Below are positions 1 through 64,000 of a stretch of DNA of 64,000 bases, piece after piece. Within the stretch, counting starts at the first letter, position 1, and each line of letters starts with the position of its first letter. A program made the position numbers and the translations under genes. The notes under the pieces are model-generated. The model saw only the letters and a list, made by a program, of their open reading frames with translations. It did not search any database and was not told the DNA's origin. The stretch comes from Paucimonas lemoignei (GTDB taxonomy: Bacteria > Pseudomonadota > Gammaproteobacteria > Pseudomonadales > Pseudomonadaceae): NCBI GenBank assembly GCA_900475325.1, contig LS483371.1, positions 3,100,001 through 3,164,000 on the forward strand, given 5' to 3'.

Positions 1-450
1 CACCCAGAAAGTGAATGCAGGGGGGTTGGCCAACAGAATGACCAGGGCCAGCATCTGCGCCGCTGTCTTCCATTTGCCAAGGTTGGACACAGCCACTTGC
101 GCCCGCGCACCCAGCTCCGCCATCCATTCGCGCAGCGCTGAAATGACGATTTCGCGACCGATGATCACGGCCGCCGCCAACGTCAGCCAGATGTTGGCGT
201 GGGCCTGCACCAGCAAGACCAGTGCAACCGCAACCATCAGTTTGTCGGCCACCGGGTCGAGAAAGGCGCCAAACGGCGTGCTTTGCTCGAGCCGACGGGC
301 GAGATACCCATCCAGCCAATCGGTCGCCGCTGCAAAAGCGAACACCGTACTGGCCGCCATATAGCTCCAGTGATACGGCAAGTAGAACAGCAGAATGAAG
401 ATCGGAATCAGTAGGACACGTAGAACGGTGATCAGATTAGGGATATTCAT
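1..450 (-). CDS. pgsA: Phosphatidylglycerophosphate synthase PgsA (3' end outside window)
   Basis: CDP-diacylglycerol-glycerol-3-phosphate 3-phosphatidyltransferase, an inner-membrane enzyme committing CDP-diacylglycerol to phosphatidylglycerol synthesis. The reverse strand from ATG 450 reads [18 protein letters not shown], and later shows the CDP-alcohol phosphotransferase signature (DGYLARR, then [11 protein letters not shown], with its spaced Asp residues) and hydrophobic helices. 150 codons are visible; the C-terminus lies left of position 1. It starts 33 nt after the uvrC stop, so it is probably the last gene of gacA-uvrC-pgsA, the usual Pseudomonas order. Family call is certain; only completeness is unknown. 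Confidence 0.96.
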
Positions 451-482
451 CGGCACAACTTGCTACGAGGTGAGCGGGCATT

Positions 483-2306
483 CTACTCGCTGTGCAGGTT
501 TGCATAAATCGACTCTGCAAGCTTTTTGCTGATTCCGGGTGCTTTTGCAATTTCTTCGATGCTGGCGCGGGCCAATTCCTGCAATCCGCCGAAGTGTTTG
601 AGCAAGTCCCGACGCCTTGTCGGCCCTACGCCTGCGACCCCTTCAAGGGTAGAAGTGCGACGGGTTTTGCCACGCCGGGCCCGGTGTCCGGTAATGGCAA
701 AACGGTGGGCCTCATCCCGGATCTGTTGAATAAGGTGCAACGCCGGAGAATCTCCCGGCAAAGTGAACTCGTGGGCCGCGTCATTCAGGTACAGGGTTTC
801 GAAACCCGCCTTGCGTGTCGCGCCCTTTGCCACCCCGAGCAAAATCAGATCAGGAACGGCCAGTTCGTTGAGCACGTCACGGGCCATGGACAATTGGCCC
901 TTGCCGCCATCAACGAGCAGAATGTCGGGCAACTTGCCCTCCCCGTCCTTGAGCTTGCTGAAACGTCGGGTCAACGCCTGATGCATCGCCGCGTAGTCAT
1001 CGCCAGCGGTGACGCCTTCAATGTTGTAGCGACGATAGTCGGCTTTGATCGGACCCTCCGGGCCGAACACCACGCAGGAAGCCACCGTCGCCTCGCCGCT
1101 GGAGTGGCTGATGTCGTAGCACTCAAGCCGCAGCGGCGGCTCATCCAGGTTCAGCACCTGCGCCAGCGCATCGAAGCGCGCGGCCACATGTTGTCGATTC
1201 GCCAACCGGGCTGCCAATGCCTGCTCGGCATTGGTTACTGCCATCTGCTGCCAGCGCGCACGAGTACCGCGCACCCGATGGCTGATCACCAGTTCGCGAC
1301 CCCGTGACTCCTCGATGGCGTCGATCAAGGTCGGAAAGTCTTCATGCAGCACATTCACGATCACTTCGCCGGGCAGCTCACGGTCCACACCGCCCAGGAA
1401 GTACTGCGACAGAAAGGCCGACATCACTTCGCCAACCTCCTCCTCGATGCCCACCTGCGGGAAGAAGTTCTTGCTGCCCAGCACTCGCCCGCCCCGCACA
1501 CTGATCAAATGCACACAGGCACCACCCGGGTTGACGAATGCCGCCACCACATCCACATCACCGGTGCCGCCGTCCATGCTTTGCTGGTCCTGGACGCGGC
1601 GCAGCAAGGCGATCTGGTCGCGCAACTCGGCGGCCCGCTCAAAGTCCAGGCTCATGGCGGCCTTTTCCATGGAGGCATTCAATTCGTCGGTCAGCGTGTT
1701 GCTGCGCCCTTCGAGGAACATCACCGAGTGACGCACATCTTCGGCATACACCTCTGGCTCGACCAGGCCGACGCAAGGCCCTTTGCAGCGCTTGATCTGG
1801 TATTGCAGGCAGGGCCGAGTGCGGTTCTTGTAGTAGCTGTCCTCGCACTGGCGAACCAGAAACGTTTTCTGCATCAGGCTCAGGCTTTCCCGAACCGCCC
1901 CGGCACTGGGGTAAGGACCGAAGTAGCGCCCTTTGGCTTTCTTGGCGCCCCGGTGAATGCTCAACCGCGGGAAGTTGCCGTCCGAGAGATACACGTAAGG
2001 GTAGGATTTATCATCGCGCAGCAGGATGTTGTAGGGCGGACGCCATTCCTTGATCAGCGTCTGCTCAAGCAGCAGGGCCTCGGTCTCGTTGGCGGTAATG
2101 GTGGTTTCGATCTGCGCGATACGCGCCACCAAGGCACTGGTCTTGGGGGCGTGACCGGTCTTGCGAAAGTAGCTCGCCAGACGGTTTTTCAGATTTTTGG
2201 CTTTGCCCACGTAAAGCAGGCGCGCCTCGGTATCGAACATTCGATACACGCCAGGGCGGCCGCTACAGGTTGCAAGAAAGGCACTGGGGTCAAACGGTTG
2301 GTTCAT
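483..2306 (-). CDS. uvrC: Excinuclease ABC subunit C
   Basis: UvrC makes both incisions around a DNA lesion after loading by UvrA/UvrB. The 607-residue product has the normal length. In order it shows the N-terminal GIY-YIG nuclease ([18 protein letters not shown], about residues 15-95), the UVR motif near 200-235 ([13 protein letters not shown]), the RNase H-like endonuclease region ([22 protein letters not shown]) and a C-terminal helix-hairpin-helix ([16 protein letters not shown]). I chose the ATG at 2306 (MNQPFD), 1 nt after the gacA stop. An in-frame ATG at 2321 would overlap gacA and add five residues. Translation is probably coupled to gacA. Confidence 0.97.
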
Positions 2307-2307
2307 T

Positions 2308-2952
2308 TCAGGCGCTGGCATCGACCATGCCGTGACGTACCGCTAACAAAGCCAGCTCGACATCACTGCCGATCGAAAGCTTTTCAAAGATACGGTAACG
2401 GTAGGTATTAACGGTTTTAGGGGACAGGCACAGCTTATCGGAAATGGTCTGGACTTTCTGGCAGCCGACGATCATCAAGGCGATCTGTATCTCGCGTTCC
2501 GACAGCAGGTCAAACGGTGAGTTGTTCACCTGTGGCTGGAAAGACTTCAATGCCAATTGCTGAGCGATCTGCGGGCTGATGTAACGTTGGCCGGCAAACA
2601 CCAGGCGAATGGCCTGAACCATCTCGGCAAGCCCGGCACCTTTGGTCATATAACCTGCAGCGCCGGCCTGCAGCAGGCGCGTCGGGAACGGGTCTTCTTC
2701 ACAGACGGTCACCGCCACCACTTTTATTTCCGGATGGCTGCGCAACATTTTACGTGTGGCTTCGAGGCCGCCGATGCCTGGCATCTTGACGTCCATCAGG
2801 ACCACATCGGGCTTCAATTCACGGGCTTTCTTCAGAGACTCTTCACCCGAGTCAGCCTGACCCACAACCTGCAGGCCGTCTATATCGGCCAACATACGGG
2901 TGATGCCTGTCCGAACAAGATCATGGTCATCGACTACTAGCACCTTAATCAA
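2308..2952 (-). CDS. gacA: Response regulator GacA
   Basis: FixJ/NarL-type response regulator of the GacS/GacA system, which controls secondary metabolism and the Rsm small RNAs in pseudomonads. The receiver domain starts [15 protein letters not shown]; the phosphoacceptor is the Asp in [10 protein letters not shown] (about residue 54), with Thr and Lys switch residues in VAVTVCEE and MTKGAG. The C-terminal LuxR-type helix-turn-helix includes [11 protein letters not shown] and [13 protein letters not shown]. The start is TTG 2952: GAGGTG lies 5 nt upstream and the resulting 214 residues match the usual GacA length. An ATG 24 nt further upstream lacks this support. Confidence 0.97.
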
Positions 2953-2996
2953 GCGGACACCTCGCGTAACGGTCATAACGAATGCTGGTCACCATA

Positions 2997-3042
2997 GCAA
3001 AAACAGAGAGCCGGACCTAGCGCCATGCAAGGTCTGGCTCTC
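2997..3042 (-). terminator. Rho-independent terminator of the XRE regulator gene
   Basis: A 13-bp stem (3006-3018 with 3030-3042, one G-T wobble) is followed on the minus strand by TGTTTTTGC at about 2997-3004. It lies between the stop of the upstream minus-strand regulator gene and gacA, so it should insulate gacA from it. Confidence 0.8.
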
Positions 3043-3087
3043 ATTAAGCGTAAAGCAGCTCCAATCGGGGCCGCCGCCTGGCTCATT

Positions 3088-3456
3088 TCAGCTGTCTTCG
3101 CGGCTATCGGGTTTTGATTTGATTGAATAGGAGGCGGACAACTCGGCCATGGTCATGGTCAGCCGTTTGATCGCGTCCTGATCTTCTTTATGCAGGGTTC
3201 TGTAGCTGCCCAGCACCTTCTCCTCGGAGGTGCTGAGATTGTCCACGGGGACGGGAGTAGGTTTTCCGGTCAGGACATACAGAATGTCCACGCCCTTTGC
3301 CGCCACAGCGGCCAGGTAATCGGCTTTTGGCGCACGATCCCCGCTTTCGTACTTTCCTTGAGCATTAGCCTCAACACCGCCGATTTCGCCGAAAGCTCGC
3401 TGAGACAAGCCCAAGCGTTCTCTTTCTTTTCTTAGTCGGGCACCAATTCCACTCAT
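3088..3456 (-). CDS. XRE/Cro-CI family repressor-like protein (phage-derived)
   Basis: A 122-residue DNA-binding protein with an N-terminal helix-turn-helix of the lambda repressor class (LRKERERLGLSQRAFGEIGG, then QGKYESGDRAPKADYLAAVA, about residues 6-60) and an uncharacterised C-terminal helical tail. Start chosen at ATG 3456, which has AGGA about 12 nt upstream; an ATG four codons earlier abuts that AGGA and is less likely. It is divergent from the small gene at 3539. This arrangement resembles the repressor/regulator pair of Mu-like phages such as BcepMu, but no other phage gene is present. Target operators are probably in the 82-nt divergent gap. Confidence 0.8.
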   Translation of the reverse strand: MSGIGARLRKERERLGLSQRAFGEIGGVEANAQGKYESGDRAPKADYLAAVAAKGVDILYVLTGKPTPVPVDNLSTSEEKVLGSYRTLHKEDQDAIKRLTMTMAELSASYSIKSKPDSREDS

Positions 3457-3538
3457 TTGAATGCACATTCCTGTTGACCCCATCCTTACGAATGGTAGAA
3501 TCGAGATAAAATTAAACTGATTTGAACGGTTTTGAACT
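3457..3538. promoter_or_regulatory. Divergent regulatory gap with two TTTGAAC direct repeats
   Basis: The only space between the divergent regulator genes. It is AT-rich near 3505-3535 and carries TTTGAAC twice (3521-3527 and 3531-3537), one helical turn apart, ending next to the ATG of the right-hand gene. I infer an operator overlapping the start of that gene. No Shine-Dalgarno sequence is visible for the right-hand gene, so occupancy here could block both transcription and initiation. Confidence 0.4.
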
Positions 3539-3778
3539 ATGCCCGGAATACGCACCGCTGCACAAGCCAAGGCGTGGCTTGAACAACAAGGCAAATCTGT
3601 TCAAGAGTTTGCTCGTGAGAACAGCGTTGACCCGGCGACTACTTATCAAGTATTGGCGGGTCGCAAAAAAGGCCGACGCGGCGAATCCCACAAGGTTGCG
3701 GTGCTTTTAGGTATGAAGATTGGCATCATTCCCGAGGCTCCCGCAACGCAGGGCGCGCCGCCCGCTGAACAGGATTGA
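3539..3778 (+). CDS. Small DNA-binding protein, BcepMu gp16-like
   Basis: A 79-residue protein with the pattern AKAWLEQQGKSVQEFAREN, then TTYQVLAGRKKGRRGESHKV and VLLGMKIG. This strongly recalls the BcepMu gp16 family of phage-associated helix-turn-helix proteins, found next to the repressor in Mu-like phages. The last 15 residues are Ala/Pro-rich and look like an unstructured tail. No good ribosome site precedes the ATG. Probably one half of a domesticated phage genetic switch with the divergent XRE gene. Family recognition is from memory; DNA binding is inferred. Confidence 0.75.
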   Translation: MPGIRTAAQAKAWLEQQGKSVQEFARENSVDPATTYQVLAGRKKGRRGESHKVAVLLGMKIGIIPEAPATQGAPPAEQD

Positions 3779-3797
3779 TCAAGTGGCAGGCCTGATA

Positions 3798-3816
3798 ACG
3801 CGAATTGAATTCGCGT
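3798..3816. repeat. 19-nt palindrome ACGCGAATTGAATTCGCGT
   Basis: Two perfect 9-nt arms around a single central G, about 20 nt after the stop of the phage-like gene. No T-run follows, so it is not a standard terminator; it could be a protein site or an mRNA 3' end structure. Confidence 0.5.
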
Positions 3817-3922
3817 CATGTTAAAGCGTGGCATTACGCCGCTACCTGAACTTGATTGATATTACTTATTGAACAGTCAAGCCACGCTGAAGTAAGCTCG
3901 CCGAACTAAACGGAGAACTAGC

Positions 3923-4066
3923 ATGTTGCCATCTACTTCACAGCAATCGTTGCCGACCGACGCCAAGCGTCTGGTTGCGGGCAGTGCTGTGTCCGTAGCA
4001 GTGGGCAGTGCTGTCGCAAACCGTCATTTTTATTTTGGGTATTGGTATAGCCACTGGCGCGCCTGA
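3923..4066 (+). CDS. Putative aromatic leader peptide 1 of aroF
   Basis: A 47-codon ORF with a good ribosome site (GGAG 7 nt before ATG 3923). Near its C-terminus it reads RHFYFGYWYSHWRA, that is two Phe, three Tyr and two Trp within ten codons (about 4028-4060). The stop TGA is 50 nt before a strong intrinsic terminator, and the next long gene is DAHP synthase, the first step of aromatic amino acid synthesis. This is the layout of a transcription-attenuation leader peptide. The earlier part (VAGSAVSVAVGSAVA) is encoded partly by a 12-nt direct repeat (3979-3990, 4003-4014). Attenuation is inference. Confidence 0.7.
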   Translation: MLPSTSQQSLPTDAKRLVAGSAVSVAVGSAVANRHFYFGYWYSHWRA

Positions 4067-4116
4067 TACCCATCCGGCGCCCAGATCAACGGGACGCCAA
4101 CCAAGAGAATTCTCTA

Positions 4117-4153
4117 CCCCCGGTCGGCTCCCCGACCGGGGGTTTTGTTTTTT
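4117..4153 (+). terminator. Strong intrinsic terminator (attenuator candidate) upstream of aroF
   Basis: A perfect 11-bp GC-rich stem (4117-4127 with 4132-4142, 4-nt loop) is followed by TTTTGTTTTTT (4143-4153). It lies between leader ORF 1 and aroF, with no full gene in between, so it probably stops transcription before aroF unless relieved. The 5' arm segment 4121-4128 (CGGTCGGC) is also perfectly complementary to 3952-3959 inside leader ORF 1, a possible alternative pairing. Confidence 0.88.
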
Positions 4154-4213
4154 CGGGCTTTGTAAAACCGTTCCACACTCTGAATTTTTCTGATTGATCA
4201 CGAGGATGCACCC

Positions 4214-4354
4214 ATGACTTACCGCACTTATTACCGCTTCGACATCAGCTACGCCTGGCGATTTAGCACCCTCCGTTCGGGACCAGCAGCCGCCTCCGAC
4301 CGGTCACTGTCAGGTGGCAAAACCCTTACGCCCCATTGTCGAACACCCCAGTAG
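4214..4354 (+). CDS. Putative tyrosine/aromatic leader peptide 2 of aroF
   Basis: A second short ORF of 46 codons between the terminator and aroF, with AGGA 7 nt before ATG 4214. Its start reads MTYRTYYRFDISYAWRF: four Tyr, two Phe and one Trp in the first 17 codons. Its TAG stop (4352-4354) touches the base of the hairpin at 4354-4382, which in turn touches the aroF ribosome site. The aromatic bias, ribosome site and position all support a regulatory leader; the mechanism (second attenuator or translational coupling) is not resolved. Confidence 0.62.
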   Translation: MTYRTYYRFDISYAWRFSTLRSGPAAASDRSLSGGKTLTPHCRTPQ

Positions 4355-4382
4355 GGCTGGGCGGGACACCCCCCGCCAGCCC
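4354..4382 (+). promoter_or_regulatory. GC-rich hairpin abutting the aroF ribosome binding site
   Basis: GGGCTGG (4354-4360) pairs with CCAGCCC (4376-4382), and CGGG (4362-4365) with CCCG (4372-4375), with one bulged G. No T-run follows, so it is not an intrinsic terminator. AGGA for aroF starts at 4383, directly after the stem. A ribosome ending leader ORF 2 would cover the 5' arm and open the stem, suggesting translational control. Confidence 0.6.
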
Positions 4383-4396
4383 AGGAAGCGAACATC

Positions 4397-5479
4397 ATGA
4401 ATTCATCCGTCGCCGTAAAACCCTCCGACCTGTCCCACAGCCGTCTCACCGCACTCGACGCCCGCCCGGCACCTCAACGCCTGCCCAGCAGCCTTGAACT
4501 CAAAGCCCGGTTACCCCTCAGCACCGCCTTGAGCGCGCAAGTCGCCGCCCACCGACGTGCGGTGCGCGCCATTCTCGACGGCGAAGACTCCCGCCTCTTG
4601 CTGATCGTCGGCCCGTGCTCCCTTCATGATCCTCGCTCAGCCCTTGAATACGCCGAACGTCTTGCGGACCTGGCGGCACAGGTCAGTGATCAGCTGCTGT
4701 TGGTGATGCGCGCCTACGTTGAAAAGCCGCGAACCACCGTCGGCTGGAAAGGCATGGCCTACGACCCACAACTCGATGGCAGCGACGACATGGCCCAGGG
4801 CCTGTCCCTGTCACGGGGTCTGATGATTGAAATGTTGCGCCTGGGCTTGCCGGTTGCGACGGAAATCCTGCAACCCATGGCCGCCGGGTACTTCGATGAC
4901 GTGCTGAGCTGGGTTGCCATTGGCGCGCGCACGACCGAGTCGCAGATCCACCGAGAAATGGCCAGCGGCCTGCCGATGCCCGTGGGCTTCAAAAATGGCA
5001 CCGATGGCGGCGTCGCGGTCGCCAGCGATGCCATGCGTTCGGCTGCCCACAGTCATCGCCATTTCGGCACCGACCCTCAGGGGCACCCGGCGATTATCGA
5101 AACCCTGGGCAATCGCAACACCCATATAGTCTTGCGCGGCGGGCACAACGGCCCTAATTACGATCAGCACAGCGTGAGTCAGGTTCGAGCCGGTCTGGCC
5201 AAGCATCGGATTGCCGAGCGCATCATGGTCGATTGCAGTCACGCCAACAGCGGCAAAGACCCGCTTCGCCAGCCCCAGGTGTTCAGCGACGTGCTTGAGC
5301 AACGCCTGCGAGGCGACCATTCGTTGATTGGCATGATGCTGGAAAGCCACCTGTTTGAAGGGTGCCAAGCGATCAGCGATGACATGCGCTATGGGGTTTC
5401 AGTGACCGACGGTTGCCTGGGCTGGGAGGCGACTGAAGAACTGTTGCAAAGCGCAGTCCAGCGCCTGCGCTACAGATAA
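4397..5479 (+). CDS. aroF: 3-deoxy-7-phosphoheptulonate synthase, type I (DAHP synthase)
   Basis: Condenses phosphoenolpyruvate and erythrose 4-phosphate to DAHP, the entry to the shikimate pathway. The 360 residues match class I-alpha enzymes (AroF/G/H). Visible signatures: LLIVGPCSLHDP, RAYVEKPRTTVGWKG, GARTTESQIHREMASGL, VGFKNGTDGG, LRGGHNGPNY and VDCSHANSGKD, which carry substrate and metal ligands. Start at ATG 4397 with AGGA about 10 nt upstream. Expression is probably set by the leader region, whose Tyr/Phe/Trp codons fit control by aromatic amino acid supply. Which amino acid inhibits the enzyme cannot be read here; I use aroF for the tyrosine-type paralogue by inference. Confidence 0.93.
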   Translation: MNSSVAVKPSDLSHSRLTALDARPAPQRLPSSLELKARLPLSTALSAQVAAHRRAVRAILDGEDSRLLLIVGPCSLHDPRSALEYAERLADLAAQVSDQLLLVMRAYVEKPRTTVGWKGMAYDPQLDGSDDMAQGLSLSRGLMIEMLRLGLPVATEILQPMAAGYFDDVLSWVAIGARTTESQIHREMASGLPMPVGFKNGTDGGVAVASDAMRSAAHSHRHFGTDPQGHPAIIETLGNRNTHIVLRGGHNGPNYDQHSVSQVRAGLAKHRIAERIMVDCSHANSGKDPLRQPQVFSDVLEQRLRGDHSLIGMMLESHLFEGCQAISDDMRYGVSVTDGCLGWEATEELLQSAVQRLRYR

Positions 5480-5541
5480 GCGATTGGCACAGGCTCAGAA
5501 AAGAGACAGCGCCGGGGGCGTTTCAGGCCTGGCGCGTGACG

Positions 5542-5601
5542 CCTACCCGGAACTTTTATCGCAAATGCTTCCCTTAATCCGGTAGGCTCTTTCTTTTTTT
5601 T
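5542..5601 (+). terminator. Terminator-like hairpin after aroF
   Basis: CCTACCCGGA (5542-5551) pairs with TCCGGTAGG (5578-5586) with one bulge and a 26-nt loop, followed by a T-rich tract (TTTCTTTTTTTT, about 5590-5601). Probably ends aroF transcription. The long loop makes it weaker than the attenuator. Confidence 0.55.
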
Positions 5602-5618
5602 CACAGGAGTAATTCCAA

Positions 5619-5900
5619 ATGCCTAAAGCCACTGCCCGCCACATCCTTGTTTCCAGCGAAGAAAAGTGCAACGAACTCAAGGCTCAGATCGAAGGCGGTG
5701 CTGATTTTGCTGAAGTCGCGAAATCCAACTCCAGCTGCCCTTCCAGCCGCCAGGGCGGTGATCTGGGCTCGTTCGGCCCAGGCCAGATGGTCAAGGAATT
5801 CGACACCGTCGTGTTCAGCGCACCTGTCAATGTCGTCCAGGGCCCGGTGAAAACCCAGTTCGGTTACCACCTGCTGGAAGTGACCAGCCGCCAGGATTGA
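5619..5900 (+). CDS. ppiC: Parvulin-type peptidyl-prolyl isomerase (PpiC)
   Basis: A single-domain 93-residue rotamase that accelerates cis/trans isomerisation of peptidyl-prolyl bonds. Key parvulin blocks: ARHILVSSEEKCNELK, FAEVAKSNSSCPSSRQGGDL, GSFGPGQMVKEFD and KTQFGYHLLEV with the active-site Phe and His. No signal peptide, so cytosolic. AGGAG lies 9 nt before the ATG. A monocistronic unit between terminators. A paralogue sharing this plan is at 18041. Confidence 0.95.
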   Translation: MPKATARHILVSSEEKCNELKAQIEGGADFAEVAKSNSSCPSSRQGGDLGSFGPGQMVKEFDTVVFSAPVNVVQGPVKTQFGYHLLEVTSRQD

Positions 5901-5921
5901 TTCCTCGCTGTTGATTGCCTG

Positions 5922-5954
5922 AACGGCCCGCTGAGAAGCGGGCCGTTTTTGTTT
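5922..5954 (+). terminator. Rho-independent terminator of ppiC
   Basis: Perfect 10-bp stem AACGGCCCGC/GCGGGCCGTT (5922-5931, 5938-5947), 6-nt loop, followed by TTTGTTTG. Confidence 0.93.
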
Positions 5955-6155
5955 GTGCCGCCCAACGCACCAATGACAGATTCATCCTACCCGCCTTCAA
6001 TGCATCATCCAGTTACAAAGGCCGCCGCTATCCGGTAACGTGCAGCTACGTGAGAACGGCATATGAGAATCGCCGCGCCGTGTAACGTCGGACTTTTCTT
6101 CGATCAAGCCCTTAACCCTGATATTCGCCTGCGGACATCAGTCAGGATTCGTGTA

Positions 6156-8024
6156 ATGCGTTTTGCTTCTCTTTCGCTGATCGCTGTCGTGCTGGTGCTG
6201 GGTTCAGGCCCGCAATATTCATTCGCTGCCGGGCAACACGCGCTCACGGTCTATGGCGAAGCTCCACGCTACCCTGCCGATTTCGAGCACTTCGACTACG
6301 TCAATCCCGACGCCCCGAAGGCGGGGAGCATGCGTCGATCCGCCCAGGAAATCGGTCAGTTCGATCACCTGCTGCCCTATATCGATAAAGGCACCGGCGT
6401 CTCACAGATCAACGGCATGCTCTATTCACCGCTAGCCGTTCGTTCACTGGATGAGCCGTACACCGTTTATGGTCTAGTGGCGCAGAAGATGGAGCGTGGC
6501 GCAGATGGCCTGTCGCTGCGGTTTTACCTCAACCCCAAGGCGCGCTTCGCCGATGGGTCGCCGATTACTGCCCAGGACGTACGCTACACCTACGACTTGC
6601 TCATGACCCAGGGCAGCCTCTCGTACCGCACCGAGTTTCAGGACGTCAAAGGCGTGGAAGTCGAATCGCCGACCCAGGTGCGCTTTGACTTCAAGAGCAG
6701 TGAAAGCCGCACCCTGCCCCTGGACCTTGCCTCCATGCCTGTTTTCCCCGAGCACTGGTGGAAAGCCCGAGACTTTGCCGCTGGCGGCGGCTTCGAAGCG
6801 CCACTGGGTAGCGGCCCGTATCGAGTCGCCAAGGTTGATCCGGGACGCAGCATTACCTTTGCCCGCAATCCAGACTGGTGGGCCAGGGATTTGCCTGTCA
6901 GTCGTGGCCTCTACAACTTCGACACCTTCAGCGTCGAGTATTTTGGCGACACCGACGTCGCCCGCCAGGTACTCAAGGGCGGTGCTTATGACTACAACCG
7001 CGAATACTCGGCCACCGCCTATTCCATCCTGTATGACAGCCCGGCACTGACTGATGGCCTGTTGCAGAAGGCCCATCTGGCCAAGGGCGCCGTCCAGAGT
7101 TCACAAGGTTTCGTGTTCAACCTGGACCGGCCGATGTTTCAGGATCGCCGGGTGCGTCAGGCGCTGGCCATGCTCTGGGATTTCGAATGGACCAACCGGC
7201 AGATGATGCGCAACATGTACATCCGCCAGAACAGTTACTTTTCCAATTCGAGCCTCGCGGCCTCCGAGCTGCCCACCGCTGCGGAGCTTAAAATCCTTGA
7301 GCCGCTACGCGACAAGGTTCCGCCCGAAGTCTTCGACAGCGTCTTCCATACCCCTAAAACTGACGGCACGGGCTTCATCCGTGACAAGCAGCTTCAGGCC
7401 CTGGCGTTGCTTCAGGCAGCAGGCTGGAAACCCGAGGGTGATCATTTGGTCAACGCCCAGGGCGAGCCGCTGAACTTCACCTTTCTCAATGCCCAGGCGG
7501 GTTTCGAAAAGATTCTGCTGCCGTATAAACGCAACCTTGCGCAAATCGGCGTGGGCTTCGACATCCGCCGCATTGATTCGGCCCAGTACCTGAACCGGGT
7601 TATGGCCCGGGATTACGACATGATCGTCACCGGCTACCCCGTATCGACCTCCCCCGGCATGGAGCTGTACAACAACTTCGGCTCCAAGGGCGCCCGTGAC
7701 CCCGGCTCGAGCAACTACATGGTGCTGCAGGATCCTGCCGTGGATGCGCTGATTGGCGGGCTGGTCGCGGCCGACCAGAAGTCCACCATGGTGGATTACG
7801 CCCACTGCCTGGACCGGGTGCTGCAGTGGGGCTTTTACTGGATCCCCAACTATTACCCGCCCGGCTCCTCAACCGTCTGGTGGAACCGGTTTGGCATCCC
7901 CAAGGTGCAGGCCAGCAATGCCGAGGCCATCGAAACCTGGTGGGAGATAAGCCCCGTGCCGCTGACCAACGAGCAATTCGCTGCCAAACGCGGCGCCTCG
8001 GCCATCGCTTCGGAGATGAAGTAA
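6156..8024 (+). CDS. yejA: Extracellular solute-binding protein of a Yej-type peptide importer
   Basis: Periplasmic SBP_bac_5-class binding protein for oligopeptides (in E. coli the Yej system also imports microcin C). The 622 residues include an N-terminal signal peptide (MRFASLSLIAVVLVLGSG, cleavage likely after SFA) and family blocks such as FEHFDYVNPDAPKAG and LGSGPYRVAKVDPGRSI. Start chosen at ATG 6156, with AGGA 8 nt upstream and a proper signal peptide; an ATG at 6063 would add a 31-residue non-signal extension. First gene of yejABEF, its TAA directly touching the yejB ATG. Confidence 0.93.
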   Translation: MRFASLSLIAVVLVLGSGPQYSFAAGQHALTVYGEAPRYPADFEHFDYVNPDAPKAGSMRRSAQEIGQFDHLLPYIDKGTGVSQINGMLYSPLAVRSLDEPYTVYGLVAQKMERGADGLSLRFYLNPKARFADGSPITAQDVRYTYDLLMTQGSLSYRTEFQDVKGVEVESPTQVRFDFKSSESRTLPLDLASMPVFPEHWWKARDFAAGGGFEAPLGSGPYRVAKVDPGRSITFARNPDWWARDLPVSRGLYNFDTFSVEYFGDTDVARQVLKGGAYDYNREYSATAYSILYDSPALTDGLLQKAHLAKGAVQSSQGFVFNLDRPMFQDRRVRQALAMLWDFEWTNRQMMRNMYIRQNSYFSNSSLAASELPTAAELKILEPLRDKVPPEVFDSVFHTPKTDGTGFIRDKQLQALALLQAAGWKPEGDHLVNAQGEPLNFTFLNAQAGFEKILLPYKRNLAQIGVGFDIRRIDSAQYLNRVMARDYDMIVTGYPVSTSPGMELYNNFGSKGARDPGSSNYMVLQDPAVDALIGGLVAADQKSTMVDYAHCLDRVLQWGFYWIPNYYPPGSSTVWWNRFGIPKVQASNAEAIETWWEISPVPLTNEQFAAKRGASAIASEMK

Positions 8025-9089
8025 ATGCTCGGTTATCTCTTGCGACGGCTGCTGCTGATCATCCCAACACTGCTGTGCATTCTGCTGGTCAATTTTTTCA
8101 TCGTGCAGGCCGCGCCCGGCGGGCCGGTCGAGCAGGCCATCGCCAAGCTGCAAGGGATCGGCGGCGCCAGCGTCGGCAGTGCGGGTTCCGAGACGCTCAG
8201 CAGCAGCCCATCACGGGCCGCACGCGGGCTGGACCCGAAGTTGATCAAGGAAATCGAGCATCAATACGGTTTCGACAAACCGCTGCACGAGCGCCTGTGG
8301 CTGATGCTGAAAAACTACGCTCAGCTGGATTTCGGCAACAGCTTCTTCCGGGGTGCCAGCGTCACGGACCTGATCCTGCAAAAGATGCCGGTGTCCATTT
8401 CCCTGGGCTTGTGGGCCACCTTGCTGACGTACCTGATTTCCATTCCGCTGGGCATTCGCAAAGCCGTGCGCCATGGTAGCCAGTTCGACATCTGGAGCAG
8501 CACGGCAATCATCATCGGCTACGCGATGCCAGCGTTTCTGTTCGCCATGCTGCTGGTGGTGATGTTTGCGGGCGGCACGTCGCTGCACTGGTTCCCGGTA
8601 CGCGGGCTGGTGTCGGAAAATTTCGAGCAGATGAGCATGACCGGCAAGATTGCCGATTATTTTTGGCATCTGGTGCTGCCCGTTTCCTCCCTGGTGATTG
8701 GCGGCTTTGCGACGCTGACGATCCTCACCAAGAACTCGTTCCTCAACGAGGTGACACGCCAGTACGTGGTAACCGCCAGGGCCAAAGGCCTGAGTGAGCG
8801 GCGCGTGCTGTACGGCCATGTGTTTCGCAATGCGATGCTGCTGGTGGTGGCGGGCATCCCCCAGGCGTTTATCAGCGTGTTCTTTGCCGGTTCCCTGCTG
8901 ATCGAGGTGATCTTCTCCCTGGATGGCCTGGGCCGCATGAGTTACGAAGCGGCGGTGTCCAGGGATTACCCCGTGGTGTTCGGCTCGCTGTTCATCTTCA
9001 CGCTGTTCGGCTTGCTGATCAAACTGGTGGGCGACATCTGTTACACGCTGGTGGACCCGCGAATCGACTTCAGCGCGAGGAACGCCTGA
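8025..9089 (+). CDS. yejB: Peptide ABC transporter permease YejB
   Basis: Inner-membrane permease of the DppB/OppB class, 354 residues. It begins with a membrane helix ([19 protein letters not shown]), has an extended periplasmic loop rich in Ser/Gly (residues about 45-65), and ends with five more helices. The EAA-loop contacting the ATPase is [19 protein letters not shown]. Its stop overlaps the yejE start by one base (TGATG), indicating translational coupling. Confidence 0.95.
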
Positions 9090-10111
9090 TGCGCAGACTT
9101 TCTCCGCTGGCCCAGCGTCGTCTGGATCGTTTTCGCAGTAACCGCCGCGGCTGGTGGTCGCTGTGGCTGTTTTGCGGGTTGTTCGTGTTGAGCCTGGGCG
9201 GCGAACTGATCGCCAACGACAAGCCGCTGGTGGTCAGTTATCAGGGCTCACTGTATTTCCCGGCATTGAAACGCTACACCGAGCAGGAGTTCGGCGGCCA
9301 GTTGCCATTTCAGCCGGATTACCGCAGTGATTACGTTCGCCAACTGATTGACAAAGACGGCGGCTGGATGCTGTTTCCTCCAATCCCCTTCAGTGACGAC
9401 ACGCCCAACTACGACTTGAACCGCCCTGCCCCCAGCCCGCCGTCCGGCGAAAACTGGCTGGGCACCGATGATCAGGCCCGGGACGTGCTGGCCCGGGTGA
9501 TTTTCGGCGCGCGTGTGTCGATTCTGTTTGCCCTGGCCCTGACCGCCATCAGCGCTCTGATCGGCATCACCGCGGGGGCACTGCAGGGTTATTACGGCGG
9601 CTGGATCGACCTGCTCGGTCAGCGTCTGCTGGAGGTCTGGTCAGGCTTGCCGGTGCTTTACCTGCTGATCATTTTGTCCGGCTTCGTCGAACCCAACTTC
9701 TGGTGGCTGCTGGGCATCATGGCGCTGTTTTCGTGGCTGGCGCTGGTGGATGTGGTGCGTGCCGAATTCCTCCGGGGCCGCAACCTGGAATACGTGAAGG
9801 CCGCCAGGGCACTGGGCCTGAGCGACCGTACGGTCATCGTGCGGCACATCCTGCCCAATGCCATGAATGCGACCTTGAGTTACCTGCCCTTCATCCTCAC
9901 CGGCGCGATATCAACCCTGACGGCGCTGGATTTTCTCGGCTTCGGCATGCCCGCAGGCAGCGCGTCCCTGGGTGAGCTGATCGCTCAGGGCAAGCAGAAC
10001 CTGCAGGCGCCCTGGCTGGGTCTGACGGCGTTCTTCACCCTGGCGCTGATACTGTCGCTGCTGGTTTTCATTGGCGAGGCGCTGCGCGATGCCTTTGACC
10101 CGAGGTCTTGA
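9089..10111 (+). CDS. yejE: Peptide ABC transporter permease YejE
   Basis: DppC/OppC-class permease, 340 residues, partner of YejB. A first helix (WWSLWLFCGLFVLSLGG) is followed by a long periplasmic segment typical of YejE (DKPLVVSYQGSLYFPAL and onward), then five helices. The EAA motif is YVKAARALGLSDRTVIVRH. One nucleotide separates its TGA from the yejF ATG. Confidence 0.95.
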   Translation: MRRLSPLAQRRLDRFRSNRRGWWSLWLFCGLFVLSLGGELIANDKPLVVSYQGSLYFPALKRYTEQEFGGQLPFQPDYRSDYVRQLIDKDGGWMLFPPIPFSDDTPNYDLNRPAPSPPSGENWLGTDDQARDVLARVIFGARVSILFALALTAISALIGITAGALQGYYGGWIDLLGQRLLEVWSGLPVLYLLIILSGFVEPNFWWLLGIMALFSWLALVDVVRAEFLRGRNLEYVKAARALGLSDRTVIVRHILPNAMNATLSYLPFILTGAISTLTALDFLGFGMPAGSASLGELIAQGKQNLQAPWLGLTAFFTLALILSLLVFIGEALRDAFDPRS

Positions 10112-10112
10112 A

Positions 10113-11696
10113 ATGTCAGACAACCTGATCGAAATCCGCGACCTGAGCGTCGCCTTCAACGGTCAGACCGTGGTCAGCCACCTCAGCCTGGATATCCGCC
10201 CCGGGGAATGCCTGGCGCTGGTGGGCGAATCCGGGTCCGGCAAGTCAGTGACCGCGCATTCGATCCTACAACTGTTGCCCACTACTGGCACCGTGAGCAC
10301 CGGCAGCATTACCTATCGAGGCCAGCAATTGCTGGGCGCCGACGGCAAGACCCTGCGCGAACTGCGTGGCAACCGCATCGCGATGATCTTTCAGGAGCCG
10401 ATGACCTCCCTCAACCCGCTGCACACGGTGGCCAAGCAGATCGGCGAGACCCTGCTGCTGCACAAGGGCATGACCGGTCGAACGGCGCAGAAACGCATTC
10501 TCGAACTGCTCGAACTGGTGGGCATCCAGCACCCGCAGAAACGTCTCAAGGCTTACCCCCACGAGCTGTCTGGCGGACAGCGGCAGCGGGTCATGATCGC
10601 CATGGCCCTGGCGTGCGAGCCGGAGCTGTTGATCGCCGATGAGCCCACCACCGCGCTGGACGTGACCGTGCAGCGCAAAATTCTGCTATTGCTCAAGCAG
10701 TTGCAGCAGCGCTTGAACATGTCGCTGTTACTGATCAGCCATGACCTGAATCTGGTCCACAGCATCGCCCAGCGGGTGTGCGTGATGCGTGCCGGTGAAA
10801 TCGTTGAGCAGTCCAACTGCCATTCGCTGTTCAAAGAACCGCAGCACCCGTACAGCAAACTGCTGCTCGACGCCGAACCCGCGGGCGAGCCGTTGCCTCG
10901 GGACAGCCGGGAAAAGGTACTGGAAGTCGATAACCTGCGGGTCTGGTTCTCCCTGGGCGGCGGGATTTTCCGGCGTCACAAGGAATACCTCAAGGCCGTG
11001 GATGACATCAGCCTGAGCATCGAGCGCGGCAAAACCCTCGGAATCGTGGGCGAATCCGGCTCCGGAAAGTCGACACTTGGTCAGGCAATCCTGCGTCTTC
11101 TCGAATCGCGTGGCAGTATCCGCTTTCAGGGTCAGAGCCTGGACGGCCTGAACCAGAAGCAGATGCGGCCCTGGCGCAAGCAGATGCAAGTCGTGTTTCA
11201 AGACCCCTACGGCAGCCTCAGCCCGCGGATGTCGGTGGCGCAGATCATCAGCGAAGGCTTGGAAGTGCACAGCCAGCTAGACCCGGTGCAATGCGAAGTC
11301 GAAGTGATTCGTGTGCTGGAGGAAGTCGGTATCGACCCGCAAAGTCGCCATCGCTACCCTCACGAATTCTCAGGCGGCCAACGTCAACGCATTGCTATCG
11401 CTCGGGCACTGGTGCTCAAACCCGCGCTGATCCTGCTGGATGAGCCGACCTCGGCACTGGATCGCACGGTACAGAAACAAGTGGTGGCATTGCTTCGACA
11501 ACTGCAGGAAAAACACGGCCTGACGTATTTGTTCATCAGTCACGATCTGGCCGTGGTCAAAGCCCTTGCTCATGATGTGATCGTGGTCAAGGACGGGAAA
11601 GTCGTCGAACGTGGCGCGAGCCATGACCTGTTCGACGCGCCTCAGCATCCTTACACCCAGGAATTGCTGGCGGCGGCACATCCCGGTTTCAGCTGA
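10113..11696 (+). CDS. yejF: Peptide ABC transporter ATPase YejF (two fused nucleotide-binding domains)
   Basis: A 527-residue protein carrying two ABC ATPase domains in one chain, so it replaces the usual DppD/DppF pair. Domain 1: Walker [10 protein letters not shown], signature LSGGQRQR, Walker B LLIADEP. Domain 2: Walker [10 protein letters not shown], signature [14 protein letters not shown], Walker [13 protein letters not shown]. After each domain is the oligopeptide-family C-terminal extension ([22 protein letters not shown]). Start at ATG 10113 rather than 14 codons earlier, because only it follows the yejE stop. Confidence 0.96.
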
Positions 11697-11748
11697 ATAA
11701 GGGGCATTCTGTGCGGCCAGACGCCGGTTTCAAGTTTCGGAACCCTCT

Positions 11749-13188
11749 ATGACAGAGCCCATGACAGACCCGATGAAAGAAAGCCACAGCCTCGATGATT
11801 ACCTGCGGGTCAGACAACTGGCGATTCGCTCGCTGTTCGAAATCATCGAGCAGTCCAGCGAGGGCACCGTGATCGTCGACAAGGACGCCAACATCGTCTG
11901 GATCAACGAACGTTACGCCCGACGCTTTGGCCTGCAGGACGCCAGCGTTGCCCTGGGCCAGCCGTGCGAAAAAGTCATCCCCGGCAGCCTGTTGCGCCAG
12001 GTTGCAACCAATGGTCGGCCGATCCTGCTGGACATGATGGACACCGCCAAGGACCCGCTGGTAGTCATGCGCCTGCCCATTCATGACGACGCAGGCGGGC
12101 TGATCGGTGCAATTGGTTTCGCCCTGTTTGATGAATTACAGGCCCTCTCCCCGCTGCTCAAGCGCTACCTGAGCATGCAGGAGGAGCTGGCGTCGACGCG
12201 TTCGCTGCTGCGCGAGCGGCAAGCCAAGTACAGCTTTGCGCATTTCATTGGCACCAGCGCCGCCAGCCTTGAAGTCAAACGCCGGGCCCGGCGCAGCGCC
12301 AGTGCCGACTCCCCGGTGCTGCTGTTGGGCGAGACCGGCACCGGCAAGGAGTTGCTGGCCCACGCCATTCATAGCGCTTCACCCCGGGCGCATAAAGCGT
12401 TTGTCAGTATCAACAGTGCCGCGATCCCGGAGACCTTGCTCGAAGCAGAGTTTTTCGGCACCGCGCCGGGGGCGTTTACCGGTGCTGATCGCAAGGCGCG
12501 GCCCGGCAAACTGCAGATTGCTCAGGGCGGCACCTTGTTTCTCGATGAGATCGGCGATATGCCGCTGCCTCTGCAAAGCAAGCTGCTGCGGGTGCTCCAG
12601 GAAAAAGAATACGAGCCGGTGGGCTCCAATCAGGTGGTCAAAAGCGACATCCGGTTGATTGCCGCCACTTCGACGGACCTCGAAGCAGCCATCAAACGTG
12701 GCGAATTCCGCGCTGACCTGTATTACCGCCTCAGTGTAGTGCCTATCCAGGTTCCGCCACTGCGTGAGCGGCTGGATGATTTGCCTGCCCTGAGCGAAGC
12801 CATTCTGGAAGAACTGCGCAGCCAGCACGAACTAGAACCCAGTGCCTTGACGCTGCTGGCACAGCACGCCTGGCCCGGCAACATCCGCGAATTACGCAAC
12901 GTGCTGGAACGCGCCGCGCTGCTCAGCGATGACTTGGTGCTCGACGCCAGAGAAATCCGTGCCGCTATCGGCAATCTGATCCCGCTAACCTGCTCTGCCA
13001 GCCTCGAAGGCGGCGCGACAACCTTCGAAACCTTCAGCCAGGCTCGCCAGCGCTTTGATCGGCAGGTTATCGAACAGGCGCTGCTGCAATGTGCCGGCAA
13101 CGTGGTCAACGCTGCCAGCCAGCTGGGGCTGGGCCGCTCGACGCTGTACAAGAAGATGGCAGCCCTGGGCATTGTCGAGTCTCCATAA
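11749..13188 (+). CDS. hbcR: Sigma-54 enhancer-binding regulator (HbcR-like)
   Basis: A 479-residue activator of RpoN-dependent transcription. An N-terminal PAS-type sensor spans about residues 28-130 (SSEGTVIVDKDANIVWINERY). The AAA+ domain (about 168-395) has Walker A GETGTGKE, an intact GAFTGA loop that contacts sigma-54, and Walker B GTLFLDEIGD. A Fis-type helix-turn-helix closes it (VVNAASQLGLGRSTLYKKM). It precedes a GntP permease and 3-hydroxybutyrate dehydrogenase behind a -24/-12 promoter. P. aeruginosa PA2005 (HbcR) controls (R)-3-hydroxybutyrate use from the same arrangement, hence the name. The ligand sensed by PAS is unknown. Confidence 0.88.
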   Translation: MTEPMTDPMKESHSLDDYLRVRQLAIRSLFEIIEQSSEGTVIVDKDANIVWINERYARRFGLQDASVALGQPCEKVIPGSLLRQVATNGRPILLDMMDTAKDPLVVMRLPIHDDAGGLIGAIGFALFDELQALSPLLKRYLSMQEELASTRSLLRERQAKYSFAHFIGTSAASLEVKRRARRSASADSPVLLLGETGTGKELLAHAIHSASPRAHKAFVSINSAAIPETLLEAEFFGTAPGAFTGADRKARPGKLQIAQGGTLFLDEIGDMPLPLQSKLLRVLQEKEYEPVGSNQVVKSDIRLIAATSTDLEAAIKRGEFRADLYYRLSVVPIQVPPLRERLDDLPALSEAILEELRSQHELEPSALTLLAQHAWPGNIRELRNVLERAALLSDDLVLDAREIRAAIGNLIPLTCSASLEGGATTFETFSQARQRFDRQVIEQALLQCAGNVVNAASQLGLGRSTLYKKMAALGIVESP

Positions 13189-13288
13189 CGAGACAGCAGT
13201 CCCGAAAAAGAGATTTACGCCCCTTAAGCGGCCAGCAGCTCTAGCTTGCCAGCTGTGTTGATGCAGGCGTCGCGACTCCCGCCTTGCA

Positions 13289-13306
13289 AGTCTCTGTAGA
13301 GAGACT
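13289..13306. promoter_or_regulatory. Inverted repeat upstream of the sigma-54 promoter (candidate HbcR site)
   Basis: AGTCTCT-GTAG-AGAGACT, perfect 7-nt arms, about 63 nt upstream of the -24 element. Position and symmetry fit an enhancer-binding-protein site; it has no T-run and so is unlikely to be the hbcR terminator. Inference only. Confidence 0.45.
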
Positions 13307-13368
13307 GCTGCTCGTCCGCTCATTCTGTTAAACCGAATAAATTCATTAAATTCAATGGCTTGAAAATT

Positions 13369-13384
13369 TGGCACGGAAACCGCT
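13369..13384 (+). promoter_or_regulatory. Sigma-54 (-24/-12) promoter for the 3-hydroxybutyrate genes
   Basis: TTGGCACGGAAACCGCTA spans 13368-13385 and has GG and GC exactly ten bases apart, matching the RpoN consensus (TGGCACG with a near TTGC element). It lies about 125 nt before the permease start and just after an RpoN activator gene. No competing -35/-10 pair is evident. Confidence 0.82.
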
Positions 13385-13509
13385 ACGGCGTCCGTGCGGC
13401 ACCGCCGCAGCCGAAAACAATAACAATATGCCGACAGATTCCAGCACGCCGTACAGAGCGCCTTCGGCAGCCTCTGAGTTCGCCGGATTCCCAGGCCAGG
13501 AGACACTCA

Positions 13510-14901
13510 ATGAGTGTGATCATCGCCTTGGCAGCTCTCGCGCTGTTGATGCTTGCTGCCTACCGTGGCTACAGCGTTATTCTCTTTGCTCCCATCGCTG
13601 CCATGGGCGCGGTGTTGCTGACCGACCCTTCAGCCGTCGCGCCTGCCTTCACCGGGGTGTTCATGGACAAGATGGTGGGCTTCATCAAACTGTACTTTCC
13701 GGTTTTTCTGCTAGGCGCCGTGTTTGGCAAGTTGATCGAGCTGTCCGGTTTTTCCCGCGCGATTGTGGCGGCGGCCATCGGCGTACTCGGTACCCGCCAG
13801 GCGATGCTGGTGATTGTGCTGGTCTGCGCGTTGCTGACCTACGGCGGTGTGTCGCTGTTCGTGGTGGTGTTCGCGGTCTACCCGTTCGCTGCCGAAATGT
13901 TTCGTCAGAGCAATATTCCCAAGCGGCTGATCCCCGCGACCATTGCCCTGGGCGCGTTCTCGTTCACTATGGACGCCCTGCCCGGCACGCCGCAGATCCA
14001 GAACATCATCCCGACCACCTTTTTCAACACCACGGCCTGGGCTGCACCCTGGCTGGGGGTAATCGGCACGATTTTCGTGTTCAGCGCCGGCATGCTGTAC
14101 CTGCAACGCCAGCGCAACAAAGCGCAGCGCGCAGGCGAAGGGTACGGCACTGAGCTGCGCAACGAGCCAGAAACCGCCGAAGACATCAAGCTGCCCAACC
14201 CGTGGATCGCCCTGTCGCCATTACTGTTGGTGGGCGTCATGAATCTGCTGTTCACTTGGTGGATACCCCAGTGGTACGGCAAGACCCACACCCTGGCATT
14301 GCCTGGCATGGCCACGCCCGTGCAAACCGAAGTCGCCAAACTGACCGCCATCTGGGCGGTGGAAGCGGCATTGCTGGTGGGCATTGTCATGGTGCTGGCG
14401 TTCGGCTTCACCGCCATTAAGAGTCGACTGGCAGAAGGCAGCAAGAGCGCGGTCAGCGGCGCACTGCTCGCCGCAATGAACACCGCCTCCGAATACGGCT
14501 TTGGCGCAGTCATCGCGTCGCTGCCTGGCTTTCTGGTGTTGGCGGACTGGCTCAAGAACATCCCCAATCCACTGGTCAACGAAGCCATTACCGTGACCTT
14601 GCTGGCCGGGATTACTGGGTCGGCCTCGGGCGGCATGAGCATTGCTCTGGCGGCTATGTCCAATACCTTCATCAGCGCCGCCAACGCAGCGAACATTCCT
14701 CTGGAAGTCCTGCACCGCGTCGCGGCCATGGCCAGCGGCGGCATGGACACTCTGCCGCACAACGGCGCGGTGATTACTTTGCTGGCGGTCACCGGGTTGA
14801 CCCACCGCGAGGCTTACAAAGACATCTTTGGCATCACCATCATCAAGACCCTGGCGGTATTTGTGGTGATTGGCACCTTCTACGCCACTGGCATTGTGTG
14901 A
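13510..14901 (+). CDS. GntP-family permease, probable 3-hydroxybutyrate transporter
   Basis: A 463-residue integral membrane carrier of the GntP/ion-transporter superfamily with about 12 hydrophobic segments. Family-like blocks: YPFAAEMFRQSNIPKRLIPA, DALPGTPQIQNIIPTTFF, and near the C-terminus GGMDTLPHNGAVITLLAVTG. Start at ATG 13510 with AGGAG 7 nt upstream; the longer frame has no membrane-protein character. It sits directly after the sigma-54 promoter and 10 nt before the hydroxybutyrate dehydrogenase gene, so its cargo is probably 3-hydroxybutyrate. Confidence 0.88.
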   Translation: MSVIIALAALALLMLAAYRGYSVILFAPIAAMGAVLLTDPSAVAPAFTGVFMDKMVGFIKLYFPVFLLGAVFGKLIELSGFSRAIVAAAIGVLGTRQAMLVIVLVCALLTYGGVSLFVVVFAVYPFAAEMFRQSNIPKRLIPATIALGAFSFTMDALPGTPQIQNIIPTTFFNTTAWAAPWLGVIGTIFVFSAGMLYLQRQRNKAQRAGEGYGTELRNEPETAEDIKLPNPWIALSPLLLVGVMNLLFTWWIPQWYGKTHTLALPGMATPVQTEVAKLTAIWAVEAALLVGIVMVLAFGFTAIKSRLAEGSKSAVSGALLAAMNTASEYGFGAVIASLPGFLVLADWLKNIPNPLVNEAITVTLLAGITGSASGGMSIALAAMSNTFISAANAANIPLEVLHRVAAMASGGMDTLPHNGAVITLLAVTGLTHREAYKDIFGITIIKTLAVFVVIGTFYATGIV

Positions 14902-14911
14902 GGCACTGAAT

Positions 14912-15682
14912 ATGAGTCTGCAAGGTAAAACGGCATTGGTCACCGGCTCCACCAGCGGCATCGGCCTGGGTATCGCCCTGAGCCTGGCCAAAGCGGGCGC
15001 TGACCTGATCCTCAATGGCTTTGGCGACGCCTCGGCCGTGGTCGCCGAGGTGGAGAAATTCGGCGTCAAGGTGGGCCATCATCCGGCCGACGTCAGCAAG
15101 CCTGAGGAGATCGCTGACATGATCGCTTACGCCGAGCGCGAGTTTGGCGGGGTCGACATTCTGGTCAACAACGCGGGGATCCAGCACGTCGACACCGTCG
15201 AGGCGTTTCCGGTTGAGCGCTGGGACGCCATCATCGCCATCAACCTGTCCTCGGTGTTCCATAGCACCCGCCTGTGCCTGCCGGGCATGCGCAGTAAAAA
15301 CTGGGGGCGCATCGTCAACATCGCGTCGGTCCACGGGCTGGTGGGGTCCACCGGCAAGGCCGCCTATGTGGCGGCCAAACACGGCGTGATCGGGCTGACC
15401 AAAGTCGTCGGCCTGGAAACCGCCACAACGCCCATTACCTGCAACGCGATCTGCCCCGGCTGGGTGTTGACGCCTTTGGTGCAGCAGCAGATCGACGACC
15501 GCGCAGCCGTCAGCGGCGACCCTGATCAGGCCCGGCATGACCTGCTGGCCGAGAAACAACCCTCGCTGGAGTTCGTGACGCCATCGCAATTGGGCGAGTT
15601 GGTGTTGTTTTTGTGCAGCGAGGCTGGCAGCCAGGTGCGCGGCGCGGCGTGGAATATTGATGGGGGATGGTTGGCGAGGTAA
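14912..15682 (+). CDS. hbdH: D-3-hydroxybutyrate dehydrogenase
   Basis: NAD-dependent SDR converting (R)-3-hydroxybutyrate to acetoacetate; 256 residues, the normal size. Seen: cofactor motif TGSTSGIGLG, NNAG, catalytic Ser in NIASVHGLVGS, Tyr and Lys in AAYVAAKHG, and the family-type end GAAWNIDGGWLAR. Cotranscribed with the permease. The CoA transferase needed to use acetoacetate is not in this window. Confidence 0.93.
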   Translation: MSLQGKTALVTGSTSGIGLGIALSLAKAGADLILNGFGDASAVVAEVEKFGVKVGHHPADVSKPEEIADMIAYAEREFGGVDILVNNAGIQHVDTVEAFPVERWDAIIAINLSSVFHSTRLCLPGMRSKNWGRIVNIASVHGLVGSTGKAAYVAAKHGVIGLTKVVGLETATTPITCNAICPGWVLTPLVQQQIDDRAAVSGDPDQARHDLLAEKQPSLEFVTPSQLGELVLFLCSEAGSQVRGAAWNIDGGWLAR

Positions 15683-15693
15683 TGGCTCGACGC

Positions 15694-15778
15694 CCGTAGG
15701 AGCTGCCGAAGGCTGCGAACAGCGGCAGGTCAGACAAACCGCCTTCGCAGCCCTCGTAACCTCGGTCAACTCCTACAG
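15694..15778. repeat. REP-type inverted repeat (GTAGGAGCTGCCGAAGGCTGCGA class)
   Basis: Left arm CGTAGGAGCTGCCGAAGGCT and right arm ending TCAACTCCTACAG form an imperfect long hairpin of about 85 bp, just after hbdH. The same class recurs at 16543, 54720 and 56500. Confidence 0.75.
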
Positions 15779-15845
15779 GACAGTGGTGTGTCTGACATGA
15801 CGCAAACCTTGTAGATACTCCGTTGGGGGAGCCCTAATACCCTGT

Positions 15846-16542
15846 ATATCCAGCAGCGGCGGTGACGCTGATTCACCTTTGCGCCCTTACGGCGCGTCAC
15901 TTTCGAAAAGCCGGGATGCCGGCCCAGACGAAAGTAACCAAAGCGCTCCCGCTCCTCTGTCCGGGTCTTCGCCAAGGCTCAGACTTCCCTCGCTCCGGCA
16001 TTGCTCCGTGGGCCGCCGCAATGGGCCATCCATGGCCCGGTGCGGCTAACCCGGCATCCATGCCGGGTTGCCCACTACTCAATACCTGCGCTCGGCCGGC
16101 CACAAGTCGCAATTTATGTCGCTCATAAATTTTGCGCAGACCCACAGAATCAAAAGCAGCGTGTGGGTCAGGAAGGAATTGATGCTAAAAATCTGCAAAG
16201 CAGATTTGCTTTTGCCTTTGCTTTTCCTGCCACGATTTCCCAGACGACGCAAAATGCGCGTCGGGAGGCTGAGTGGAGGTGCCGTGGGGTGGGTCGCTCG
16301 GCATGGATGCCGAGCGAGCGCCGTTGGGCCATGGATGGCCCGTCGGCGCGTGCCCGCCCCACGGTGCCGGAGCGAAGGGACCGCCGCGAAGCGGGGGCCG
16401 TACGCCAGCGCAGAGGTTTTGGTTACTTTTGGCACCAAAAGTGACCCGGCCGTCAGGACGGAACCTGACTCAGCAGCGACTGGATGCTGTTGTTGCCACT
16501 CGATTCAAGGCGCAGTGCTTTGATTCGTCGAAGCTACAGACA
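15846..16542 (+). repeat. Large composite intergenic repeat, copy A
   Basis: About 700 bp nearly identical, in inverted orientation, to 48643-49382, and related to 54351-55172. It has two facing arms with the same landmarks in the same order: a CACTTT...AAAGTAACCAAA segment, CTCCGGCA, the palindrome GGGCCATCCATGGCCC, then CGGCATCCATGCCG. A less conserved AT-richer core (around 16170-16240) joins the arms. Short frames inside it are repeat artefacts: no start or codon signature holds across copies. No transposase is encoded. Confidence 0.85.
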
Positions 16543-16626
16543 TACAAGGAACTGCCGAAGACTGCGAAGGCGGTGTGTCAGGTGTGTCAGGTGTGTCGCC
16601 TTCGCAGCCTTCGGCAGCTCCTACAG
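16543..16626. repeat. REP-type inverted repeat with tandem GTGTGTCAG loop
   Basis: ACTGCCGAAGACTGCGAAGG pairs with CCTTCGCAGCCTTCGGCAGC across a loop made of three near-identical GTGTGTCAG units (about 16573-16597). It abuts composite repeat A on one side and the pilus ATPase gene on the other, so it may also serve as its 3' structure. Confidence 0.75.
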
Positions 16627-16645
16627 ATGATCGCCTCTCTACGGT

Positions 16646-17809
16646 CTAACTCTGCCCACCCTGATCCCCTTCATCCACCAACCCCCAATCCGAAGGCCGG
16701 TTCGTGCCCACCGGCGCCGCCGGTGCGACTGTGGGCGCGGCGGTGACGCCTTCGCCATGCAGCTTGAGGCGCAGGCGCAGGTTGTTCTTCGAGTCGGCGT
16801 ACTTCACCGCCTCCTCTTCACTGATGATCCCGCCTGCGGTCAGCTCGAACAGCGCGCTGTCGAACGTCTGCATGCCCAGGTGGCCAGACTTCTCCATGAT
16901 GCCCTTGAGGTCATTGAGCTGGTTGCGCTGGATCAGGTCACGAATGGTCGGCGTGCCCATCATCACTTCCACCGCCGCCCGGCGTTTACCGTCCAGGGTT
17001 TTGACCAGGCGCTGGGACACAAACGCCTTGAGGTTGTTGCTCAAGTCGTGCAGCAACTGCTCGCGGCGTTCTTCCGGGAAGAAATTGATGATCCGGTCCA
17101 GGGCCTGGTTGGCATTGTTGGCGTGCAGGGTTGAAATCGCCAGGTGGCCGGTGTCGGCAAATGCCAGCGCATGCTCCATGGTTTCCCGGTCACGGATCTC
17201 GCCAATCAGGATCACGTCGGGCGCCTGACGCAGGGTGTTCTTCAAGGCCGCGTGAAAGCTGCGGGTATCAACGCCGACTTCGCGCTGGTTGACGATGGAT
17301 TTCTTGTGGCGGTGGATGAACTCCACCGGGTCTTCGATGGTGATGATGTGGCCGCTCGCATTGCTGTTGCGGTAGTCGATCAGGGACGCCAGGGAGGTGG
17401 ACTTGCCGGAACCCGTGGCGCCCACAAACAGCACCAGCCCGTGCTTCTCCATGATCACATCCAGCAGCACTGGCGGCAGATGCAGGTCCTCGAACTTCGG
17501 GATATCAAGTTTGATATTGCGCGCCACGATGGAGACTTCATTGCGCTGCATGAAGATATTGATCCGGAAGCGCCCGATCCCGGCCATGGACACCGCAAGG
17601 TTCATCTCCAGCTCGCGATGAAAGTCCAGCTGTTGCTCTTTGTCCATCAAGCCCTGGGCAATCTCGCCCACCTGACCGGGCTTGAGCTTTTCCGTGCCGA
17701 GGGGTTTGAGCACCCCATTGAATTTGGCACAAGGCGGTGCGCCGGTAGAAAGATAAAGGTCCGATCCATCCTGGCTGGCCAGAATCTTCAACAACGCCGG
17801 GAAATCCAT
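16646..17809 (-). CDS. PilT/PilU-family type IV pilus retraction ATPase
   Basis: A 387-residue secretion-type ATPase with Walker A GATGSGKST, Asp box IITIEDPVEFIH, Walker B DVILIGEIRDRETM and His box HLAISTLHANNA. The N-terminal PAS-like region (DGSDLYLSTGAPP) and length are closest to PilU/PilT paralogues rather than PilB. It stands alone, away from other pilus genes, so it is probably an accessory retraction motor; whether it replaces PilU cannot be told. Start at ATG 17809 (MDFPALL); a GTG nine bases upstream is possible. The last 30 residues are Ala/Pro-rich, then acidic. Confidence 0.88.
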   Translation of the reverse strand: MDFPALLKILASQDGSDLYLSTGAPPCAKFNGVLKPLGTEKLKPGQVGEIAQGLMDKEQQLDFHRELEMNLAVSMAGIGRFRINIFMQRNEVSIVARNIKLDIPKFEDLHLPPVLLDVIMEKHGLVLFVGATGSGKSTSLASLIDYRNSNASGHIITIEDPVEFIHRHKKSIVNQREVGVDTRSFHAALKNTLRQAPDVILIGEIRDRETMEHALAFADTGHLAISTLHANNANQALDRIINFFPEERREQLLHDLSNNLKAFVSQRLVKTLDGKRRAAVEVMMGTPTIRDLIQRNQLNDLKGIMEKSGHLGMQTFDSALFELTAGGIISEEEAVKYADSKNNLRLRLKLHGEGVTAAPTVAPAAPVGTNRPSDWGLVDEGDQGGQS

Positions 17810-18040
17810 AAGCAACACCGCATGAATGATTGGACTGAGAGAAAAGCCGCACTGATTGCGACCTCCGCCCCTGACTAGTGTTCAGCGGGCGAAGGCGCAT
17901 AGCTTGGCGGCAGAACGGTGCCGGACGCAATCATTGATCCACGCGGTTTTGCAACACGCAGTACGTTGACGATAGGAGTTGAGGCCCCACGCCTGAGCCT
18001 GTGTGATAATGGCCGCCGTTTTTATTCAGGCCCCCGACTC

Positions 18041-18316
18041 ATGAAAGCCCAAGCCCGCCACATTCTGGTGAAAACCGCCGAAGAGGCTGAACAACTCAAA
18101 CAGCGCATTGCCAAGGGCGAAGCCTTTGATGTGCTGGCCAAAAAGCACTCCACCTGCCCCTCCGGCAAGCGCGGCGGGGATCTGGGTGAGGTCAGGCCGG
18201 GGCAGATGGTGGGCGCGATTGATCAGGTGATCTTCAAGAAACCACTGCGCACCGTTCATGGGCCGATCAAGAGCAAGTTCGGCTACCACCTGGTCCAGGT
18301 GTTTTACCGGGACTGA
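18041..18316 (+). CDS. Parvulin-type peptidyl-prolyl isomerase, second copy
   Basis: A 91-residue cytosolic parvulin with the same blocks as the gene at 5619 (ARHILVKTAEEAEQLKQ, LAKKHSTCPSGKRGGDL, RPGQMVGAIDQ, SKFGYHLVQV). The short product fits a complete single-domain PpiC; the longer frame upstream has no matching sequence. It faces kdgK tail to tail with 12 nt between stops; an imperfect hairpin covers both ends. Confidence 0.93.
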   Translation: MKAQARHILVKTAEEAEQLKQRIAKGEAFDVLAKKHSTCPSGKRGGDLGEVRPGQMVGAIDQVIFKKPLRTVHGPIKSKFGYHLVQVFYRD

Positions 18317-18328
18317 TGCCCGGCTGAC

Positions 18329-19285
18329 TCAAAGGCCCGGCATCGCACTGTTGGCGATCAAAGCGCCGGGATGCTGGATCACCACGCTCGCCAGCCGATG
18401 CCCTGCTTCGGCTGCCTGAACCGGGCCACGGCCACGCAAGCGCATGGCCAGATAAGCAGCGCTGAAGGAGTCTCCCGCGGCGGTGCTGTCAATCACCCGT
18501 GTCACCGGGTGCGCTGGGATCTCATGACGCTCGACGCCATTACCGTTCGCGCATTCAACCAGGCAACTCCCGGCGCCTCGCTTGATCACCACTTCGCTGA
18601 TGCCTGCGTCCCGATAAACCGCCAGCACCTGTTCGCTGTCGGCATAGCCAAACAGCGCCTGCTCATCGTCCTCAGTCAACAGCGCAATATCCACGTAGGC
18701 CAGGCAGGCTTTATACGCAGCCCGAGCCTGTTCAACCGAGGCCCAGAGCCGTGGCCGGTAATTGTTGTCGAACGCCACTCGCGTGCCCCGCGCCCGGGCC
18801 TTGCCGAGTGCTTCAAGCAAACGTTCACGGCCGACTTCACCCAGCACCGCCAAGGTAATACCGCTCAGATACAGCACGTCATAATCGGCCAGTGATGCCA
18901 GAACCTCAGTGCCGCCCGGCGTGGTGAAGCAATCACGTACAGCCGCTTCATTACGCCAGTAAAGGAAACGCCGCTCGCCTTGCGCGTCGGTCTGGATGCA
19001 ATACAACCCCGGTAACCGCCCTGGCAGGCGCTGCACTTTACTCAGGCCGACGCCTTCCTGTACCCAGCTTTGACACATGGCATCGCTGAAGCTGTCATCG
19101 CCCAGCGCCGTCACATAGTCGACCTGCGCCCCACCCTTGAGCAGGCGCGCCAGGTAGACCGCGGTGTTGAGCGTGTCGCCGCCAAAACTCTGTTGCAGGT
19201 TGCCATTGGCATGCTGCTGCAACTCGATCATGCATTCGCCGATCAAGGCGATTCGTGGCTGGCTGTGAGTGATGAGTTCGCTCAT
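18329..19285 (-). CDS. kdgK: PfkB-family sugar kinase, probable 2-keto-3-deoxygluconate kinase
   Basis: A 318-residue ribokinase-fold kinase: N-terminal IALIGECMIEL and SFGGDTLNTAVYLARLL, catalytic C-terminal signature VIDSTAAGDSFSAAYL with the Asp base. The pattern is that of KdgK, which phosphorylates 2-keto-3-deoxygluconate to KDPG for the Entner-Doudoroff pathway. Start at ATG 19285 (MSELITHSQ), 31 nt after the preceding stop; the longer frame adds 35 residues overlapping that gene. Last gene of ridA-iclR-DSD-kdgK, which fits a deaminase feeding keto-deoxysugar acid to this kinase. Confidence 0.85.
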   Translation of the reverse strand: MSELITHSQPRIALIGECMIELQQHANGNLQQSFGGDTLNTAVYLARLLKGGAQVDYVTALGDDSFSDAMCQSWVQEGVGLSKVQRLPGRLPGLYCIQTDAQGERRFLYWRNEAAVRDCFTTPGGTEVLASLADYDVLYLSGITLAVLGEVGRERLLEALGKARARGTRVAFDNNYRPRLWASVEQARAAYKACLAYVDIALLTEDDEQALFGYADSEQVLAVYRDAGISEVVIKRGAGSCLVECANGNGVERHEIPAHPVTRVIDSTAAGDSFSAAYLAMRLRGRGPVQAAEAGHRLASVVIQHPGALIANSAMPGL

Positions 19286-19316
19286 ACGCAGTGCTCTCTG
19301 ATGACGACTGTCTGGG

Positions 19317-20522
19317 TTAGAAGCAGGTGTCGAACGATTCAATGACTTGCAACTGCTCATCCACCAGGCAACCTGAGCGCCACTTGTCAAAGGTCAGGCA
19401 GGGATGAGAGGAGCCGAACGCAATGATGTCGCCGACTTTCAACTCGCACCCCGGTGCGACGGTCATGAAGGCGTGTTGATCCATCACAGCCGTCACGCTG
19501 CAGCAACTAAGGTCTTTGCCCTGATCTTGCAGCGCCCCGGCTGCATACAGGCGTAACGGGCTAGGCAGGCCTGCGTCATAAGCCACGTCGCGTTTACCCA
19601 TGGCAATCACTGCCAGACCAGGTTCTGGCAACGATTGCACATGCGCCCAGATTTCCATGGCCGGTTGCAGGCCCTCAGTCAAATCGCTGCGGCGCTCAAG
19701 CACGCAGCACTGCGCCTCTTTATAAATGCCATGGTCATGCACCACATAGCTGCCGGGGCGCAACACCGCGAGAAATCGCTCACGCACCTGCTGTTCGTCA
19801 AAAGCTTCGGCAATGAGGTCGTACCAGGCCGAGCCCGACGCCGTGACGATAGGCCGATCCAGCGCAAACGCGCCCTGATCCTGCAACTGCACCGCAAGCC
19901 GCACCAGCGAGGCCGCGAACTCACGAATGCCGCTGACCGCCTGCTCGCCGTGGATCACGCCCTCGTAGCCTTCAATCCCGGTCAGCGCCAGCGCCGGTTG
20001 CGCGGCAATGGCAGCGGCCAGCGCCAGGACCTGCTGTTCAGTGCGACAGCCACAGCGGCCGCCCACCACGCCGTACTCGATCATTACGTTCAAGCGCAGG
20101 CCACGGGCAGCGAAAAACTCACCCAGGGCAGCGACGTTATCCGGGTGATCGACCATGCAATGGAAATCGAACATTGAGTCCGAGAGCATCTCGGCGATCA
20201 GCGCCATGTTCGGCGCGCCCACCAATTGGTTAGCCATCAGGATCCGGCGCACGCCATGTGCATACGCCGCGCGGGTCTGGACCGCCGTTGCCAGGGTCAT
20301 GCCCCATGCGCCCTCTTCCAGTTGCCGACGAAACAACGCCGGGACCATGCTGGTTTTGCCATGGGGCGCCAGCTCGGCGCCGCTGCTGCTGACAAAGGCC
20401 TGCATCCAGCGAATGTTGTGCTCCAGTGCTTGGCGATGGATCACCAGCGCAGGCAGGCTGACATCGCGCACCATGTAGTCGCCCGGCGTCGCCGCGCCCT
20501 TCTCTACCTTTGCAATGCTCAT
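19317..20522 (-). CDS. DSD/D-threonine aldolase-family PLP enzyme (possible D-glucosaminate ammonia-lyase)
   Basis: A 401-residue fold-type III PLP enzyme like D-serine dehydratase and D-threonine aldolase. Seen: PLP lysine context APHGKTS (about residue 60), YGVVGGRCGCRT, TASGSAWYD, RPGSYVVHDHGIY, and a C-terminal SSHPCLTFDKW whose His and Cys would bind the metal in this family. Start at ATG 20522 with GGAG 6 nt upstream. Beside KDG kinase and RidA, the best guess is ammonia elimination from a hydroxylated amino acid such as D-glucosaminate, giving 2-keto-3-deoxygluconate. P. fluorescens has a Mn-stimulated enzyme with that activity. Substrate is inferred. Confidence 0.8.
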   Translation of the reverse strand: MSIAKVEKGAATPGDYMVRDVSLPALVIHRQALEHNIRWMQAFVSSSGAELAPHGKTSMVPALFRRQLEEGAWGMTLATAVQTRAAYAHGVRRILMANQLVGAPNMALIAEMLSDSMFDFHCMVDHPDNVAALGEFFAARGLRLNVMIEYGVVGGRCGCRTEQQVLALAAAIAAQPALALTGIEGYEGVIHGEQAVSGIREFAASLVRLAVQLQDQGAFALDRPIVTASGSAWYDLIAEAFDEQQVRERFLAVLRPGSYVVHDHGIYKEAQCCVLERRSDLTEGLQPAMEIWAHVQSLPEPGLAVIAMGKRDVAYDAGLPSPLRLYAAGALQDQGKDLSCCSVTAVMDQHAFMTVAPGCELKVGDIIAFGSSHPCLTFDKWRSGCLVDEQLQVIESFDTCF

Positions 20523-20554
20523 AAGGTTCTCCGGATTGTTGTTATTCATGGCTG

Positions 20555-21319
20555 TTACTCATTCAGGCGGCGCGCGAGGCCGTTGGCACTGTCGATCAAG
20601 ACCTGACGGTAGGCGCTGTAGTGATTTTTCGCGTCATCACGGGGCGCGACGATGCACAGGGTGGCAATGCACACGCCCTGATTGTCTTTGACCGGGGCCG
20701 CGAAGCAGTGAGTGAAGGTATCGGCGACGCTGTCGAAGGAAAAGAAACCCTCCTCCCCAGCCTTGCGGATTTCGCCAAGGAAAGTCGCCATGGGCAAACG
20801 CTCGCCGCCGGGCAGGATGAAATCATCGTCATCAATCAGCTCGGCGATAGCCTGATCAGACAGATGGGCCAGCAGCAAGCGCCCAGACGCCGTCCACGGG
20901 ATGGGCGCGTTCTCGCCGATGTTCGATGAAATGCGAAAGTGCCGCTCGCCTTCCTGCATCAACGCCACGGTGTACTTACGACCGTTGAGCAGGCACATCT
21001 GCGCGGTTTCCCGGGTTTGCCTGACGATATCGTGAAGGCTGACCTGGGCTTCGCGGGTGAAGTCAAAATGGCGCAGATGCGCCTGGCCGAGGAAATACAA
21101 CTGGCGACCCAGGTACACATGACCTTCAGCCCCCACAGGTTCGAGGATGCGCCGTTCCAGCAACGACGCCACCAGTTCGTAGACCGTGGACTTGGGGCTG
21201 TCGATGCCCTTGGCGATCTCGTTGGGCCGCAGCGGCGCGCCGTGCTCCTTGAGGTAATCAAGAATATCGAACGCCCGATCCAGGCCGCGCGCCCGGCGCT
21301 TGATGGTGTCTTCGGTCAT
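20555..21319 (-). CDS. IclR-family transcriptional regulator
   Basis: 254 residues: N-terminal winged helix-turn-helix (GLDRAFDILDYLKEHGAPLR, then IDSPKSTVYELVASLLERRI) and a C-terminal effector domain (PWTASGRLLLAHLSD, CIATLCIVAPRDD). It lies inside the operon it probably controls, between ridA and the PLP enzyme. The palindrome at 21785-21798 upstream of ridA is the likely operator. Effector may be the substrate or 2-keto-3-deoxygluconate; not readable from sequence. Confidence 0.92.
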   Translation of the reverse strand: MTEDTIKRRARGLDRAFDILDYLKEHGAPLRPNEIAKGIDSPKSTVYELVASLLERRILEPVGAEGHVYLGRQLYFLGQAHLRHFDFTREAQVSLHDIVRQTRETAQMCLLNGRKYTVALMQEGERHFRISSNIGENAPIPWTASGRLLLAHLSDQAIAELIDDDDFILPGGERLPMATFLGEIRKAGEEGFFSFDSVADTFTHCFAAPVKDNQGVCIATLCIVAPRDDAKNHYSAYRQVLIDSANGLARRLNE

Positions 21320-21352
21320 GGCGGCATCATCGGTTGGCGCTCGTCACAGGTT

Positions 21353-21742
21353 TCAGGGCTTTTTCTTGTAGGCGATGCAATCAATCTCGACCTTGCAGTC
21401 GACCATCATGCTGGCCTGAACACAGGCGCGGGCTGGCGCGTGTTCGGGTTTGAAATACTCGCCGAAGACCTTGTTGAAACTCCAGAAATCTCGCGGGTCC
21501 TCCAGCCATACGCCCACGCGCACGACGTCTTCAAGACCGTACCCGGCTTCGGTCAGGATGGCGACCAGATTGTCCATGGTCTTGCGCGTCTGCTCGACGA
21601 TGCCACCGACAATGATTTCACCTTCATGGGCCGGGACCTGGCCGGACACATGCAGCCAGCCATCGGCCTCCACTGCTCGGGCGAAGGGACGAGGCTGACC
21701 GCCACCGGCAACGCTTCCAGCGCCATAACGAGTGATGCTCAT
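21353..21742 (-). CDS. ridA: RidA-family (YjgF) imine/enamine deaminase
   Basis: A 129-residue Rid protein that hydrolyses reactive 2-aminoacrylate-type imines released by PLP dehydratases. Seen: SGQVPAHEGEIIVGG, QTRKTMDNLVAILTEAG, and PARACVQASMM, whose Arg is the conserved catalytic residue, followed by VEIDCIAY. Start at ATG 21742 with GGGAG close upstream. First gene of the operon, so a dedicated clean-up enzyme for the DSD-family lyase two genes downstream is likely. Confidence 0.93.
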   Translation of the reverse strand: MSITRYGAGSVAGGGQPRPFARAVEADGWLHVSGQVPAHEGEIIVGGIVEQTRKTMDNLVAILTEAGYGLEDVVRVGVWLEDPRDFWSFNKVFGEYFKPEHAPARACVQASMMVDCKVEIDCIAYKKKP

Positions 21743-21784
21743 GGTAGTTCTCCCTGTATAGAATGGATCAGGTTTAATGCTTGC

Positions 21785-21818
21785 TCCGCTATAGCGGAAT
21801 GGAATCTGAAATAGCGGA
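21785..21818. promoter_or_regulatory. Candidate IclR operator upstream of ridA
   Basis: Perfect 14-bp palindrome TCCGCTATAGCGGA (21785-21798) with a further half site ATAGCGGA at 21811-21818, exactly 20 bp (two helical turns) from the first. It lies 43-76 nt upstream of the ridA start, in the gap before the divergent gene at 21969. The regulator in the operon is IclR-type, which binds such sites. Confidence 0.65.
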
Positions 21819-21968
21819 CATTTCATCGAGTCTGCCATAAGCCGATCATGAAAAAAACCAACGCGTGCGCTTCATCGCTGTCTACCGGACCATAAGTCTG
21901 CTTTCCATCAAGCAGCTACGCTGTACTCAATCGGCATGACTGACGCTGCCAGCAAAAACGGAGATCCA

Positions 21969-22298
21969 ATGGCCTTAGCAGAACATCCGCATCAAATAGC
22001 GCTGGAAAAATTTCTGGCCGGTCACCCCGAGCTTGAACAGGAACTTGCGCGCCTTAACCCTCTGGCCGCGCAAGCAGCGGGCCTCACCCGCGAGCAATAT
22101 CGAGAAGAACGCTTGCATGAAGCGTTCGAAGAAGAGGCCGAACGGCTGGGGCTATTTGCCTGGGAGCTGACCCTGCAACTGACTGCCGAAAGCCCCGAAG
22201 CTTATGACGCCCAGCGCCGCGAGGTGCATAAGGAAGTCGCGCAGATGGCGGGCATGGAGTGGTCGCAGTACTGCGAGATGAATGGTCTGAAGCCTTGA
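21969..22298 (+). CDS. Conserved hypothetical protein (DUF6388-like)
   Basis: A 109-residue acidic, helical, soluble protein (LEKFLAGHPELEQELARL, then LTREQYREERLHEAFEEEAE and MAGMEWSQYCEMNGL). The pattern recalls small Pseudomonas proteins of the DUF6388 family; the family name is from memory and not certain. Start at ATG 21969 with GGAG 5 nt upstream; the frame extends 33 nt further to an ATG without a ribosome site. Function unknown. Confidence 0.7.
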   Translation: MALAEHPHQIALEKFLAGHPELEQELARLNPLAAQAAGLTREQYREERLHEAFEEEAERLGLFAWELTLQLTAESPEAYDAQRREVHKEVAQMAGMEWSQYCEMNGLKP

Positions 22299-22386
22299 GG
22301 CAAATGACCGTTCGTCGTCCTCAAGGGCACGCTGCCATCAAATAGCTGACCAACATCAGGTATCGCTCATAAATAGGAGACGCACC

Positions 22387-22719
22387 ATGATGAAGTCAAA
22401 GATGACTAGCCTAATGCTTGCAGGACTGCTTTCCATCTCTTTCGGGTCCGCGTTTGCTGCGGGCGAATCCGGCACCGGCCCTGTGAAGCCAGAAACCGGC
22501 GGCGTGCAGAGCGGCTCTGCCATGCCACCTGGCACTCACCCTGCACCACCGAGCGGCAGTACCAAGAAAGCTGACGCTTATGGCCGCAGTTCAGACGCAG
22601 GCGCAGGTAAATCCACCGACGGTGGCACTACCGGCAGCGCTGTAGGTAAAACCGGTGGCCCGAACAAAAACGGCCCTAACGGTACAGGCGGCGGCGCGGC
22701 TGGCTCTGACGACAACTGA
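22387..22719 (+). CDS. Small secreted Gly/Ser-rich protein
   Basis: 110 residues: signal peptide (MTSLMLAGLLSISFGSAFA, cleavage after AFA) and a mature part that is almost entirely Gly, Ser, Thr, Pro and Asn with a few Lys, ending GGGAAGSDDN. No Cys, no domain. Good ribosome site (AGGAG 7 nt before the ATG) and its own terminator. Likely an intrinsically disordered periplasmic or exported protein of unknown role. Confidence 0.8.
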   Translation: MMKSKMTSLMLAGLLSISFGSAFAAGESGTGPVKPETGGVQSGSAMPPGTHPAPPSGSTKKADAYGRSSDAGAGKSTDGGTTGSAVGKTGGPNKNGPNGTGGGAAGSDDN

Positions 22720-22748
22720 GTATCAGGCACAGCGTTTTAGCTATAAGA

Positions 22749-22778
22749 AAGGCCCGGTTAATACCGGGCCTTTTTTGT
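22749..22778 (+). terminator. Rho-independent terminator
   Basis: Perfect 10-bp stem AAGGCCCGGT/ACCGGGCCTT with loop TAAT, followed by TTTTTT. It lies between the convergent genes at 22387 and 22799. Confidence 0.93.
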
Positions 22779-22798
22779 GCTCGCTTGTATGTTCAACT

Positions 22799-23158
22799 CT
22801 AGAGGCAGGTCGCCAGCGCGGCACCCCGTCGCTCTGCAGACGGGTTGGAAGGCGGCGCGAAGTAGCTGACCGCAGATCCTCCAGCCACAGGTTTCACGTC
22901 TACGAAGAATTCGGCACCGGTGTTATAGATCGTGAAGCCATCCTTGCCCGACTGCATGAAGGCATCCGCTTCTGTCCCTAACAACGCTTCATCCTGCCAG
23001 GCATATTCAATGCACTGGGCAACGACTGGCGCAGCCTTGTGGCTGGAGTAGGTCTTGTAAGCGCCACCCAGCCGAGCCTGATTCGACGGCGATGTGCATC
23101 CTGCCAATACCGCGAGGGACAGTACGGCAGGGACCAGCGCTGTAGGCAAAAGCTTCAT
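22799..23158 (-). CDS. Small lipoprotein, unknown function
   Basis: 119 residues beginning with a lipoprotein signal (VLSLAVLAGCTSPS; lipobox LAGC). The mature part has a possible disulfide pair (AQCIEYAW near the middle, terminal LATCL). It contains GFTIYNTGAEFFVDVKPV. Start at ATG 23158, with AGGA about 5 nt upstream. No family recognised with certainty. Monocistronic, convergent with the secreted Gly-rich gene. Confidence 0.75.
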   Translation of the reverse strand: MKLLPTALVPAVLSLAVLAGCTSPSNQARLGGAYKTYSSHKAAPVVAQCIEYAWQDEALLGTEADAFMQSGKDGFTIYNTGAEFFVDVKPVAGGSAVSYFAPPSNPSAERRGAALATCL

Positions 23159-23237
23159 GACATTCCTTGGGATAAAGAAACGAATTCTACACGGTCCGGC
23201 CTGGCGCATGGTTGAGCATGCGCCCCGCTCCCGATAC

Positions 23238-23681
23238 TTACGCTTCTGTCAGTTGCTCTTCGTATTCTTTGACGTATTGGCCCGCCAGTGACTCTTTCTG
23301 CTTGTCATCAAGAATCTTGCCGGCCATCTGGAAGAACTTCTGCTCTTCTTCCTTCAAGTGATGGTGGACCTTCTCGGAAAGCTTCTTGGCCGTCGCCAAC
23401 CAGCTCGGGCTGGACATCTCGGTTTCATCCAGCTCTTCCATCATCTCGTCCATCTCGTGATGTTCAGAAATGGCGTGGCGGCTCAAGTCGATGCCTTTAT
23501 CGTGTTCCATCAGCGGTATATAGAAGAAACGCTCTTCAGCCGTCTCATGCGCCTGCAACTCAGCCTTGAGCTGCTTGTAGGCCTCTACACGCTCGGCATT
23601 GTCGCCGTGGGTCTGGACCAGAATGTCGGCATAGTTACGCTGGCGCTCATGGCTTTCGCGCAAGGCTTCAAAAATATTCAC
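23238..23681 (-). CDS. Hemerythrin domain-containing protein
   Basis: A 147-residue four-helix hemerythrin-like cation-binding protein. Di-iron ligand candidates lie in the expected order: His in LRESHERQR, His and Glu in LQAHETAEERFF, His and Glu in HAISEHHEMDE, His in VHHHLKEEEQKFF. Such proteins sense or buffer oxygen or iron, or protect against oxidative damage. Cytosolic. Function in this organism is not evident from its neighbours. Confidence 0.9.
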   Translation of the reverse strand: MNIFEALRESHERQRNYADILVQTHGDNAERVEAYKQLKAELQAHETAEERFFYIPLMEHDKGIDLSRHAISEHHEMDEMMEELDETEMSSPSWLATAKKLSEKVHHHLKEEEQKFFQMAGKILDDKQKESLAGQYVKEYEEQLTEA

Positions 23682-23787
23682 GGGCTGTACTCCAGGGACT
23701 GGCTTCCAATCCGGAAGCGACTCCTACTAGACAGCTGCACGAGAATGGCAGTTCAACATTATTGCGGGGGTGTGGGGAGTGGCTAAA

Positions 23788-24024
23788 ATGGCGCCCCGCA
23801 GGATGAGTCAATCAGAGAGACAGAGGATGTTGCAAGACGACCGCCAATACCTGGAGCTTGAAAATCTTCAGATTCGGAGTCTTGAGCGTGAACTTGCCGA
23901 GCTTGATGTGCTGATGAGCACTAACGAGTCGTTTGCCAAGCGTATCGGCTTGCTGCCATTTGCAGCGGGCGCGGTGCCTGCAGCGGCCGCACTGGCTGTC
24001 ATTCAACTTATTACCCACTTGTAA
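23788..24024 (+). CDS. Small membrane-anchored hypothetical protein
   Basis: 78 residues: a charged coiled-coil-like N-terminal half (SERQRMLQDDRQYLELENLQ) and one C-terminal hydrophobic segment (LLPFAAGAVPAAAALAVIQL). Start at 23788 has GGAG 8 nt upstream; ATGs at 23803 and 23827 are alternatives. No family recognised. The coding call is moderate because it is short. Confidence 0.55.
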   Translation: MAPRRMSQSERQRMLQDDRQYLELENLQIRSLERELAELDVLMSTNESFAKRIGLLPFAAGAVPAAAALAVIQLITHL

Positions 24025-24293
24025 TCCCCCCTCTCAGGCCCTTCGCTTTCGGGCGCCTGCATACCGCCATACAACTGTCGCCTCACCTATGCGACAATGC
24101 GCGCCAAATTCGGCATGTATCCCGCATTCATTTCCAGTCATCCGGCCAATGGTGTCGCAGATGCTGGCTAGATATGGCCCAGAGAATGGCCTCGGAACCG
24201 AGCATCAAAGCTTCGGCGCGCAGAGACGAAAACGGGTATCAAATCGGTATCGGCTGCTAACAGCCACCCCCAAGTTATTGAAAGGTAAGGTAA

Positions 24294-25880
24294 TTGATCT
24301 CCACAGCTAACATCACCATGCAGTTTGGCGCCAAACCCCTGTTCGAGAATGTCTCGGTCAAGTTCGGGGCGGGTAACCGTTACGGCCTGATCGGCGCCAA
24401 CGGTTGCGGCAAGTCCACCTTCATGAAGATCCTGGGCGGCGATCTGGAGCCTTCGGGTGGGCAGGTGATGCTTGAGCCGAACGTGCGCCTGGGTAAGTTG
24501 CGCCAGGATCAGTTCGCCTACGAAGAATTCACTGTGCTCGACACCGTGATCATGGGTCACGAAGAGCTGTGGAAGGTCAAAGCCGAACGCGATCGTATCT
24601 ACTCGCTGCCGGAAATGAGCGAAGAAGACGGCATGGCCGTGGCCGAGCTGGAAACCGAGTTCGCCGAAATGGACGGCTACACGGCCGAATCGCGCGCCGG
24701 TGAGTTGCTGCTGGGCCTGGGTATCGGCATCGAACAGCATTTCGGCCCGATGAGCGAAGTGTCTCCGGGCTGGAAACTGCGGGTATTGCTGGCTCAGGCG
24801 CTGTTTTCCGATCCGGAAGTCCTGCTGCTTGACGAACCAACCAACCACCTGGACATCAACACCATTCGCTGGCTGGAAAACATCCTCACCCAGCGTAACA
24901 GCCTGATGATCATCATCTCTCACGACCGTCACTTCCTGAACAGCGTGTGCACCCACATGGCTGACCTGGATTACGGCGAGTTGCGCCTGTTCCCGGGTAA
25001 CTACGATGAGTACATGACCGTGGCGACCCAGTCCCGCGAGCAACTGCTGTCGGACAACGCCAAAAAGAAAGCGCAGATCACCGAGCTGCAATCGTTCGTC
25101 AGCCGCTTCTCGGCCAACGCCTCGAAAGCCAAGCAGGCTACTTCCCGGGCCAAGGCGATCGACAAGATCCAGCTGGCCGAGGTCAAGCCTTCCAGCCGCG
25201 TCAGCCCGTTCATTCGTTTCGAGCAGACCAAAAAGCTGCACCGTCAGGCGGTCATCGTCGAGCGCATGGCCAAAGGCTTCGACGGCAAGCCGCTGTTCAA
25301 GGACTTCAGCTTCCAGATTGAAGCTGGCGAGCGCGTGGCGATCATCGGCCCGAACGGTATCGGCAAAACCACCCTGCTGCGCACCCTGGTCAACGAACTG
25401 ACCCCGGATGCAGGCAGCGTCAAGTGGACCGACGCTGCGGAGCTGGGTTACTACGCCCAGGATCATGCTCATGACTTCGAAGACGACGTCACCCTGTTCG
25501 ACTGGATGGGTCAGTGGACCCAGGGCGAGCAGATGATTCGTGGCACGCTGGGTCGCATGCTGTTCTCCAACGACGAGATCCAGAAGTCGGTCAAAGTGAT
25601 CTCCGGTGGTGAGCAGGGTCGCATGCTGTTCGGCAAGCTGATCCTGCAAAAGCCGAACGTGCTGATCATGGACGAACCGACCAACCACCTAGACATGGAA
25701 TCCATCGAAGCGCTGAACCTGGCGCTGGAAAACTACCCAGGCACCCTGGTCTTCGTCAGCCACGACCGCGAGTTCGTCTCGTCCCTGGCCACGCGCATCA
25801 TCGAGCTGAGCCCAAGTGGCGTGACCGACTTCAGCGGCACCTACGACGACTACCTGCGTAGCCAGGGTGTGGTGTTCTGA
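24294..25880 (+). CDS. ybiT: ABC-F family ATPase YbiT
   Basis: A 528-residue duplicated ABC ATPase without membrane domains, of the ABC-F class that acts on ribosomes. Domain 1: Walker [21 protein letters not shown]; linker with [20 protein letters not shown]; domain 2: Walker [10 protein letters not shown], signature [25 protein letters not shown]. It aligns throughout with my memory of E. coli YbiT, including [17 protein letters not shown]. The start is TTG 24294 with GGTAAGG upstream; the next Met is nine residues in. Monocistronic. Confidence 0.95.
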
Positions 25881-25926
25881 TAACCGTCAGTTTGCTGCAC
25901 CGAGCTGTGCTGTAGAAATGCAAAAT

Positions 25927-26020
25927 CTGTGGGAGCGAATTCATTCGCGAAGGCGTCAGTACTTCCAGTAACGATGTATCGACTGAACTGGCCTCTTCGC
26001 GAATGAATTCGCTCCCACAG
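25927..26020. repeat. REPIN (GTGGGAGCGAATTCATTCGCGAAG class)
   Basis: Two perfectly inverted 26-nt arms (25927-25952, 25995-26020), each containing its own GCGAATTCATTCGC palindrome, separated by 42 nt. Same class at 53181 and 61714. Confidence 0.9.
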
Positions 26021-26053
26021 GTTAAGCGTCAAAGTTTAAGCTTACGCGTCAAC

Positions 26054-26083
26054 AAAAAGCCCGGTCAGTTGACCGGGCTTTTT
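26054..26083. terminator. Bidirectional rho-independent terminator
   Basis: AAAAAGCCCGGTCA and TGACCGGGCTTTTT form a perfect 14-bp stem with T-runs on both strands, between convergent ybiT and the lactonase gene. Confidence 0.93.
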
Positions 26084-26098
26084 GGTTCCAGCGTGACG

Positions 26099-27226
26099 TT
26101 ACTTAAGCTGCAGCACCTCAATCCACAGCGCACCCTTGCCGGACGCCGCTTCGCTGGCGCGTGTCAGAGCACCTTTCTCGCCAACTGCGTAGACGCCCAC
26201 TTTCTCGGCCTTCTCGCCCGTCACCAGCAGCCACTTGCCATTGGGTGAGAAGGCGATGTTGCGCGGCTGTTTTTCTTCAACCGGGTAGTTGTCGAGGAAG
26301 CTCAAGCCTCCCGTAGCACTGTCCACGGCGAATGCCGACACCGAACTGGTGGTTCGCTCGGTCATCAACAGCAGCTTGCCATCAGGGGACAGACGCAAGT
26401 CCGCGGCCCAGATGCGTGGTGTCGGGTCATCCTTCAAATCATTATTGCTGGCATCACGAACTTCGCCGTGAACCAGCTTGAGGCGCTCGGGGATACCGTT
26501 AGCCACAGCCTTCTGCGTCAGCGCCCCCGTTTTCTCGTCAATAGCGAACGCCGTCACGGTGCCGCTCATTTCACCCACCACATACAGGTATTTACCGTCA
26601 CCGGAAAACGCGAGATGCCTCGGCCCGGTTTTCGCCGGAACGCTGACAAACCCCGTACCGATGGGCGTCAGTGCGCCGGTCTTGGCGTCCAGGCTGTATT
26701 GCAACACGTGGTCCGAGCCTAGATTGCCGACATAGGCGAAGCGATTGCTGGGATCAGTGCGTACCGAATGGGCATGGGGGCCGGTCTTGTAGGTCTGGAT
26801 GTTCTCGTCGGGCTTGTAAGCCTTGTCGATGGCCTGGACGGTAACCGCATCCGCGCCATAAGAGGCACCCATCAGGAAGTGTCCGCTGCGGTCGGTGGAC
26901 AAGTACGCCAGGCTTTCCGCCAACGGGCCGCGGGAGGTTTCACTGAGCTGGCCATTCTTGGGGTCGATGTTAAAGCCGACCACCTGGAAAGGCTTGACCC
27001 GCAGTGCAGCGAACAGCACCTTGCCGTCGGGGGTGATGGCCATGGGGTTAACCATGTCCCCGGCTTTGGTTTGTTCGATCAGGCTCAACTTGCCGTTGCT
27101 TTCGTCCAGTTGATACTGGGAAATCATGCCGTCGCCAGGGCTGGAAATGTAAGCGAAAGTCGATGCCTGTGCGTGCATGCTGAGCCCATAGATAACTGCT
27201 GCGGCCAAAAGAAGAGGTTTGCTCAC
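26099..27226 (-). CDS. Exported lactonase, 7-bladed beta-propeller (YbhE-like 6-phosphogluconolactonase family)
   Basis: 375 residues with a signal peptide (LLLAAAVIYGLSMHAQA) and repeated propeller blades (NPMAITPDGKVLFAAL, PRHLAFSGDGKYLYVVGE, ADLRLSPDGKLLLMTE, PRNIAFSPNGKWLLVTGE). The family includes the cytosolic 6-phosphogluconolactonase YbhE; here the signal peptide puts it in the periplasm, so the substrate may be another sugar lactone. Monocistronic. Confidence 0.82.
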   Translation of the reverse strand: MSKPLLLAAAVIYGLSMHAQASTFAYISSPGDGMISQYQLDESNGKLSLIEQTKAGDMVNPMAITPDGKVLFAALRVKPFQVVGFNIDPKNGQLSETSRGPLAESLAYLSTDRSGHFLMGASYGADAVTVQAIDKAYKPDENIQTYKTGPHAHSVRTDPSNRFAYVGNLGSDHVLQYSLDAKTGALTPIGTGFVSVPAKTGPRHLAFSGDGKYLYVVGEMSGTVTAFAIDEKTGALTQKAVANGIPERLKLVHGEVRDASNNDLKDDPTPRIWAADLRLSPDGKLLLMTERTTSSVSAFAVDSATGGLSFLDNYPVEEKQPRNIAFSPNGKWLLVTGEKAEKVGVYAVGEKGALTRASEAASGKGALWIEVLQLK

Positions 27227-27395
27227 GTCATATCCTTATTTTTATGATTGTGATCAGTCATCCTATGACTAGTGGGAAATTACGGCAATTGCTGATTGAG
27301 CGATCCTCGACGATTACATCGTTAGCCTGCTTCCTTTTGATCCCTGCTCTTGCCATGATGGCCCACTCCCAACCGCCTGCCAGCGAAAGAGCCCC

Positions 27396-28595
27396 ATGTC
27401 ATCTGCCACCCCGCCTCCCCAAATTGCTCAGCCCAGCTCCATGACGGTGACCCTGCAGATCGTCTCGATTGTCTTCTACACCTTCGTTGCCTTCCTGTGC
27501 ATCGGCCTGCCGATCGCCGTGCTGCCGGGTTACGTCCATGACCAACTGGGGTTCAGTGCAGTCATCGCAGGTCTGACAATCGGCTCGCAATACCTGGCCA
27601 CCCTGCTCAGTCGACCCATGGCGGGGAGGATCTGCGACACCATCGGCACAAAGCTTGCGGTGGTGTACGGCATGTCGGGGATTGCGCTCAGTGGCGTTCT
27701 GACCTTTGCTGCTGCGATGTTCGAGCACCTGCCCACAACCAGCCTGATCATTTTGATCGTATCCCGCCTGTTCCTGGGCGTGTCCCAAGGGCTGATCGGT
27801 GTGGGCAGCATCAGTTGGTGCATTGGCAAGGTCGGTCCGGAACACACGGCGCGGGCGATATCCTGGAACGGCATCGCGTCCTACGGCGCCATCGCCATTG
27901 GCGCACCGCTGGGTTACGTGATGAGCCAGTCTCTTGGGTTTTTCACCCTGGGCATTGCCTTGACGATCATGGCGGCGCTGGCCTTACTGGTGATCCGCAA
28001 ACAACCCTCGGTGCCTGTGCTCAAGGGTGAGCGCCTGTCGTTCTGGTCAGTGTTCGGACGCATTGCGCCCTATGGCCTGAGCCTGACGCTTGCGTCCATC
28101 GGCTATGGCACTCTGACCACCTTCATTACCCTGTTTTATGTCAGCCGAGGCTGGGAAGGTGCGGCCTGGTGCCTGAGCGTGTTTGGCGTGTGCTTTATTG
28201 CTGCGCGGTTGCTGTTCATCAATGCGATCAACCGGTTGGGCGGCTACACCTCGGCGATCCTGTGCATGGGCGTCGAGACCCTGGGCCTGGTGCTGCTATG
28301 GGTTGCGCCCAACACCGGTTTCGCGCTGACCGGGGCTGGCCTCACAGGCCTTGGCTTATCCCTGGTGTACCCGGCGCTGGGTGTTGAAGCCATCAAACAA
28401 GTGCCGCCTACCAGTCGCAGTGCGGGCCTGAGTGCTTATGCCGTGTTCTTTGATCTGGCGCTGGCGATTGCCGGGCCGATCATGGGCGCAATTGCCTTGG
28501 GCATGGGCTATTCGTCGATCTTTTTCTTCGCTTCGCTGCTGTCATTGCTGGGACTGGGCCTGACGGTCATGCTCTCCCGACGCGCGCGTCGGTAA
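27396..28595 (+). CDS. MFS transporter (YhhS/arabinose-efflux-like)
   Basis: A 399-residue carrier with about 12 hydrophobic helices. MFS signatures include RPMAGRICDTIGTKLAVVYG between helices 2 and 3 and RLFLGVSQGLIGVG in helix 4. Closest in my memory to YhhS/YfcJ-type exporters, which have broad or unknown cargo. It is followed 81 nt later by an EEP-fold gene in the same direction; no functional link is visible. Confidence 0.85.
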   Translation: MSSATPPPQIAQPSSMTVTLQIVSIVFYTFVAFLCIGLPIAVLPGYVHDQLGFSAVIAGLTIGSQYLATLLSRPMAGRICDTIGTKLAVVYGMSGIALSGVLTFAAAMFEHLPTTSLIILIVSRLFLGVSQGLIGVGSISWCIGKVGPEHTARAISWNGIASYGAIAIGAPLGYVMSQSLGFFTLGIALTIMAALALLVIRKQPSVPVLKGERLSFWSVFGRIAPYGLSLTLASIGYGTLTTFITLFYVSRGWEGAAWCLSVFGVCFIAARLLFINAINRLGGYTSAILCMGVETLGLVLLWVAPNTGFALTGAGLTGLGLSLVYPALGVEAIKQVPPTSRSAGLSAYAVFFDLALAIAGPIMGAIALGMGYSSIFFFASLLSLLGLGLTVMLSRRARR

Positions 28596-28676
28596 GCGTC
28601 TGCCCATGGAAAAAAGATGAACTGCCATAGCCGGTGTCAGTCCGACGTACATACCCCCGTTTGAAGGAGAATGTGC

Positions 28677-29477
28677 GTGCCCCCTGATCCAGCTGGCTTG
28701 AATGCCGACGTAGTGGACATGACCGATCTGCCGGACATCCATCGCCTGCGAGTATTGACGGTCAATACGCACAAGGGCTTCACCGCCCTGAACCGGCGCT
28801 TCATCCTGCCGGAACTGCGTGAGGCGGTGCGCGCTACCAGTGCTGACTTGGTGTTCCTGCAGGAGGTTCAAGGCAGTCACGAACGACACGCCTCGCGCCA
28901 CCACGACTGGCCTGAAACCCCGCACTACGAATTTCTCGCCGACAGCATGTGGAGCGACTTCGCTTACGGTCGCAACGCGGTCTATCCCAACGGCCACCAC
29001 GGCAACGCCCTGCTTTCCAAATACCCGATCCTGCAGCATCGCAACCTGGACATTTCCATCACCGGCCCGGAACGGCGCGGGCTGCTGCATTGTGTTCTGC
29101 AGGTCCCGGGCCATGACGAGGTGCACGCCATTTGCGTGCATCTGAGCCTGCTGGAAAGCCACCGCCAGTTGCAGCTGGACCTGCTGTGCAAACTGCTCGA
29201 TTCGTTGCCCAGCCATGCCCCGGTGATCATCGCCGGGGATTTCAACGACTGGCAGCTGCGCGGCAACACCCGCCTTGCCCAATGCGACTACTTACACGAA
29301 GCGTTCGAACGGCATCATGGTTTGCTGGCCAAGACCTACCCTGCCCGCTTCCCGATGCTGAGACTGGATCGGGTATATCTGCGCAACGCGACCAGCCATG
29401 AGCCCAGGATTTTGGGCAATAAACCCTGGACGCATTTGTCCGACCATTTGCCATTGGCGGTCGAAGTGCATTTGTAG
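28677..29477 (+). CDS. Endonuclease/exonuclease/phosphatase-fold protein
   Basis: A 266-residue EEP-superfamily hydrolase. Catalytic blocks: VNTHKGF (Asn), VFLQEVQG (metal Glu), CVHLSLL, IIAGDFNDW (Asp/Asn) and LSDHLPLAVEV (His). Such enzymes cut nucleic acids, phosphoinositides or sphingomyelin; the short form without a signal peptide suggests a cytosolic phosphodiesterase. GTG 28677 has GGAG 7 nt upstream; an ATG two codons earlier is only 1 nt from that site and so less likely. Confidence 0.85.
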   Translation: MPPDPAGLNADVVDMTDLPDIHRLRVLTVNTHKGFTALNRRFILPELREAVRATSADLVFLQEVQGSHERHASRHHDWPETPHYEFLADSMWSDFAYGRNAVYPNGHHGNALLSKYPILQHRNLDISITGPERRGLLHCVLQVPGHDEVHAICVHLSLLESHRQLQLDLLCKLLDSLPSHAPVIIAGDFNDWQLRGNTRLAQCDYLHEAFERHHGLLAKTYPARFPMLRLDRVYLRNATSHEPRILGNKPWTHLSDHLPLAVEVHL

Positions 29478-29509
29478 TCGGACTTGAATCTTCAGGAGTT
29501 AAGGGATTG

Positions 29510-29540
29510 GCGAGGCGCGCAGCATAATGCTCCGCCTCGC
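29510..29540. repeat. Hairpin after the EEP-fold gene
   Basis: GCGAGGCG (29510-29517) pairs with CGCCTCGC (29533-29540), followed by a small GCGAGAAATTTCGC hairpin. No T-run follows, so a terminator role is uncertain. Confidence 0.45.
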
Positions 29541-29717
29541 GAGAAATTTCGCGCCTGGAAGTTAATGAGTCGTTAGTTGTCATGATGATAAAGAACATCA
29601 ACTCACTCACCACTTCCTGATGCCCGCAACCACCTTCCATAACGAAATAACAATAACGCCGAAACATTCTAAACCACTGTAACTTCTGTCAGTTGTCGGT
29701 CGCTTTCCCCACTCTTA

Positions 29718-29759
29718 ACCTCGTCTTGAAGCCGAATCAACTCCCCCTTCAAGACGAGG
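29718..29759 (+). promoter_or_regulatory. Hairpin sequestering the ribosome site of the halovibrin-like gene
   Basis: A perfect 13-bp stem, CCTCGTCTTGAAG (29719-29731) with CTTCAAGACGAGG (29747-29759), and a 15-nt loop. The GAGG at the end of the 3' arm is the only ribosome site for ATG 29768, so folding would hide it. The lack of a T-run argues against a terminator. Could be an RNA thermometer, a protein-bound control element or an sRNA target. Confidence 0.7.
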
Positions 29760-29767
29760 GCGCTGCC

Positions 29768-31021
29768 ATGTACTGCGCACAGAAAACACTTATCGCACTT
29801 TCCCTAACATTACCTGCAGTGTTCATCGCTACGCCTGTCAGTGCGGGTGAAGGCACCGACGTTGCCTGGCTGATGAATTACTACTACAGCCGAACACTGG
29901 ATGATTGCGGTGAAGGACGACCGTTGGATCAATGCTCGGGGCTCCGCATTCGTGGCACAGACAGCATGGAAGCTTTCGAACCCTGGGATCCAAGCCCTAA
30001 TTCAGTCAAAAGCGGTGGCGTCTCAATGTCCTTTTTACGCAAAGATATGAAATATGAAGACCTGGGCTTAAAAAAAGCAAACGGTTTTGTTTTAAAACCC
30101 AATGACTTTATAGACGAGGGGGAAAAAGAAATAAACACGCTGTGCTTCTTCCCTCTGGATGCCTGGACGGATACCCGAAACGATGGTGGCTGCTCTGACA
30201 ACTACCTGACCAAGGACTACCTTGAAAAAATCTGCCAGAGTGCGGGCATTAATACGGCGGAACAATGGTTAGCGGATTACCGCCGGACAAAGAACAATCA
30301 TCAGAAAGAATGTGGATTCGAAATCAAGGATCGGCCCGATGATGCTGATGCATTCTGGCAAGGCGTTCGCGCCCGGCGCCTGATTCAGAATGACGCGGAG
30401 GCCATTCGGACCCAAACCGAAATACGAGTGCCCACATGGGGGCAAGACGAGGACGCGCAACTCCCCATTCTGGCTTTTATCTACACGCCCAATCCGGGGC
30501 TTGCTTCTGGGCTGGAAAAAGCCCGGGACGACCAGAAACGCTATTACCTGAAAACCGGTAAATGGGTCCCCGTCATCCGCGTCGATCTCCCGACCTCAAA
30601 CGCTGCAGATGCCCGCTTTACGTATAACGAGGGTGATCAACACAGAAAGGCCCCGACTCCCACGGTCGAAAACGAATGTAAAAGTTACATCGCCAGTGCG
30701 ACGTGGGAGCAACGAGATGACCCGTATATCAAAGGCAAACCGTGGTCGCTGAGGGTCACGCCCACCAGTTGTGGCAGGAACATGACCAAGAAGCAGCAAG
30801 ATGCAGCCTATGCCGAACTGTTCAGTAAATACGGCAACGACCCACGCTGGAAGCCGGATAGCGGCAGCATGTATCGGCAATTCGTCTGCCATCTGGAATG
30901 GAGCGGCGAGGACGACGGCAAAAAGATCTATGCCCGCAACAAATCCATATGGAACCTGGAGCCTGTCCGGCCAACGGCGTCTTGGGACGAAGTATTAAAA
31001 GAGGGGTGTAATCCTTACTAG
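29768..31021 (+). CDS. Secreted halovibrin-like (DUF2599-type) protein
   Basis: 417 residues with a signal peptide (TLIALSLTLPAVFIATPVSA). The mature protein shows AWLMNYYYSRTLDDCG, DPSPNSVKSGGVSMSFLRKD, PILAFIYT, then SLRVTPTSCGR and MYRQFVCHLEW near the end, with several Cys. This pattern matches proteins annotated halovibrin HvnA/HvnC, related to a Vibrio secreted ADP-ribosyltransferase. I see no proven catalytic triad, so activity is not asserted. Start at ATG 29768; the frame runs 75 nt upstream through the hairpin. It is more A/T-rich and richer in AAA/GAT codons than its neighbours, suggesting transfer. Confidence 0.68.
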   Translation: MYCAQKTLIALSLTLPAVFIATPVSAGEGTDVAWLMNYYYSRTLDDCGEGRPLDQCSGLRIRGTDSMEAFEPWDPSPNSVKSGGVSMSFLRKDMKYEDLGLKKANGFVLKPNDFIDEGEKEINTLCFFPLDAWTDTRNDGGCSDNYLTKDYLEKICQSAGINTAEQWLADYRRTKNNHQKECGFEIKDRPDDADAFWQGVRARRLIQNDAEAIRTQTEIRVPTWGQDEDAQLPILAFIYTPNPGLASGLEKARDDQKRYYLKTGKWVPVIRVDLPTSNAADARFTYNEGDQHRKAPTPTVENECKSYIASATWEQRDDPYIKGKPWSLRVTPTSCGRNMTKKQQDAAYAELFSKYGNDPRWKPDSGSMYRQFVCHLEWSGEDDGKKIYARNKSIWNLEPVRPTASWDEVLKEGCNPY

Positions 31022-31097
31022 ACTAGCGACAGGCCGTAAGCCGACTGGCACAACGGCGACGAAGGCGGTGCGTCTGGCACACCGCCCTCGCCCTATA

Positions 31098-33332
31098 TCA
31101 ACCGTCGCTTGGCTTGGGCTTGAGGATCAACACCGCCAGTGGTGGCAGGTTCAATGAGAGGGACACGGGCATGCCGTGACCTTTGATTTCCTCAGCATGC
31201 ACGCCGCCACCGTTACCGATGTTTGAACCGGCGTACATCTCGGCGTCACTGTTGAGCAGTTCAACCCAGTTGCCGCCATACGGCACGCCCACGCGATAGC
31301 CTTCACGGGGCACCGGCGTCAGGTTGGCAACCACCAGCAGCGGTTCACCTTCCTTGCTCCAGCGCAGGTAAGCAAACACGCTGTTGGCCGAGTCATCGCC
31401 GATCAGCCACTGGAAGCCCATCGGCTCGGCATCGCGCTCGTGCAGGGCTTTCTCTTCGCGATACACCCGGTTGAGGTCGCTCACCAGCTTTTTAACGCCA
31501 ATATGCTCGGCGTACTGCAGCAGGTACCAGTCCAGCTGTTCGTCGTGATTCCACTCGCGCCATTGACCGAATTCGCAGCCCATGAACAGCAATTTCTTGC
31601 CAGGGTGAGTCCACATGAACGTCAGGTAAGCCCGCAGGTTGGCGAACTTCTGCCAGCGATCACCCGGCATCTTGTCGATGAGCGAATGCTTGCCGTGGAC
31701 CACCTCATCGTGGGAAATCGGCAGGATGAACCGCTCCGACCAGGCATACATCAAGCCGAAACTCAGCTCGCTGTGGTGGTGCGCGCGATGGATAGGGTCC
31801 TGTTGCATGTAATGCAGCGTGTCATGCATCCAGCCCATGTTCCATTTGTAAGCGAAGCCCAGACCGCCCTGTTGCGTGGGCTGGCTCACGCCCGGCCAGG
31901 CGGTGGATTCCTCGGCGATGATCAACGCACCCGGCACTTCCAGGGTAACCACATCATTGAGGTGGCGCAGGAAGTCGATGGCTTCCAGGTTTTCGCGGCC
32001 GCCAAAACGGTTAGGCACCCACTCCCCGGCCTTGCGCGAGTAATCGCGATACAGCATCGACGCCACGGCATCGACCCGCAGGCCATCAATGTGGAAATGC
32101 TTGAGCCAGTGCAGCCCCGAAGCCAGCATGAAGCCGTGCACCTCGGTGCGCCCCAGGTTGTAGATCAGGGTGTCCCAGTCCTGGTGGAAGCCTTCCTGGG
32201 GGTTGGCGTACTCATACAAGGCCGTGCCATCGAACTGCGCCAGACCATGGGTATCGGTCGGGAAATGCGCCGGTACCCAGTCAAGGATCACGCCGATTTC
32301 CGCCTGGTGACAGGCATTGACGAACGCTGCGAAATCTTCCGGCGAGCCGTAACGCGCGGTCGGTGCGAACTGGGCCAGCAACTGGTAACCCCACGAGCCC
32401 CCGAACGGGTGTTCCATGATCGGCATCAGCTCGATATGGGTGAAGCCCAGTTCCTTGATATACGGGATCAGGCGGTCGCCCAGTTCACGCCAGTTGTATT
32501 GGCGCCATTGGGTACCGTCTTCGTTCTGCTCCATCTGCCACGAGCCTGCGTGCAGCTCGTAGATGGACAGCGGCGCACTGACCTCATGACGCTTGGCCCG
32601 TGACTGCAGCCATTCATCGTCCTGCCATTCGAACTGCAAGGGGCCAGCGACTTTCGAGGCAGTGTCCGGCGGCAAGGTCGTGGCCAGCGCCATGGGGTCG
32701 GATTTGAGCGGCAGGATGCCGTGAGCGCCAAGTATTTCGAACTTGTACAGCTCACCGGCCTGCAAGCGCGGAACGAAGACTTCCCACACGCCTGTAGGGT
32801 GGCGCAAGCGCATCGGGTGGCGACGACCATCCCAATTGTTGAAATTGCCCACCACCGAGACACGGCGGGCATTAGGCGCCCATACCGAGAAACGCACGCC
32901 ATCGACGCCATCGACGTTTTTCAACTGAGCGCCCAGGCAACTGCTCAAGTCCCGGTGATTGCCTTCGGCGAACAGGTATAGATCCATTTCGCCGAGCAAC
33001 GGACCAAAGCTGTAAGGGTCTTCAGTGATCTGCTCACCGCCCGCCCAGTTGATCTTGAACAGGTAAGGCTGGGCATCCGGGAAGCGACCGACGAAAAAGC
33101 CCGGCACTTCGCTCATTTCCAGCGGCCCCAGTTCGTGGCCGCCCTCACGGGCCAGTACCGTTACGCTGAGCGCGTTGGGCAGATAGGCACGAATGATCTG
33201 GCCATTGGCGCCATCGCCATGGGGGCCCAGGATGGAAAACGGATCATGGTGTTCGGCACGGATCAATGCATCCATGTCTACAGTGGCGGGCATCAAACGC
33301 AGGCCCGCACCATTTTTGTCAGGCGCATTCAT
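31098..33332 (-). CDS. glgB: 1,4-alpha-glucan branching enzyme
   Basis: A GH13 branching enzyme, 744 residues, creating alpha-1,6 branches in glucan. N-terminal N1/CBM48 modules ([33 protein letters not shown]), catalytic barrel with nucleophile Asp in [17 protein letters not shown], acid Glu in [13 protein letters not shown] and [13 protein letters not shown], then a C-terminal beta domain. Start ATG 33332 overlaps the treS stop by one base (TGATG). In the GlgE pathway it branches chains elongated from maltose 1-phosphate. Confidence 0.96.
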
Positions 33333-36300
33333 CAAGACTCTCCATCAGACAGGTTCAGCAGCCCACGCAGCCCTTGCAACGGCACGGCTAACCAGCCCGG
33401 GCGGTTTCTGGCTTCGTAGACTACTTCATAAGCAGTTTTTTCCAGGGTAAATAATTCCAGCGCAGCGCTTTCACCCTTTGCGTCTTTCCAGGCGTGAGCA
33501 ATGTCGGCCGTGGCCGAGCGATAGCCCTCAATGAAGGCTGCACGGGCCTGGCTTAAATACGTATCGGCGACCCGACGCCGTGCGGCGCTGGCCTCCGGCG
33601 AGGTGTCCACGCTTTGTGCGCTGCGCACGGCCATGGCCGCAGCGTAGTCGAACGAGCGCAGCACACCGCTGACATCCTTGAACGGGCTGTATTTGGCACG
33701 ACGTTCCTGAACCGACCGAGCCGGTTCGCCTTCGAAGTCGATCAGGTAAGCATCGCCTTTGACCACCAATACCTGGCCCAGGTGCAGATCACCGTGAACC
33801 CTGATGCGCAAACCACCGACCGAACGCTTGGCGAGGGCCTGCACATGGGCCAGTACCTTCTTGCGATTGGCCAGCAGGTCGTTGACCAGTTTCTGGTCAA
33901 CCGCCTCCAGTGACGCCTTGTTCTGTTCCAGCAACTGCAGGGCGTAGTCCATCTGCTCGGCAACGCTCTTGCCGGACGCCTGGCTGTCTTTGGCGCTGGT
34001 GACTTCGACGGCAAAATCCGGGTTATCCGTTGAAGCCGCGAGCACCTTGTGCATCTCGCCCAGGCGCAGGCCGAGGTTGGCGGCGAAGTCCGCCAGCTCC
34101 AGCAAGGCGTTGTAATGCTGCTCCTGACCCGATATCCCGTGGGACATCTCATCACGCACCGCGCGCTCCAGGTTGTTCTGAGTCCACTCCCATGCATCGC
34201 CCTGATTGCTCAGGTAACCCTGGGCAATCATCAGCAGGTTGTGCTCGCCGTCGTTACCGACACGGACCACAGACCCCAGCAGCGGCGAAATATGTTGATA
34301 GCCGGCGTTGGTGAGGAATGCGCCCATCTCCAGTTCAGGGTGAACACCGGGGCTGACCCGGCGCAGCATCTTGAGCACCAGACTGCCGCCCACCACCACC
34401 GAACTGTTGGACTGCTCGGCAGACAGGTAGCGCACTTCGGACTCATTGCTGAGGCCCAACGGATCGAGGAACGACGTGTGTTCAAAGCGCAACTCGCCGT
34501 CGTCGCTCGGCACTACGGTTTGCACCTGCATGCCATGCACGACGGCACGGATGAAGGTTTCCAGGGTAAACGCGTCAGTAATCAAACCCACCTGACGACC
34601 ACGGCGCACCCGCGCCAAAGCCAGTTGTTGAGGCAAGGCGCTGCTGATGTCGTCCTCGCCTAGCAGGCCGAACGGCAACTGGTAGCGAGCCGTCTGGCCG
34701 CCGGTGGTGACTTCGATCTCGCTGAGCAACACAGGGTTCGCGGCATCGCCGAAACGTACCGCGTAGGCGATGTGCACCTTGTCGATGGCCTGGTCCTTGG
34801 ACGCAAACCAGCGACGCTTGGGCAGATACAGCGCCAGGGAGTTTTGCTCCATGGTGCTGCGCAGTGGTTCATCGAGCAGTTCTTCGAGGCGTTTTTTCAA
34901 AACCATGGTCGGGAAGTCCGGCATGCTCTGCGCGGGTTCCACATGCCAGCTGGGCATCTGGTTTTCCGACGCAAGCAGGAACCAATAGAAACCATAGGGC
35001 GGCAATGTCAGCAGGTAATTCAGCTGCCCTATGGGCGGGAATGCACTGCCACCGAGCATCTCTACCGGAACCATGCCGGCATAATTGGACAGCTCAAGCT
35101 CGGCAGCCTGCGAGGCACTGGAGACGTTGGCCACGCAGAGAATGATCTCGGTGTGCCCATCGGGTCCGGTGTACTCACGGGTATAGGCCAGAATCCGGCG
35201 ATTGCTGGGCGACAGCATCTTCAATACGCCACGCCCAAAGGCTTTCTGCTGCTTACGCACTGCCAACATGCGCCGGTTCCAGTTAAGCAGGGAATGCGGA
35301 TCATTGTGCTGGGTTTCAACGTTGACCGACGCAAAGCCATACAGCGGGTCCATGATCGGCGGAAGCACCAGGCTGGCCGGGTCGGCACGGGAGAAACCGC
35401 CGTTGCGGTCGATGGACCACTGCATGGGGGTGCGCACACCGTCGCGGTCGCCCAGGTAAATATTGTCGCCCATGCCGATTTCGTCACCGTAATACAGGGT
35501 CGGCGTGCCCGGCATGGAGAGCAGCATGCTGTTGAGCAACTCGACCCGACGACGATCACGCTGCACCAGCGGCGCCAGACGACGGCGAATGCCCAGATTG
35601 ATGCGGGCGCGACGATCGGCGGCGTAGTAATTCCACAGGTAATCGCGCTCGCGATCAGTGACCATTTCCAGAGTCAGCTCATCGTGGTTGCGCAGGAAGA
35701 TCGCCCACTGGCAGTTCGCCGGGATTTCCGGGGTCTGACGCAGGATGTCGGTGATCGGGAAGCGATCTTCCTGAGCCAGCGCCATGTACATGCGCGGCAT
35801 CAACGGGAAGTGGAACGCCATGTGGCATTCATCGCCGTCGTTGCCTTTGGTGTCACCGAAATACAGTTGCGTGTCTTCCGGCCACTGATTGGCCTCGGCC
35901 AGCAGCATGCGGTCGGGGTAGTTGGTATCGATTTCCGCGCGGATCTTTTTGAGTACCGCGTGGGTTTCGGGCAGGTTCTCGTTGTTGGTGCCATCGCGCT
36001 CAATCAAGTACGGAATCGCATCCAGACGCAGGCCGTCGATGCCCATGTCCAGCCAATAACGCATCACCTCCAGCACTGCTTCCATGACCTGCGGGTTATC
36101 GAAGTTCAGGTCAGGCTGGTGGGAATAGAAACGGTGCCAGAAGTACTGCTCCGCCACCGGGTCCCAGGTCCAGTTGGACTTCTCGGTGTCGAGAAAGATG
36201 ATCCGCGTGCCGTCGTACTTGTGGTCGGTGTCGGACCACACATAGAAATCCCGGGCCTTGGAGCCCTTCTTCGCCGCCCTTGCTTTCTGGAACCAGGGGT

Positions 36301-36655
36301 GCTGATCCGAGGTGTGGTTGATGACCAGTTCAGTGATCACCCGCAAACCACGCTTATGGGCCTCGGCGATGAATTTCTTGGCATCGGACATGGTCCCGTA
36401 ATCGCTGTGTACCCCGCGATAGTCGGCAATGTCGTAACCATCATCACGCCGTGGTGACGGGTAGAACGGCAGCAGCCAGATGGTGTTGACGCCCAGCTCC
36501 GCGATGTAGTCGAGTTTTGAAATCAGGCCGGGAAAGTCACCGATGCCGTCGTTGTTCGAATCGAAGAACGACTTCACGTGCACCTGATAAATCACTGCAT
36601 CCTTGTACCAGAGCGGGTCCTTGATGAATGCCGCGCTCTTGGGTTTCTTCGCCAT
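33332..36655 (-). CDS. treS: Trehalose synthase/maltokinase fusion
   Basis: 1107 residues combining two enzymes. The N-terminal GH13 TreS (about 1-545) interconverts maltose and trehalose: nucleophile in [15 protein letters not shown], acid in [24 protein letters not shown]. The C-terminal Pep2/maltokinase (about 575-1107) makes maltose 1-phosphate: [19 protein letters not shown] and [11 protein letters not shown] hold the kinase Asp and Asn/Gln-type metal residues. Start at ATG 36655 (MAKKPKSA), 17 nt after the glgE stop; the longer frame would overlap glgE. Fusion delivers maltose directly to the kinase, and the product feeds GlgE. Confidence 0.96.
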
Positions 36656-36671
36656 GTTAGAGGCCCTGATA

Positions 36672-38699
36672 CTAAATCGTGGACTGGATACGCCAGATGC
36701 CGAAAGGCTGGTACGACGGGTCAATGCGCATGTACTGGTTCTTGCCGTACCAGGTCCAGCGGTGCCCGGTCATCAAGTCTTCACCGGAGGTCGCCGCGTC
36801 GTCTGGCAGCCCCATCTCCCACAGCGGCAACTCGAAGCCCGCTTCCTGAGGGTTGAACGGGTCAAGGCTGATGGCAACCAGAATGAAGTTGCTGCCATCG
36901 GCGCTTCGCTTGCCGAAATACAGGATGTTGTCGTTGTAAGCAGCGTAGAGCTTCAAGCCCAGGTGGGTCTGCAACGCCGGGTTCTGGCGCCGAATGCGGT
37001 TGAGCTGAGCGATTTCGGCAATGATGTTGCCCGGTGCCGTGAAGTCCCGAGGGCGAATCTCGTACTTCTCCGAGTCCAGGTACTCTTCCTTACCCAATAC
37101 CGGCGCGGATTCGCACAGCTCGAATCCGGAATACATACCCCACAGACCTGAGCCCATGGTCGCCAGCGCGGCGCGGATCAGAAAGCCGGCGCGACCCGAG
37201 TCGTGCAGGAAGTGCGGGTTGATGTCCGGGGTGTTGACGAAGAAGTTCGGTCGGTAGCAGTCGCGCCAAGGGCTTTCATTGAGCTGGGTGAAATACTCCG
37301 ACAGCTCGGCCTTGGTGTTACGCCAGGTAAAGTAGGTGTAGCTCTGGGAGTAACCGACCTTGCCCAGACGCGCCATCATGGCCGGTTTGGTGAAGGCTTC
37401 GGCGAGGAACATCACGTCAGGGTGCTGACTGCGAATATCGGCAATCATCCACTGCCAGAACGGTAACGGCTTGGTGTGCGGGTTATCGACGCGGAAGATC
37501 TTCACGCCCTCTTCGACCCAGCCCAGCACCACGTCACGCAATTCCAGCCACAGGCCCGGAATGGCATCCGGCGCATAGAAATCGACGTTGACGATGTCCT
37601 GATACTTCTTCGGTGGGTTTTCCGCGTAACGGATGGTGCCGTCCGGGCGCCAGGTGAACCAGCCCGGGTGCTGCTTGAGCCATGGGTGGTCCTGAGAACA
37701 CTGAATGGCGAAATCCAGGGCGATCTCCAGGCCGTGCTCGGCTGCCGCGGCTACCAGGTTGCGGAAGTCTTCGCGGCTACCCAACTGTGGATGGATGGCT
37801 TCATGGCCACCGTCTTCGCTGCCGATGGCATAGGGGCTGCCCACGTCATCCGGGCCTGCGGTCAGAGAATTGTTCGGTCCCTTGCGATGGGCGCGGCCGA
37901 TCGGGTGGATCGGCGGGAAATACAACACGTCAAAGCCCATGTCGCGAATCATCGGCAACCGGCTGTGCACGTCGTTAAACGTGCCGTGACGCTTGGCGTC
38001 GTCGGTGATCGAACGCGGGAACAGCTCGTACCAGCTGGCAAACTGCGCCAGCTCGCGCTCTACATCCAGCGGGAACTCGACGCTGCGGCTCAGAAAGGCG
38101 CGATTGTCGGCCTGGCTCATCAAGCCAGACGTTTCGCTGTTGAGCAGGATTTCGACCTTGCCCTCACCCTCTGCTCGCTCCAGCTCGCCCAGCACGTGGT
38201 GAAGCTGTTGCTGTAGCTCGCCCTGGCTGCGCGCGGCGGCGTGTTCGAGGTGAATGCGGCCTTCGGTCAACTCCAGTTCGATGGGGACGCCCGCACCAAA
38301 CTTCTTCTCCAGTTCGTAGCGATAACTGCCGAACTGATCGATCCAGGCTTCGAGCTGGAACACATAACGGCTGACATTGGCCGGGACGAACTCGCCGGTC
38401 CAGCTGTCATTGCCCAGTTCCTGCAAAGGAGCGCTGTGCCAATGTTCTTCATCCGCGGCACGCCAGCGCACCTGCACGGCCATTTTGTCATGGCCATCGG
38501 CGTATACCTTGCTGGTCACCGTCACAGGCTGACCGGCAATGGCCTTGGCCGCAAAAAGCCCTTGATCAATCACCGGCGTGGTGTCTTCGATCACGATGCG
38601 GGGCAGTTGCAAGGCTTGGGTCAAGGGTAAAGGCTGAGTCGGGTGTGGAACTTCGCTGGCCAGGGAATCCGGGCTGTATGGCTGATCAACTGTATTCAT
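36672..38699 (-). CDS. glgE: Alpha-1,4-glucan:maltose-1-phosphate maltosyltransferase
   Basis: A 675-residue GH13_3 enzyme extending alpha-glucan from maltose 1-phosphate. N-terminal beta domains (residues about 30-200) precede the barrel: LYFPPIHPIGRAHRKGPNN, nucleophile Asp in KIFRVDNPHTKPLPFW, acid Glu in DVMFLAEAFTKPAMM, and FFVNTPDINPHFL. GAGGAG lies 9 nt before ATG 38699. First gene of glgE-treS-glgB, the same order as in P. aeruginosa PA2151-PA2153. The product is likely linked to osmotic or desiccation tolerance. Confidence 0.96.
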   Translation of the reverse strand: MNTVDQPYSPDSLASEVPHPTQPLPLTQALQLPRIVIEDTTPVIDQGLFAAKAIAGQPVTVTSKVYADGHDKMAVQVRWRAADEEHWHSAPLQELGNDSWTGEFVPANVSRYVFQLEAWIDQFGSYRYELEKKFGAGVPIELELTEGRIHLEHAAARSQGELQQQLHHVLGELERAEGEGKVEILLNSETSGLMSQADNRAFLSRSVEFPLDVERELAQFASWYELFPRSITDDAKRHGTFNDVHSRLPMIRDMGFDVLYFPPIHPIGRAHRKGPNNSLTAGPDDVGSPYAIGSEDGGHEAIHPQLGSREDFRNLVAAAAEHGLEIALDFAIQCSQDHPWLKQHPGWFTWRPDGTIRYAENPPKKYQDIVNVDFYAPDAIPGLWLELRDVVLGWVEEGVKIFRVDNPHTKPLPFWQWMIADIRSQHPDVMFLAEAFTKPAMMARLGKVGYSQSYTYFTWRNTKAELSEYFTQLNESPWRDCYRPNFFVNTPDINPHFLHDSGRAGFLIRAALATMGSGLWGMYSGFELCESAPVLGKEEYLDSEKYEIRPRDFTAPGNIIAEIAQLNRIRRQNPALQTHLGLKLYAAYNDNILYFGKRSADGSNFILVAISLDPFNPQEAGFELPLWEMGLPDDAATSGEDLMTGHRWTWYGKNQYMRIDPSYQPFGIWRIQSTI

Positions 38700-39290
38700 C
38701 GAGCATCACTCCTCACGCCCCAGGGACGCTCCTGTGCAATCCATGCATTGAAAGATGTTGGCAGCCACCCAATGGCCACTGCCCGGTAAAAGTTGTCCGG
38801 CCGCGTCTAGTCCACACGACAAATCCGGCCTACTGGTTTCCGAGCGGTGGCGCAGGTGAAAAGTTCAAAGAGGTTTCGCGCACACCGAGCATAGGTCAGG
38901 GATCAAAACACGTCCTCGCTTGCTGTGGTTGATCGTGAGGCCGCCGTGGCCAGGAATTGCCGGAGGCCGAGATGGCGCATCCTGCATTGAGCCTCCCTAT
39001 ATCGAGTAAGAAACGTCCGATACGCTACCTCAAACGCATTTGCTGGTTTTTGCCATGGTTGACTGGCGAGACACGAACCCAACAGCAGAACAGCCATGCA
39101 TATCAGGCGGTATAACTACGAAATCCTGTACTTCAGAGATGATCCGCTGTGTACCCGTGACAGCGCAGACCGCTGGACCAAGGCGCGCATGGCGCACGGC
39201 CTCTCGTCACCTGAAGCCAGTAATGCTTTGAATTATTCAAGAGCGAATGAAGTCGAAACCCTCAGCAACCCACTCAATGAGGTGAAGCTG
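38700..39290. other. Intergenic region between divergent glgE and the proline-rich gene
   Basis: About 590 nt. It must hold the glgE promoter (minus) and that of the gene at 39291 (plus). A frame from ATG 39096 runs in phase into 39291 but has no clear ribosome site, so I treat it as untranslated leader, not as coding. No strong hairpin, REP or known RNA was recognised. Confidence 0.5.
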
Positions 39291-39491
39291 ATGAGTATCC
39301 CGATTCCAGCAGAAACGCCCGACCCAATGATCGATGATCCCGCGCTGCCAACCCCCAAGCCGGATGTGGACCCACCGCCAACCATGCCACCGGTGATACC
39401 GACCCCTGTGGGCGATCCTCCGGCAGAGGAACCGCCGGCAATCCTCGGTGATGAGCTGGCCCACCAACAGGGCCGGGACCTGCCAGGTTGA
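39291..39491 (+). CDS. Small proline-rich hypothetical protein
   Basis: 66 residues, strikingly rich in Pro (about a quarter) and Asp: PIPAETPDPMIDDPALPTPK, then DVDPPPTMPPVIPTPVGDPP. GAGGTG lies 6 nt before ATG 39291, which favours this start over the in-frame ATG at 39096 that would give 131 residues. Low complexity and likely disordered, no signal peptide. Function unknown; similar small proline-rich proteins occur in other pseudomonads as far as I recall. Confidence 0.65.
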   Translation: MSIPIPAETPDPMIDDPALPTPKPDVDPPPTMPPVIPTPVGDPPAEEPPAILGDELAHQQGRDLPG

Positions 39492-39503
39492 TGGCTGCTT
39501 GAC

Positions 39504-39540
39504 GGACGGCTCAGGGTTTTTCTGAGCCGTCCTTCTTGTT
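39504..39540. terminator. Terminator hairpin overlapping the mgtC stop codon
   Basis: GGACGGCTCAG and CTGAGCCGTCC (39504-39514, 39522-39532) form a perfect 11-bp stem with a 7-nt loop GGTTTTT, followed on the plus strand by TTCTTGTTTTC. It ends the proline-rich gene; the minus-strand mgtC coding sequence ends inside it (stop at 39511-39513). Confidence 0.8.
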
Positions 39541-40041
39541 TTCATTCTGTTCAGGCGGGTCCAGCTTGCCGACCAGCGCCGGTACGACACTCAGAATCCC
39601 CAGCGCCAGGACTGTACTAAGCACCGCCGTCGCTTCACGCCCCATGCCCGCCGCGATCCCGATGGCGGCTGTCATCCACAGCCCTGCAGACGTCGTCAGG
39701 CCTTTGACCTGATCGGTGCGTTGCGCACGGTCCTTGAGGATGGTGCCCGCACCCAGAAAGCCGATCCCCGCCACAATGCCCTGGATCACTCGGCTCAGCG
39801 CTGCGTCATCGACGCCCGCCATGTGCGGCGCCAACACAAATAACGCAGCCCCCATGGCCACCAGCATATGCGTGCGCACCCCAGCGGCCTTGCCTTTGTG
39901 CTCGCGTTCAAAACCCAGAATGCCGCCCAGCACTGCAGCCAGCACGAGTCGGACCGTCACCCGTGTCATTTGCGAAGCATCGGTGATATCGGAGAACTCC
40001 GACTGCAATGTTTCCCAGACCTCTTCCCACCATGGGCTCAT
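39511..40041 (-). CDS. MgtC/SapB family membrane protein
   Basis: 176 residues with four to five transmembrane helices and the family core LGGILGFEREHKGKAAGVRTHMLVAMGAALF and GIGFLGAGTILKD. MgtC proteins help growth at low Mg and, in pathogens, survival in host cells by affecting the F-type ATPase; role here not shown. The C-terminus (LDPPEQNENKKDGSEKP) is hydrophilic and encoded through a terminator hairpin. Confidence 0.93.
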   Translation of the reverse strand: MSPWWEEVWETLQSEFSDITDASQMTRVTVRLVLAAVLGGILGFEREHKGKAAGVRTHMLVAMGAALFVLAPHMAGVDDAALSRVIQGIVAGIGFLGAGTILKDRAQRTDQVKGLTTSAGLWMTAAIGIAAGMGREATAVLSTVLALGILSVVPALVGKLDPPEQNENKKDGSEKP

Positions 40042-40172
40042 TGTTGCTCCTTGTTGAAAGGTAACGACTGAAAGTCCGGGGTTTGACGTCTGAGTGCTGA
40101 GTTAGTGCCCTGACCGAAAAGCGAACCGGCCGGGGCGCCTTTGGATCTATGGCTGAATCAACGGGCTTTGAA

Positions 40173-40946
40173 TCAACGCCCTTTGAATTCAGGATCGCGC
40201 TTGTCAATGAACGCCGCCATGCCCTCTTTCTGGTCTTCGCTGGCGAAGGCAGCATGGAATACCCGGCGTTCGAAACGAATGCCTTCGGCCAGGCTGACTT
40301 CGAAAGCGCGATTGACGCTCTCTTTGACCATCATCGCCACCGGAAGGGACTTTTGCGCGATGTCAGCGGCGACCTTTAATGCTTCATCCAGCAATTCGTC
40401 CACGGGCAGGATCCGCGCAACCAGGCCAGCACGCTCGGCCTCGACGGCATCCATCAAGCGCCCGGTCAGGCACAGCTCCATGGCCTTGGCCTTGCCTACC
40501 GCGTGGGTCAGGCGCTGAGTGCCGCCCATGCCCGGCAGCACACCCAGCTTGATCTCCGGCTGGCCGAAGCGTGCGTTATCGGCCGCCAGGATAAAATCAC
40601 ACATCAACGCCAGCTCACAGCCGCCGCCCAGTGCGAAACCCGCCACGGCCGCAATCATCGGCGTGCGGCGATTCGCGACCCGGTCGCTTTCGCTGAACAG
40701 GTCATCAAGGTAAATCTGCGGATAGCTGAGCTTGGCCATTTCCTTGATATCAGCCCCCGCAGCGAACGCCTTACTTGAGCCGGTCAGCACGATGCACCCA
40801 ATACCCCGGTCAGCATCGAACTGATCCAGCGCATGGTTCAATTCGCCGATCAATTGCGCATTGAGTGCATTAAGAGCATGAGGGCGATTGAGTGTGATCA
40901 ATCCAACCTTGCCTCGAATCTCTGTCAGGATTGCCTCGTAACTCAT
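40173..40946 (-). CDS. Enoyl-CoA hydratase/isomerase family protein
   Basis: A 257-residue crotonase hydrating 2-enoyl-CoA. Seen: oxyanion-hole segments [15 protein letters not shown] and [16 protein letters not shown], and catalytic Glu region [17 protein letters not shown]. The last of three beta-oxidation genes (SDR, thiolase, hydratase), 79 nt after the thiolase. The set resembles P. putida fadB2x-fadAx-fadB1x. Substrates are probably short or branched acyl-CoAs. Confidence 0.93.
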
Positions 40947-41025
40947 TGATAAATAACTCCCTTATTGTTTTGCATTAACCCTAGAATCTGGATTAATACA
41001 GCGCATTAACTGATTGATATCGTGA

Positions 41026-42234
41026 CTAATCGACCAGCTCAATGGCTATCGCCGTGGCTTCGCCGCCACCGATGCAGATCGCTGCCACGCCCCGGCGCAG
41101 TTGATTGCGACGTAACGCGTGCAGCAGTGTGACCAGGATCCGCGCACCTGACGCGCCGATGGGGTGGCCCAGGGCACAGGCACCGCCGTGCACATTGACC
41201 TTGTCGTGGGAAAGTTGAAGCTGATTCATGCTTGTCAGCGCCACCACAGCGAAGGCTTCGTTAATTTCATATAAATCAACATCTTCCAGACTCCAGTTAA
41301 CGCGATGCATCAAGCGCTTGATAGCCCCAATGGGTGCGGTCGGGAACAACGCCGGTTCGTCTGCGAAGTCTGCATGCCCGAGAATGATCGCCAACGGCCT
41401 CAGGCCAAGACGCTCGGCCGTCGATCGGCGCATCAGCGTCAGTGCTGCGGCACCGTCTGAGATAGAACTGGCATTGGCTGCGGTCACGCTACCGCCCTCA
41501 CGGAAGGCGGGTTTCAGTGTAGGGATCTTGTCAGGACGGGCCTTTGGGGGCTGTTCGTCATGGCTGATCTGCTGCTGCTCTTTACCCACCATCACCTGCA
41601 GGGGCACGATTTCGGCATCAAACCCGCCGCTGTCCATGGCGAGTTGTGCTCGGGTCAGCGAGGCCAGCGCGTAGGCATCCTGCACTTCCCGACTCAAGCC
41701 CTGGGCTTGCGCGCAGTCCTCGGCGTAAGTGCCCATCAGCCGCCCCGGCTCGTAGGCGTCTTCCAGACCATCGAGAAACATATGGTCCAGCACCCGACCA
41801 TGGCCCATTCGATAGCCGCTGCGGGCACGGTCCAACAGATAAGGCGCATTGGACATACTTTCCATGCCCCCCGCGACGACCGCTTGCGCACTGCCCGCCA
41901 ACAGCATGTCATGCCCGAGGATCACGGCTTGCATCCCCGAGCCGCACATCTTGTTCAACGTCGTGCAGGGCGTTGAGGTCGGCAGGCCTGCACCCAAGGC
42001 CGCTTGCCGGGCCGGTGCCTGGCCCAGGCCCGCCGACAACACGCAGCCAAACAGGACCTGATCTACATCGGCAGGCGCAAGACCGCTTCGCTCAACGGCG
42101 GCGCGAATGGCGGCTGCACCCAGTTGCGGGGCGGTCAGGCTCTTCAGGTCACCCTGGAAGCCGCCCATGGGCGTGCGCACGGCGCTGACAATCACCACCG
42201 GATCATCGAGGTGTATCGAGTGTTCGCGGGACAT
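41026..42234 (-). CDS. Acetyl-CoA C-acyltransferase (thiolase)
   Basis: A 402-residue thiolase cleaving 3-ketoacyl-CoA. Seen: nucleophile Cys in [25 protein letters not shown], His in [17 protein letters not shown], and second Cys in [11 protein letters not shown]. Start chosen at ATG 42234 (AGGAG 6 nt upstream); an ATG at 42261 overlaps the SDR stop (ATGA) and could be used by coupling, adding nine residues. Counterpart of fadAx-type biosynthetic/short-chain thiolases. Confidence 0.93.
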
Positions 42235-42257
42235 GCTCTTCTCCTCGGCCTCGCGGC

Positions 42258-43025
42258 TCATCGGGCGGCCATACGCAAAGCGCCATCCAGACGGATGACC
42301 TCGCCGTTGAGCATGGGGTTTTCAATGATGTGCCGGACTAGCGCGGCGTACTCATCAGGCTTGCCCAGGCGCGGCGGGAACGGCACGCCTGCGGCCAGCG
42401 ACTCACGTACCGGCGCGGTCATGCCTGCCATCATCGGGGTTTCGAAAATGCCGGGGGCGATGGTCATGACCCGGATGCCGAAGCGCGCCAGCTCCCGGGC
42501 GGCGGGCAAGGTCATGCTGACGATGGCGCCTTTGGACGCGGCATAGGCGGCCTGGCCAATCTGCCCGTCGTAGGCGGCCACGGACGCAGTGTTGATGATC
42601 ACGCCCCGCTCGCCATCCACACCGGCCACGCCCTCAGCCATGGCCGCGCTCGCCAAGCGCATGAGGTTGAAACTGCCAATCAGATTGACGTCGATCACCC
42701 GGCGAAAACTCAGCAGATCATGGGGGCCTTCCTTGCCGAGGATCTTTTGCGCGCCGACGACACCTGCGCAGTTGATAAGCCCGTGCAAGGCGCCGAACGC
42801 TTCCAGCGTGGCGTCCACGGCCGCTTGAGCGCTGGCCTCCTGGCTGACGTCGGTGACCACTGAGCGCGCGTTGCTGCCGAGTTTTTCCAGCTGCAACGCC
42901 AGCGCGTCGGAGTTGATGTCTGCCAGCATCACCCGCGCGCCCTGAGCCACCAGCAAGTGCGCAGTCGCCGCGCCCAGGCCTGACCCACCACCGCTGACCA
43001 AAAAGACTTTTCCTCTGATATCCAT
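42258..43025 (-). CDS. SDR family 3-hydroxyacyl-CoA dehydrogenase (type II-like)
   Basis: A 255-residue NAD-dependent short-chain dehydrogenase: cofactor motif [20 protein letters not shown], catalytic Ser in [12 protein letters not shown], Tyr/Lys in [11 protein letters not shown], and [12 protein letters not shown]. The long insert after NCAGV and the ending are those of HSD10-type 3-hydroxy-2-methylbutyryl-CoA dehydrogenases. First gene of the three-gene operon; stop overlaps the possible upstream thiolase start. Confidence 0.9.
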
Positions 43026-43105
43026 AAAGCGCCTCTGTCCGGTTCTTGTCGTTGTAATAGCGCGATAGTCGCGCCGACCGGGGGCTCAGGCAATGGTCAA
43101 AGCGC

Positions 43106-44218
43106 TCAGTCGGGATGACCGGTTTGGCCAATCACGACACTGCGGTAATGCCCGGGGTTGGTGCCCGACCATTTGCGAAAGGCTTTATAGAATGAGCTGG
43201 TTTCCGCAAAGCCCAGCCGTTCGGCAATGCTCGCGAAGCTCAGCGCCTCGTCCGCCAGCCAGCCCATCGCCAGCTCCCTGCGCAGGCCGTCCTTGAGTGA
43301 CTGATAGCTTTGCCCTTCGTCCGCCAGGCGGCGTCGCAGGGTCGAGGCGGAGATCGCCAGTTCCTGGGCAAGGGCTGCGCTTTGCGGCCACTGATCGGCA
43401 GGCCTGCTGCGCAGTGCGTGACGGATCCGGCTGGCCAGGCTTTGCGCGTCGCGGTACTTGACCAGCAGATTGCCGGGAGTCGCCGCCAGGAAAGCCTGCA
43501 GCTCCTGCTCGGTGCGCCTGATCGGCAGGCTCAGGCAGTCAGCGGCAAAGATCATCCTCGAATGCGGCCGCTCGAAACGCAGGTTGTCCGAGAACATCAC
43601 CCGGTAGTCATCGGTAAAGCCCGGCTCTGCGCAGCGCAAGTCGATACCCAGGATCGGCACGCGCCGCCCGCATAACCAGCAGATCAGGCCATGGACAACC
43701 ATCCAGAACGTGAAGTCGGCAAAGGCCCTGCCTGTGATCGAGGCGGGTTGGCTGATGACAATCTCGGCAACGCTCTGGCGCAGTATCAAACGCGCATCGA
43801 ATTGCTCGAGCATCAACCGCAAAAAGCTCAGCCCTGACTCAAGCCCCGCCGCAACCGTGGGCTGGGACATGGATGAGCGAAACAGGAACGCCAGGCTGCC
43901 ATGACGCAAGGGCCGCGGATCCATACCGAAAAACCAGTCATCAGTCTGCTGGGCGAGGCCGCTCCACAACGCGGCGTAGGTACTGGCAGGCACACGTTGG
44001 TCGGCGCCACCAGGCAGCAGGGTAATACCGGTTTTCTCCAGTAAATCCTGCCTATCAACGTCTGCCAGCGCGCATTGCAGCAATGCTTCATGAACCAGCT
44101 CGATGGAGATGGTGTGCTTGACGGTGGGTTGTTGATCGGGGGCTGGCATCTGCGCCTCGTCTGCTGGCAGGTTGGGCAGCATAATACTTTCACGGCTGAG
44201 GTCGATCTCATCAACCAA
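43106..44218 (-). CDS. AraC-family transcriptional regulator
   Basis: 370 residues: an N-terminal arabinose-binding-like domain of the ArgR/OruR type (TYAALWSGLAQQTDDWFFGM, RPLRHGSLAFL) and C-terminal double helix-turn-helix (LAISASTLRRRLADEGQSYQ, then FASIAERLGFAETSSFYKAF and WSGTNPGHYR). It lies 80 nt upstream of the SDR-thiolase-hydratase genes in the same direction, so it is the probable regulator. The start is uncertain (44218 or ATG 44182, neither with a strong ribosome site). Confidence 0.9.
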   Translation of the reverse strand: MVDEIDLSRESIMLPNLPADEAQMPAPDQQPTVKHTISIELVHEALLQCALADVDRQDLLEKTGITLLPGGADQRVPASTYAALWSGLAQQTDDWFFGMDPRPLRHGSLAFLFRSSMSQPTVAAGLESGLSFLRLMLEQFDARLILRQSVAEIVISQPASITGRAFADFTFWMVVHGLICWLCGRRVPILGIDLRCAEPGFTDDYRVMFSDNLRFERPHSRMIFAADCLSLPIRRTEQELQAFLAATPGNLLVKYRDAQSLASRIRHALRSRPADQWPQSAALAQELAISASTLRRRLADEGQSYQSLKDGLRRELAMGWLADEALSFASIAERLGFAETSSFYKAFRKWSGTNPGHYRSVVIGQTGHPD

Positions 44219-44245
44219 GAAATAACTGCTTGAATTGAATGCTTT

Positions 44246-44352
44246 CCTGTGGGAGCGAGCTTGCTCGCGAAAGCGTCATATCAGGCGATAATTTATCGAC
44301 AGATATACCCCATCGCGAGCAAGGTGGAGCGCCACCCCGGTCGCCCCCACAG
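44246..44352. repeat. REPIN, GAGCTTGCTCGCGA variant
   Basis: Left arm CCTGTGGGAGCGAGCTTGCT (from 44246) and right arm CATCGCGAGCAAGGTGGAGC ending CCCCCACAG (to 44352). A different REP subclass from those at 25927/53181/61714 and less symmetric. Confidence 0.8.
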
Positions 44353-44446
44353 GTCACCTGTTTGTAGCGAGTCAGTGCCTTGCCAAACGAATACCTGCCT
44401 ATAAGGTCTGACTCGATATCCGACATTGCGAACAGGAAGCCCGCGC

Positions 44447-44926
44447 ATGCCTTCACATCCACTTCGCCTTTTCTTATCGAGCCTGCTGATCCTGACGCTT
44501 TCAGCCTGCGCCCTGTTTCCGAACCGCGATCCGTTGAACATCAATGTGGTGGGCATCGAACCGCTGCCGGGCCAGGGCCTTGAGGTGCGCATGGCGGTCA
44601 AACTGCGGTTGCAGAACCCGAACGAAACCGCCATTGAATACACCGGCGTCGCCCTGGATCTGGACGTCAACGGCAAGCTGCTGGCCTCAGGGGTCAGCGA
44701 TCAGCAAGGCACTATAGGCAGGTTCTCGGAAGGCGTATTGGTGGTGCCCGTCAGCGTTTCAGCATTTGCGGCGCTGCGCCAGGCGGTGGGCCTGACGCAG
44801 ACCCAAAGCCTCGACAACCTGCCCTACACCTTGCGCGGCAAACTGGCAGGAGGGCTGTTCGGGACCATGCGCTTCAGTGACAGCGGCACCTTGAGCCTTC
44901 CCCAGCCGGTGGGCGGTACCTGGTAA
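44447..44926 (+). CDS. LEA type 2 (WHy-domain) lipoprotein
   Basis: 159 residues with a lipoprotein signal (RLFLSSLLILTLSACALF; lipobox LSAC) and a LEA_2/WHy beta-sandwich (NINVVGIEPLPGQGLEVRMA, then LRLQNPNETAIEYTGVALDL). Such proteins are linked to desiccation tolerance and stabilisation, mostly by family analogy. Start ATG 44447 with AGGAAG 7 nt upstream. Confidence 0.87.
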   Translation: MPSHPLRLFLSSLLILTLSACALFPNRDPLNINVVGIEPLPGQGLEVRMAVKLRLQNPNETAIEYTGVALDLDVNGKLLASGVSDQQGTIGRFSEGVLVVPVSVSAFAALRQAVGLTQTQSLDNLPYTLRGKLAGGLFGTMRFSDSGTLSLPQPVGGTW

Positions 44927-44958
44927 CGCTCAAGGCAAGGCTCAGTATCTGGGCGGGG

Positions 44959-45213
44959 TTACTTGCTGGCAGCCATCAGACGGTTCACTTCGCTGCGCAC
45001 CATGTTCGCGTATTCCGGGGGATTCATGCCGTCCAGCTCGGAACGCACCCACTCGGACCACTTGCCCTTGCGCTTGGAACGTTCCCCGAACAGCCGGGCC
45101 GCGTCGCCCTTGGCCTTGCCCAGATTGCTCTGCCACAAATCGAAAAGCCGGGACTTCTCGTCTTCAAGGGCTGCGCGTTCAGGGAGCGGCCGGTTGGCCA
45201 GATTGAAACTCAT
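44959..45213 (-). CDS. Conserved hypothetical protein, 84 residues
   Basis: Small, charged, soluble protein (FDLWQSNLGKAKGDAARLFG, KGKWSEWVRSELDGMNPPEY). Start ATG 45213 with AGGTG 6 nt upstream; a GTG/other start slightly upstream is possible. Length, base composition and ribosome site support coding. I do not recognise the family; it looks basic and helical. Convergent with the LEA2 gene. Confidence 0.7.
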   Translation of the reverse strand: MSFNLANRPLPERAALEDEKSRLFDLWQSNLGKAKGDAARLFGERSKRKGKWSEWVRSELDGMNPPEYANMVRSEVNRLMAASK

Positions 45214-45387
45214 AACGGTCACCTGTGACTAAAAACCGCGAGCATCTTACACCCGTCTGGCACCCACCTGACCTAGTTATCGGCCAATTCAACCTGAGAA
45301 AGTGTCGATGTCTTACAGCGCACTGCAACTTTTCCCCGCGCAAAAGACTCAATTGCTCACTGCCATCATCAATGAAAGGAAAACACC

Positions 45388-45708
45388 ATGGCTCGTAAAA
45401 CTGCTGCTCAGACTTCTGCCGATCAAATCAAGGATCAGGCTTTCAGCGATCTTCAGGCGCTGATCGAAGAATCTGACAAATTGCTCAAGGAAAGCGCCGC
45501 GCTGGTCGGCGAAGAAGCTGAAACCCTGCGCGCACAGCTGAGCCTGAAATTGAAACAGGCCGCCGAATCGGTCAGCAGCGTGCGCGAGCGCACCAAGCCA
45601 GTGGTTGAGGCAACCGAGACTTACATCGGTGGCCACCCATGGCAGACCGTCGCCATCTCGGCCGGTTTTGGCCTGGTCGTGGGCCTGCTGCTGGGTCGTC
45701 GCGACTGA
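45388..45708 (+). CDS. ElaB/YqjD/DUF883-family membrane-anchored protein
   Basis: 106 residues: long amphipathic helix region (DLQALIEESDKLLKESAALV, QLSLKLKQAAESVSSVRERT) and a C-terminal anchor HPWQTVAISAGFGLVVGLLLGRR. The family (YqjD, ElaB) associates inner membrane with ribosomes in stationary phase. AAGGAAA lies about 7 nt before the ATG. Confidence 0.92.
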   Translation: MARKTAAQTSADQIKDQAFSDLQALIEESDKLLKESAALVGEEAETLRAQLSLKLKQAAESVSSVRERTKPVVEATETYIGGHPWQTVAISAGFGLVVGLLLGRRD

Positions 45709-45783
45709 TAGCCCCATCAACAGTCCCTGCTTCGCCTGAAAACGGAGACTGTTCAAGCGCCTGCATAACGCTGTTGCAGGCGC

Positions 45784-46284
45784 TTAGACCGAATGCATCG
45801 GTACCAATGCCTGGAGCTGTTTGGCGAAGTAATCTGCCGTGAATGGCTGGGCGTCGGACTCTTTGACGCCGATGCGCTTGGTCTCCATCCACTGCACGCC
45901 CTGAGTCGCATCTACGCAGGTCAGCAACACCTGCTCCTGACCGTGCAGGCTCAAACCCGTCGCCACCACAGTAATCGCACCTTTTGGCCCCATTGCGTCA
46001 GGGATCAATACCACCTGCCGACCTGCGATTGACAAGGTCATGCGCTGGGTACGGAACGGGGAGTTCTCGTCAGGGTAGCCTTTGCTCTGCGCCAGATGCG
46101 GCTCGTACTCGGTAACGATCTGCCCTGTCGACACCAAAGGCGCCAGCCACTGCTCGATTTGCTCATAGAGTTTACGGATGCCCGTTTCCCACTGAGCGAG
46201 GCCCGCGTGGAAGCGCTCGTGCTTATTGTCTTCATTGCGTTGATTGGCGCTCAGCAGCTCGCCCAATCGTTGAATTTCGTCCAT
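45784..46284 (-). CDS. Hypothetical protein, 166 residues
   Basis: Soluble protein starting with a helical region (EIQRLGELLSANQRNEDNKH, LAQWETGIRKLYEQIEQWLA) and a beta-rich remainder (RMTLSIAGRQVVLIPDAM, GAITVVATGLSLHGQEQVLL). No signal peptide. Function not recognised. Codon use and length support a real gene; between the DUF883 gene and a SPOR lipoprotein, no operon link seen. Confidence 0.75.
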   Translation of the reverse strand: MDEIQRLGELLSANQRNEDNKHERFHAGLAQWETGIRKLYEQIEQWLAPLVSTGQIVTEYEPHLAQSKGYPDENSPFRTQRMTLSIAGRQVVLIPDAMGPKGAITVVATGLSLHGQEQVLLTCVDATQGVQWMETKRIGVKESDAQPFTADYFAKQLQALVPMHSV

Positions 46285-46395
46285 AAAAGCGTTTCCCTAG
46301 GCTCACGCGTCGAATGATTCGAGCGCGTGATCGAGGGTGGCACAGCGGCAGTCACGTGTCTCCCTACATTCTTGACGCGTGCCCCAGGCGACTCA

Positions 46396-46749
46396 TTAAA
46401 GCGTGCGCTCAATGACCACTGGCGCGGCCTTGCGATGGGATTTGGCCAATTTGGCCAGTAATTCGGTACGGGTCTGCTCGGCCTGGGCCTGAGTCTGATA
46501 AGGGCCGATCAGCAACGTCTGCTTGCCATCGACAGTAGCCAGGTAAGGCGGATAGCTGCGCTCCAGCAACCAGGCGCTGATATCGCTGAGCGCCTCATTG
46601 GCGTTGATCTGGATTTCCCACTGAACAGTGCCCGCCTGCGAGGTTTGCACGGGGGCTGCAGCCTGCACTTTCGGGGGCGGCGGCGTTGATTTGCCGACAT
46701 CACAGCCAGCCAGTGCCAACACTGCCATCATCATTGCCAAATTGCGCAC
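46396..46749 (-). CDS. SPOR-domain lipoprotein
   Basis: 117 residues with a lipoprotein signal (MMMAVLALAGCDVG; lipobox LAGC), a Pro-rich linker, and a C-terminal SPOR-like domain (TLLIGPYQTQAQAEQTRTEL). SPOR domains bind denuded septal peptidoglycan. The start is GTG 46749 with AGGAG 9 nt upstream. Confidence 0.8.
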   Translation of the reverse strand: MRNLAMMMAVLALAGCDVGKSTPPPPKVQAAAPVQTSQAGTVQWEIQINANEALSDISAWLLERSYPPYLATVDGKQTLLIGPYQTQAQAEQTRTELLAKLAKSHRKAAPVVIERTL

Positions 46750-46812
46750 GTCTGCTTGCTCCTTTTCAAAGTGGGCGCAAGTTTACCACTGCGATTGCCT
46801 GCAACGGTTCCT

Positions 46813-47079
46813 TCAGGCCGGCGACAGTTCGTCGCTGATCGGCATCAGGGTATCGACCAGATCACGCCCTACGGCAATGCCCGCGTGGCGTGCCTCGTCC
46901 ACGGACTGGTAGCCGCGGTTACAAATTTTAACGATTGGAGCTGCTTTCTGGCACGCCATGGTCACTTTCAAATGGACGACGAATTCAACAGCTTCGTCGG
47001 CGCCGGGGAATCCCGTTACCAAGACTTCAATCACCTGCTCACGATAAACGTCCGAAAACGTTCTTGATGGCCTATTCAT
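46813..47079 (-). CDS. Hypothetical protein, 88 residues
   Basis: Small soluble protein; GAGG lies 8 nt before ATG 47079. It has two Cys (VTMACQKAAPIVKICNRGY) and a helical end. The opening DVYREQVIEVLVTGFPGADEA is followed by FVVHLKVTMACQKA. No family recognised; a small alpha/beta fold is likely. Confidence 0.62.
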   Translation of the reverse strand: MNRPSRTFSDVYREQVIEVLVTGFPGADEAVEFVVHLKVTMACQKAAPIVKICNRGYQSVDEARHAGIAVGRDLVDTLMPISDELSPA

Positions 47080-47262
47080 TCAGATAGCCTCAAGTCGTGG
47101 GGTGAACTGTTTTGACAACGTCATGCCAGGTTCGTTGTTTATATCGTTCTTCCAGCCCAGTTGTTGAACGGTTGGAACACCGCAGGGGATCCTGTTGCCC
47201 AATGCACGTGACCACTGAGCTCAATCAGAGGCCAATCAGCGTTCAACTGGGGGACTTTGCCC

Positions 47263-48330
47263 ATGTGCCAACGGCATCCGTTGCTGTGTTTCATCCCGCC
47301 CTACATCATCGAGCACATGGTGCAGTCCTCCCATGCGCACATTCGGGCCCTGGCGATCGCCAACCTGGCCAGCAGCTCGGCCTTCGTCGCGTTCCGCACC
47401 TCGGCTCAGGCCATGCCGACACTCCTGGCGCGCAAATCCCCCGAAGGCGGCAAAAACCGCCTGGTGTATGACGCCCAACACACCAACGCCCTGCCCGGCA
47501 CCCTCGCCCGCTCCGAAAACCAGCCCGCCGCCCGCGACCCGTCGGTGGATGAAGCGTTCGAGGGCTCAGGGGCTGTCTATGACTTTTACGAGCAACTGTT
47601 CAATCGCAACTCCCTGGACGACAACGGCATGAGCCTGATTTCCACGGTACACGTGGCGGATGTGGACTTTCAGGGCGAGTTCGTGCCGATGAACAATGCC
47701 TTCTGGAACGGCCAGCAGATGGCTTATGGAGAAGGCGATGGTGAGGTGTTCAAGCGCTTTACCGGCAGTCTGGAAGTGATCGGCCATGAACTGACCCATG
47801 GCGTACAGTCCTTTACCAGCAACCTGAACTACCAGGGCCAGTCCGGTGCCCTCAACGAGCACTTCGCTGATGTGTTCGGCGTGCTGGTTCGCCAGTGGAA
47901 AGAAGGCACCAGCGCTGAAGATTCCAGCTGGGTGATCGGCAAGGAGTTGCTGATACCTGCGCCCACCCGACGCGGCATCCGCGACATGGAGCACCCTGGC
48001 ACGGCGTATGTCGACGACCCGGAGCTGGGCGATGATCCACAGCCCGCCACCATGGCGGACATCTATACCGGGGCGAAGGACAACGGTGGCGTGCACATCA
48101 ATTCGGGTATCCCCAACCGGGCCTTTGTCCTCGCGGCCAAGGCTTTGGGTGGCAATGCCTGGGAAGTGGCTGGCCGCATCTGGTACGAAACGATGCTGCA
48201 ACTGAGCAGCACCAGCCAGTTCGCGGACTGCGCCCGGATCAGCGTGCAGATTGCCGGTGGCAAGCAGTACGGTATCGGGGCCAGGAAGGCGGTCAGAGCG
48301 GCGTGGAAAGAGGTCGGGGTCAGCGTTTAG
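47263..48330 (+). CDS. Protealysin-like M4 (thermolysin-family) metalloprotease
   Basis: 355 residues. Zinc site HELTHGV with a downstream Glu ligand in GALNEHFADVFG; GVHINSGIPNRAF carries the family His. N-terminal CFIPPYIIEHM is a protealysin-type PPL-like propeptide motif without a signal peptide. Such proteases are made as intracellular precursors. The ATG at 47263 has GGGGGAC about 8 nt upstream; a TTG six bases earlier is the only alternative. The inhibitor-like gene 17 nt downstream is a hallmark of protealysin operons. Confidence 0.92.
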   Translation: MCQRHPLLCFIPPYIIEHMVQSSHAHIRALAIANLASSSAFVAFRTSAQAMPTLLARKSPEGGKNRLVYDAQHTNALPGTLARSENQPAARDPSVDEAFEGSGAVYDFYEQLFNRNSLDDNGMSLISTVHVADVDFQGEFVPMNNAFWNGQQMAYGEGDGEVFKRFTGSLEVIGHELTHGVQSFTSNLNYQGQSGALNEHFADVFGVLVRQWKEGTSAEDSSWVIGKELLIPAPTRRGIRDMEHPGTAYVDDPELGDDPQPATMADIYTGAKDNGGVHINSGIPNRAFVLAAKALGGNAWEVAGRIWYETMLQLSSTSQFADCARISVQIAGGKQYGIGARKAVRAAWKEVGVSV

Positions 48331-48346
48331 TGCAAGGGGTTTATTG

Positions 48347-48640
48347 ATGAAAGTCTGTTATGTGCAATCCGGTGGTTTCATTGGCGCGCTGAAAAGCTGC
48401 GAGGTGAATACCGCAGAGCTTGAGCAACATGAAGCGCAGCAGCTGGAGCAGTTGGTGCGCGACAGCGGCCTGAGCCAATCCGCACGCTTGCGTTCCGAGC
48501 ACGCACGAGACCTGAAACAGTACGAAATCACCATCGAAGACGAGACCCGCGCGATCTGCGTCGAGTTCGATGATCAGAACATCCCCGACTCGGCGCGCAC
48601 CCTGCTGGGGTTTCTGCAGAAGCGTGCTCGGGCGGGTTGA
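48347..48640 (+). CDS. Putative emfourin-type inhibitor of the M4 protease
   Basis: 97 residues starting MKVCYVQSGGFIGALKSCEV, then acidic-helical ELEQHEAQQLEQLVRDSGLS and a beta end QYEITIEDETRAICVEFDDQ. The GGF start, size and gene position match emfourin, the proteinaceous protealysin inhibitor encoded downstream of protealysin in Serratia. Start ATG 48347, 17 nt after the protease stop. The frame upstream overlaps the protease and is not used. Recognition is moderate. Confidence 0.72.
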   Translation: MKVCYVQSGGFIGALKSCEVNTAELEQHEAQQLEQLVRDSGLSQSARLRSEHARDLKQYEITIEDETRAICVEFDDQNIPDSARTLLGFLQKRARAG

Positions 48641-48642
48641 TT

Positions 48643-49382
48643 GGCAGCTCCTCGTATGTTTGTAGCTTCGCCAAATCAAGGTGGTGAGCCTTGAATCGAG
48701 TAGCAACAACAGCATCCAGGTGCTGCTGAGTCAGGTTCCGTCCTGACGGCCGGGTCACTTTTGGTGCCAAAAGTAACCAAAACCTCTGCGCTGGCGTCCG
48801 GCCCCCGCTTCGCGGCGGTTCCTTCGCTCCGGCACCGTGGGGCGGGCACGCGCCGACGGGCCATCCATGGCCCAACGGCGCTCGCTCGGCATCCATGCCG
48901 AGCGACCCACCCCACGGCACCTCCACTCAGCCTCCCGACGCGCATTTTGCGTCGTCTGTGAAATTGCGGCAGGAAAGCAAAAAGCAAAAAGCAAAAAGCA
49001 AAAAGCAAAAAGCAAATCTGCTTAGCAGATTTCTCCAGCATGACCTCACTTCTTCCTGACTCACACGCTGCTTTTGATTCTGGGGATATGCGCAAAATTT
49101 ATGAGCGACACAAATTGCGACTTGTGGCCGGCCGAGCGCAGGTATTGCGTAGTGGGCAACCCGGCATGGATGCAGGGTTAGCCGCAGCGGGCCATGGATG
49201 GCCCATTGCGGCGGCCCACGGAGCAATGCCGGAGTGAGGGAAGTCTGAGCCTTGGCGAAGACCCGGACAAAGGAGCGGGAGCGTTTTGCTTACTTTTGAC
49301 TGGGCCGGCATTCCGGCTGTTCAAAAGTGAGGCGCCGTAAGGGCGCAAAGGTGAATCAGCGTCGCCGCCGCTACTGGATATG
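48643..49382 (-). repeat. Large composite intergenic repeat, copy B
   Basis: Inverted, near-identical copy of 15846-16556. It starts three bases after the inhibitor stop codon and has the same two-arm plan. The outer end near 49380 (GATTCACCTTTGCGCCCTTA on the minus strand) matches copy A exactly. Its core differs, carrying a GCAAAAA tandem array. Several long frames on both strands inside it mirror those of copy A and are artefacts of the repeat. Confidence 0.87.
48977..49013. repeat. Tandem GCAAAAA array inside copy B
   Basis: Five perfect 7-bp units GCAAAAA then GCAAA, in the AT-rich core joining the two arms. Copy A has no such regular array at this site, and copy C has ATCAAG units instead, so the core is the variable part. 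Confidence 0.9.
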
Positions 49383-49601
49383 CGTGGCTTTAGGCCTCCA
49401 CCAATAGAATATCTACAACTGCAACAGCGCTCGCAAATAATGGCGCAATGACATGTGAACGTCCCCCAGCGCTCGCTGTCCATGATTTACCCGGCTTGAT
49501 AAACATCAGACCACCGATAAAATGCAGCCATATGTGCGCCAGGAAGGTATCTTTGCGGCCTTCGCTCATCTTGACTGAACTCATTCCCTATCACGGCGCA
49601 G
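49383..49601. other. Intergenic region before the pqi operon
   Basis: 219 nt between repeat copy B and pqiA. A 64-codon minus-strand frame (to 49584) has no ribosome site or recognisable sequence and is treated as chance. The pqi promoter must lie here; no certain -35/-10 pair was identified. Confidence 0.4.
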
Positions 49602-50234
49602 ATGAACTCCACTTTGCCTGACTCCATTCCCCCGGCTGACCTCATCATTTGCGAGCATTGCGACTCGCTCTATGAAGACCACCCGCTGCAAAAAGGCGAA
49701 ACCGCCGCGTGCCTGCGCTGTGGCGCGGTGCTGGGCCGTGCTCATCGGCTGAACATCGAGCAATGGCTGGCCCTGACCATTGCAGCCGCGGTGCTGTTCG
49801 TGTTCGCCAATGTCTTCCCGGTGATCAGCATCAGCATGAAAGGCCTGAGCAACGAAGTGACCCTCTGGGCATCAGTCGAGGCCTTGGCACAGGGGCGTAT
49901 CACCCTGATTGCACTGGTCGCCGGGCTGTCGATCATCTTCGCGCCCATGCTGCAGATCTCGCTGCTGTTCTGGGTGCTGGTCCACGCTTACAAAGGGCAA
50001 GTGGCCCCTGGTTTCAAGGTCTGCATGCGGGCGCTCGAGCATCTGCGCCCATGGAGCATGCTTGAGGTGTGCATGCTCGGCATCCTGGTCGCCATCGTGA
50101 AACTGTCGGGCATGCTGGATGTACATCCGGGGCTCGGGTTGTGGGCCATGGCCATGTTAATGGTGTTGATCGTGCTGATCGCGGGCAAGAACATCCGTCG
50201 GCTGTGGACTGATCTGGGGGTCACGCCGACATGA
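49602..50234 (+). CDS. pqiA: Paraquat-inducible protein A, first half (PqiA-type)
   Basis: 210 residues: zinc-ribbon-like CEHCDSLYED...CLRCGAVLGR, then four membrane helices (IAAAVLFVFANVFPVISI, IALVAGLSIIFAPMLQISLL). In E. coli PqiA is one protein with two such modules; here the second module is a separate gene, whose start overlaps this stop by four bases. Works with PqiB/PqiC in lipid transport across the periplasm. Confidence 0.93.
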   Translation: MNSTLPDSIPPADLIICEHCDSLYEDHPLQKGETAACLRCGAVLGRAHRLNIEQWLALTIAAAVLFVFANVFPVISISMKGLSNEVTLWASVEALAQGRITLIALVAGLSIIFAPMLQISLLFWVLVHAYKGQVAPGFKVCMRALEHLRPWSMLEVCMLGILVAIVKLSGMLDVHPGLGLWAMAMLMVLIVLIAGKNIRRLWTDLGVTPT

Positions 50235-50845
50235 ATGGCATCCCCTATGCCCATGAGCACGGCCTGGCGCTGTGCCACATATGCGGCTATGCCTGCCCGG
50301 CGACCAGCCATGAGTGCCCGCGCTGCGAATCCGCCGTGCATGTGCGCAAACCCAACAGCATCGTACGCACCTGGGCGTTTCTGATCGCCGGGCTGATTTT
50401 CTACATACCGGCCAATGTCATGCCGGTGATGTACACCACGATGTTTGGCAACAGCAGCCAGAACACCATCATGAGTGGCGTCATCGAATTCTTCAAAAGC
50501 GGTTCCTGGGACATCGCCCTGCTGATTTTCATCGCCAGCGTGATCGTGCCCTCCATCAAGTTTCTCGTGCTGGGCATGCTGCTGATCACTTGTCAGCGGC
50601 GCAGCACCTGGGCCATGCGCGAGCGCTCGCGGCTGTATCGCTTCATCGAGCTGATCGGCTACTGGTCGATGCTTGACGTGTTGGTAGTGGCCCTGGTGGC
50701 TGCCCTGGTGCAGTTTCATGAGCTCAGCACCATTGAGCCCAGAATCGGTATCCTTTTCTTTGGTTTGGTGGTGGTAATGACGATGTTTGCCGCCATGAGT
50801 TTCGATCCCCGGCTTATCTGGGACGCAGAGGTTGAAGATGTCTGA
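50231..50845 (+). CDS. pqiA: Paraquat-inducible protein A, second half (PqiA-type)
   Basis: 204 residues: zinc-ribbon-like CHICGYACPATSHECPRC, then membrane helices (AFLIAGLIFYIPANVMPVMY, ALLIFIASVIVPSIKFLVLG). Same module as the gene before it, corresponding to the C-terminal half of a full PqiA. Its 3' end overlaps the pqiB start by eight bases, showing tight coupling. Confidence 0.93.
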   Translation: MNGIPYAHEHGLALCHICGYACPATSHECPRCESAVHVRKPNSIVRTWAFLIAGLIFYIPANVMPVMYTTMFGNSSQNTIMSGVIEFFKSGSWDIALLIFIASVIVPSIKFLVLGMLLITCQRRSTWAMRERSRLYRFIELIGYWSMLDVLVVALVAALVQFHELSTIEPRIGILFFGLVVVMTMFAAMSFDPRLIWDAEVEDV

Positions 50846-52520
50846 CAATGCCCTACCCCCATCGCCAACGGCGCCTGCGCGCCCGGACGTCAAACGCCGC
50901 CGCATGCGCGTCTCCCTGGTATGGCTGGTGCCAATCGTGGCGGGCATCATCGGCTTGTCCATGGCCCTGCACGACTGGATGTCCATAGGCCCGAAGATCA
51001 CCGTGAGCTTCCTGACAGCAGAAGGCCTGGAAGCCAACAAGACTCAGGTCAAATACAAGAACGTGGTGATTGGCGTCGTGACCGGCATCTCGCTCAGCGA
51101 AGACCGTACACACGTTCTGGCGACCATCGAGCTGAATAACAGCGCCAGCCCGTTCACTCGCGAAGACAGCCAGTTCTGGGTGGTGCGACCGCGCATTGGC
51201 GCACAAGGCATTTCCGGGGTCGACACCCTGCTCTCCGGCGCTTTCATCGGCGCTGACGCGGGTAGTTCCGAAAAAACCAAAGGCGAGTTCCAGGGCCTTG
51301 AGACCCCGCCGCCAGTGACCTTCGGCGACAAGGGCAAACGCTTCAAGCTGCACACCGATGACCTGGGCTCGCTGGACATCGGCTCGCCTGTCTACTACCG
51401 ACGTATCCAGGTGGGCCAAGTCGTATGGTTCGCGCTGTCCAAGGATGGCAAAGGCGTGGACATCGAGATCTTCATCACCTCGCCCAACGACCAGTACATC
51501 ACCACGGACACGCGTTTCTGGAATGCCAGCGGCGTGGACGTCACCGTGGGCGCATCCGGTTTGAAAATCGACACCCAATCCATGACGTCGATCATTTCCG
51601 GCGGCATCGCCTTCCGTGAGCCTAACTGGAGCCCGGACGCCAAGCCCGCCCAGGAAAACGCCGAATTCCGCATCTTTGACGACCAGACCGCCGCCCTGGC
51701 ACCGCCGGATGGCGAGCCTCGTTACATTCGCATGCGCTTCAATCAATCCCTGCGTGGCCTGGTGGTCAACGCACCGGTGGATTTCCTGGGCGTGAACATC
51801 GGTCGCGTGGTTTCGGTTGACCTGGATTACGACCCCGCGACACAGACCTTCCCCGGCGTGGTCGGCGCGGTCATCTACCCGAAACGCCTGGGCGCTGCGG
51901 AAGAGAAACTGCAACAACTGGCGGGTTCCGGCGACACTGACGAGCAAACGGCACGGATCATCGGCTCGTTCGTATCCCGTGGCCTGCGCGCTCAGGCACG
52001 TACCGGCAATCTGCTGACCGGCCAGTTGTACATCGCCATGGACTTCGATCCCAAGGCCCCTAAAGTGGTATTCGACTCCACGGCCCGCCCACTAGAGATT
52101 CCCACCGTGCCAGGCAGTTTCGACAAACTGCAGGAGCAACTACAGGCGTTCGTTGAAAAACTCAGCAAGTTGCCAATCGATGAACTGGCCAAGAACCTCA
52201 ATGGCAGCCTGAGCGAACTGCAGAAAACCCTGAAACAGGTGAACAGCAACGTTCTGCCGGAAATGCGCGGCACCTTGCAGCAGGCGCAAAAAACCCTCAA
52301 CACCGCCAACGACAGCCTGGGCGAAGACTCGCCCGCGCGTCAGCAATTGGGTCAGGCCATGGATGAAGTCCAGCGCACTGCCCGTTCGGTACGGGTCCTG
52401 ACGGACTTCCTCAGCCGCCATCCGGAAGCGCTGATTCGCGGCCGCACCGGCGACGCTGCGCCCGGCTCGTACAAAGCCCCGTCCTCATCCCGTGCCATTG
52501 ACCTGGAGCCACAACAATGA
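50838..52520 (+). CDS. pqiB: PqiB-type MCE protein, periplasm-spanning lipid tunnel
   Basis: 560 residues: one N-terminal membrane helix (VSLVWLVPIVAGIIGLSMAL) and MCE/MlaD domains, about three copies (ITVSFLTAEGLEANKTQVKY, then FKLHTDDLGSLDIGSPVYYR, then YIRMRFNQSLRGLVVNAPVD), ending in a long helical coiled region (residues about 430-530). The MCE rings and the C-terminal helical tube form a lipid channel in PqiB. Start ATG 50838 with GAGG 6 nt upstream; the two-codon-longer frame is less likely. Confidence 0.95.
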   Translation: MSDNALPPSPTAPARPDVKRRRMRVSLVWLVPIVAGIIGLSMALHDWMSIGPKITVSFLTAEGLEANKTQVKYKNVVIGVVTGISLSEDRTHVLATIELNNSASPFTREDSQFWVVRPRIGAQGISGVDTLLSGAFIGADAGSSEKTKGEFQGLETPPPVTFGDKGKRFKLHTDDLGSLDIGSPVYYRRIQVGQVVWFALSKDGKGVDIEIFITSPNDQYITTDTRFWNASGVDVTVGASGLKIDTQSMTSIISGGIAFREPNWSPDAKPAQENAEFRIFDDQTAALAPPDGEPRYIRMRFNQSLRGLVVNAPVDFLGVNIGRVVSVDLDYDPATQTFPGVVGAVIYPKRLGAAEEKLQQLAGSGDTDEQTARIIGSFVSRGLRAQARTGNLLTGQLYIAMDFDPKAPKVVFDSTARPLEIPTVPGSFDKLQEQLQAFVEKLSKLPIDELAKNLNGSLSELQKTLKQVNSNVLPEMRGTLQQAQKTLNTANDSLGEDSPARQQLGQAMDEVQRTARSVRVLTDFLSRHPEALIRGRTGDAAPGSYKAPSSSRAIDLEPQQ

Positions 52521-53128
52521 CCCTGCGCCTGACCTTCGCGGTACTGGCTGCGACCCTGGCGCTGAGCGCCTGCTCTTCGACGCCGACGCATTACTACACC
52601 CTGATCGCGCCGATGGCGGCCAATGCTCCGGTGACATCGACGTCCAGCCCTGTGCAGTTCGAAATGCTGCCGGTGTTGATGCCGGTGCAGGTAGACCAGC
52701 CGCCGCTGGTGGTGCGCCAGGGCAATGGCAGCCTGGCGATTCTGGACGCCGAGCGCTGGGGCTCGCCGCTGGGTGATGAATTCCACGACGCATTGACAGG
52801 GCAGCTGGAGCGTCGTTTCGGCAGCCGCGACATGGCTGGCCTGCCAAAAGACGCTGAGCAGCCGGTGTTGTCGGTACGCACCGACGTGCGCCGCTTTGAG
52901 TCGGCCGCCGACAGCTATGCATTGATCGATGTGGTCTGGACCCTGGGCCTGCGCAGCACCGGCGCCAAACGCCAGAGCCTTACCTGCAGCAGCGTCATCC
53001 GTGAACAGGCCGGTGCTGGCATGGAAAACCTGGTGCTGGCTCACCAGCGCGCCGTATCGAAACTGGCCGACAACATCGCCAAAACCGCCGGTGCGTGGGT
53101 GAAACAGACGTCGACTCGTTGCCAATGA
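52517..53128 (+). CDS. pqiC: PqiC-type outer-membrane lipoprotein (DUF330)
   Basis: 203 residues with a lipoprotein signal (LAATLALSACSSTPTHYYTL; lipobox LSAC) and the ABC-type transport auxiliary/DUF330 fold (RQGNGSLAILDAERWGSPLG, PVLSVRTDVRRFESAADSYA). PqiC anchors the PqiB tube at the outer membrane. Its start overlaps the pqiB stop by four bases. Confidence 0.93.
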   Translation: MTLRLTFAVLAATLALSACSSTPTHYYTLIAPMAANAPVTSTSSPVQFEMLPVLMPVQVDQPPLVVRQGNGSLAILDAERWGSPLGDEFHDALTGQLERRFGSRDMAGLPKDAEQPVLSVRTDVRRFESAADSYALIDVVWTLGLRSTGAKRQSLTCSSVIREQAGAGMENLVLAHQRAVSKLADNIAKTAGAWVKQTSTRCQ

Positions 53129-53180
53129 TTCTTGGTTGCCACCGTTTCGAGGAATAGACCTTAAGCGCTGGCACTTCCCC

Positions 53181-53270
53181 CTAGGAGCGAATTCATTCGC
53201 GAAGGCAGTGTTCTGGCCTACGAAAATGCGTTGAATTCACTGGCCCTTTCGCGAATGAATTCGCTCCCAC
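53181..53270. repeat. REPIN (GTGGGAGCGAATTCATTCGCGAAG class)
   Basis: Left arm CTAGGAGCGAATTCATTCGC and right arm GCGAATGAATTCGCTCCCAC in inverted orientation, with a 36-nt spacer. Arms are near-perfect; the first bases of the left arm differ (CTAGGAG for GTGGGAG). Confidence 0.87.
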
Positions 53271-53430
53271 TGGGTTACGTTGGAATGACAACGGGTTTTG
53301 GCCCCGTGGATTTTTATCGCCAAATCATCTACCCACTCGCCCCGCCCCTGTTGCAACCCGCCTGCGCAAAGCGGCTAATTCAATGATCCCACTTGCCCAA
53401 CCTGCTACCACAAGACAGGAGTGTGCAGTC

Positions 53431-54243
53431 ATGAATGAAGCCCCTGATTTACTCGCCATCAAATCCCGTCAGAAAACCGCCTGGGCCAGCGGCGATTACG
53501 CGGTGGTCGGCACCACTTTGCAACTGGTGGGCGAACTGCTCGCCGAAGCCTGTGACCTGCGTTACGACGAACAGGTGTTGGACGTCGCCGCTGGTAACGG
53601 CAACGCCACCCTCGCAGCGGCCCGACGGGGTTGTTGCGTGACTTCAACCGATTACGTATGCGGGTTGCTGGAACGCGGTCGCGAGCGCGCGCGGGCCGAG
53701 CACTTCGATGTCAGCTTTCAGGAGGCCGATGCCGAAGCCCTGCCTTTTCAAGAGGCCAGTTTTGACGCTGTGCTGTCGACCTTTGGCGTGATGTTCACCC
53801 CTGACCAGCCACGTGCCGCGCGGGAAATGGCCCGGGTCTGTCGCCCAGGCGGGCGGATTGGCCTGGCTAACTGGACACCCGAAGGTTTTGTCGGACAGAT
53901 GTTCAAAACCCTCGGCAAGCACCTGCCACCGCCTGCAGGGCTCAACCCGCCTTCGCTGTGGGGCACTGAAGTGCATCTGCACACGCTGTTTGCGGACACG
54001 GCTGCAGACATACAGGTCACCCGCCGGCATTTCAGTTTTCGCTACCGCTCGGCGGAGCATTTCATTGAAGTGTTCAGCGCCTGGTACGGACCGATGCACA
54101 AGGCGTTCGAGGCGCTGCCCGCTGAGGGGGCTGTAGCGCTGCACCGGGATTTGAGCGAGTTGCTCAACCGCTTGAATCGCGGGGGTGATACTTCGCTTGT
54201 GGTGCCCAGTGAGTATCTGGAGGTGGTGATCAGGCGCAAATAG
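53431..54243 (+). CDS. Class I SAM-dependent methyltransferase
   Basis: 270 residues with the Rossmann motif I VLDVAAGNGNATLAAARRG, then ADAEALPFQEASFDAVLSTF and a C-terminal substrate region. The pattern is of the Methyltransf_11/UbiE-like group; the target is unknown. Start ATG 53431 with AGGAG 9 nt upstream; the frame runs 48 nt further upstream without support. Confidence 0.85.
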   Translation: MNEAPDLLAIKSRQKTAWASGDYAVVGTTLQLVGELLAEACDLRYDEQVLDVAAGNGNATLAAARRGCCVTSTDYVCGLLERGRERARAEHFDVSFQEADAEALPFQEASFDAVLSTFGVMFTPDQPRAAREMARVCRPGGRIGLANWTPEGFVGQMFKTLGKHLPPPAGLNPPSLWGTEVHLHTLFADTAADIQVTRRHFSFRYRSAEHFIEVFSAWYGPMHKAFEALPAEGAVALHRDLSELLNRLNRGGDTSLVVPSEYLEVVIRRK

Positions 54244-54263
54244 TCACTTGGAATGCGACTTTT

Positions 54264-54290
54264 TGTGGGAGCGGTGCTTGCACGCGATGG
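54264..54290. repeat. Single REP, degenerate
   Basis: TTGTGGGAGCGGTGCTTGCA followed by CGCGATGGGGAGG, one arm of the GTGGGAGC REP type. No inverted partner nearby, so it is a solitary REP. Confidence 0.6.
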
Positions 54291-54719
54291 GGAGGACGTC
54301 GATATCAGGTCAATCGCGTTCAGCCCAGATATCTACTTATCTTTTGTGTATATATCCATTTCTGCGGTAACGGCCGCTTAGGGTTGCGCTTTTACAGCGC
54401 CTCACTTTTGAACAGCCGGAATGCCGGCCCAGTCAAAAGTAAGCAAAACGCTCTTGCCCCACCACTCGGTCCCTCGCTGGTGCTCGGCATACCCGTAATA
54501 CGACATTGAGGCGTGGCGCCGCCGCCAACGGCCATCCATGGCCTAGGGCGGCTAAACCGGCATCCCTGCCGGTTTACCCCACACCTCAATATCGGCTTCC
54601 GGCCAGCGTGGTTTAACGGGGCGCCAGGATCAAAATCAAAAGCAGATCAAGATCAAGATCAAGAGCAGATCAAGATCCAGATCAAACGCGGGGATAGACG
54701 GCGTGGCTCGGATCGAAGT

Positions 54720-54781
54720 GTAGGAGCTGCCGAAGGCTGCGAAGGCGGCTATCGATTCGCAGCCTTCGGCAGCTCCTACAG
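54720..54781. repeat. REP-type palindrome (GTAGGAGCTGCCGAAGGCTGCGA class)
   Basis: GTAGGAGCTGCCGAAGGCTG and its exact inverse CAGCCTTCGGCAGCTCCTAC flank a short loop: a near-perfect hairpin of about 26 bp, inside copy C. Confidence 0.88.
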
Positions 54782-54803
54782 AGATCTCTGCACGCCGTCG
54801 GTT

Positions 54804-54830
54804 CTGTGGGAGCGAATTCATTCGCGAAGG
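54804..54830. repeat. Single REP (GTGGGAGCGAATTCATTCGCGAAG class)
   Basis: CTGTGGGAGCGAATTCATTC followed by GCGAAGG, identical to one REPIN arm, without an inverted partner nearby. Confidence 0.85.
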
Positions 54831-55220
54831 CAATGATGGAAACAATCAAGGTAGGACGGCAGGCGCACAAAAAAGCAGGTCGGCTATCAGGCCGCCTCGC
54901 GCGCTTTTGATCCTGGGCGCCCCGTTAAACCACGCTGGCCGAACGCAGGCCTTGAACCGTGGGTAACCCGGCAGGACGCCGGGTTAGCCGCACTGGGCCA
55001 GGGATGGCCCTTTGCGGCGGCCCACGGTTCAAGGTCTGCGGGCGGGTACACCGAGCCTAGGCGAGGTGCCGAGTGGTGGGGCAAGAGCGTTTTGCTTACT
55101 TTTGCGCTTTCAAAAGTGAGGCGCCGTAAGGGCGCAACCCTAGGTAGCCGTTACCGCAACAATGGATATGTACTCAAAAAGAGATGTGTAGCCCCCCATG
55201 CTTATGGCGCGCAAGAGCAA

Positions 55221-56477
55221 TCACCCCGCCACACTCACCATCGCCCGGAGCAGCACCGCACACCCCGCCCCCAGATCCTCAGGCGTAGCATTTTCAATTT
55301 CGTTATGGCTGATCCCACCTTCGCATGGCACGAAGATCATCCCGGCCGGACCCAGCTCAGCGATGAAGATCGCATCGTGGCCAGCGCCGCTGACGATGTC
55401 CATATGGCTCAGCCCCAGTTGCGCTGCACCTTCACGCACGGCGTCTACACACTGACTGGCGAAATCCAGCGGCGGAAAATCCGCAGTCGGCGTGAGTTCA
55501 TAGCTCAAGCCATGCTGAGCACAGGTCTGTGACAGGGTCTGGAGCAAGTCGTCCACCATCGCCTGCAACGTGTCGGCATGCAGATGGCGGAAGTCGATGG
55601 TCATCTTCACCTCGCCGGGGATGACGTTGCGTGAGCCGGGATAAATATTCAGGCACCCCACCGTGCCGCAGGCATGGGGCTGGCTTTGCAGAGCGATGCG
55701 ATTGACCGCGCTGACCACCTGCGCGGCGCCCACCAGCGCATCTTTGCGCAGGTGCATAGGCGTTGGCCCGGCGTGGGCTTCAACACCGGTCAAGGTCAGG
55801 TCGAACCACTTCTGTCCCAGGCAGCCCATCACCACGCCAATGGTCTTCGCCTGGTCTTCGAGAATCGGGCCTTGTTCGATATGCGCCTCGAAATACGCCC
55901 CCACCGGATGCCCCAACACGGCACGACTGCCCGCATAGCCGATGCGTTGCAGTTCCTCGCCGACCACCAGGCCCTGCTCATCCTGCTTGGCCAGGGTTTC
56001 GGCCAGGTCCAGCTTCCCGGCAAATACCCCTGAGCCCATCATGCACGGCGGGAAGCGCGAACCCTCTTCGTTGGTCCAGACCACCACTTCTACCGGCGCC
56101 TCGGTTTCCAGGCCCAGATCGTTCAAGGTACGAATCACTTCCAGCCCGGCCATAACCCCAAAACAGCCATCAAACTTGCCGCCGGTGGGTTGGGTGTCGA
56201 TATGGCTGCCGGTCATCACCGGCGCCCGCGCCGGGTCACGGCCAGGACGGCGGGCGAAGATATTGCCGATGGCGTCGACGCTGACTGTGCAGCCCGCCTC
56301 TTCGCACCACTTCACGAACAGGTCACGGGCCTGGCGATCCAGATCCGTCAGCGCAAGCCGGCACACTCCGCCTTTGACCGTGGCGCCTAGCTGGGCGAGG
56401 TCCATCAGGGATTGCCAGAGGCGTTGGCTGTTGATCAGGAGGGCGTTGGAATCAAAAACGGTGGAAGCAGTGTTCAT
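55221..56477 (-). CDS. Zn-dependent amidohydrolase of the N-carbamoyl-amino-acid hydrolase/allantoate amidohydrolase (M20) family
   Basis: 418 residues. Metal ligands in M20 order: TGSHIDTQPTGGKFDGCFG (His, Asp), WTNEEGSRF (Glu), YFEAHIEQGP (His) and EGGISHNEIE (His). Family members hydrolyse N-carbamoyl amino acids, beta-ureidopropionate or allantoate. Start ATG 56477 with GGAG 6 nt upstream. It is the last gene after an ABC importer and an amidase, separated by a REP. Likely it finishes breakdown of an imported amide or carbamoyl compound. Confidence 0.9.
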   Translation of the reverse strand: MNTASTVFDSNALLINSQRLWQSLMDLAQLGATVKGGVCRLALTDLDRQARDLFVKWCEEAGCTVSVDAIGNIFARRPGRDPARAPVMTGSHIDTQPTGGKFDGCFGVMAGLEVIRTLNDLGLETEAPVEVVVWTNEEGSRFPPCMMGSGVFAGKLDLAETLAKQDEQGLVVGEELQRIGYAGSRAVLGHPVGAYFEAHIEQGPILEDQAKTIGVVMGCLGQKWFDLTLTGVEAHAGPTPMHLRKDALVGAAQVVSAVNRIALQSQPHACGTVGCLNIYPGSRNVIPGEVKMTIDFRHLHADTLQAMVDDLLQTLSQTCAQHGLSYELTPTADFPPLDFASQCVDAVREGAAQLGLSHMDIVSGAGHDAIFIAELGPAGMIFVPCEGGISHNEIENATPEDLGAGCAVLLRAMVSVAG

Positions 56478-56499
56478 GGTCATCTCCAATCTGATTTTC

Positions 56500-56586
56500 T
56501 GTAGGAGCTGCCGAGGCGCGATGGCTGCGAAGGCGGTGTGTCAGACAAATCGCTTTCGCAGCCTTCGTTCCTCGGCAGCTCCTACA
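56500..56586. repeat. REP-type inverted repeat between amidase and amidohydrolase genes
   Basis: TGTAGGAGCTGCCGAGGCGC and its inverse ending CTCGGCAGCTCCTACA, with a further inner pair (GGCTGCGAAGGCGG, CGCTTTCGCAGCC). Lies in the 123-nt gap of the operon. Confidence 0.85.
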
Positions 56587-56600
56587 CGTCCGTGCTCACA

Positions 56601-57779
56601 TCAAGATTTGTACCCGGCAATCCGCACCGCTAGCTTCACCAGGCTCAAATCACTGCCCACCGGCCCCATCAGGGAAATACCCAGCGGCACGCCGTCTTTC
56701 TTGATCAGCGGCATGCTCAGCTGTGGCGTGCGGCACATTACTGAAATGGCCAGCAGGTGATGGGAGATGCGACGGGTTTCTTCGATTTCTTCGTCCAGCG
56801 CGCTGAGCAATGGCGCGATGTCGGGCACGGTGGGCATCACCAGAACCTTGTTGCCCAACAGTTCCTTCCAGCGGGCGGCGAACTGCTCGCGCAAAGTGCA
56901 GGCGGCGTTGTACTGCTCGTCGGTGACGGCCTTGCTCCAGGCGAAACGGGCAGCGACATCCGGGCCCAGGGCCAGGCCGTTGCGTTCGATGAACTCGCCT
57001 TGCGCCTGCCATGCCTCGCGCCCCTGGATGTAACGGAACGCCCAATAGGCATCAGCCAGGGACGGCAGCTCGCCGACCAGTTTTTCCAGCGGGCCGCAGC
57101 AGGCGCTGATTTGAGCCAGCGCCGGAGCCAGTGCATCCAGGGAGGCAGCGGGCAACAGGGCGAACAGTTCGTCGCTGATCAGCAGTTGCGGGGTTTCCGG
57201 CAGAGGAGCCGGGTCTTCGCCCAACAGGCACTCGCCCACCAGACCAAACACCTTGGCGTCCCGCGCGAAGTAACCGGCGGTGTCCATGCTTTCACACAGC
57301 GCCTGGGTGTTCTCCAGCGAGACCCTGCCATGGCTCGGCCGCAAGCCGAACAGCCCGCAATAACTCGCCGGGGTGCGCACCGAGCCGCCGGTGTCGCTGC
57401 CCATGGCGAAATCGCACAGGTCGTTGGAGACCGCCGAGGCCGAGCCGGACGACGAACCGCCGGGAATCCGATCATGGGCGGCGCCATTGCGGGGTGTGCC
57501 GTAATGGGCATTCTTGCCGCTCATGGAGTAGGCCATTTCATTGGTGTGCGCCTTGCCCACCAGTTCGGCACCGGCGTCCAGTAAACGCTGGATGGTCGGT
57601 GCCGTGCGGGTCTTGATCCCGGACATGGCCAACACGTGGGGATTGCCGCCGCCCGTGGGGTAGCCCGCCACGTCAAACAAATCCTTGGCGGCAAAGGTGT
57701 AACCGGCCAATGGACCGGTGGCTGCATGCGGCACATCCACAGGGGGGTAAGGCATGAAGGCAAAAGCAGAATCGGTCAT
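56601..57779 (-). CDS. Amidase signature (AS) family hydrolase
   Basis: 392 residues with the Ser-cisSer-Lys triad: catalytic Lys in GYTFAAKDLFDVAG, cis-Ser and nucleophile region PGGSSSGSASAVS, DFAMGSDTGGSVRTPASYCG. Cleaves an amide bond; the substrate is unknown. Its ATG 57779 overlaps the stop of the upstream ATPase (ATGA), showing coupling to the importer. Probably releases ammonia or an acyl group from the imported molecule. Confidence 0.92.
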   Translation of the reverse strand: MTDSAFAFMPYPPVDVPHAATGPLAGYTFAAKDLFDVAGYPTGGGNPHVLAMSGIKTRTAPTIQRLLDAGAELVGKAHTNEMAYSMSGKNAHYGTPRNGAAHDRIPGGSSSGSASAVSNDLCDFAMGSDTGGSVRTPASYCGLFGLRPSHGRVSLENTQALCESMDTAGYFARDAKVFGLVGECLLGEDPAPLPETPQLLISDELFALLPAASLDALAPALAQISACCGPLEKLVGELPSLADAYWAFRYIQGREAWQAQGEFIERNGLALGPDVAARFAWSKAVTDEQYNAACTLREQFAARWKELLGNKVLVMPTVPDIAPLLSALDEEIEETRRISHHLLAISVMCRTPQLSMPLIKKDGVPLGISLMGPVGSDLSLVKLAVRIAGYKS

Positions 57780-58783
57780 GACAAAGACTCGCGAAAGGAA
57801 TGAACGGTGGCCATATTCCAGTGATGGCAACTCACGGAATGCCCGGCACGAATGTCTTCGATTGGCGGCACTTCACTGCGGCACACATCGCTGGCCCGTG
57901 GACAGCGAGGAGCAAAAGCACACCCGGCGGGAAGATTGGCCAGATCCGGCGGCGCTCCCGGAATGCTGGTCAGGCGCTCGCCCTTGCGCAGGCCGTCCTT
58001 GGGCCGCGTGCCGAGCAGGACGCGGGTATAAGGGTGCTGCGGGTTATCCAGTAACTCGGCCAGAGGCGCCTGCTCGACAATGCGACCGCCATACATCACC
58101 GCCACTCGATCGGCGACTTCTACCGCCGCGCCGATGTCATGGGTGACGAAGATAATCGACAACCCGAGGGCCTGTTGCAGCTCGCGCAACAAAATCAGAA
58201 TCTGGATCTGTACCGTGGCATCCAGCGCGGTGGTCGGCTCATCGGCCAGCAGAATTTGCGGCTGGCAGGCCAGCGCCAGGGCAATCATCGCCCGTTGTCG
58301 CATGCCGCCGGACATTTCATGGGGGTACGCGTCCAGCCGTTGTTCCGGGCTGGGGATGCGCACGCTACGCAGGGCTTCAAGCGCCGCCGAACGCGCTTCG
58401 GCCTTGGACATCGGGCGGTGGCGACGCAATGCTTCGACGATCTGCTGACCGATCGTGTACACCGGGTCCAACGCCAGCAAAGGCTCCTGAAAGATCATTG
58501 CCGCCACGGGGCCACGCAAGGCCTGCAACTGGCTGCGGGACATCTTCATCAGGTCCTGCCCGGCAATGTCGATCTGCCCTTCAATGGTGGTCGAGCGCTC
58601 TGAGTGCAGGCGCATCAAGGCCCGCAGGGTCACGCTTTTGCCAGAGCCGGATTCGCCGATCAGCGCCAGGACTTCACCCCGCGCTACTTGCAGGCTGACG
58701 CCATTGACCGCCGACAGGGTTTGCCTGCCGCGCTTGAAACGCACCTTGAGGTCCCGCACCGCGACCATGGGTTGTTCGCTCAT
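57776..58783 (-). CDS. ABC transporter ATPase, DppD/OppD class
   Basis: 335 residues: Walker [11 protein letters not shown]-loop IFQEPLLALDP, signature MSGGMRQRAMIALALA, Walker [14 protein letters not shown]-loop THDIGAAVEV, then the oligopeptide-family C-terminal zone with Cys residues (GCAFAPRCPRASDVCRSEVP). Works with the ATPase gene just upstream, whose stop overlaps it by four bases. Confidence 0.95.
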   Translation of the reverse strand: MSEQPMVAVRDLKVRFKRGRQTLSAVNGVSLQVARGEVLALIGESGSGKSVTLRALMRLHSERSTTIEGQIDIAGQDLMKMSRSQLQALRGPVAAMIFQEPLLALDPVYTIGQQIVEALRRHRPMSKAEARSAALEALRSVRIPSPEQRLDAYPHEMSGGMRQRAMIALALACQPQILLADEPTTALDATVQIQILILLRELQQALGLSIIFVTHDIGAAVEVADRVAVMYGGRIVEQAPLAELLDNPQHPYTRVLLGTRPKDGLRKGERLTSIPGAPPDLANLPAGCAFAPRCPRASDVCRSEVPPIEDIRAGHSVSCHHWNMATVHSFRESLS

Positions 58784-59823
58784 GCCAATGCTCCTCCGTG
58801 AATCAGCGCTGCTGCAGGGCTTTGGCTATGCCCTGCTCCCTGCTGCACCATCAGGCACGCGGCGAAATGCCGGGCGTCGGTTTCGGTCAATTGCGGCGCG
58901 GTCTGGGCGCAGATGGGCTCCGCATGAGGGCAACGGGTATGGAAGCGACAGCCCGATGGCGGGTTGATCGGACTCGGCGGGTCACCGGACAGCGGCGACA
59001 GCAAGGTCCGGTTGGCCGGGTCCATGGATGGCATGGAGGTCAGCAGCGCCTGGGTATAAGGGTGCTGCGCGTCCGAGAACAACGCTTCTGCGGGGCCGAT
59101 TTCGACGATCTCCCCCAAGTACATGACCATGATCCGGTCCGACAGGTAGCGCACCACGTGCAAGTCATGGCTGATGAACACGTAGGTCAGGTTCAGGCTG
59201 TCCTTGAGGTCCAGCAGCAGATTCAACACCTGGGCTTCCACCGACTTATCCAGCGCCGAAACTGCTTCATCGAGGATCACCAGCCGTGGATCAACCGCCA
59301 GCGCGCGGGCGATATTCACCCGCTGGCGCTGACCGCCGGACAGCTCATGAGCATAACGCCCGGCGAAGCGAGTGGGCTCCAGGCCGACCCGGCCCAGCAA
59401 ATCTCGAGCCCGTTGCAGGGATTCACGTTGGCTAACGCCGTGCACCGACGGGCCGAAGGCCACCGATTGCTCCATGGTCAGACGCGGGTTCAAGGATGAG
59501 TAACTGTCCTGAAACACCATCTGCACCTGACGCCGGTAATCGCGCAACGGCAGTTGGTGGCCGCCGACGGTCATGGCGTCGAACACCAGCTCGCCGCTGT
59601 CATGTTCGATCAACTGCATCAGCAGCCGCGCCGTGGTGGATTTACCGCAGCCAGACTCGCCCACCACGCCCAGGGTCTCGCCTTTCTGGACCACGAAGTC
59701 GATACCGTCCACGGCACGGACCACGGCGCGTTTGCCCAATGCACCTTTGACCGGGAAGTGTTTGACCAGTTTTTCCACTGTCAGCAGTGGCTGCGCTGGA
59801 CCGCCAATATCGCGCTGGGTCAT
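58780..59823 (-). CDS. ABC transporter ATPase, DppF/OppF class
   Basis: 347 residues: Walker [25 protein letters not shown], signature [17 protein letters not shown], Walker [16 protein letters not shown] (EAVSALD rather than EPTSALD), H-loop SHDLHVVRY, and Cys-rich end ([20 protein letters not shown]). ATG 59823 follows the permease stop by 2 nt with AGGAG upstream. Confidence 0.95.
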
Positions 59824-59825
59824 CG

Positions 59826-60719
59826 TCAGCTCCTGATTGCCATGGCTGCCCGCAAGCGGTCAGCGAGGACATTGAAAGAGATTGAAGTGATGAAAATCAT
59901 CGCGCCGGGCAGTGCCGACACCAGGGGCTGGGTGTAGATCGCGGTGCGCAGGGTATTGAGCATCAGGCCCCACTCCGGCTCTGGCGGCGTGACGCCCAGG
60001 CCCAGGAACGACAGGCCCGAGGCAAGAATCATCGACACCGAAATCAAACCCGTGGTGAAGACGAAGATCGGCCCCAGCACGTTGCCCAGCACCTGAGTGC
60101 GAATGATGGTGAATGATCCCGCGCCAGACGCCCGCGCCGCTTCGATGTAGTCCCGGTTGCGCACCTGAGTGGTGACGCTCTCGGCGATCCGCGCCACCTG
60201 CGGCACGAACACCAGGGTCAGGGACAGCAAGGCGTTGTTGACCCCGGCACCCAAGGCACCGGAAAACGCGATGGCCAGCAGCACCGAGGGGAATGCATAG
60301 AACACGTCCACAGTGCGCATGATCAGGCTGTTCAGCCAGCCGCCGAAGTAACCGGCGATCACCCCGATGGCGCCGCCAATGAAGAAGGCGAAGATCACCG
60401 GCGTGATGCCCATGAACAACGACAGGCGTGCCCCGAGCATCAAGCGTGAGAGCAAATCCCGGCCCAACTCGTCGGTGCCCAGCGGGAAGCCTTCGGTGCC
60501 GATGGGCTTCAGGCGCTTGAACATGGAGGTGGTGAAGGCATCCCCCGGCACCAGCCAGGGCCCGAACACCGCCAGCACCAACAACACAAAAATCACGGCG
60601 GCGACGGCCAGTGCCACCGGGTCGCGACGAGCCCGGCCAAACACTTCACTCCAGTAGCCCGGTGAGCTTTCAATGGGCGCGATGACCGGCGCGGCCGGTC
60701 GCAATATCGACAGGTTCAT
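59826..60719 (-). CDS. ABC transporter permease, DppC/OppC class
   Basis: 297 residues with six membrane helices, a long first cytoplasmic tail, [20 protein letters not shown] and EAA-like [21 protein letters not shown]. Two bases separate it from the next ATPase gene and two from the preceding permease. Confidence 0.95.
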
Positions 60720-60721
60720 GC

Positions 60722-61675
60722 TCAGCCCCTTTTGATGCGTGGATCGAGCAGCGTCTGCAGGATGTCCACCAGCAGATTGAGCGCGACGAAGAACAGTGCC
60801 AGGACCCAGATCGTGCCCTGCAACAAGGGCAAGTCACGCTGGAAAATCGCCGAATTGAGCAGCAAGCCAGTGCCTGGCCAGGCGAACACCGTTTCCACCA
60901 GAATCGAGCCCCCCATCAGGTAACCGATCTGCAAGCCCATGACTGCCATGGCGGTAGGCGCGGCGTTTTTCACCACGTGACGGAACAGGCCCCACTCACC
61001 CAGGCCCTTCGCGCGCAGGCCGATGATGAATTCCTGGGACAGGGTTTCTGCGACCTGAGCGCGCACGGTACGGGCGATGATCCCGGTGGGGATCACCGAC
61101 AAAGTAATCGCCGGCAGAATCATGAATTGAAAATGCGCCCAGTCCCACGCCCATGCCGACTGGCCCATGGGCCCGCCGCCGGTGGCGGGTAACCAGCCCA
61201 GCTGTGAGGAGAAGATGATCACCATCAGCATGCCGAGCCAGTAATGGGGCACGCTGACCCCCACCGCTGAAATCGCCGAGGCCACGCGATCCAGCCAGCT
61301 GTCCTGAAAATAGCCGCCGACAAACCCGAACAGGCTGCCCAGCACAAAGCCGATCAGGGTCGCCAGCAAGGCGAGCCGCAAGGAGTAGCTGACCGCACCC
61401 ATGACTTCGCTGGCCACCGGACGACCGCTGGCAATCGAGGTGCCCAGATCGCCTTGCACCGCGTGCCAGATCCACAAGCCGAATTGCACCGGCAACGGCT
61501 TATCGAAGCCATAAGCCTTGACCAGTTGTTCACGCAATGCTTCGGACGCATCCGGTGGCATCACTGATACCAGCGGATCGCCGGGTGCCATCTGCACCAG
61601 CATGAAACACACCAGCGCCACGCCCAGCAAGATAGGCGTCGCCAGCAGAATGCGACGCAGGATATAGGAAAGCAT
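60722..61675 (-). CDS. ABC transporter permease, DppB/OppB class
   Basis: 317 residues: first helix LRRILLATPILLGVALVCFM, substrate-side QMAPGDPLVSVMPPDA, EAA-like FIIGLRAKGLGEWGLFRHVV. Preceded by a REPIN separating it from the binding-protein gene. Confidence 0.95.
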   Translation of the reverse strand: MLSYILRRILLATPILLGVALVCFMLVQMAPGDPLVSVMPPDASEALREQLVKAYGFDKPLPVQFGLWIWHAVQGDLGTSIASGRPVASEVMGAVSYSLRLALLATLIGFVLGSLFGFVGGYFQDSWLDRVASAISAVGVSVPHYWLGMLMVIIFSSQLGWLPATGGGPMGQSAWAWDWAHFQFMILPAITLSVIPTGIIARTVRAQVAETLSQEFIIGLRAKGLGEWGLFRHVVKNAAPTAMAVMGLQIGYLMGGSILVETVFAWPGTGLLLNSAIFQRDLPLLQGTIWVLALFFVALNLLVDILQTLLDPRIKRG

Positions 61676-61713
61676 AAGGTCGCCTCACGGTAGTGTTGTG
61701 CAAATGCGAGGAC

Positions 61714-61808
61714 TCTGTGGGAGCGAATTCATTCGCGAAGAGGCCGGTGAATCCAACACATGTGTAGTGTCTGAACTACTGCTTTCGCGAATGAATTCGC
61801 TCCCACAG
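61714..61808. repeat. REPIN between binding-protein and permease genes
   Basis: CTGTGGGAGCGAATTCATTC through CGCGAAG (61714-61740) and its inverse (61782-61808) flank a 41-nt spacer. Within the operon this hairpin may protect the 5' binding-protein message and reduce permease expression. Confidence 0.9.
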
Positions 61809-61839
61809 ATCATTGCACCCACGATCTGCAACAGGCTTC

Positions 61840-63513
61840 TCAGTCCTGTTTGGAGACCAGCGTCAGGTCAATAAACCAGCTTTGTGGCTGCACCACGCCT
61901 GTGACTTTCGGCGAGATGGCGCGCGGGCCGACGTCATGGGCAACGAACAGGAACGGAGCCTCATCGACGATCGCCGCATGCAACTTGCCGGACGCCTCGT
62001 CCAGCGCCTTGGACTCGAACGAGTTACGCACCGTGGTGATCAGCTTCTCCACCTCAGGCGACGCGAAGTAGCCCCAGTTGTTGGAAACCGGCGGGTAGGC
62101 CTTTTCACTGGCGAACCGCACCATGCCGAAGTACGGGTCCATGACCGCCGCGCTGACGTTGATCGCGTTGGCGCCCTGGCCTGCCGGATCCTTGGCCCCC
62201 AGACGCCAGCCGCTGAACAGCGTGTTCCACTCGGTGACCGCAATGTCCACGTCGAAATAGCAGCCCTTGAGGCTCTGCTGGATGTATTCGTTCATCGGCA
62301 GCGGCTGCATCTGCCCGGAACCGGAGGCCGAGGTCAGGACCTTGACCTTGACCGGTTTGTCTTTGCTGAACCCGGCGTCGGCCATGAGTTTCTGGGCGGC
62401 GGCCTGGTCGTACCGAATCTTGAATTCGGGGTTGCCATACCACGGTGAATCCTTCTCATAGATCCCGGTGGCCTCCTGCATGTACCCGCCCAGATAGGCT
62501 TTCAACTCGCTGCGATCCAGACACAGGTTGGCGGCCTGACGCACACGTTTGTCCAGCCACGGCGAACCCGGGGCGAAGGAGAACTGCCAAGGCCACAGGT
62601 GAGGCTGGCCATTGGAGTAGATTTTGAATTTCTTGCTCTTGATCTGCTCCATGGCATCGGGTGCCGGGGCTTCGATCCAGTCCACCTGGCCCGACAGCAA
62701 CGCCGCCGTGCGGGCATTGGCCTCTGGCAGCGGGATCAGCACCACATGGTCGACTTTGGGGACGCGCTTGGGGTCCCAGTAATCAGGGTTTTTATCCAGC
62801 ACCAATTCCTGGCGCGGCACCATGCGATCCATCTTGAACGGCCCGGTGCCCACCGAGTGACTGGCAAACGCGGTCCAGGCTTGTTTGGAGCGCTCGGCTG
62901 GATCGGTGACGGCGGCAGGAACGGCGGTGAAGTCTTTCTGCCAGGCCGTCGGCGAGGCCATGAACAGATTGGTCAGGTTGTACGGCAGCACTGCATCCGG
63001 TTCGCTGGTGGTCAGCTCGACGGTAAGGTCATCGATTTTCCTGGCGCTGCGCAGGGTCGGCATCCGCGACACGGTCATGCCGATCTGCCCCGGTGCATAG
63101 TGCGGGGCCTGCTTGTCGAGCACCTTGTTGACGTTCCACACCACGCTGTCGGCATTGAACGCCGAGCCATCGTGGAACTTGACGCCCGGGCGAAGTTTGA
63201 AGACCCACTTGGTGTGGTCATCCGGATCGACCGCCCACTCCGTGGCCAGCCCCGGGACCAGCCCGGCCGCCTTGTCAGCTTGTGACAGGTCCCATTCCAC
63301 CAGGGAGTCAAACATGGTGATGCCGGTGAAACGGTTGCCCTCATAGCCCTGATCCGGCTGACCGTGAGTCAGGGGGATGTCTGCTGCGGTCATGGCGATG
63401 CGCAAGGTGCTTTCGGCCATCGCCGCCAAAGGTGACAAGGCACCCATCGCTACCGAGCAGGCCAGTGCCAGTCGGGTAAAACTACGTGCGCGGTTTGCAG
63501 AAGCATGCGTCAT
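61840..63513 (-). CDS. ABC transporter substrate-binding protein (SBP_bac_5 class)
   Basis: 557 residues. Signal peptide SFTRLALACSVAMGALSPLA, cleavage near AMA; family blocks RIAMTAADIPLTHGQPDQGY, WVFKLRPGVKFHDGSAFNAD, HSVGTGPFKMDRMVPRQELV. Ligand cannot be read; with the amidase and amidohydrolase it may be an amide, peptide or carbamoyl compound. Start ATG 63513 (MTHASANRARS); the longer frame has no signal peptide at its start. The ribosome site GGGAA is inside a hairpin arm (63523-63552). Confidence 0.93.
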   Translation of the reverse strand: MTHASANRARSFTRLALACSVAMGALSPLAAMAESTLRIAMTAADIPLTHGQPDQGYEGNRFTGITMFDSLVEWDLSQADKAAGLVPGLATEWAVDPDDHTKWVFKLRPGVKFHDGSAFNADSVVWNVNKVLDKQAPHYAPGQIGMTVSRMPTLRSARKIDDLTVELTTSEPDAVLPYNLTNLFMASPTAWQKDFTAVPAAVTDPAERSKQAWTAFASHSVGTGPFKMDRMVPRQELVLDKNPDYWDPKRVPKVDHVVLIPLPEANARTAALLSGQVDWIEAPAPDAMEQIKSKKFKIYSNGQPHLWPWQFSFAPGSPWLDKRVRQAANLCLDRSELKAYLGGYMQEATGIYEKDSPWYGNPEFKIRYDQAAAQKLMADAGFSKDKPVKVKVLTSASGSGQMQPLPMNEYIQQSLKGCYFDVDIAVTEWNTLFSGWRLGAKDPAGQGANAINVSAAVMDPYFGMVRFASEKAYPPVSNNWGYFASPEVEKLITTVRNSFESKALDEASGKLHAAIVDEAPFLFVAHDVGPRAISPKVTGVVQPQSWFIDLTLVSKQD

Positions 63514-63522
63514 GGCGAGTTT

Positions 63523-63552
63523 CCCATCAGTCAGGTAAGGAGAGCTGATGGG
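63523..63552 (-). promoter_or_regulatory. 5' UTR hairpin over the binding-protein ribosome site
   Basis: CCCATCAG and CTGATGGG (63545-63552, 63523-63530) form a perfect 8-bp stem; the 3' arm as transcribed overlaps GGGAA, the ribosome site 9 nt or so before the ATG. May reduce translation or stabilise the mRNA 5' end. Confidence 0.5.
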
Positions 63553-63667
63553 TGCAACGCAATGCCCATACCAACTTTTTTCAGGACGCAAATCGTCGCT
63601 TGCCGGGGCACTCAAAAAACGAAGCAATTCAGACGGTTAGCCAGCACGAAAAATCACCCGGAAAATT

Positions 63668-63685
63668 TACCCAAACGTTTGGGTA
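63668..63685. promoter_or_regulatory. LacI-family operator palindrome in the divergent gap
   Basis: TACCCAAACGTTTGGGTA is a perfect 18-bp palindrome with the central CpG typical of LacI/GalR-family operators. It lies between the divergent binding-protein gene (minus) and the LacI-type gene (plus). Confidence 0.85.
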
Positions 63686-63782
63686 GTGTTGCGCGGCGGT
63701 TCGTGCAATCTTTTGGTACGCCGCGCTCCAAGCTGGCGCACCTCCTTTGATGCACCGCTAACTCAACGCCCAGGTGGCATTC

Positions 63783-64000
63783 ATGAACAAACGTCCGGCC
63801 ACCCTTCGCGGCATTGCTCAACAACTGAATGTCCATGTGTCGACGGTCTCTCGGGTGTTGAACGGCACCCTGGATCACGCCGGGCGCGCGGCGTCCAAAG
63901 ACACCATCAAGCGCATCCGGGCGTTGGCCGCCAGCCTTGATTACCAGCCCAACACCCACGCCAGAACCCTGAAAACCCGGCACAGCCGCGAGATTGCGAT
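63783..64000 (+). CDS. LacI-family transcriptional regulator (5' part, truncated by window end)
   Basis: 72 codons are visible: MNKRPATLRGIAQQLNVHVS, then TVSRVLNGT and ALAASLDYQPNTHARTLKTR, a standard LacI-type helix-turn-helix plus hinge helix. AGGTGG lies about 5 nt before ATG 63783. The rest lies beyond 64000. It is divergent from the importer/amidase operon with a perfect palindrome between, so it is the probable local regulator. Confidence 0.92.
   Translation, partial: MNKRPATLRGIAQQLNVHVSTVSRVLNGTLDHAGRAASKDTIKRIRALAASLDYQPNTHARTLKTRHSREIA

Follow-up and report, generated by a model that had tools for sequence, protein, structure and literature searches.

DAHP synthase is the first enzyme of the shikimate pathway and of aromatic amino acid synthesis. 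In the stretch of DNA analyzed here, 64,000 nucleotides long and referred to as the window, a gene for this enzyme lies behind two short open reading frames, and the locus raises the question of whether both frames are leaders that act on the same gene, one after the other. The gene, aroF (4397-5479), encodes a type I DAHP synthase (NCBIfam PRK12755.1, 2e-155; TIGR00034 aroFGH, 3.3e-131; Pfam PF00793). Read 5' to 3' on the plus strand, on which all features lie unless stated otherwise, it is preceded by ORF1, a terminator, ORF2, and a hairpin reaching the aroF ribosome site. The original prediction had placed two ORFs with ribosome sites at 3923-4066 and 4214-4354; these coordinates held, as did the ATG starts and the purine-rich ribosome sites 5' of both frames. 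The reading we favor, with a probability of about 0.77, is that one aroF transcript carries two consecutive leaders, a his-type transcription attenuator followed by an ORF2 leader coupled to aroF translation.

Upstream of both frames, a likely sigma-70-type promoter (TTGAAC-18 nt-TAAGCT) was seen by eye at 3869-3898. Its ATTG and GTAAGCT columns were conserved to at least 90% in a 55-locus alignment; a simple automated scan did not return this candidate. By eye, it is the single promoter-like site before both leaders, and the stretch between the terminator and ORF2 was freely variable in the 55-locus alignment. Taken together, the variable stretch and the single promoter-like site suggest that the two leaders most likely share one transcript. 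Small ORFs lie further upstream on opposite strands, at 3088-3594 (minus) and 3539-3778 (plus), the former resembling an XRE-type regulator by eye. Elsewhere in the window, the Rfam family TwoAYGGAY gave four matches on both strands (16010-16072, 16291-16355, 48844-48908, and 54928-55052) at 46 to 51 bits against a gathering score of 43; three of the four span only the middle of the model, and the matches may be repeat hairpins rather than true members.

ORF1 and its identity with the Rfam family P15

ORF1 (3923-4066) encodes 47 amino acids and ends HFYFGYWYSHWRA, its C-terminal end reading FYFGYWYSHWRA. The 3' part of this frame, together with the attenuator that follows it, is the same element as the Rfam family P15 (RF00627). 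The covariance model matched 4024-4142 with 125.6 bits (E 2.1e-25, cmscan), well into the family given its gathering score of 70, and the genome has one copy. By this match, the window derives from a genome of Pseudomonas type. A weaker P15 match on the opposite strand (4117-4171, minus; 24.2 bits, E 0.0072) arises because the terminator is palindromic, and a similar second match on the other strand was seen in another genome (G016). Apart from P15 on both strands, a search of 3860-4460 against Rfam at E values up to 1 returned only a weak match over the terminator; no T-box was matched in this search, and ARAGORN found no tRNA-like fold in 3800-4500. The original prediction had overlooked that ORF1 corresponds to P15, and likewise the pseudoknot within ORF2 that is described below.

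The conservation of the aromatic codons was examined in 115 Pseudomonas loci (L001-L115), all selected by a P15 match, which itself spans the ORF1 core. One script recovered the aromatic core in 112 of the 115 and a wider pattern in all 115, the core being counted from the Gly-Tyr-Trp codons onward; the loci missed by the first script lay on cut contigs or had TAC instead of TAT. Across the 112 loci, which were anchored on TATTGG, the aligned ORF1 positions 12, 13, 14, and 18 lie outside the anchor and were aromatic in 88, 100, 100, and 100%, respectively. Upstream of the core, ORF1 was variable. ORF1 is a leader frame with clustered codons for the products of the pathway, and the aromatic codons to which the original prediction had drawn attention are conserved across loci.

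An intrinsic terminator lies between ORF1 and the structural gene. As had been claimed, it is strong: a stem-loop at 4116-4143 with 12 pairs, 10 of them G-C, followed by a T-run, TTTGTTTTTT. In the 84 sequences chosen out of the 115 loci, to which the pairing percentages of A:B, C:D, and the terminator refer, 99.3% of terminator cells were paired, and three pairs had changed on both sides. From the end of ORF1 into this terminator, two alternative sets of helices can be drawn. Helix A:B (4036-4072; 95.3% of cells paired) is expected with free translation of ORF1 and can coexist with helix C:D (4076-4098; 98.1%), while the alternative helix B:C (4054-4084; 96.9% of core cells paired) is expected when a ribosome stalls at the aromatic codons. 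The proposed antiterminator, helix D:E, would pair 4090-4098 with 4126-4134.

In folding calculations, the free leader adopted A:B, C:D, and the terminator at -59.7 kcal/mol (z -5.6). With the bases up to 4043 omitted, which mimics a stalled ribosome, B:C replaced both A:B and C:D. The terminator was retained in this equilibrium fold, so that antitermination must depend on timing. B:C hardly varies between loci, and covariation therefore lends it no support. The spacing of D:E varies between loci, and on fixed columns 283 of 500 shuffles reached its native count; when D:E duplex energies were compared with permuted partners, the native mean was -14.08 against -13.27 (sd 0.24), and none of 2000 permutations was as good, in a test of 35 distinct combinations with the relatedness of the sequences left in. 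In the known his leader, A:B and C:D with the terminator are set against B:C and D:E. Because the alternative helices of P15 resemble this layout, we read P15 as the RNA left by termination at a ribosome-mediated transcription attenuator before aroF, a reading well supported by the comparisons; stalling of the ribosome, and the read-through that would result from it, are predicted from the same features.

Furthermore, the association of P15 with aroF was strict in the loci read. P15 was present in 269 of 298 genomes sampled from the genus (268 above the cut-off), and aroF lay 3' of P15 in 115 of 115 Pseudomonas loci. Among genomes drawn from the order, 27 of 293 had P15, in 11 of 118 genera; these belonged to its own family, where two more genera had it, or to two other families (f36 and f43), in which part of the matches fell below the gathering score. 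All 15 P15 loci fetched from outside the family preceded a DAHP synthase 57 to 65% identical to that of the window. The aroF protein was compared with 20 of the 29 genus genomes that lack P15. In 19, no DAHP synthase exceeded 56% identity, and in the other (G227) a contig end cut the close aroF ortholog. In P15-less genomes, a leader with 5 aromatic residues among 10 codons was found at none of the 19 paralog loci inspected; the check required 200 bases or more of upstream sequence, and three loci were dropped as too short. A set of far loci was also assembled regardless of leaders, comprising the best 30 aroF matches of 61 f36 genomes and the best 30 of 40 f43 genomes; of the other loci retrieved, L142-L150 and L226-L240 entered the analysis by their coordinates alone. 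Here a script found an ORF1-type leader before aroF in 57 of 60, and the other three (L204, L222, and L225) show one in the sequence listing; a terminator-like hairpin with a T-run was found in 54 of 60, and two of the remaining six, L186 and L189, have one on visual inspection. When named genomes were scanned for an 18-base pattern estimated from the Rfam consensus, only four unrelated chance matches came up. By membership in the family, P15 of P. aeruginosa probably also precedes aroF.

P15 is said to have been reported as a Pseudomonas sRNA by Livny and colleagues in 2006. In Rfam it is entered under genes, as a Pseudomonas sRNA, and it might accordingly act in trans on targets of its own, its position before aroF being incidental and ORF1 a by-product. 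We consider this highly unlikely, since the conserved part of P15 is an in-frame peptide with aromatic codons, standing before aroF in 115 of 115 and 15 of 15 loci, since P15 was absent from all 19 checked genomes without the close aroF gene, and since, as far as the accessible part of that paper goes, P15 was already suspected to be a cis element (Livny and Waldor 2008). In the accessible parts of the open-licence literature, including PMC4263517, PMC2375449, PMC2527527, PMC2864571, PMC1173090, and PMC6435475, no description of P15 as an aroF attenuator was found. ORF1 is thus a known element under a new reading: filed in Rfam as an sRNA gene, it appears here as a terminated aroF leader that can be traced into two other families. 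The conserved codons, the alternative helices, the conserved terminator, and the strict link to aroF all argue for the proposal, made in the original prediction, that ORF1 is a transcription attenuator responding to Phe, Tyr, and Trp.

ORF2 and the pseudoknot inside it

ORF2 (4214-4354) encodes 46 amino acids with a Tyr-rich start (MTYRTYYRFDISYAWRF..., peptide MTYRTYYRF) and ends in a TAG stop. The frame could be read in 113 of the 115 loci; the other two are cut contigs that both contain the ORF2 motif, and by the wider pattern the cores of both ORF1 and ORF2 were present in 115 of 115. The stop was TAG in 110 of 113. Two to five Tyr codons fell within about 12 codons in 110 of 113 sequences; a Tyr frequency of around 2.5% predicts roughly 0.3. 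The positions of these codons shift between lineages and their number is kept, with Tyr predominating at codons 3, 6, 7, and 9 in the long ORF2 class (87 loci). The three sequences scored as having none are probably L042, L043, and L049, where the script took an internal ATG as the start.

Further into the frame, TGGCGATTTAGC (4256-4267), the codons Trp-Arg(CGA)-Phe(TTT)-Ser, stands about 5 nt before the pseudoknot and was also seen in f36, where the ORF2 core likewise sits after Tyr codons. The string TGGCGATTT was found in the aroF leader of all 115 loci; TGG-CGA-TTT served as the search anchor of the codon table, so that its invariance in that table is by construction. Outside the anchor, the codon sets TCG, GCC-GCC-TCC, CGG, GGT-GGC, and TGT-CGA-ACA showed almost no synonymous variation in the 87 long-class sequences, though the peptide permits it, which indicates that the constraint on ORF2 acts at the base level. 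A short ORF2 class in the genus (e.g., L028, L029, and L061) retains the Tyr codons, TGGCGATTTA, and the terminal part, whereas its middle is not conserved. Two in-frame CGA codons, one in WRF and one near the end in RTP, are kept in long-class ORF2; CGA is seldom used for Arg in genomes of this kind, and these two codons are possible pause sites.

In addition, comparison of the loci revealed an H-type pseudoknot that begins about 5 nt 3' of TGGCGATTTAGC. Its stem S1 pairs 4273-4280 with 4296-4303 and its stem S2 pairs 4289-4294 with 4313-4318; the corresponding model (R1) matched 4256-4327. In an ungapped alignment of 49 sequences, 29 from f36 and 20 from long-class Pseudomonas hand-picked for diversity, 91.8% of cells paired, and 8 of 14 pairs changed on both sides, a count reached by 2 of 500 shuffles. 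The covariation score was 0.207 against a shuffled mean of 0.111 (reached by 0 of 500), and with the partners slid it lay between 0.026 and 0.117. One S1 pair, of columns 21 and 45, failed in 20 of the 49, mostly in Pseudomonas. Two loci (L186 and L189) have wholly different stems in unchanged order, as do L165, L190, and L194; those of them that are out of register were scored as misses in the covariation count. In four others (L183, L199, L202, and L204) the CGATTTAGC core is kept and a plain hairpin replaces the pseudoknot (GCCGGC-GCCGGC in L199).

When scored against synonymous shuffles, the pseudoknot of 18 of 30 f36 segments beat all 60 shuffles, and 23 of 30 ranked in the top 5%. The corresponding result for Pseudomonas was weak, at 7 and 13 of 109, in a control that is strict because the ORF2 peptide is itself shaped by the stems. 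Twenty-two of the 109 Pseudomonas segments scored worse than -20, mostly members of the short ORF2 class, together with L015 and L054 of the long class, and the score was zero in 10 of 10 f43 segments. By these scores, the pseudoknot appears clearly weaker in Pseudomonas than in f36. When the consensus fold of the ORF2 region was computed from Pseudomonas alone, the result was weak, because the stems hardly vary there and one crosses the other, and a covariation ranking on the Pseudomonas ORF2 set was uninformative, being dominated by C/U variation at single columns. Using fast filters, which lose weak matches, the pseudoknot model matched 15 of 293 genomes of the order, once each and by coordinates always in the aroF leader, and 2 of 274 genomes drawn from the class, both in the order. 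Rfam searches returned nothing for the pseudoknot, whether in the window (E up to 1) or in four relatives that contain it (L172, L184, L186, and L190; E up to 0.05), and no description of it was found in the accessible parts of the open-licence literature.

Being a compact, conserved fold ahead of a biosynthetic gene, the pseudoknot could be taken for a ligand-binding riboswitch inside ORF2. Apart from a frequent CAG and a U, visual inspection of its loops gave no constant set of unpaired bases, and its stems are all replaceable, which makes this very unlikely. Another possibility is that ORF2 encodes a small working protein and is not a regulatory leader. The frame is open from ATG to stop in 113 loci, and the peptide core WRFS..RS....SDR...GG is common to two families. 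Against this, the constraint lies on the bases, as shown by the near absence of synonymous variation in 87 sequences; the shared peptide follows from the pseudoknot stems and changes where they change (L186 and L190); and the peptide belongs to no Pfam or NCBIfam family. A protein function for ORF2 is hence improbable to a high degree, and we continue to read it as a leader.

ORF1 and ORF2 are not equally fixed, as relatives exist that have ORF1 without ORF2. The ORF2 motif was absent in 24 of the 60 far aroF loci (4 of 30 in f36 and 20 of 30 in f43), which marks leader 2 as a dispensable, optional module; in L151, L155, and L158, aroF directly follows the terminator, with no ORF2 between them.

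The junction between ORF2 and aroF

A second hairpin lacking a T-run, also foreseen in the original prediction, lies between the ORF2 stop codon and the aroF ribosome site. This hairpin, P2 (about 4354-4382), begins at the end of the stop codon and finishes 0 to 2 nt before the ribosome site in 94 of 110 loci, a count that omits three further loci without a ribosome site of the searched form. Among the 16 exceptions, 12 hairpins start later, three end earlier, and one locus (L091) has none. The P2 stems show compensating changes (GGGC/GCCC, GGTC/GACC, GGAC/GTCC, and GGGTT/AACCC). Where an aroF start could be assigned, the distance to it from the ORF2 stop was 40 to 50 nt in 104 of 111 loci of the genus. 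A start was likewise assigned in 30 of 36 far loci, and there the distance was -17 (three loci), -4 (four), 2 (one), 5 (three), 11 (one), 22 (one), or 25 to 45 nt (17). The ORF2 stop is thus either near the aroF start or brought near it. As P2 and the stop-start overlaps would both bring a terminating ribosome to the aroF start, we infer that aroF translation is likely coupled to that of ORF2.

Leader 2 might instead work on transcription, with the ribosome on ORF2 deciding whether Rho terminates in a C-rich stretch before the stop. In the window, the segment between the pseudoknot and the ORF2 stop is C-rich, such stretches have little consistent predicted pairing in the long class, and P2 is not followed by a T-run. 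The hairpin running from stop to ribosome site and the stop-start overlaps indicate translation and speak against the Rho reading, which we regard as unlikely; a leader coupled to aroF translation remains our preferred reading.

The original prediction had proposed that ORF2 is a translational leader sensing Tyr and Phe. The Tyr codons, P2, and the stop-start overlaps support a Tyr-rich translational leader in outline, whereas masking of the ribosome site was unsupported by folding. The mean unpaired fraction of the aroF ribosome site was 0.41 to 0.50 at all 11 cut points, with no trend, in 107 to 108 distinct sequences, a set that excluded L084 and L085, which may differ. Masking of this site by ORF2 structures was therefore rejected, as removal of the 5' part did not open it. 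The two divergent loci have a longer ORF2 with a TGA stop. In L084 the ribosome site AAGG sits in the loop of a hairpin (GGGCGAU-AAGG-AUCGCCC), which is weaker in L085, so that direct masking is possible there.

Programmed frameshifting on ORF2, driven by the pseudoknot, was also considered. An H-type pseudoknot about 5 nt 3' of a conserved codon string comes close to the geometry typical of frameshift sites, and in the far loci one frame relation between ORF2 and aroF prevails (26 of 36). However, across the 115 Pseudomonas loci the relation is spread over the three frames (46, 36, and 33). The -1 frame, which is the prevailing relation in the far loci, is closed at or before aroF in all 36 far loci and in 92 of the 115 from Pseudomonas; for the +1 frame, the corresponding counts are 26 and 81. 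Since the -1 frame is closed in every far locus, ORF2 and aroF are not fused by frameshifting. To our knowledge, CGA-TTT-AGC is not a known slippery heptamer. With neither a slippery site nor a kept frame, frameshifting into aroF was rejected, and any role of frameshifting on ORF2 seems extremely unlikely.

A proposed pair of consecutive leaders on one gene

In the mechanism that we propose, the ribosome on ORF1 would decide the fate of the transcript. When Phe, Tyr, and Trp are plentiful, it would reach the ORF1 stop, A:B and C:D would form, and the terminator would then end the transcript, leaving a short RNA, P15. When an aromatic tRNA is uncharged, the ribosome would stall on F-Y-F-G-Y-W-F/Y, allowing B:C and then D:E to form. 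Segment D (4090-4098), freed by B:C, would then base-pair inside the terminator, at 4126-4134; with D:E formed, the terminator would be blocked and RNA polymerase would continue. Leader 2 would act on the transcripts that pass leader 1. Ribosomes on ORF2 would read its Tyr-rich start and then TGG-CGA-TTT, with the pseudoknot just ahead, and would finish at a stop joined by a hairpin to the aroF ribosome site, from which coupled translation of aroF could follow. Stalling at the Tyr codons of ORF2 might either raise aroF translation, by keeping ORF2 traffic off the aroF ribosome site, or lower it, by breaking the coupling; a lowered translation, as expected under coupling, is odd for a biosynthetic gene.

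A comparison with hisL of enteric bacteria shows the same use of regulatory codons and, in the proposed scheme, of competing helices. Unlike hisL, the aroF leader reads Phe, Tyr, and Trp, serves a single DAHP synthase gene, and has a second leader behind it. In the repY-repZ system of IncI-type plasmids, a translated leader and a pseudoknot precede a gene whose translation is coupled to that of the leader, under control by an antisense RNA. Leader translation, pseudoknot, and the proposed coupling are alike in aroF, whereas the gene, the position of the pseudoknot, and the antisense RNA control differ. From what is accessible of the published descriptions, the closest parallels found are uORFC-13-1 and the LEU element. 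The former, before aroF of Acholeplasma (PMC8632094), has a leader ORF with a run of Phe codons and a terminator before a DAHP synthase gene, as here; it is a single leader in another phylum, and the accessible part describes no second leader or pseudoknot. The latter, before actinobacterial leuA (PMC1262725), resembles leader 2 in having a leader ORF rich in the product amino acid, there Leu, together with a conserved pseudoknot ahead of the gene that opens the pathway; according to the accessible part, a base stem there joins the Leu codons to the leuA ribosome site. In leader 2 of aroF, by comparison, folding showed no change of the ribosome site with the 5' part of the leader, and a hairpin from stop to ribosome site is found instead. 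No account of the second leader turned up in the accessible parts of the open-licence literature.

Collectively, these findings give a widely conserved RNA that is listed as an sRNA a concrete and readily testable function, that of an attenuated aroF leader, and add a conserved pseudoknot within a Tyr-rich leader ORF, present in two families and with no Rfam match in the sequences searched. We see an even chance that the DAHP synthase of Pseudomonadales is governed by two stacked devices that read the ribosome, with ORF2 and its pseudoknot metering the ribosomes passed to aroF through the hairpin between stop and ribosome site; whether the second leader, as part of this arrangement, forms an undescribed leader class is just as evenly balanced. 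If true, the supply of aromatics would be sensed at two points, for each transcript and again for each round of translation, and a transcription attenuator joined to a coupled translational leader on one gene would show a single signal read at two steps. Natural variants with leader 1 alone permit a direct comparison. Feedback on DAHP synthase is also relevant to the production of aromatics in Pseudomonas.
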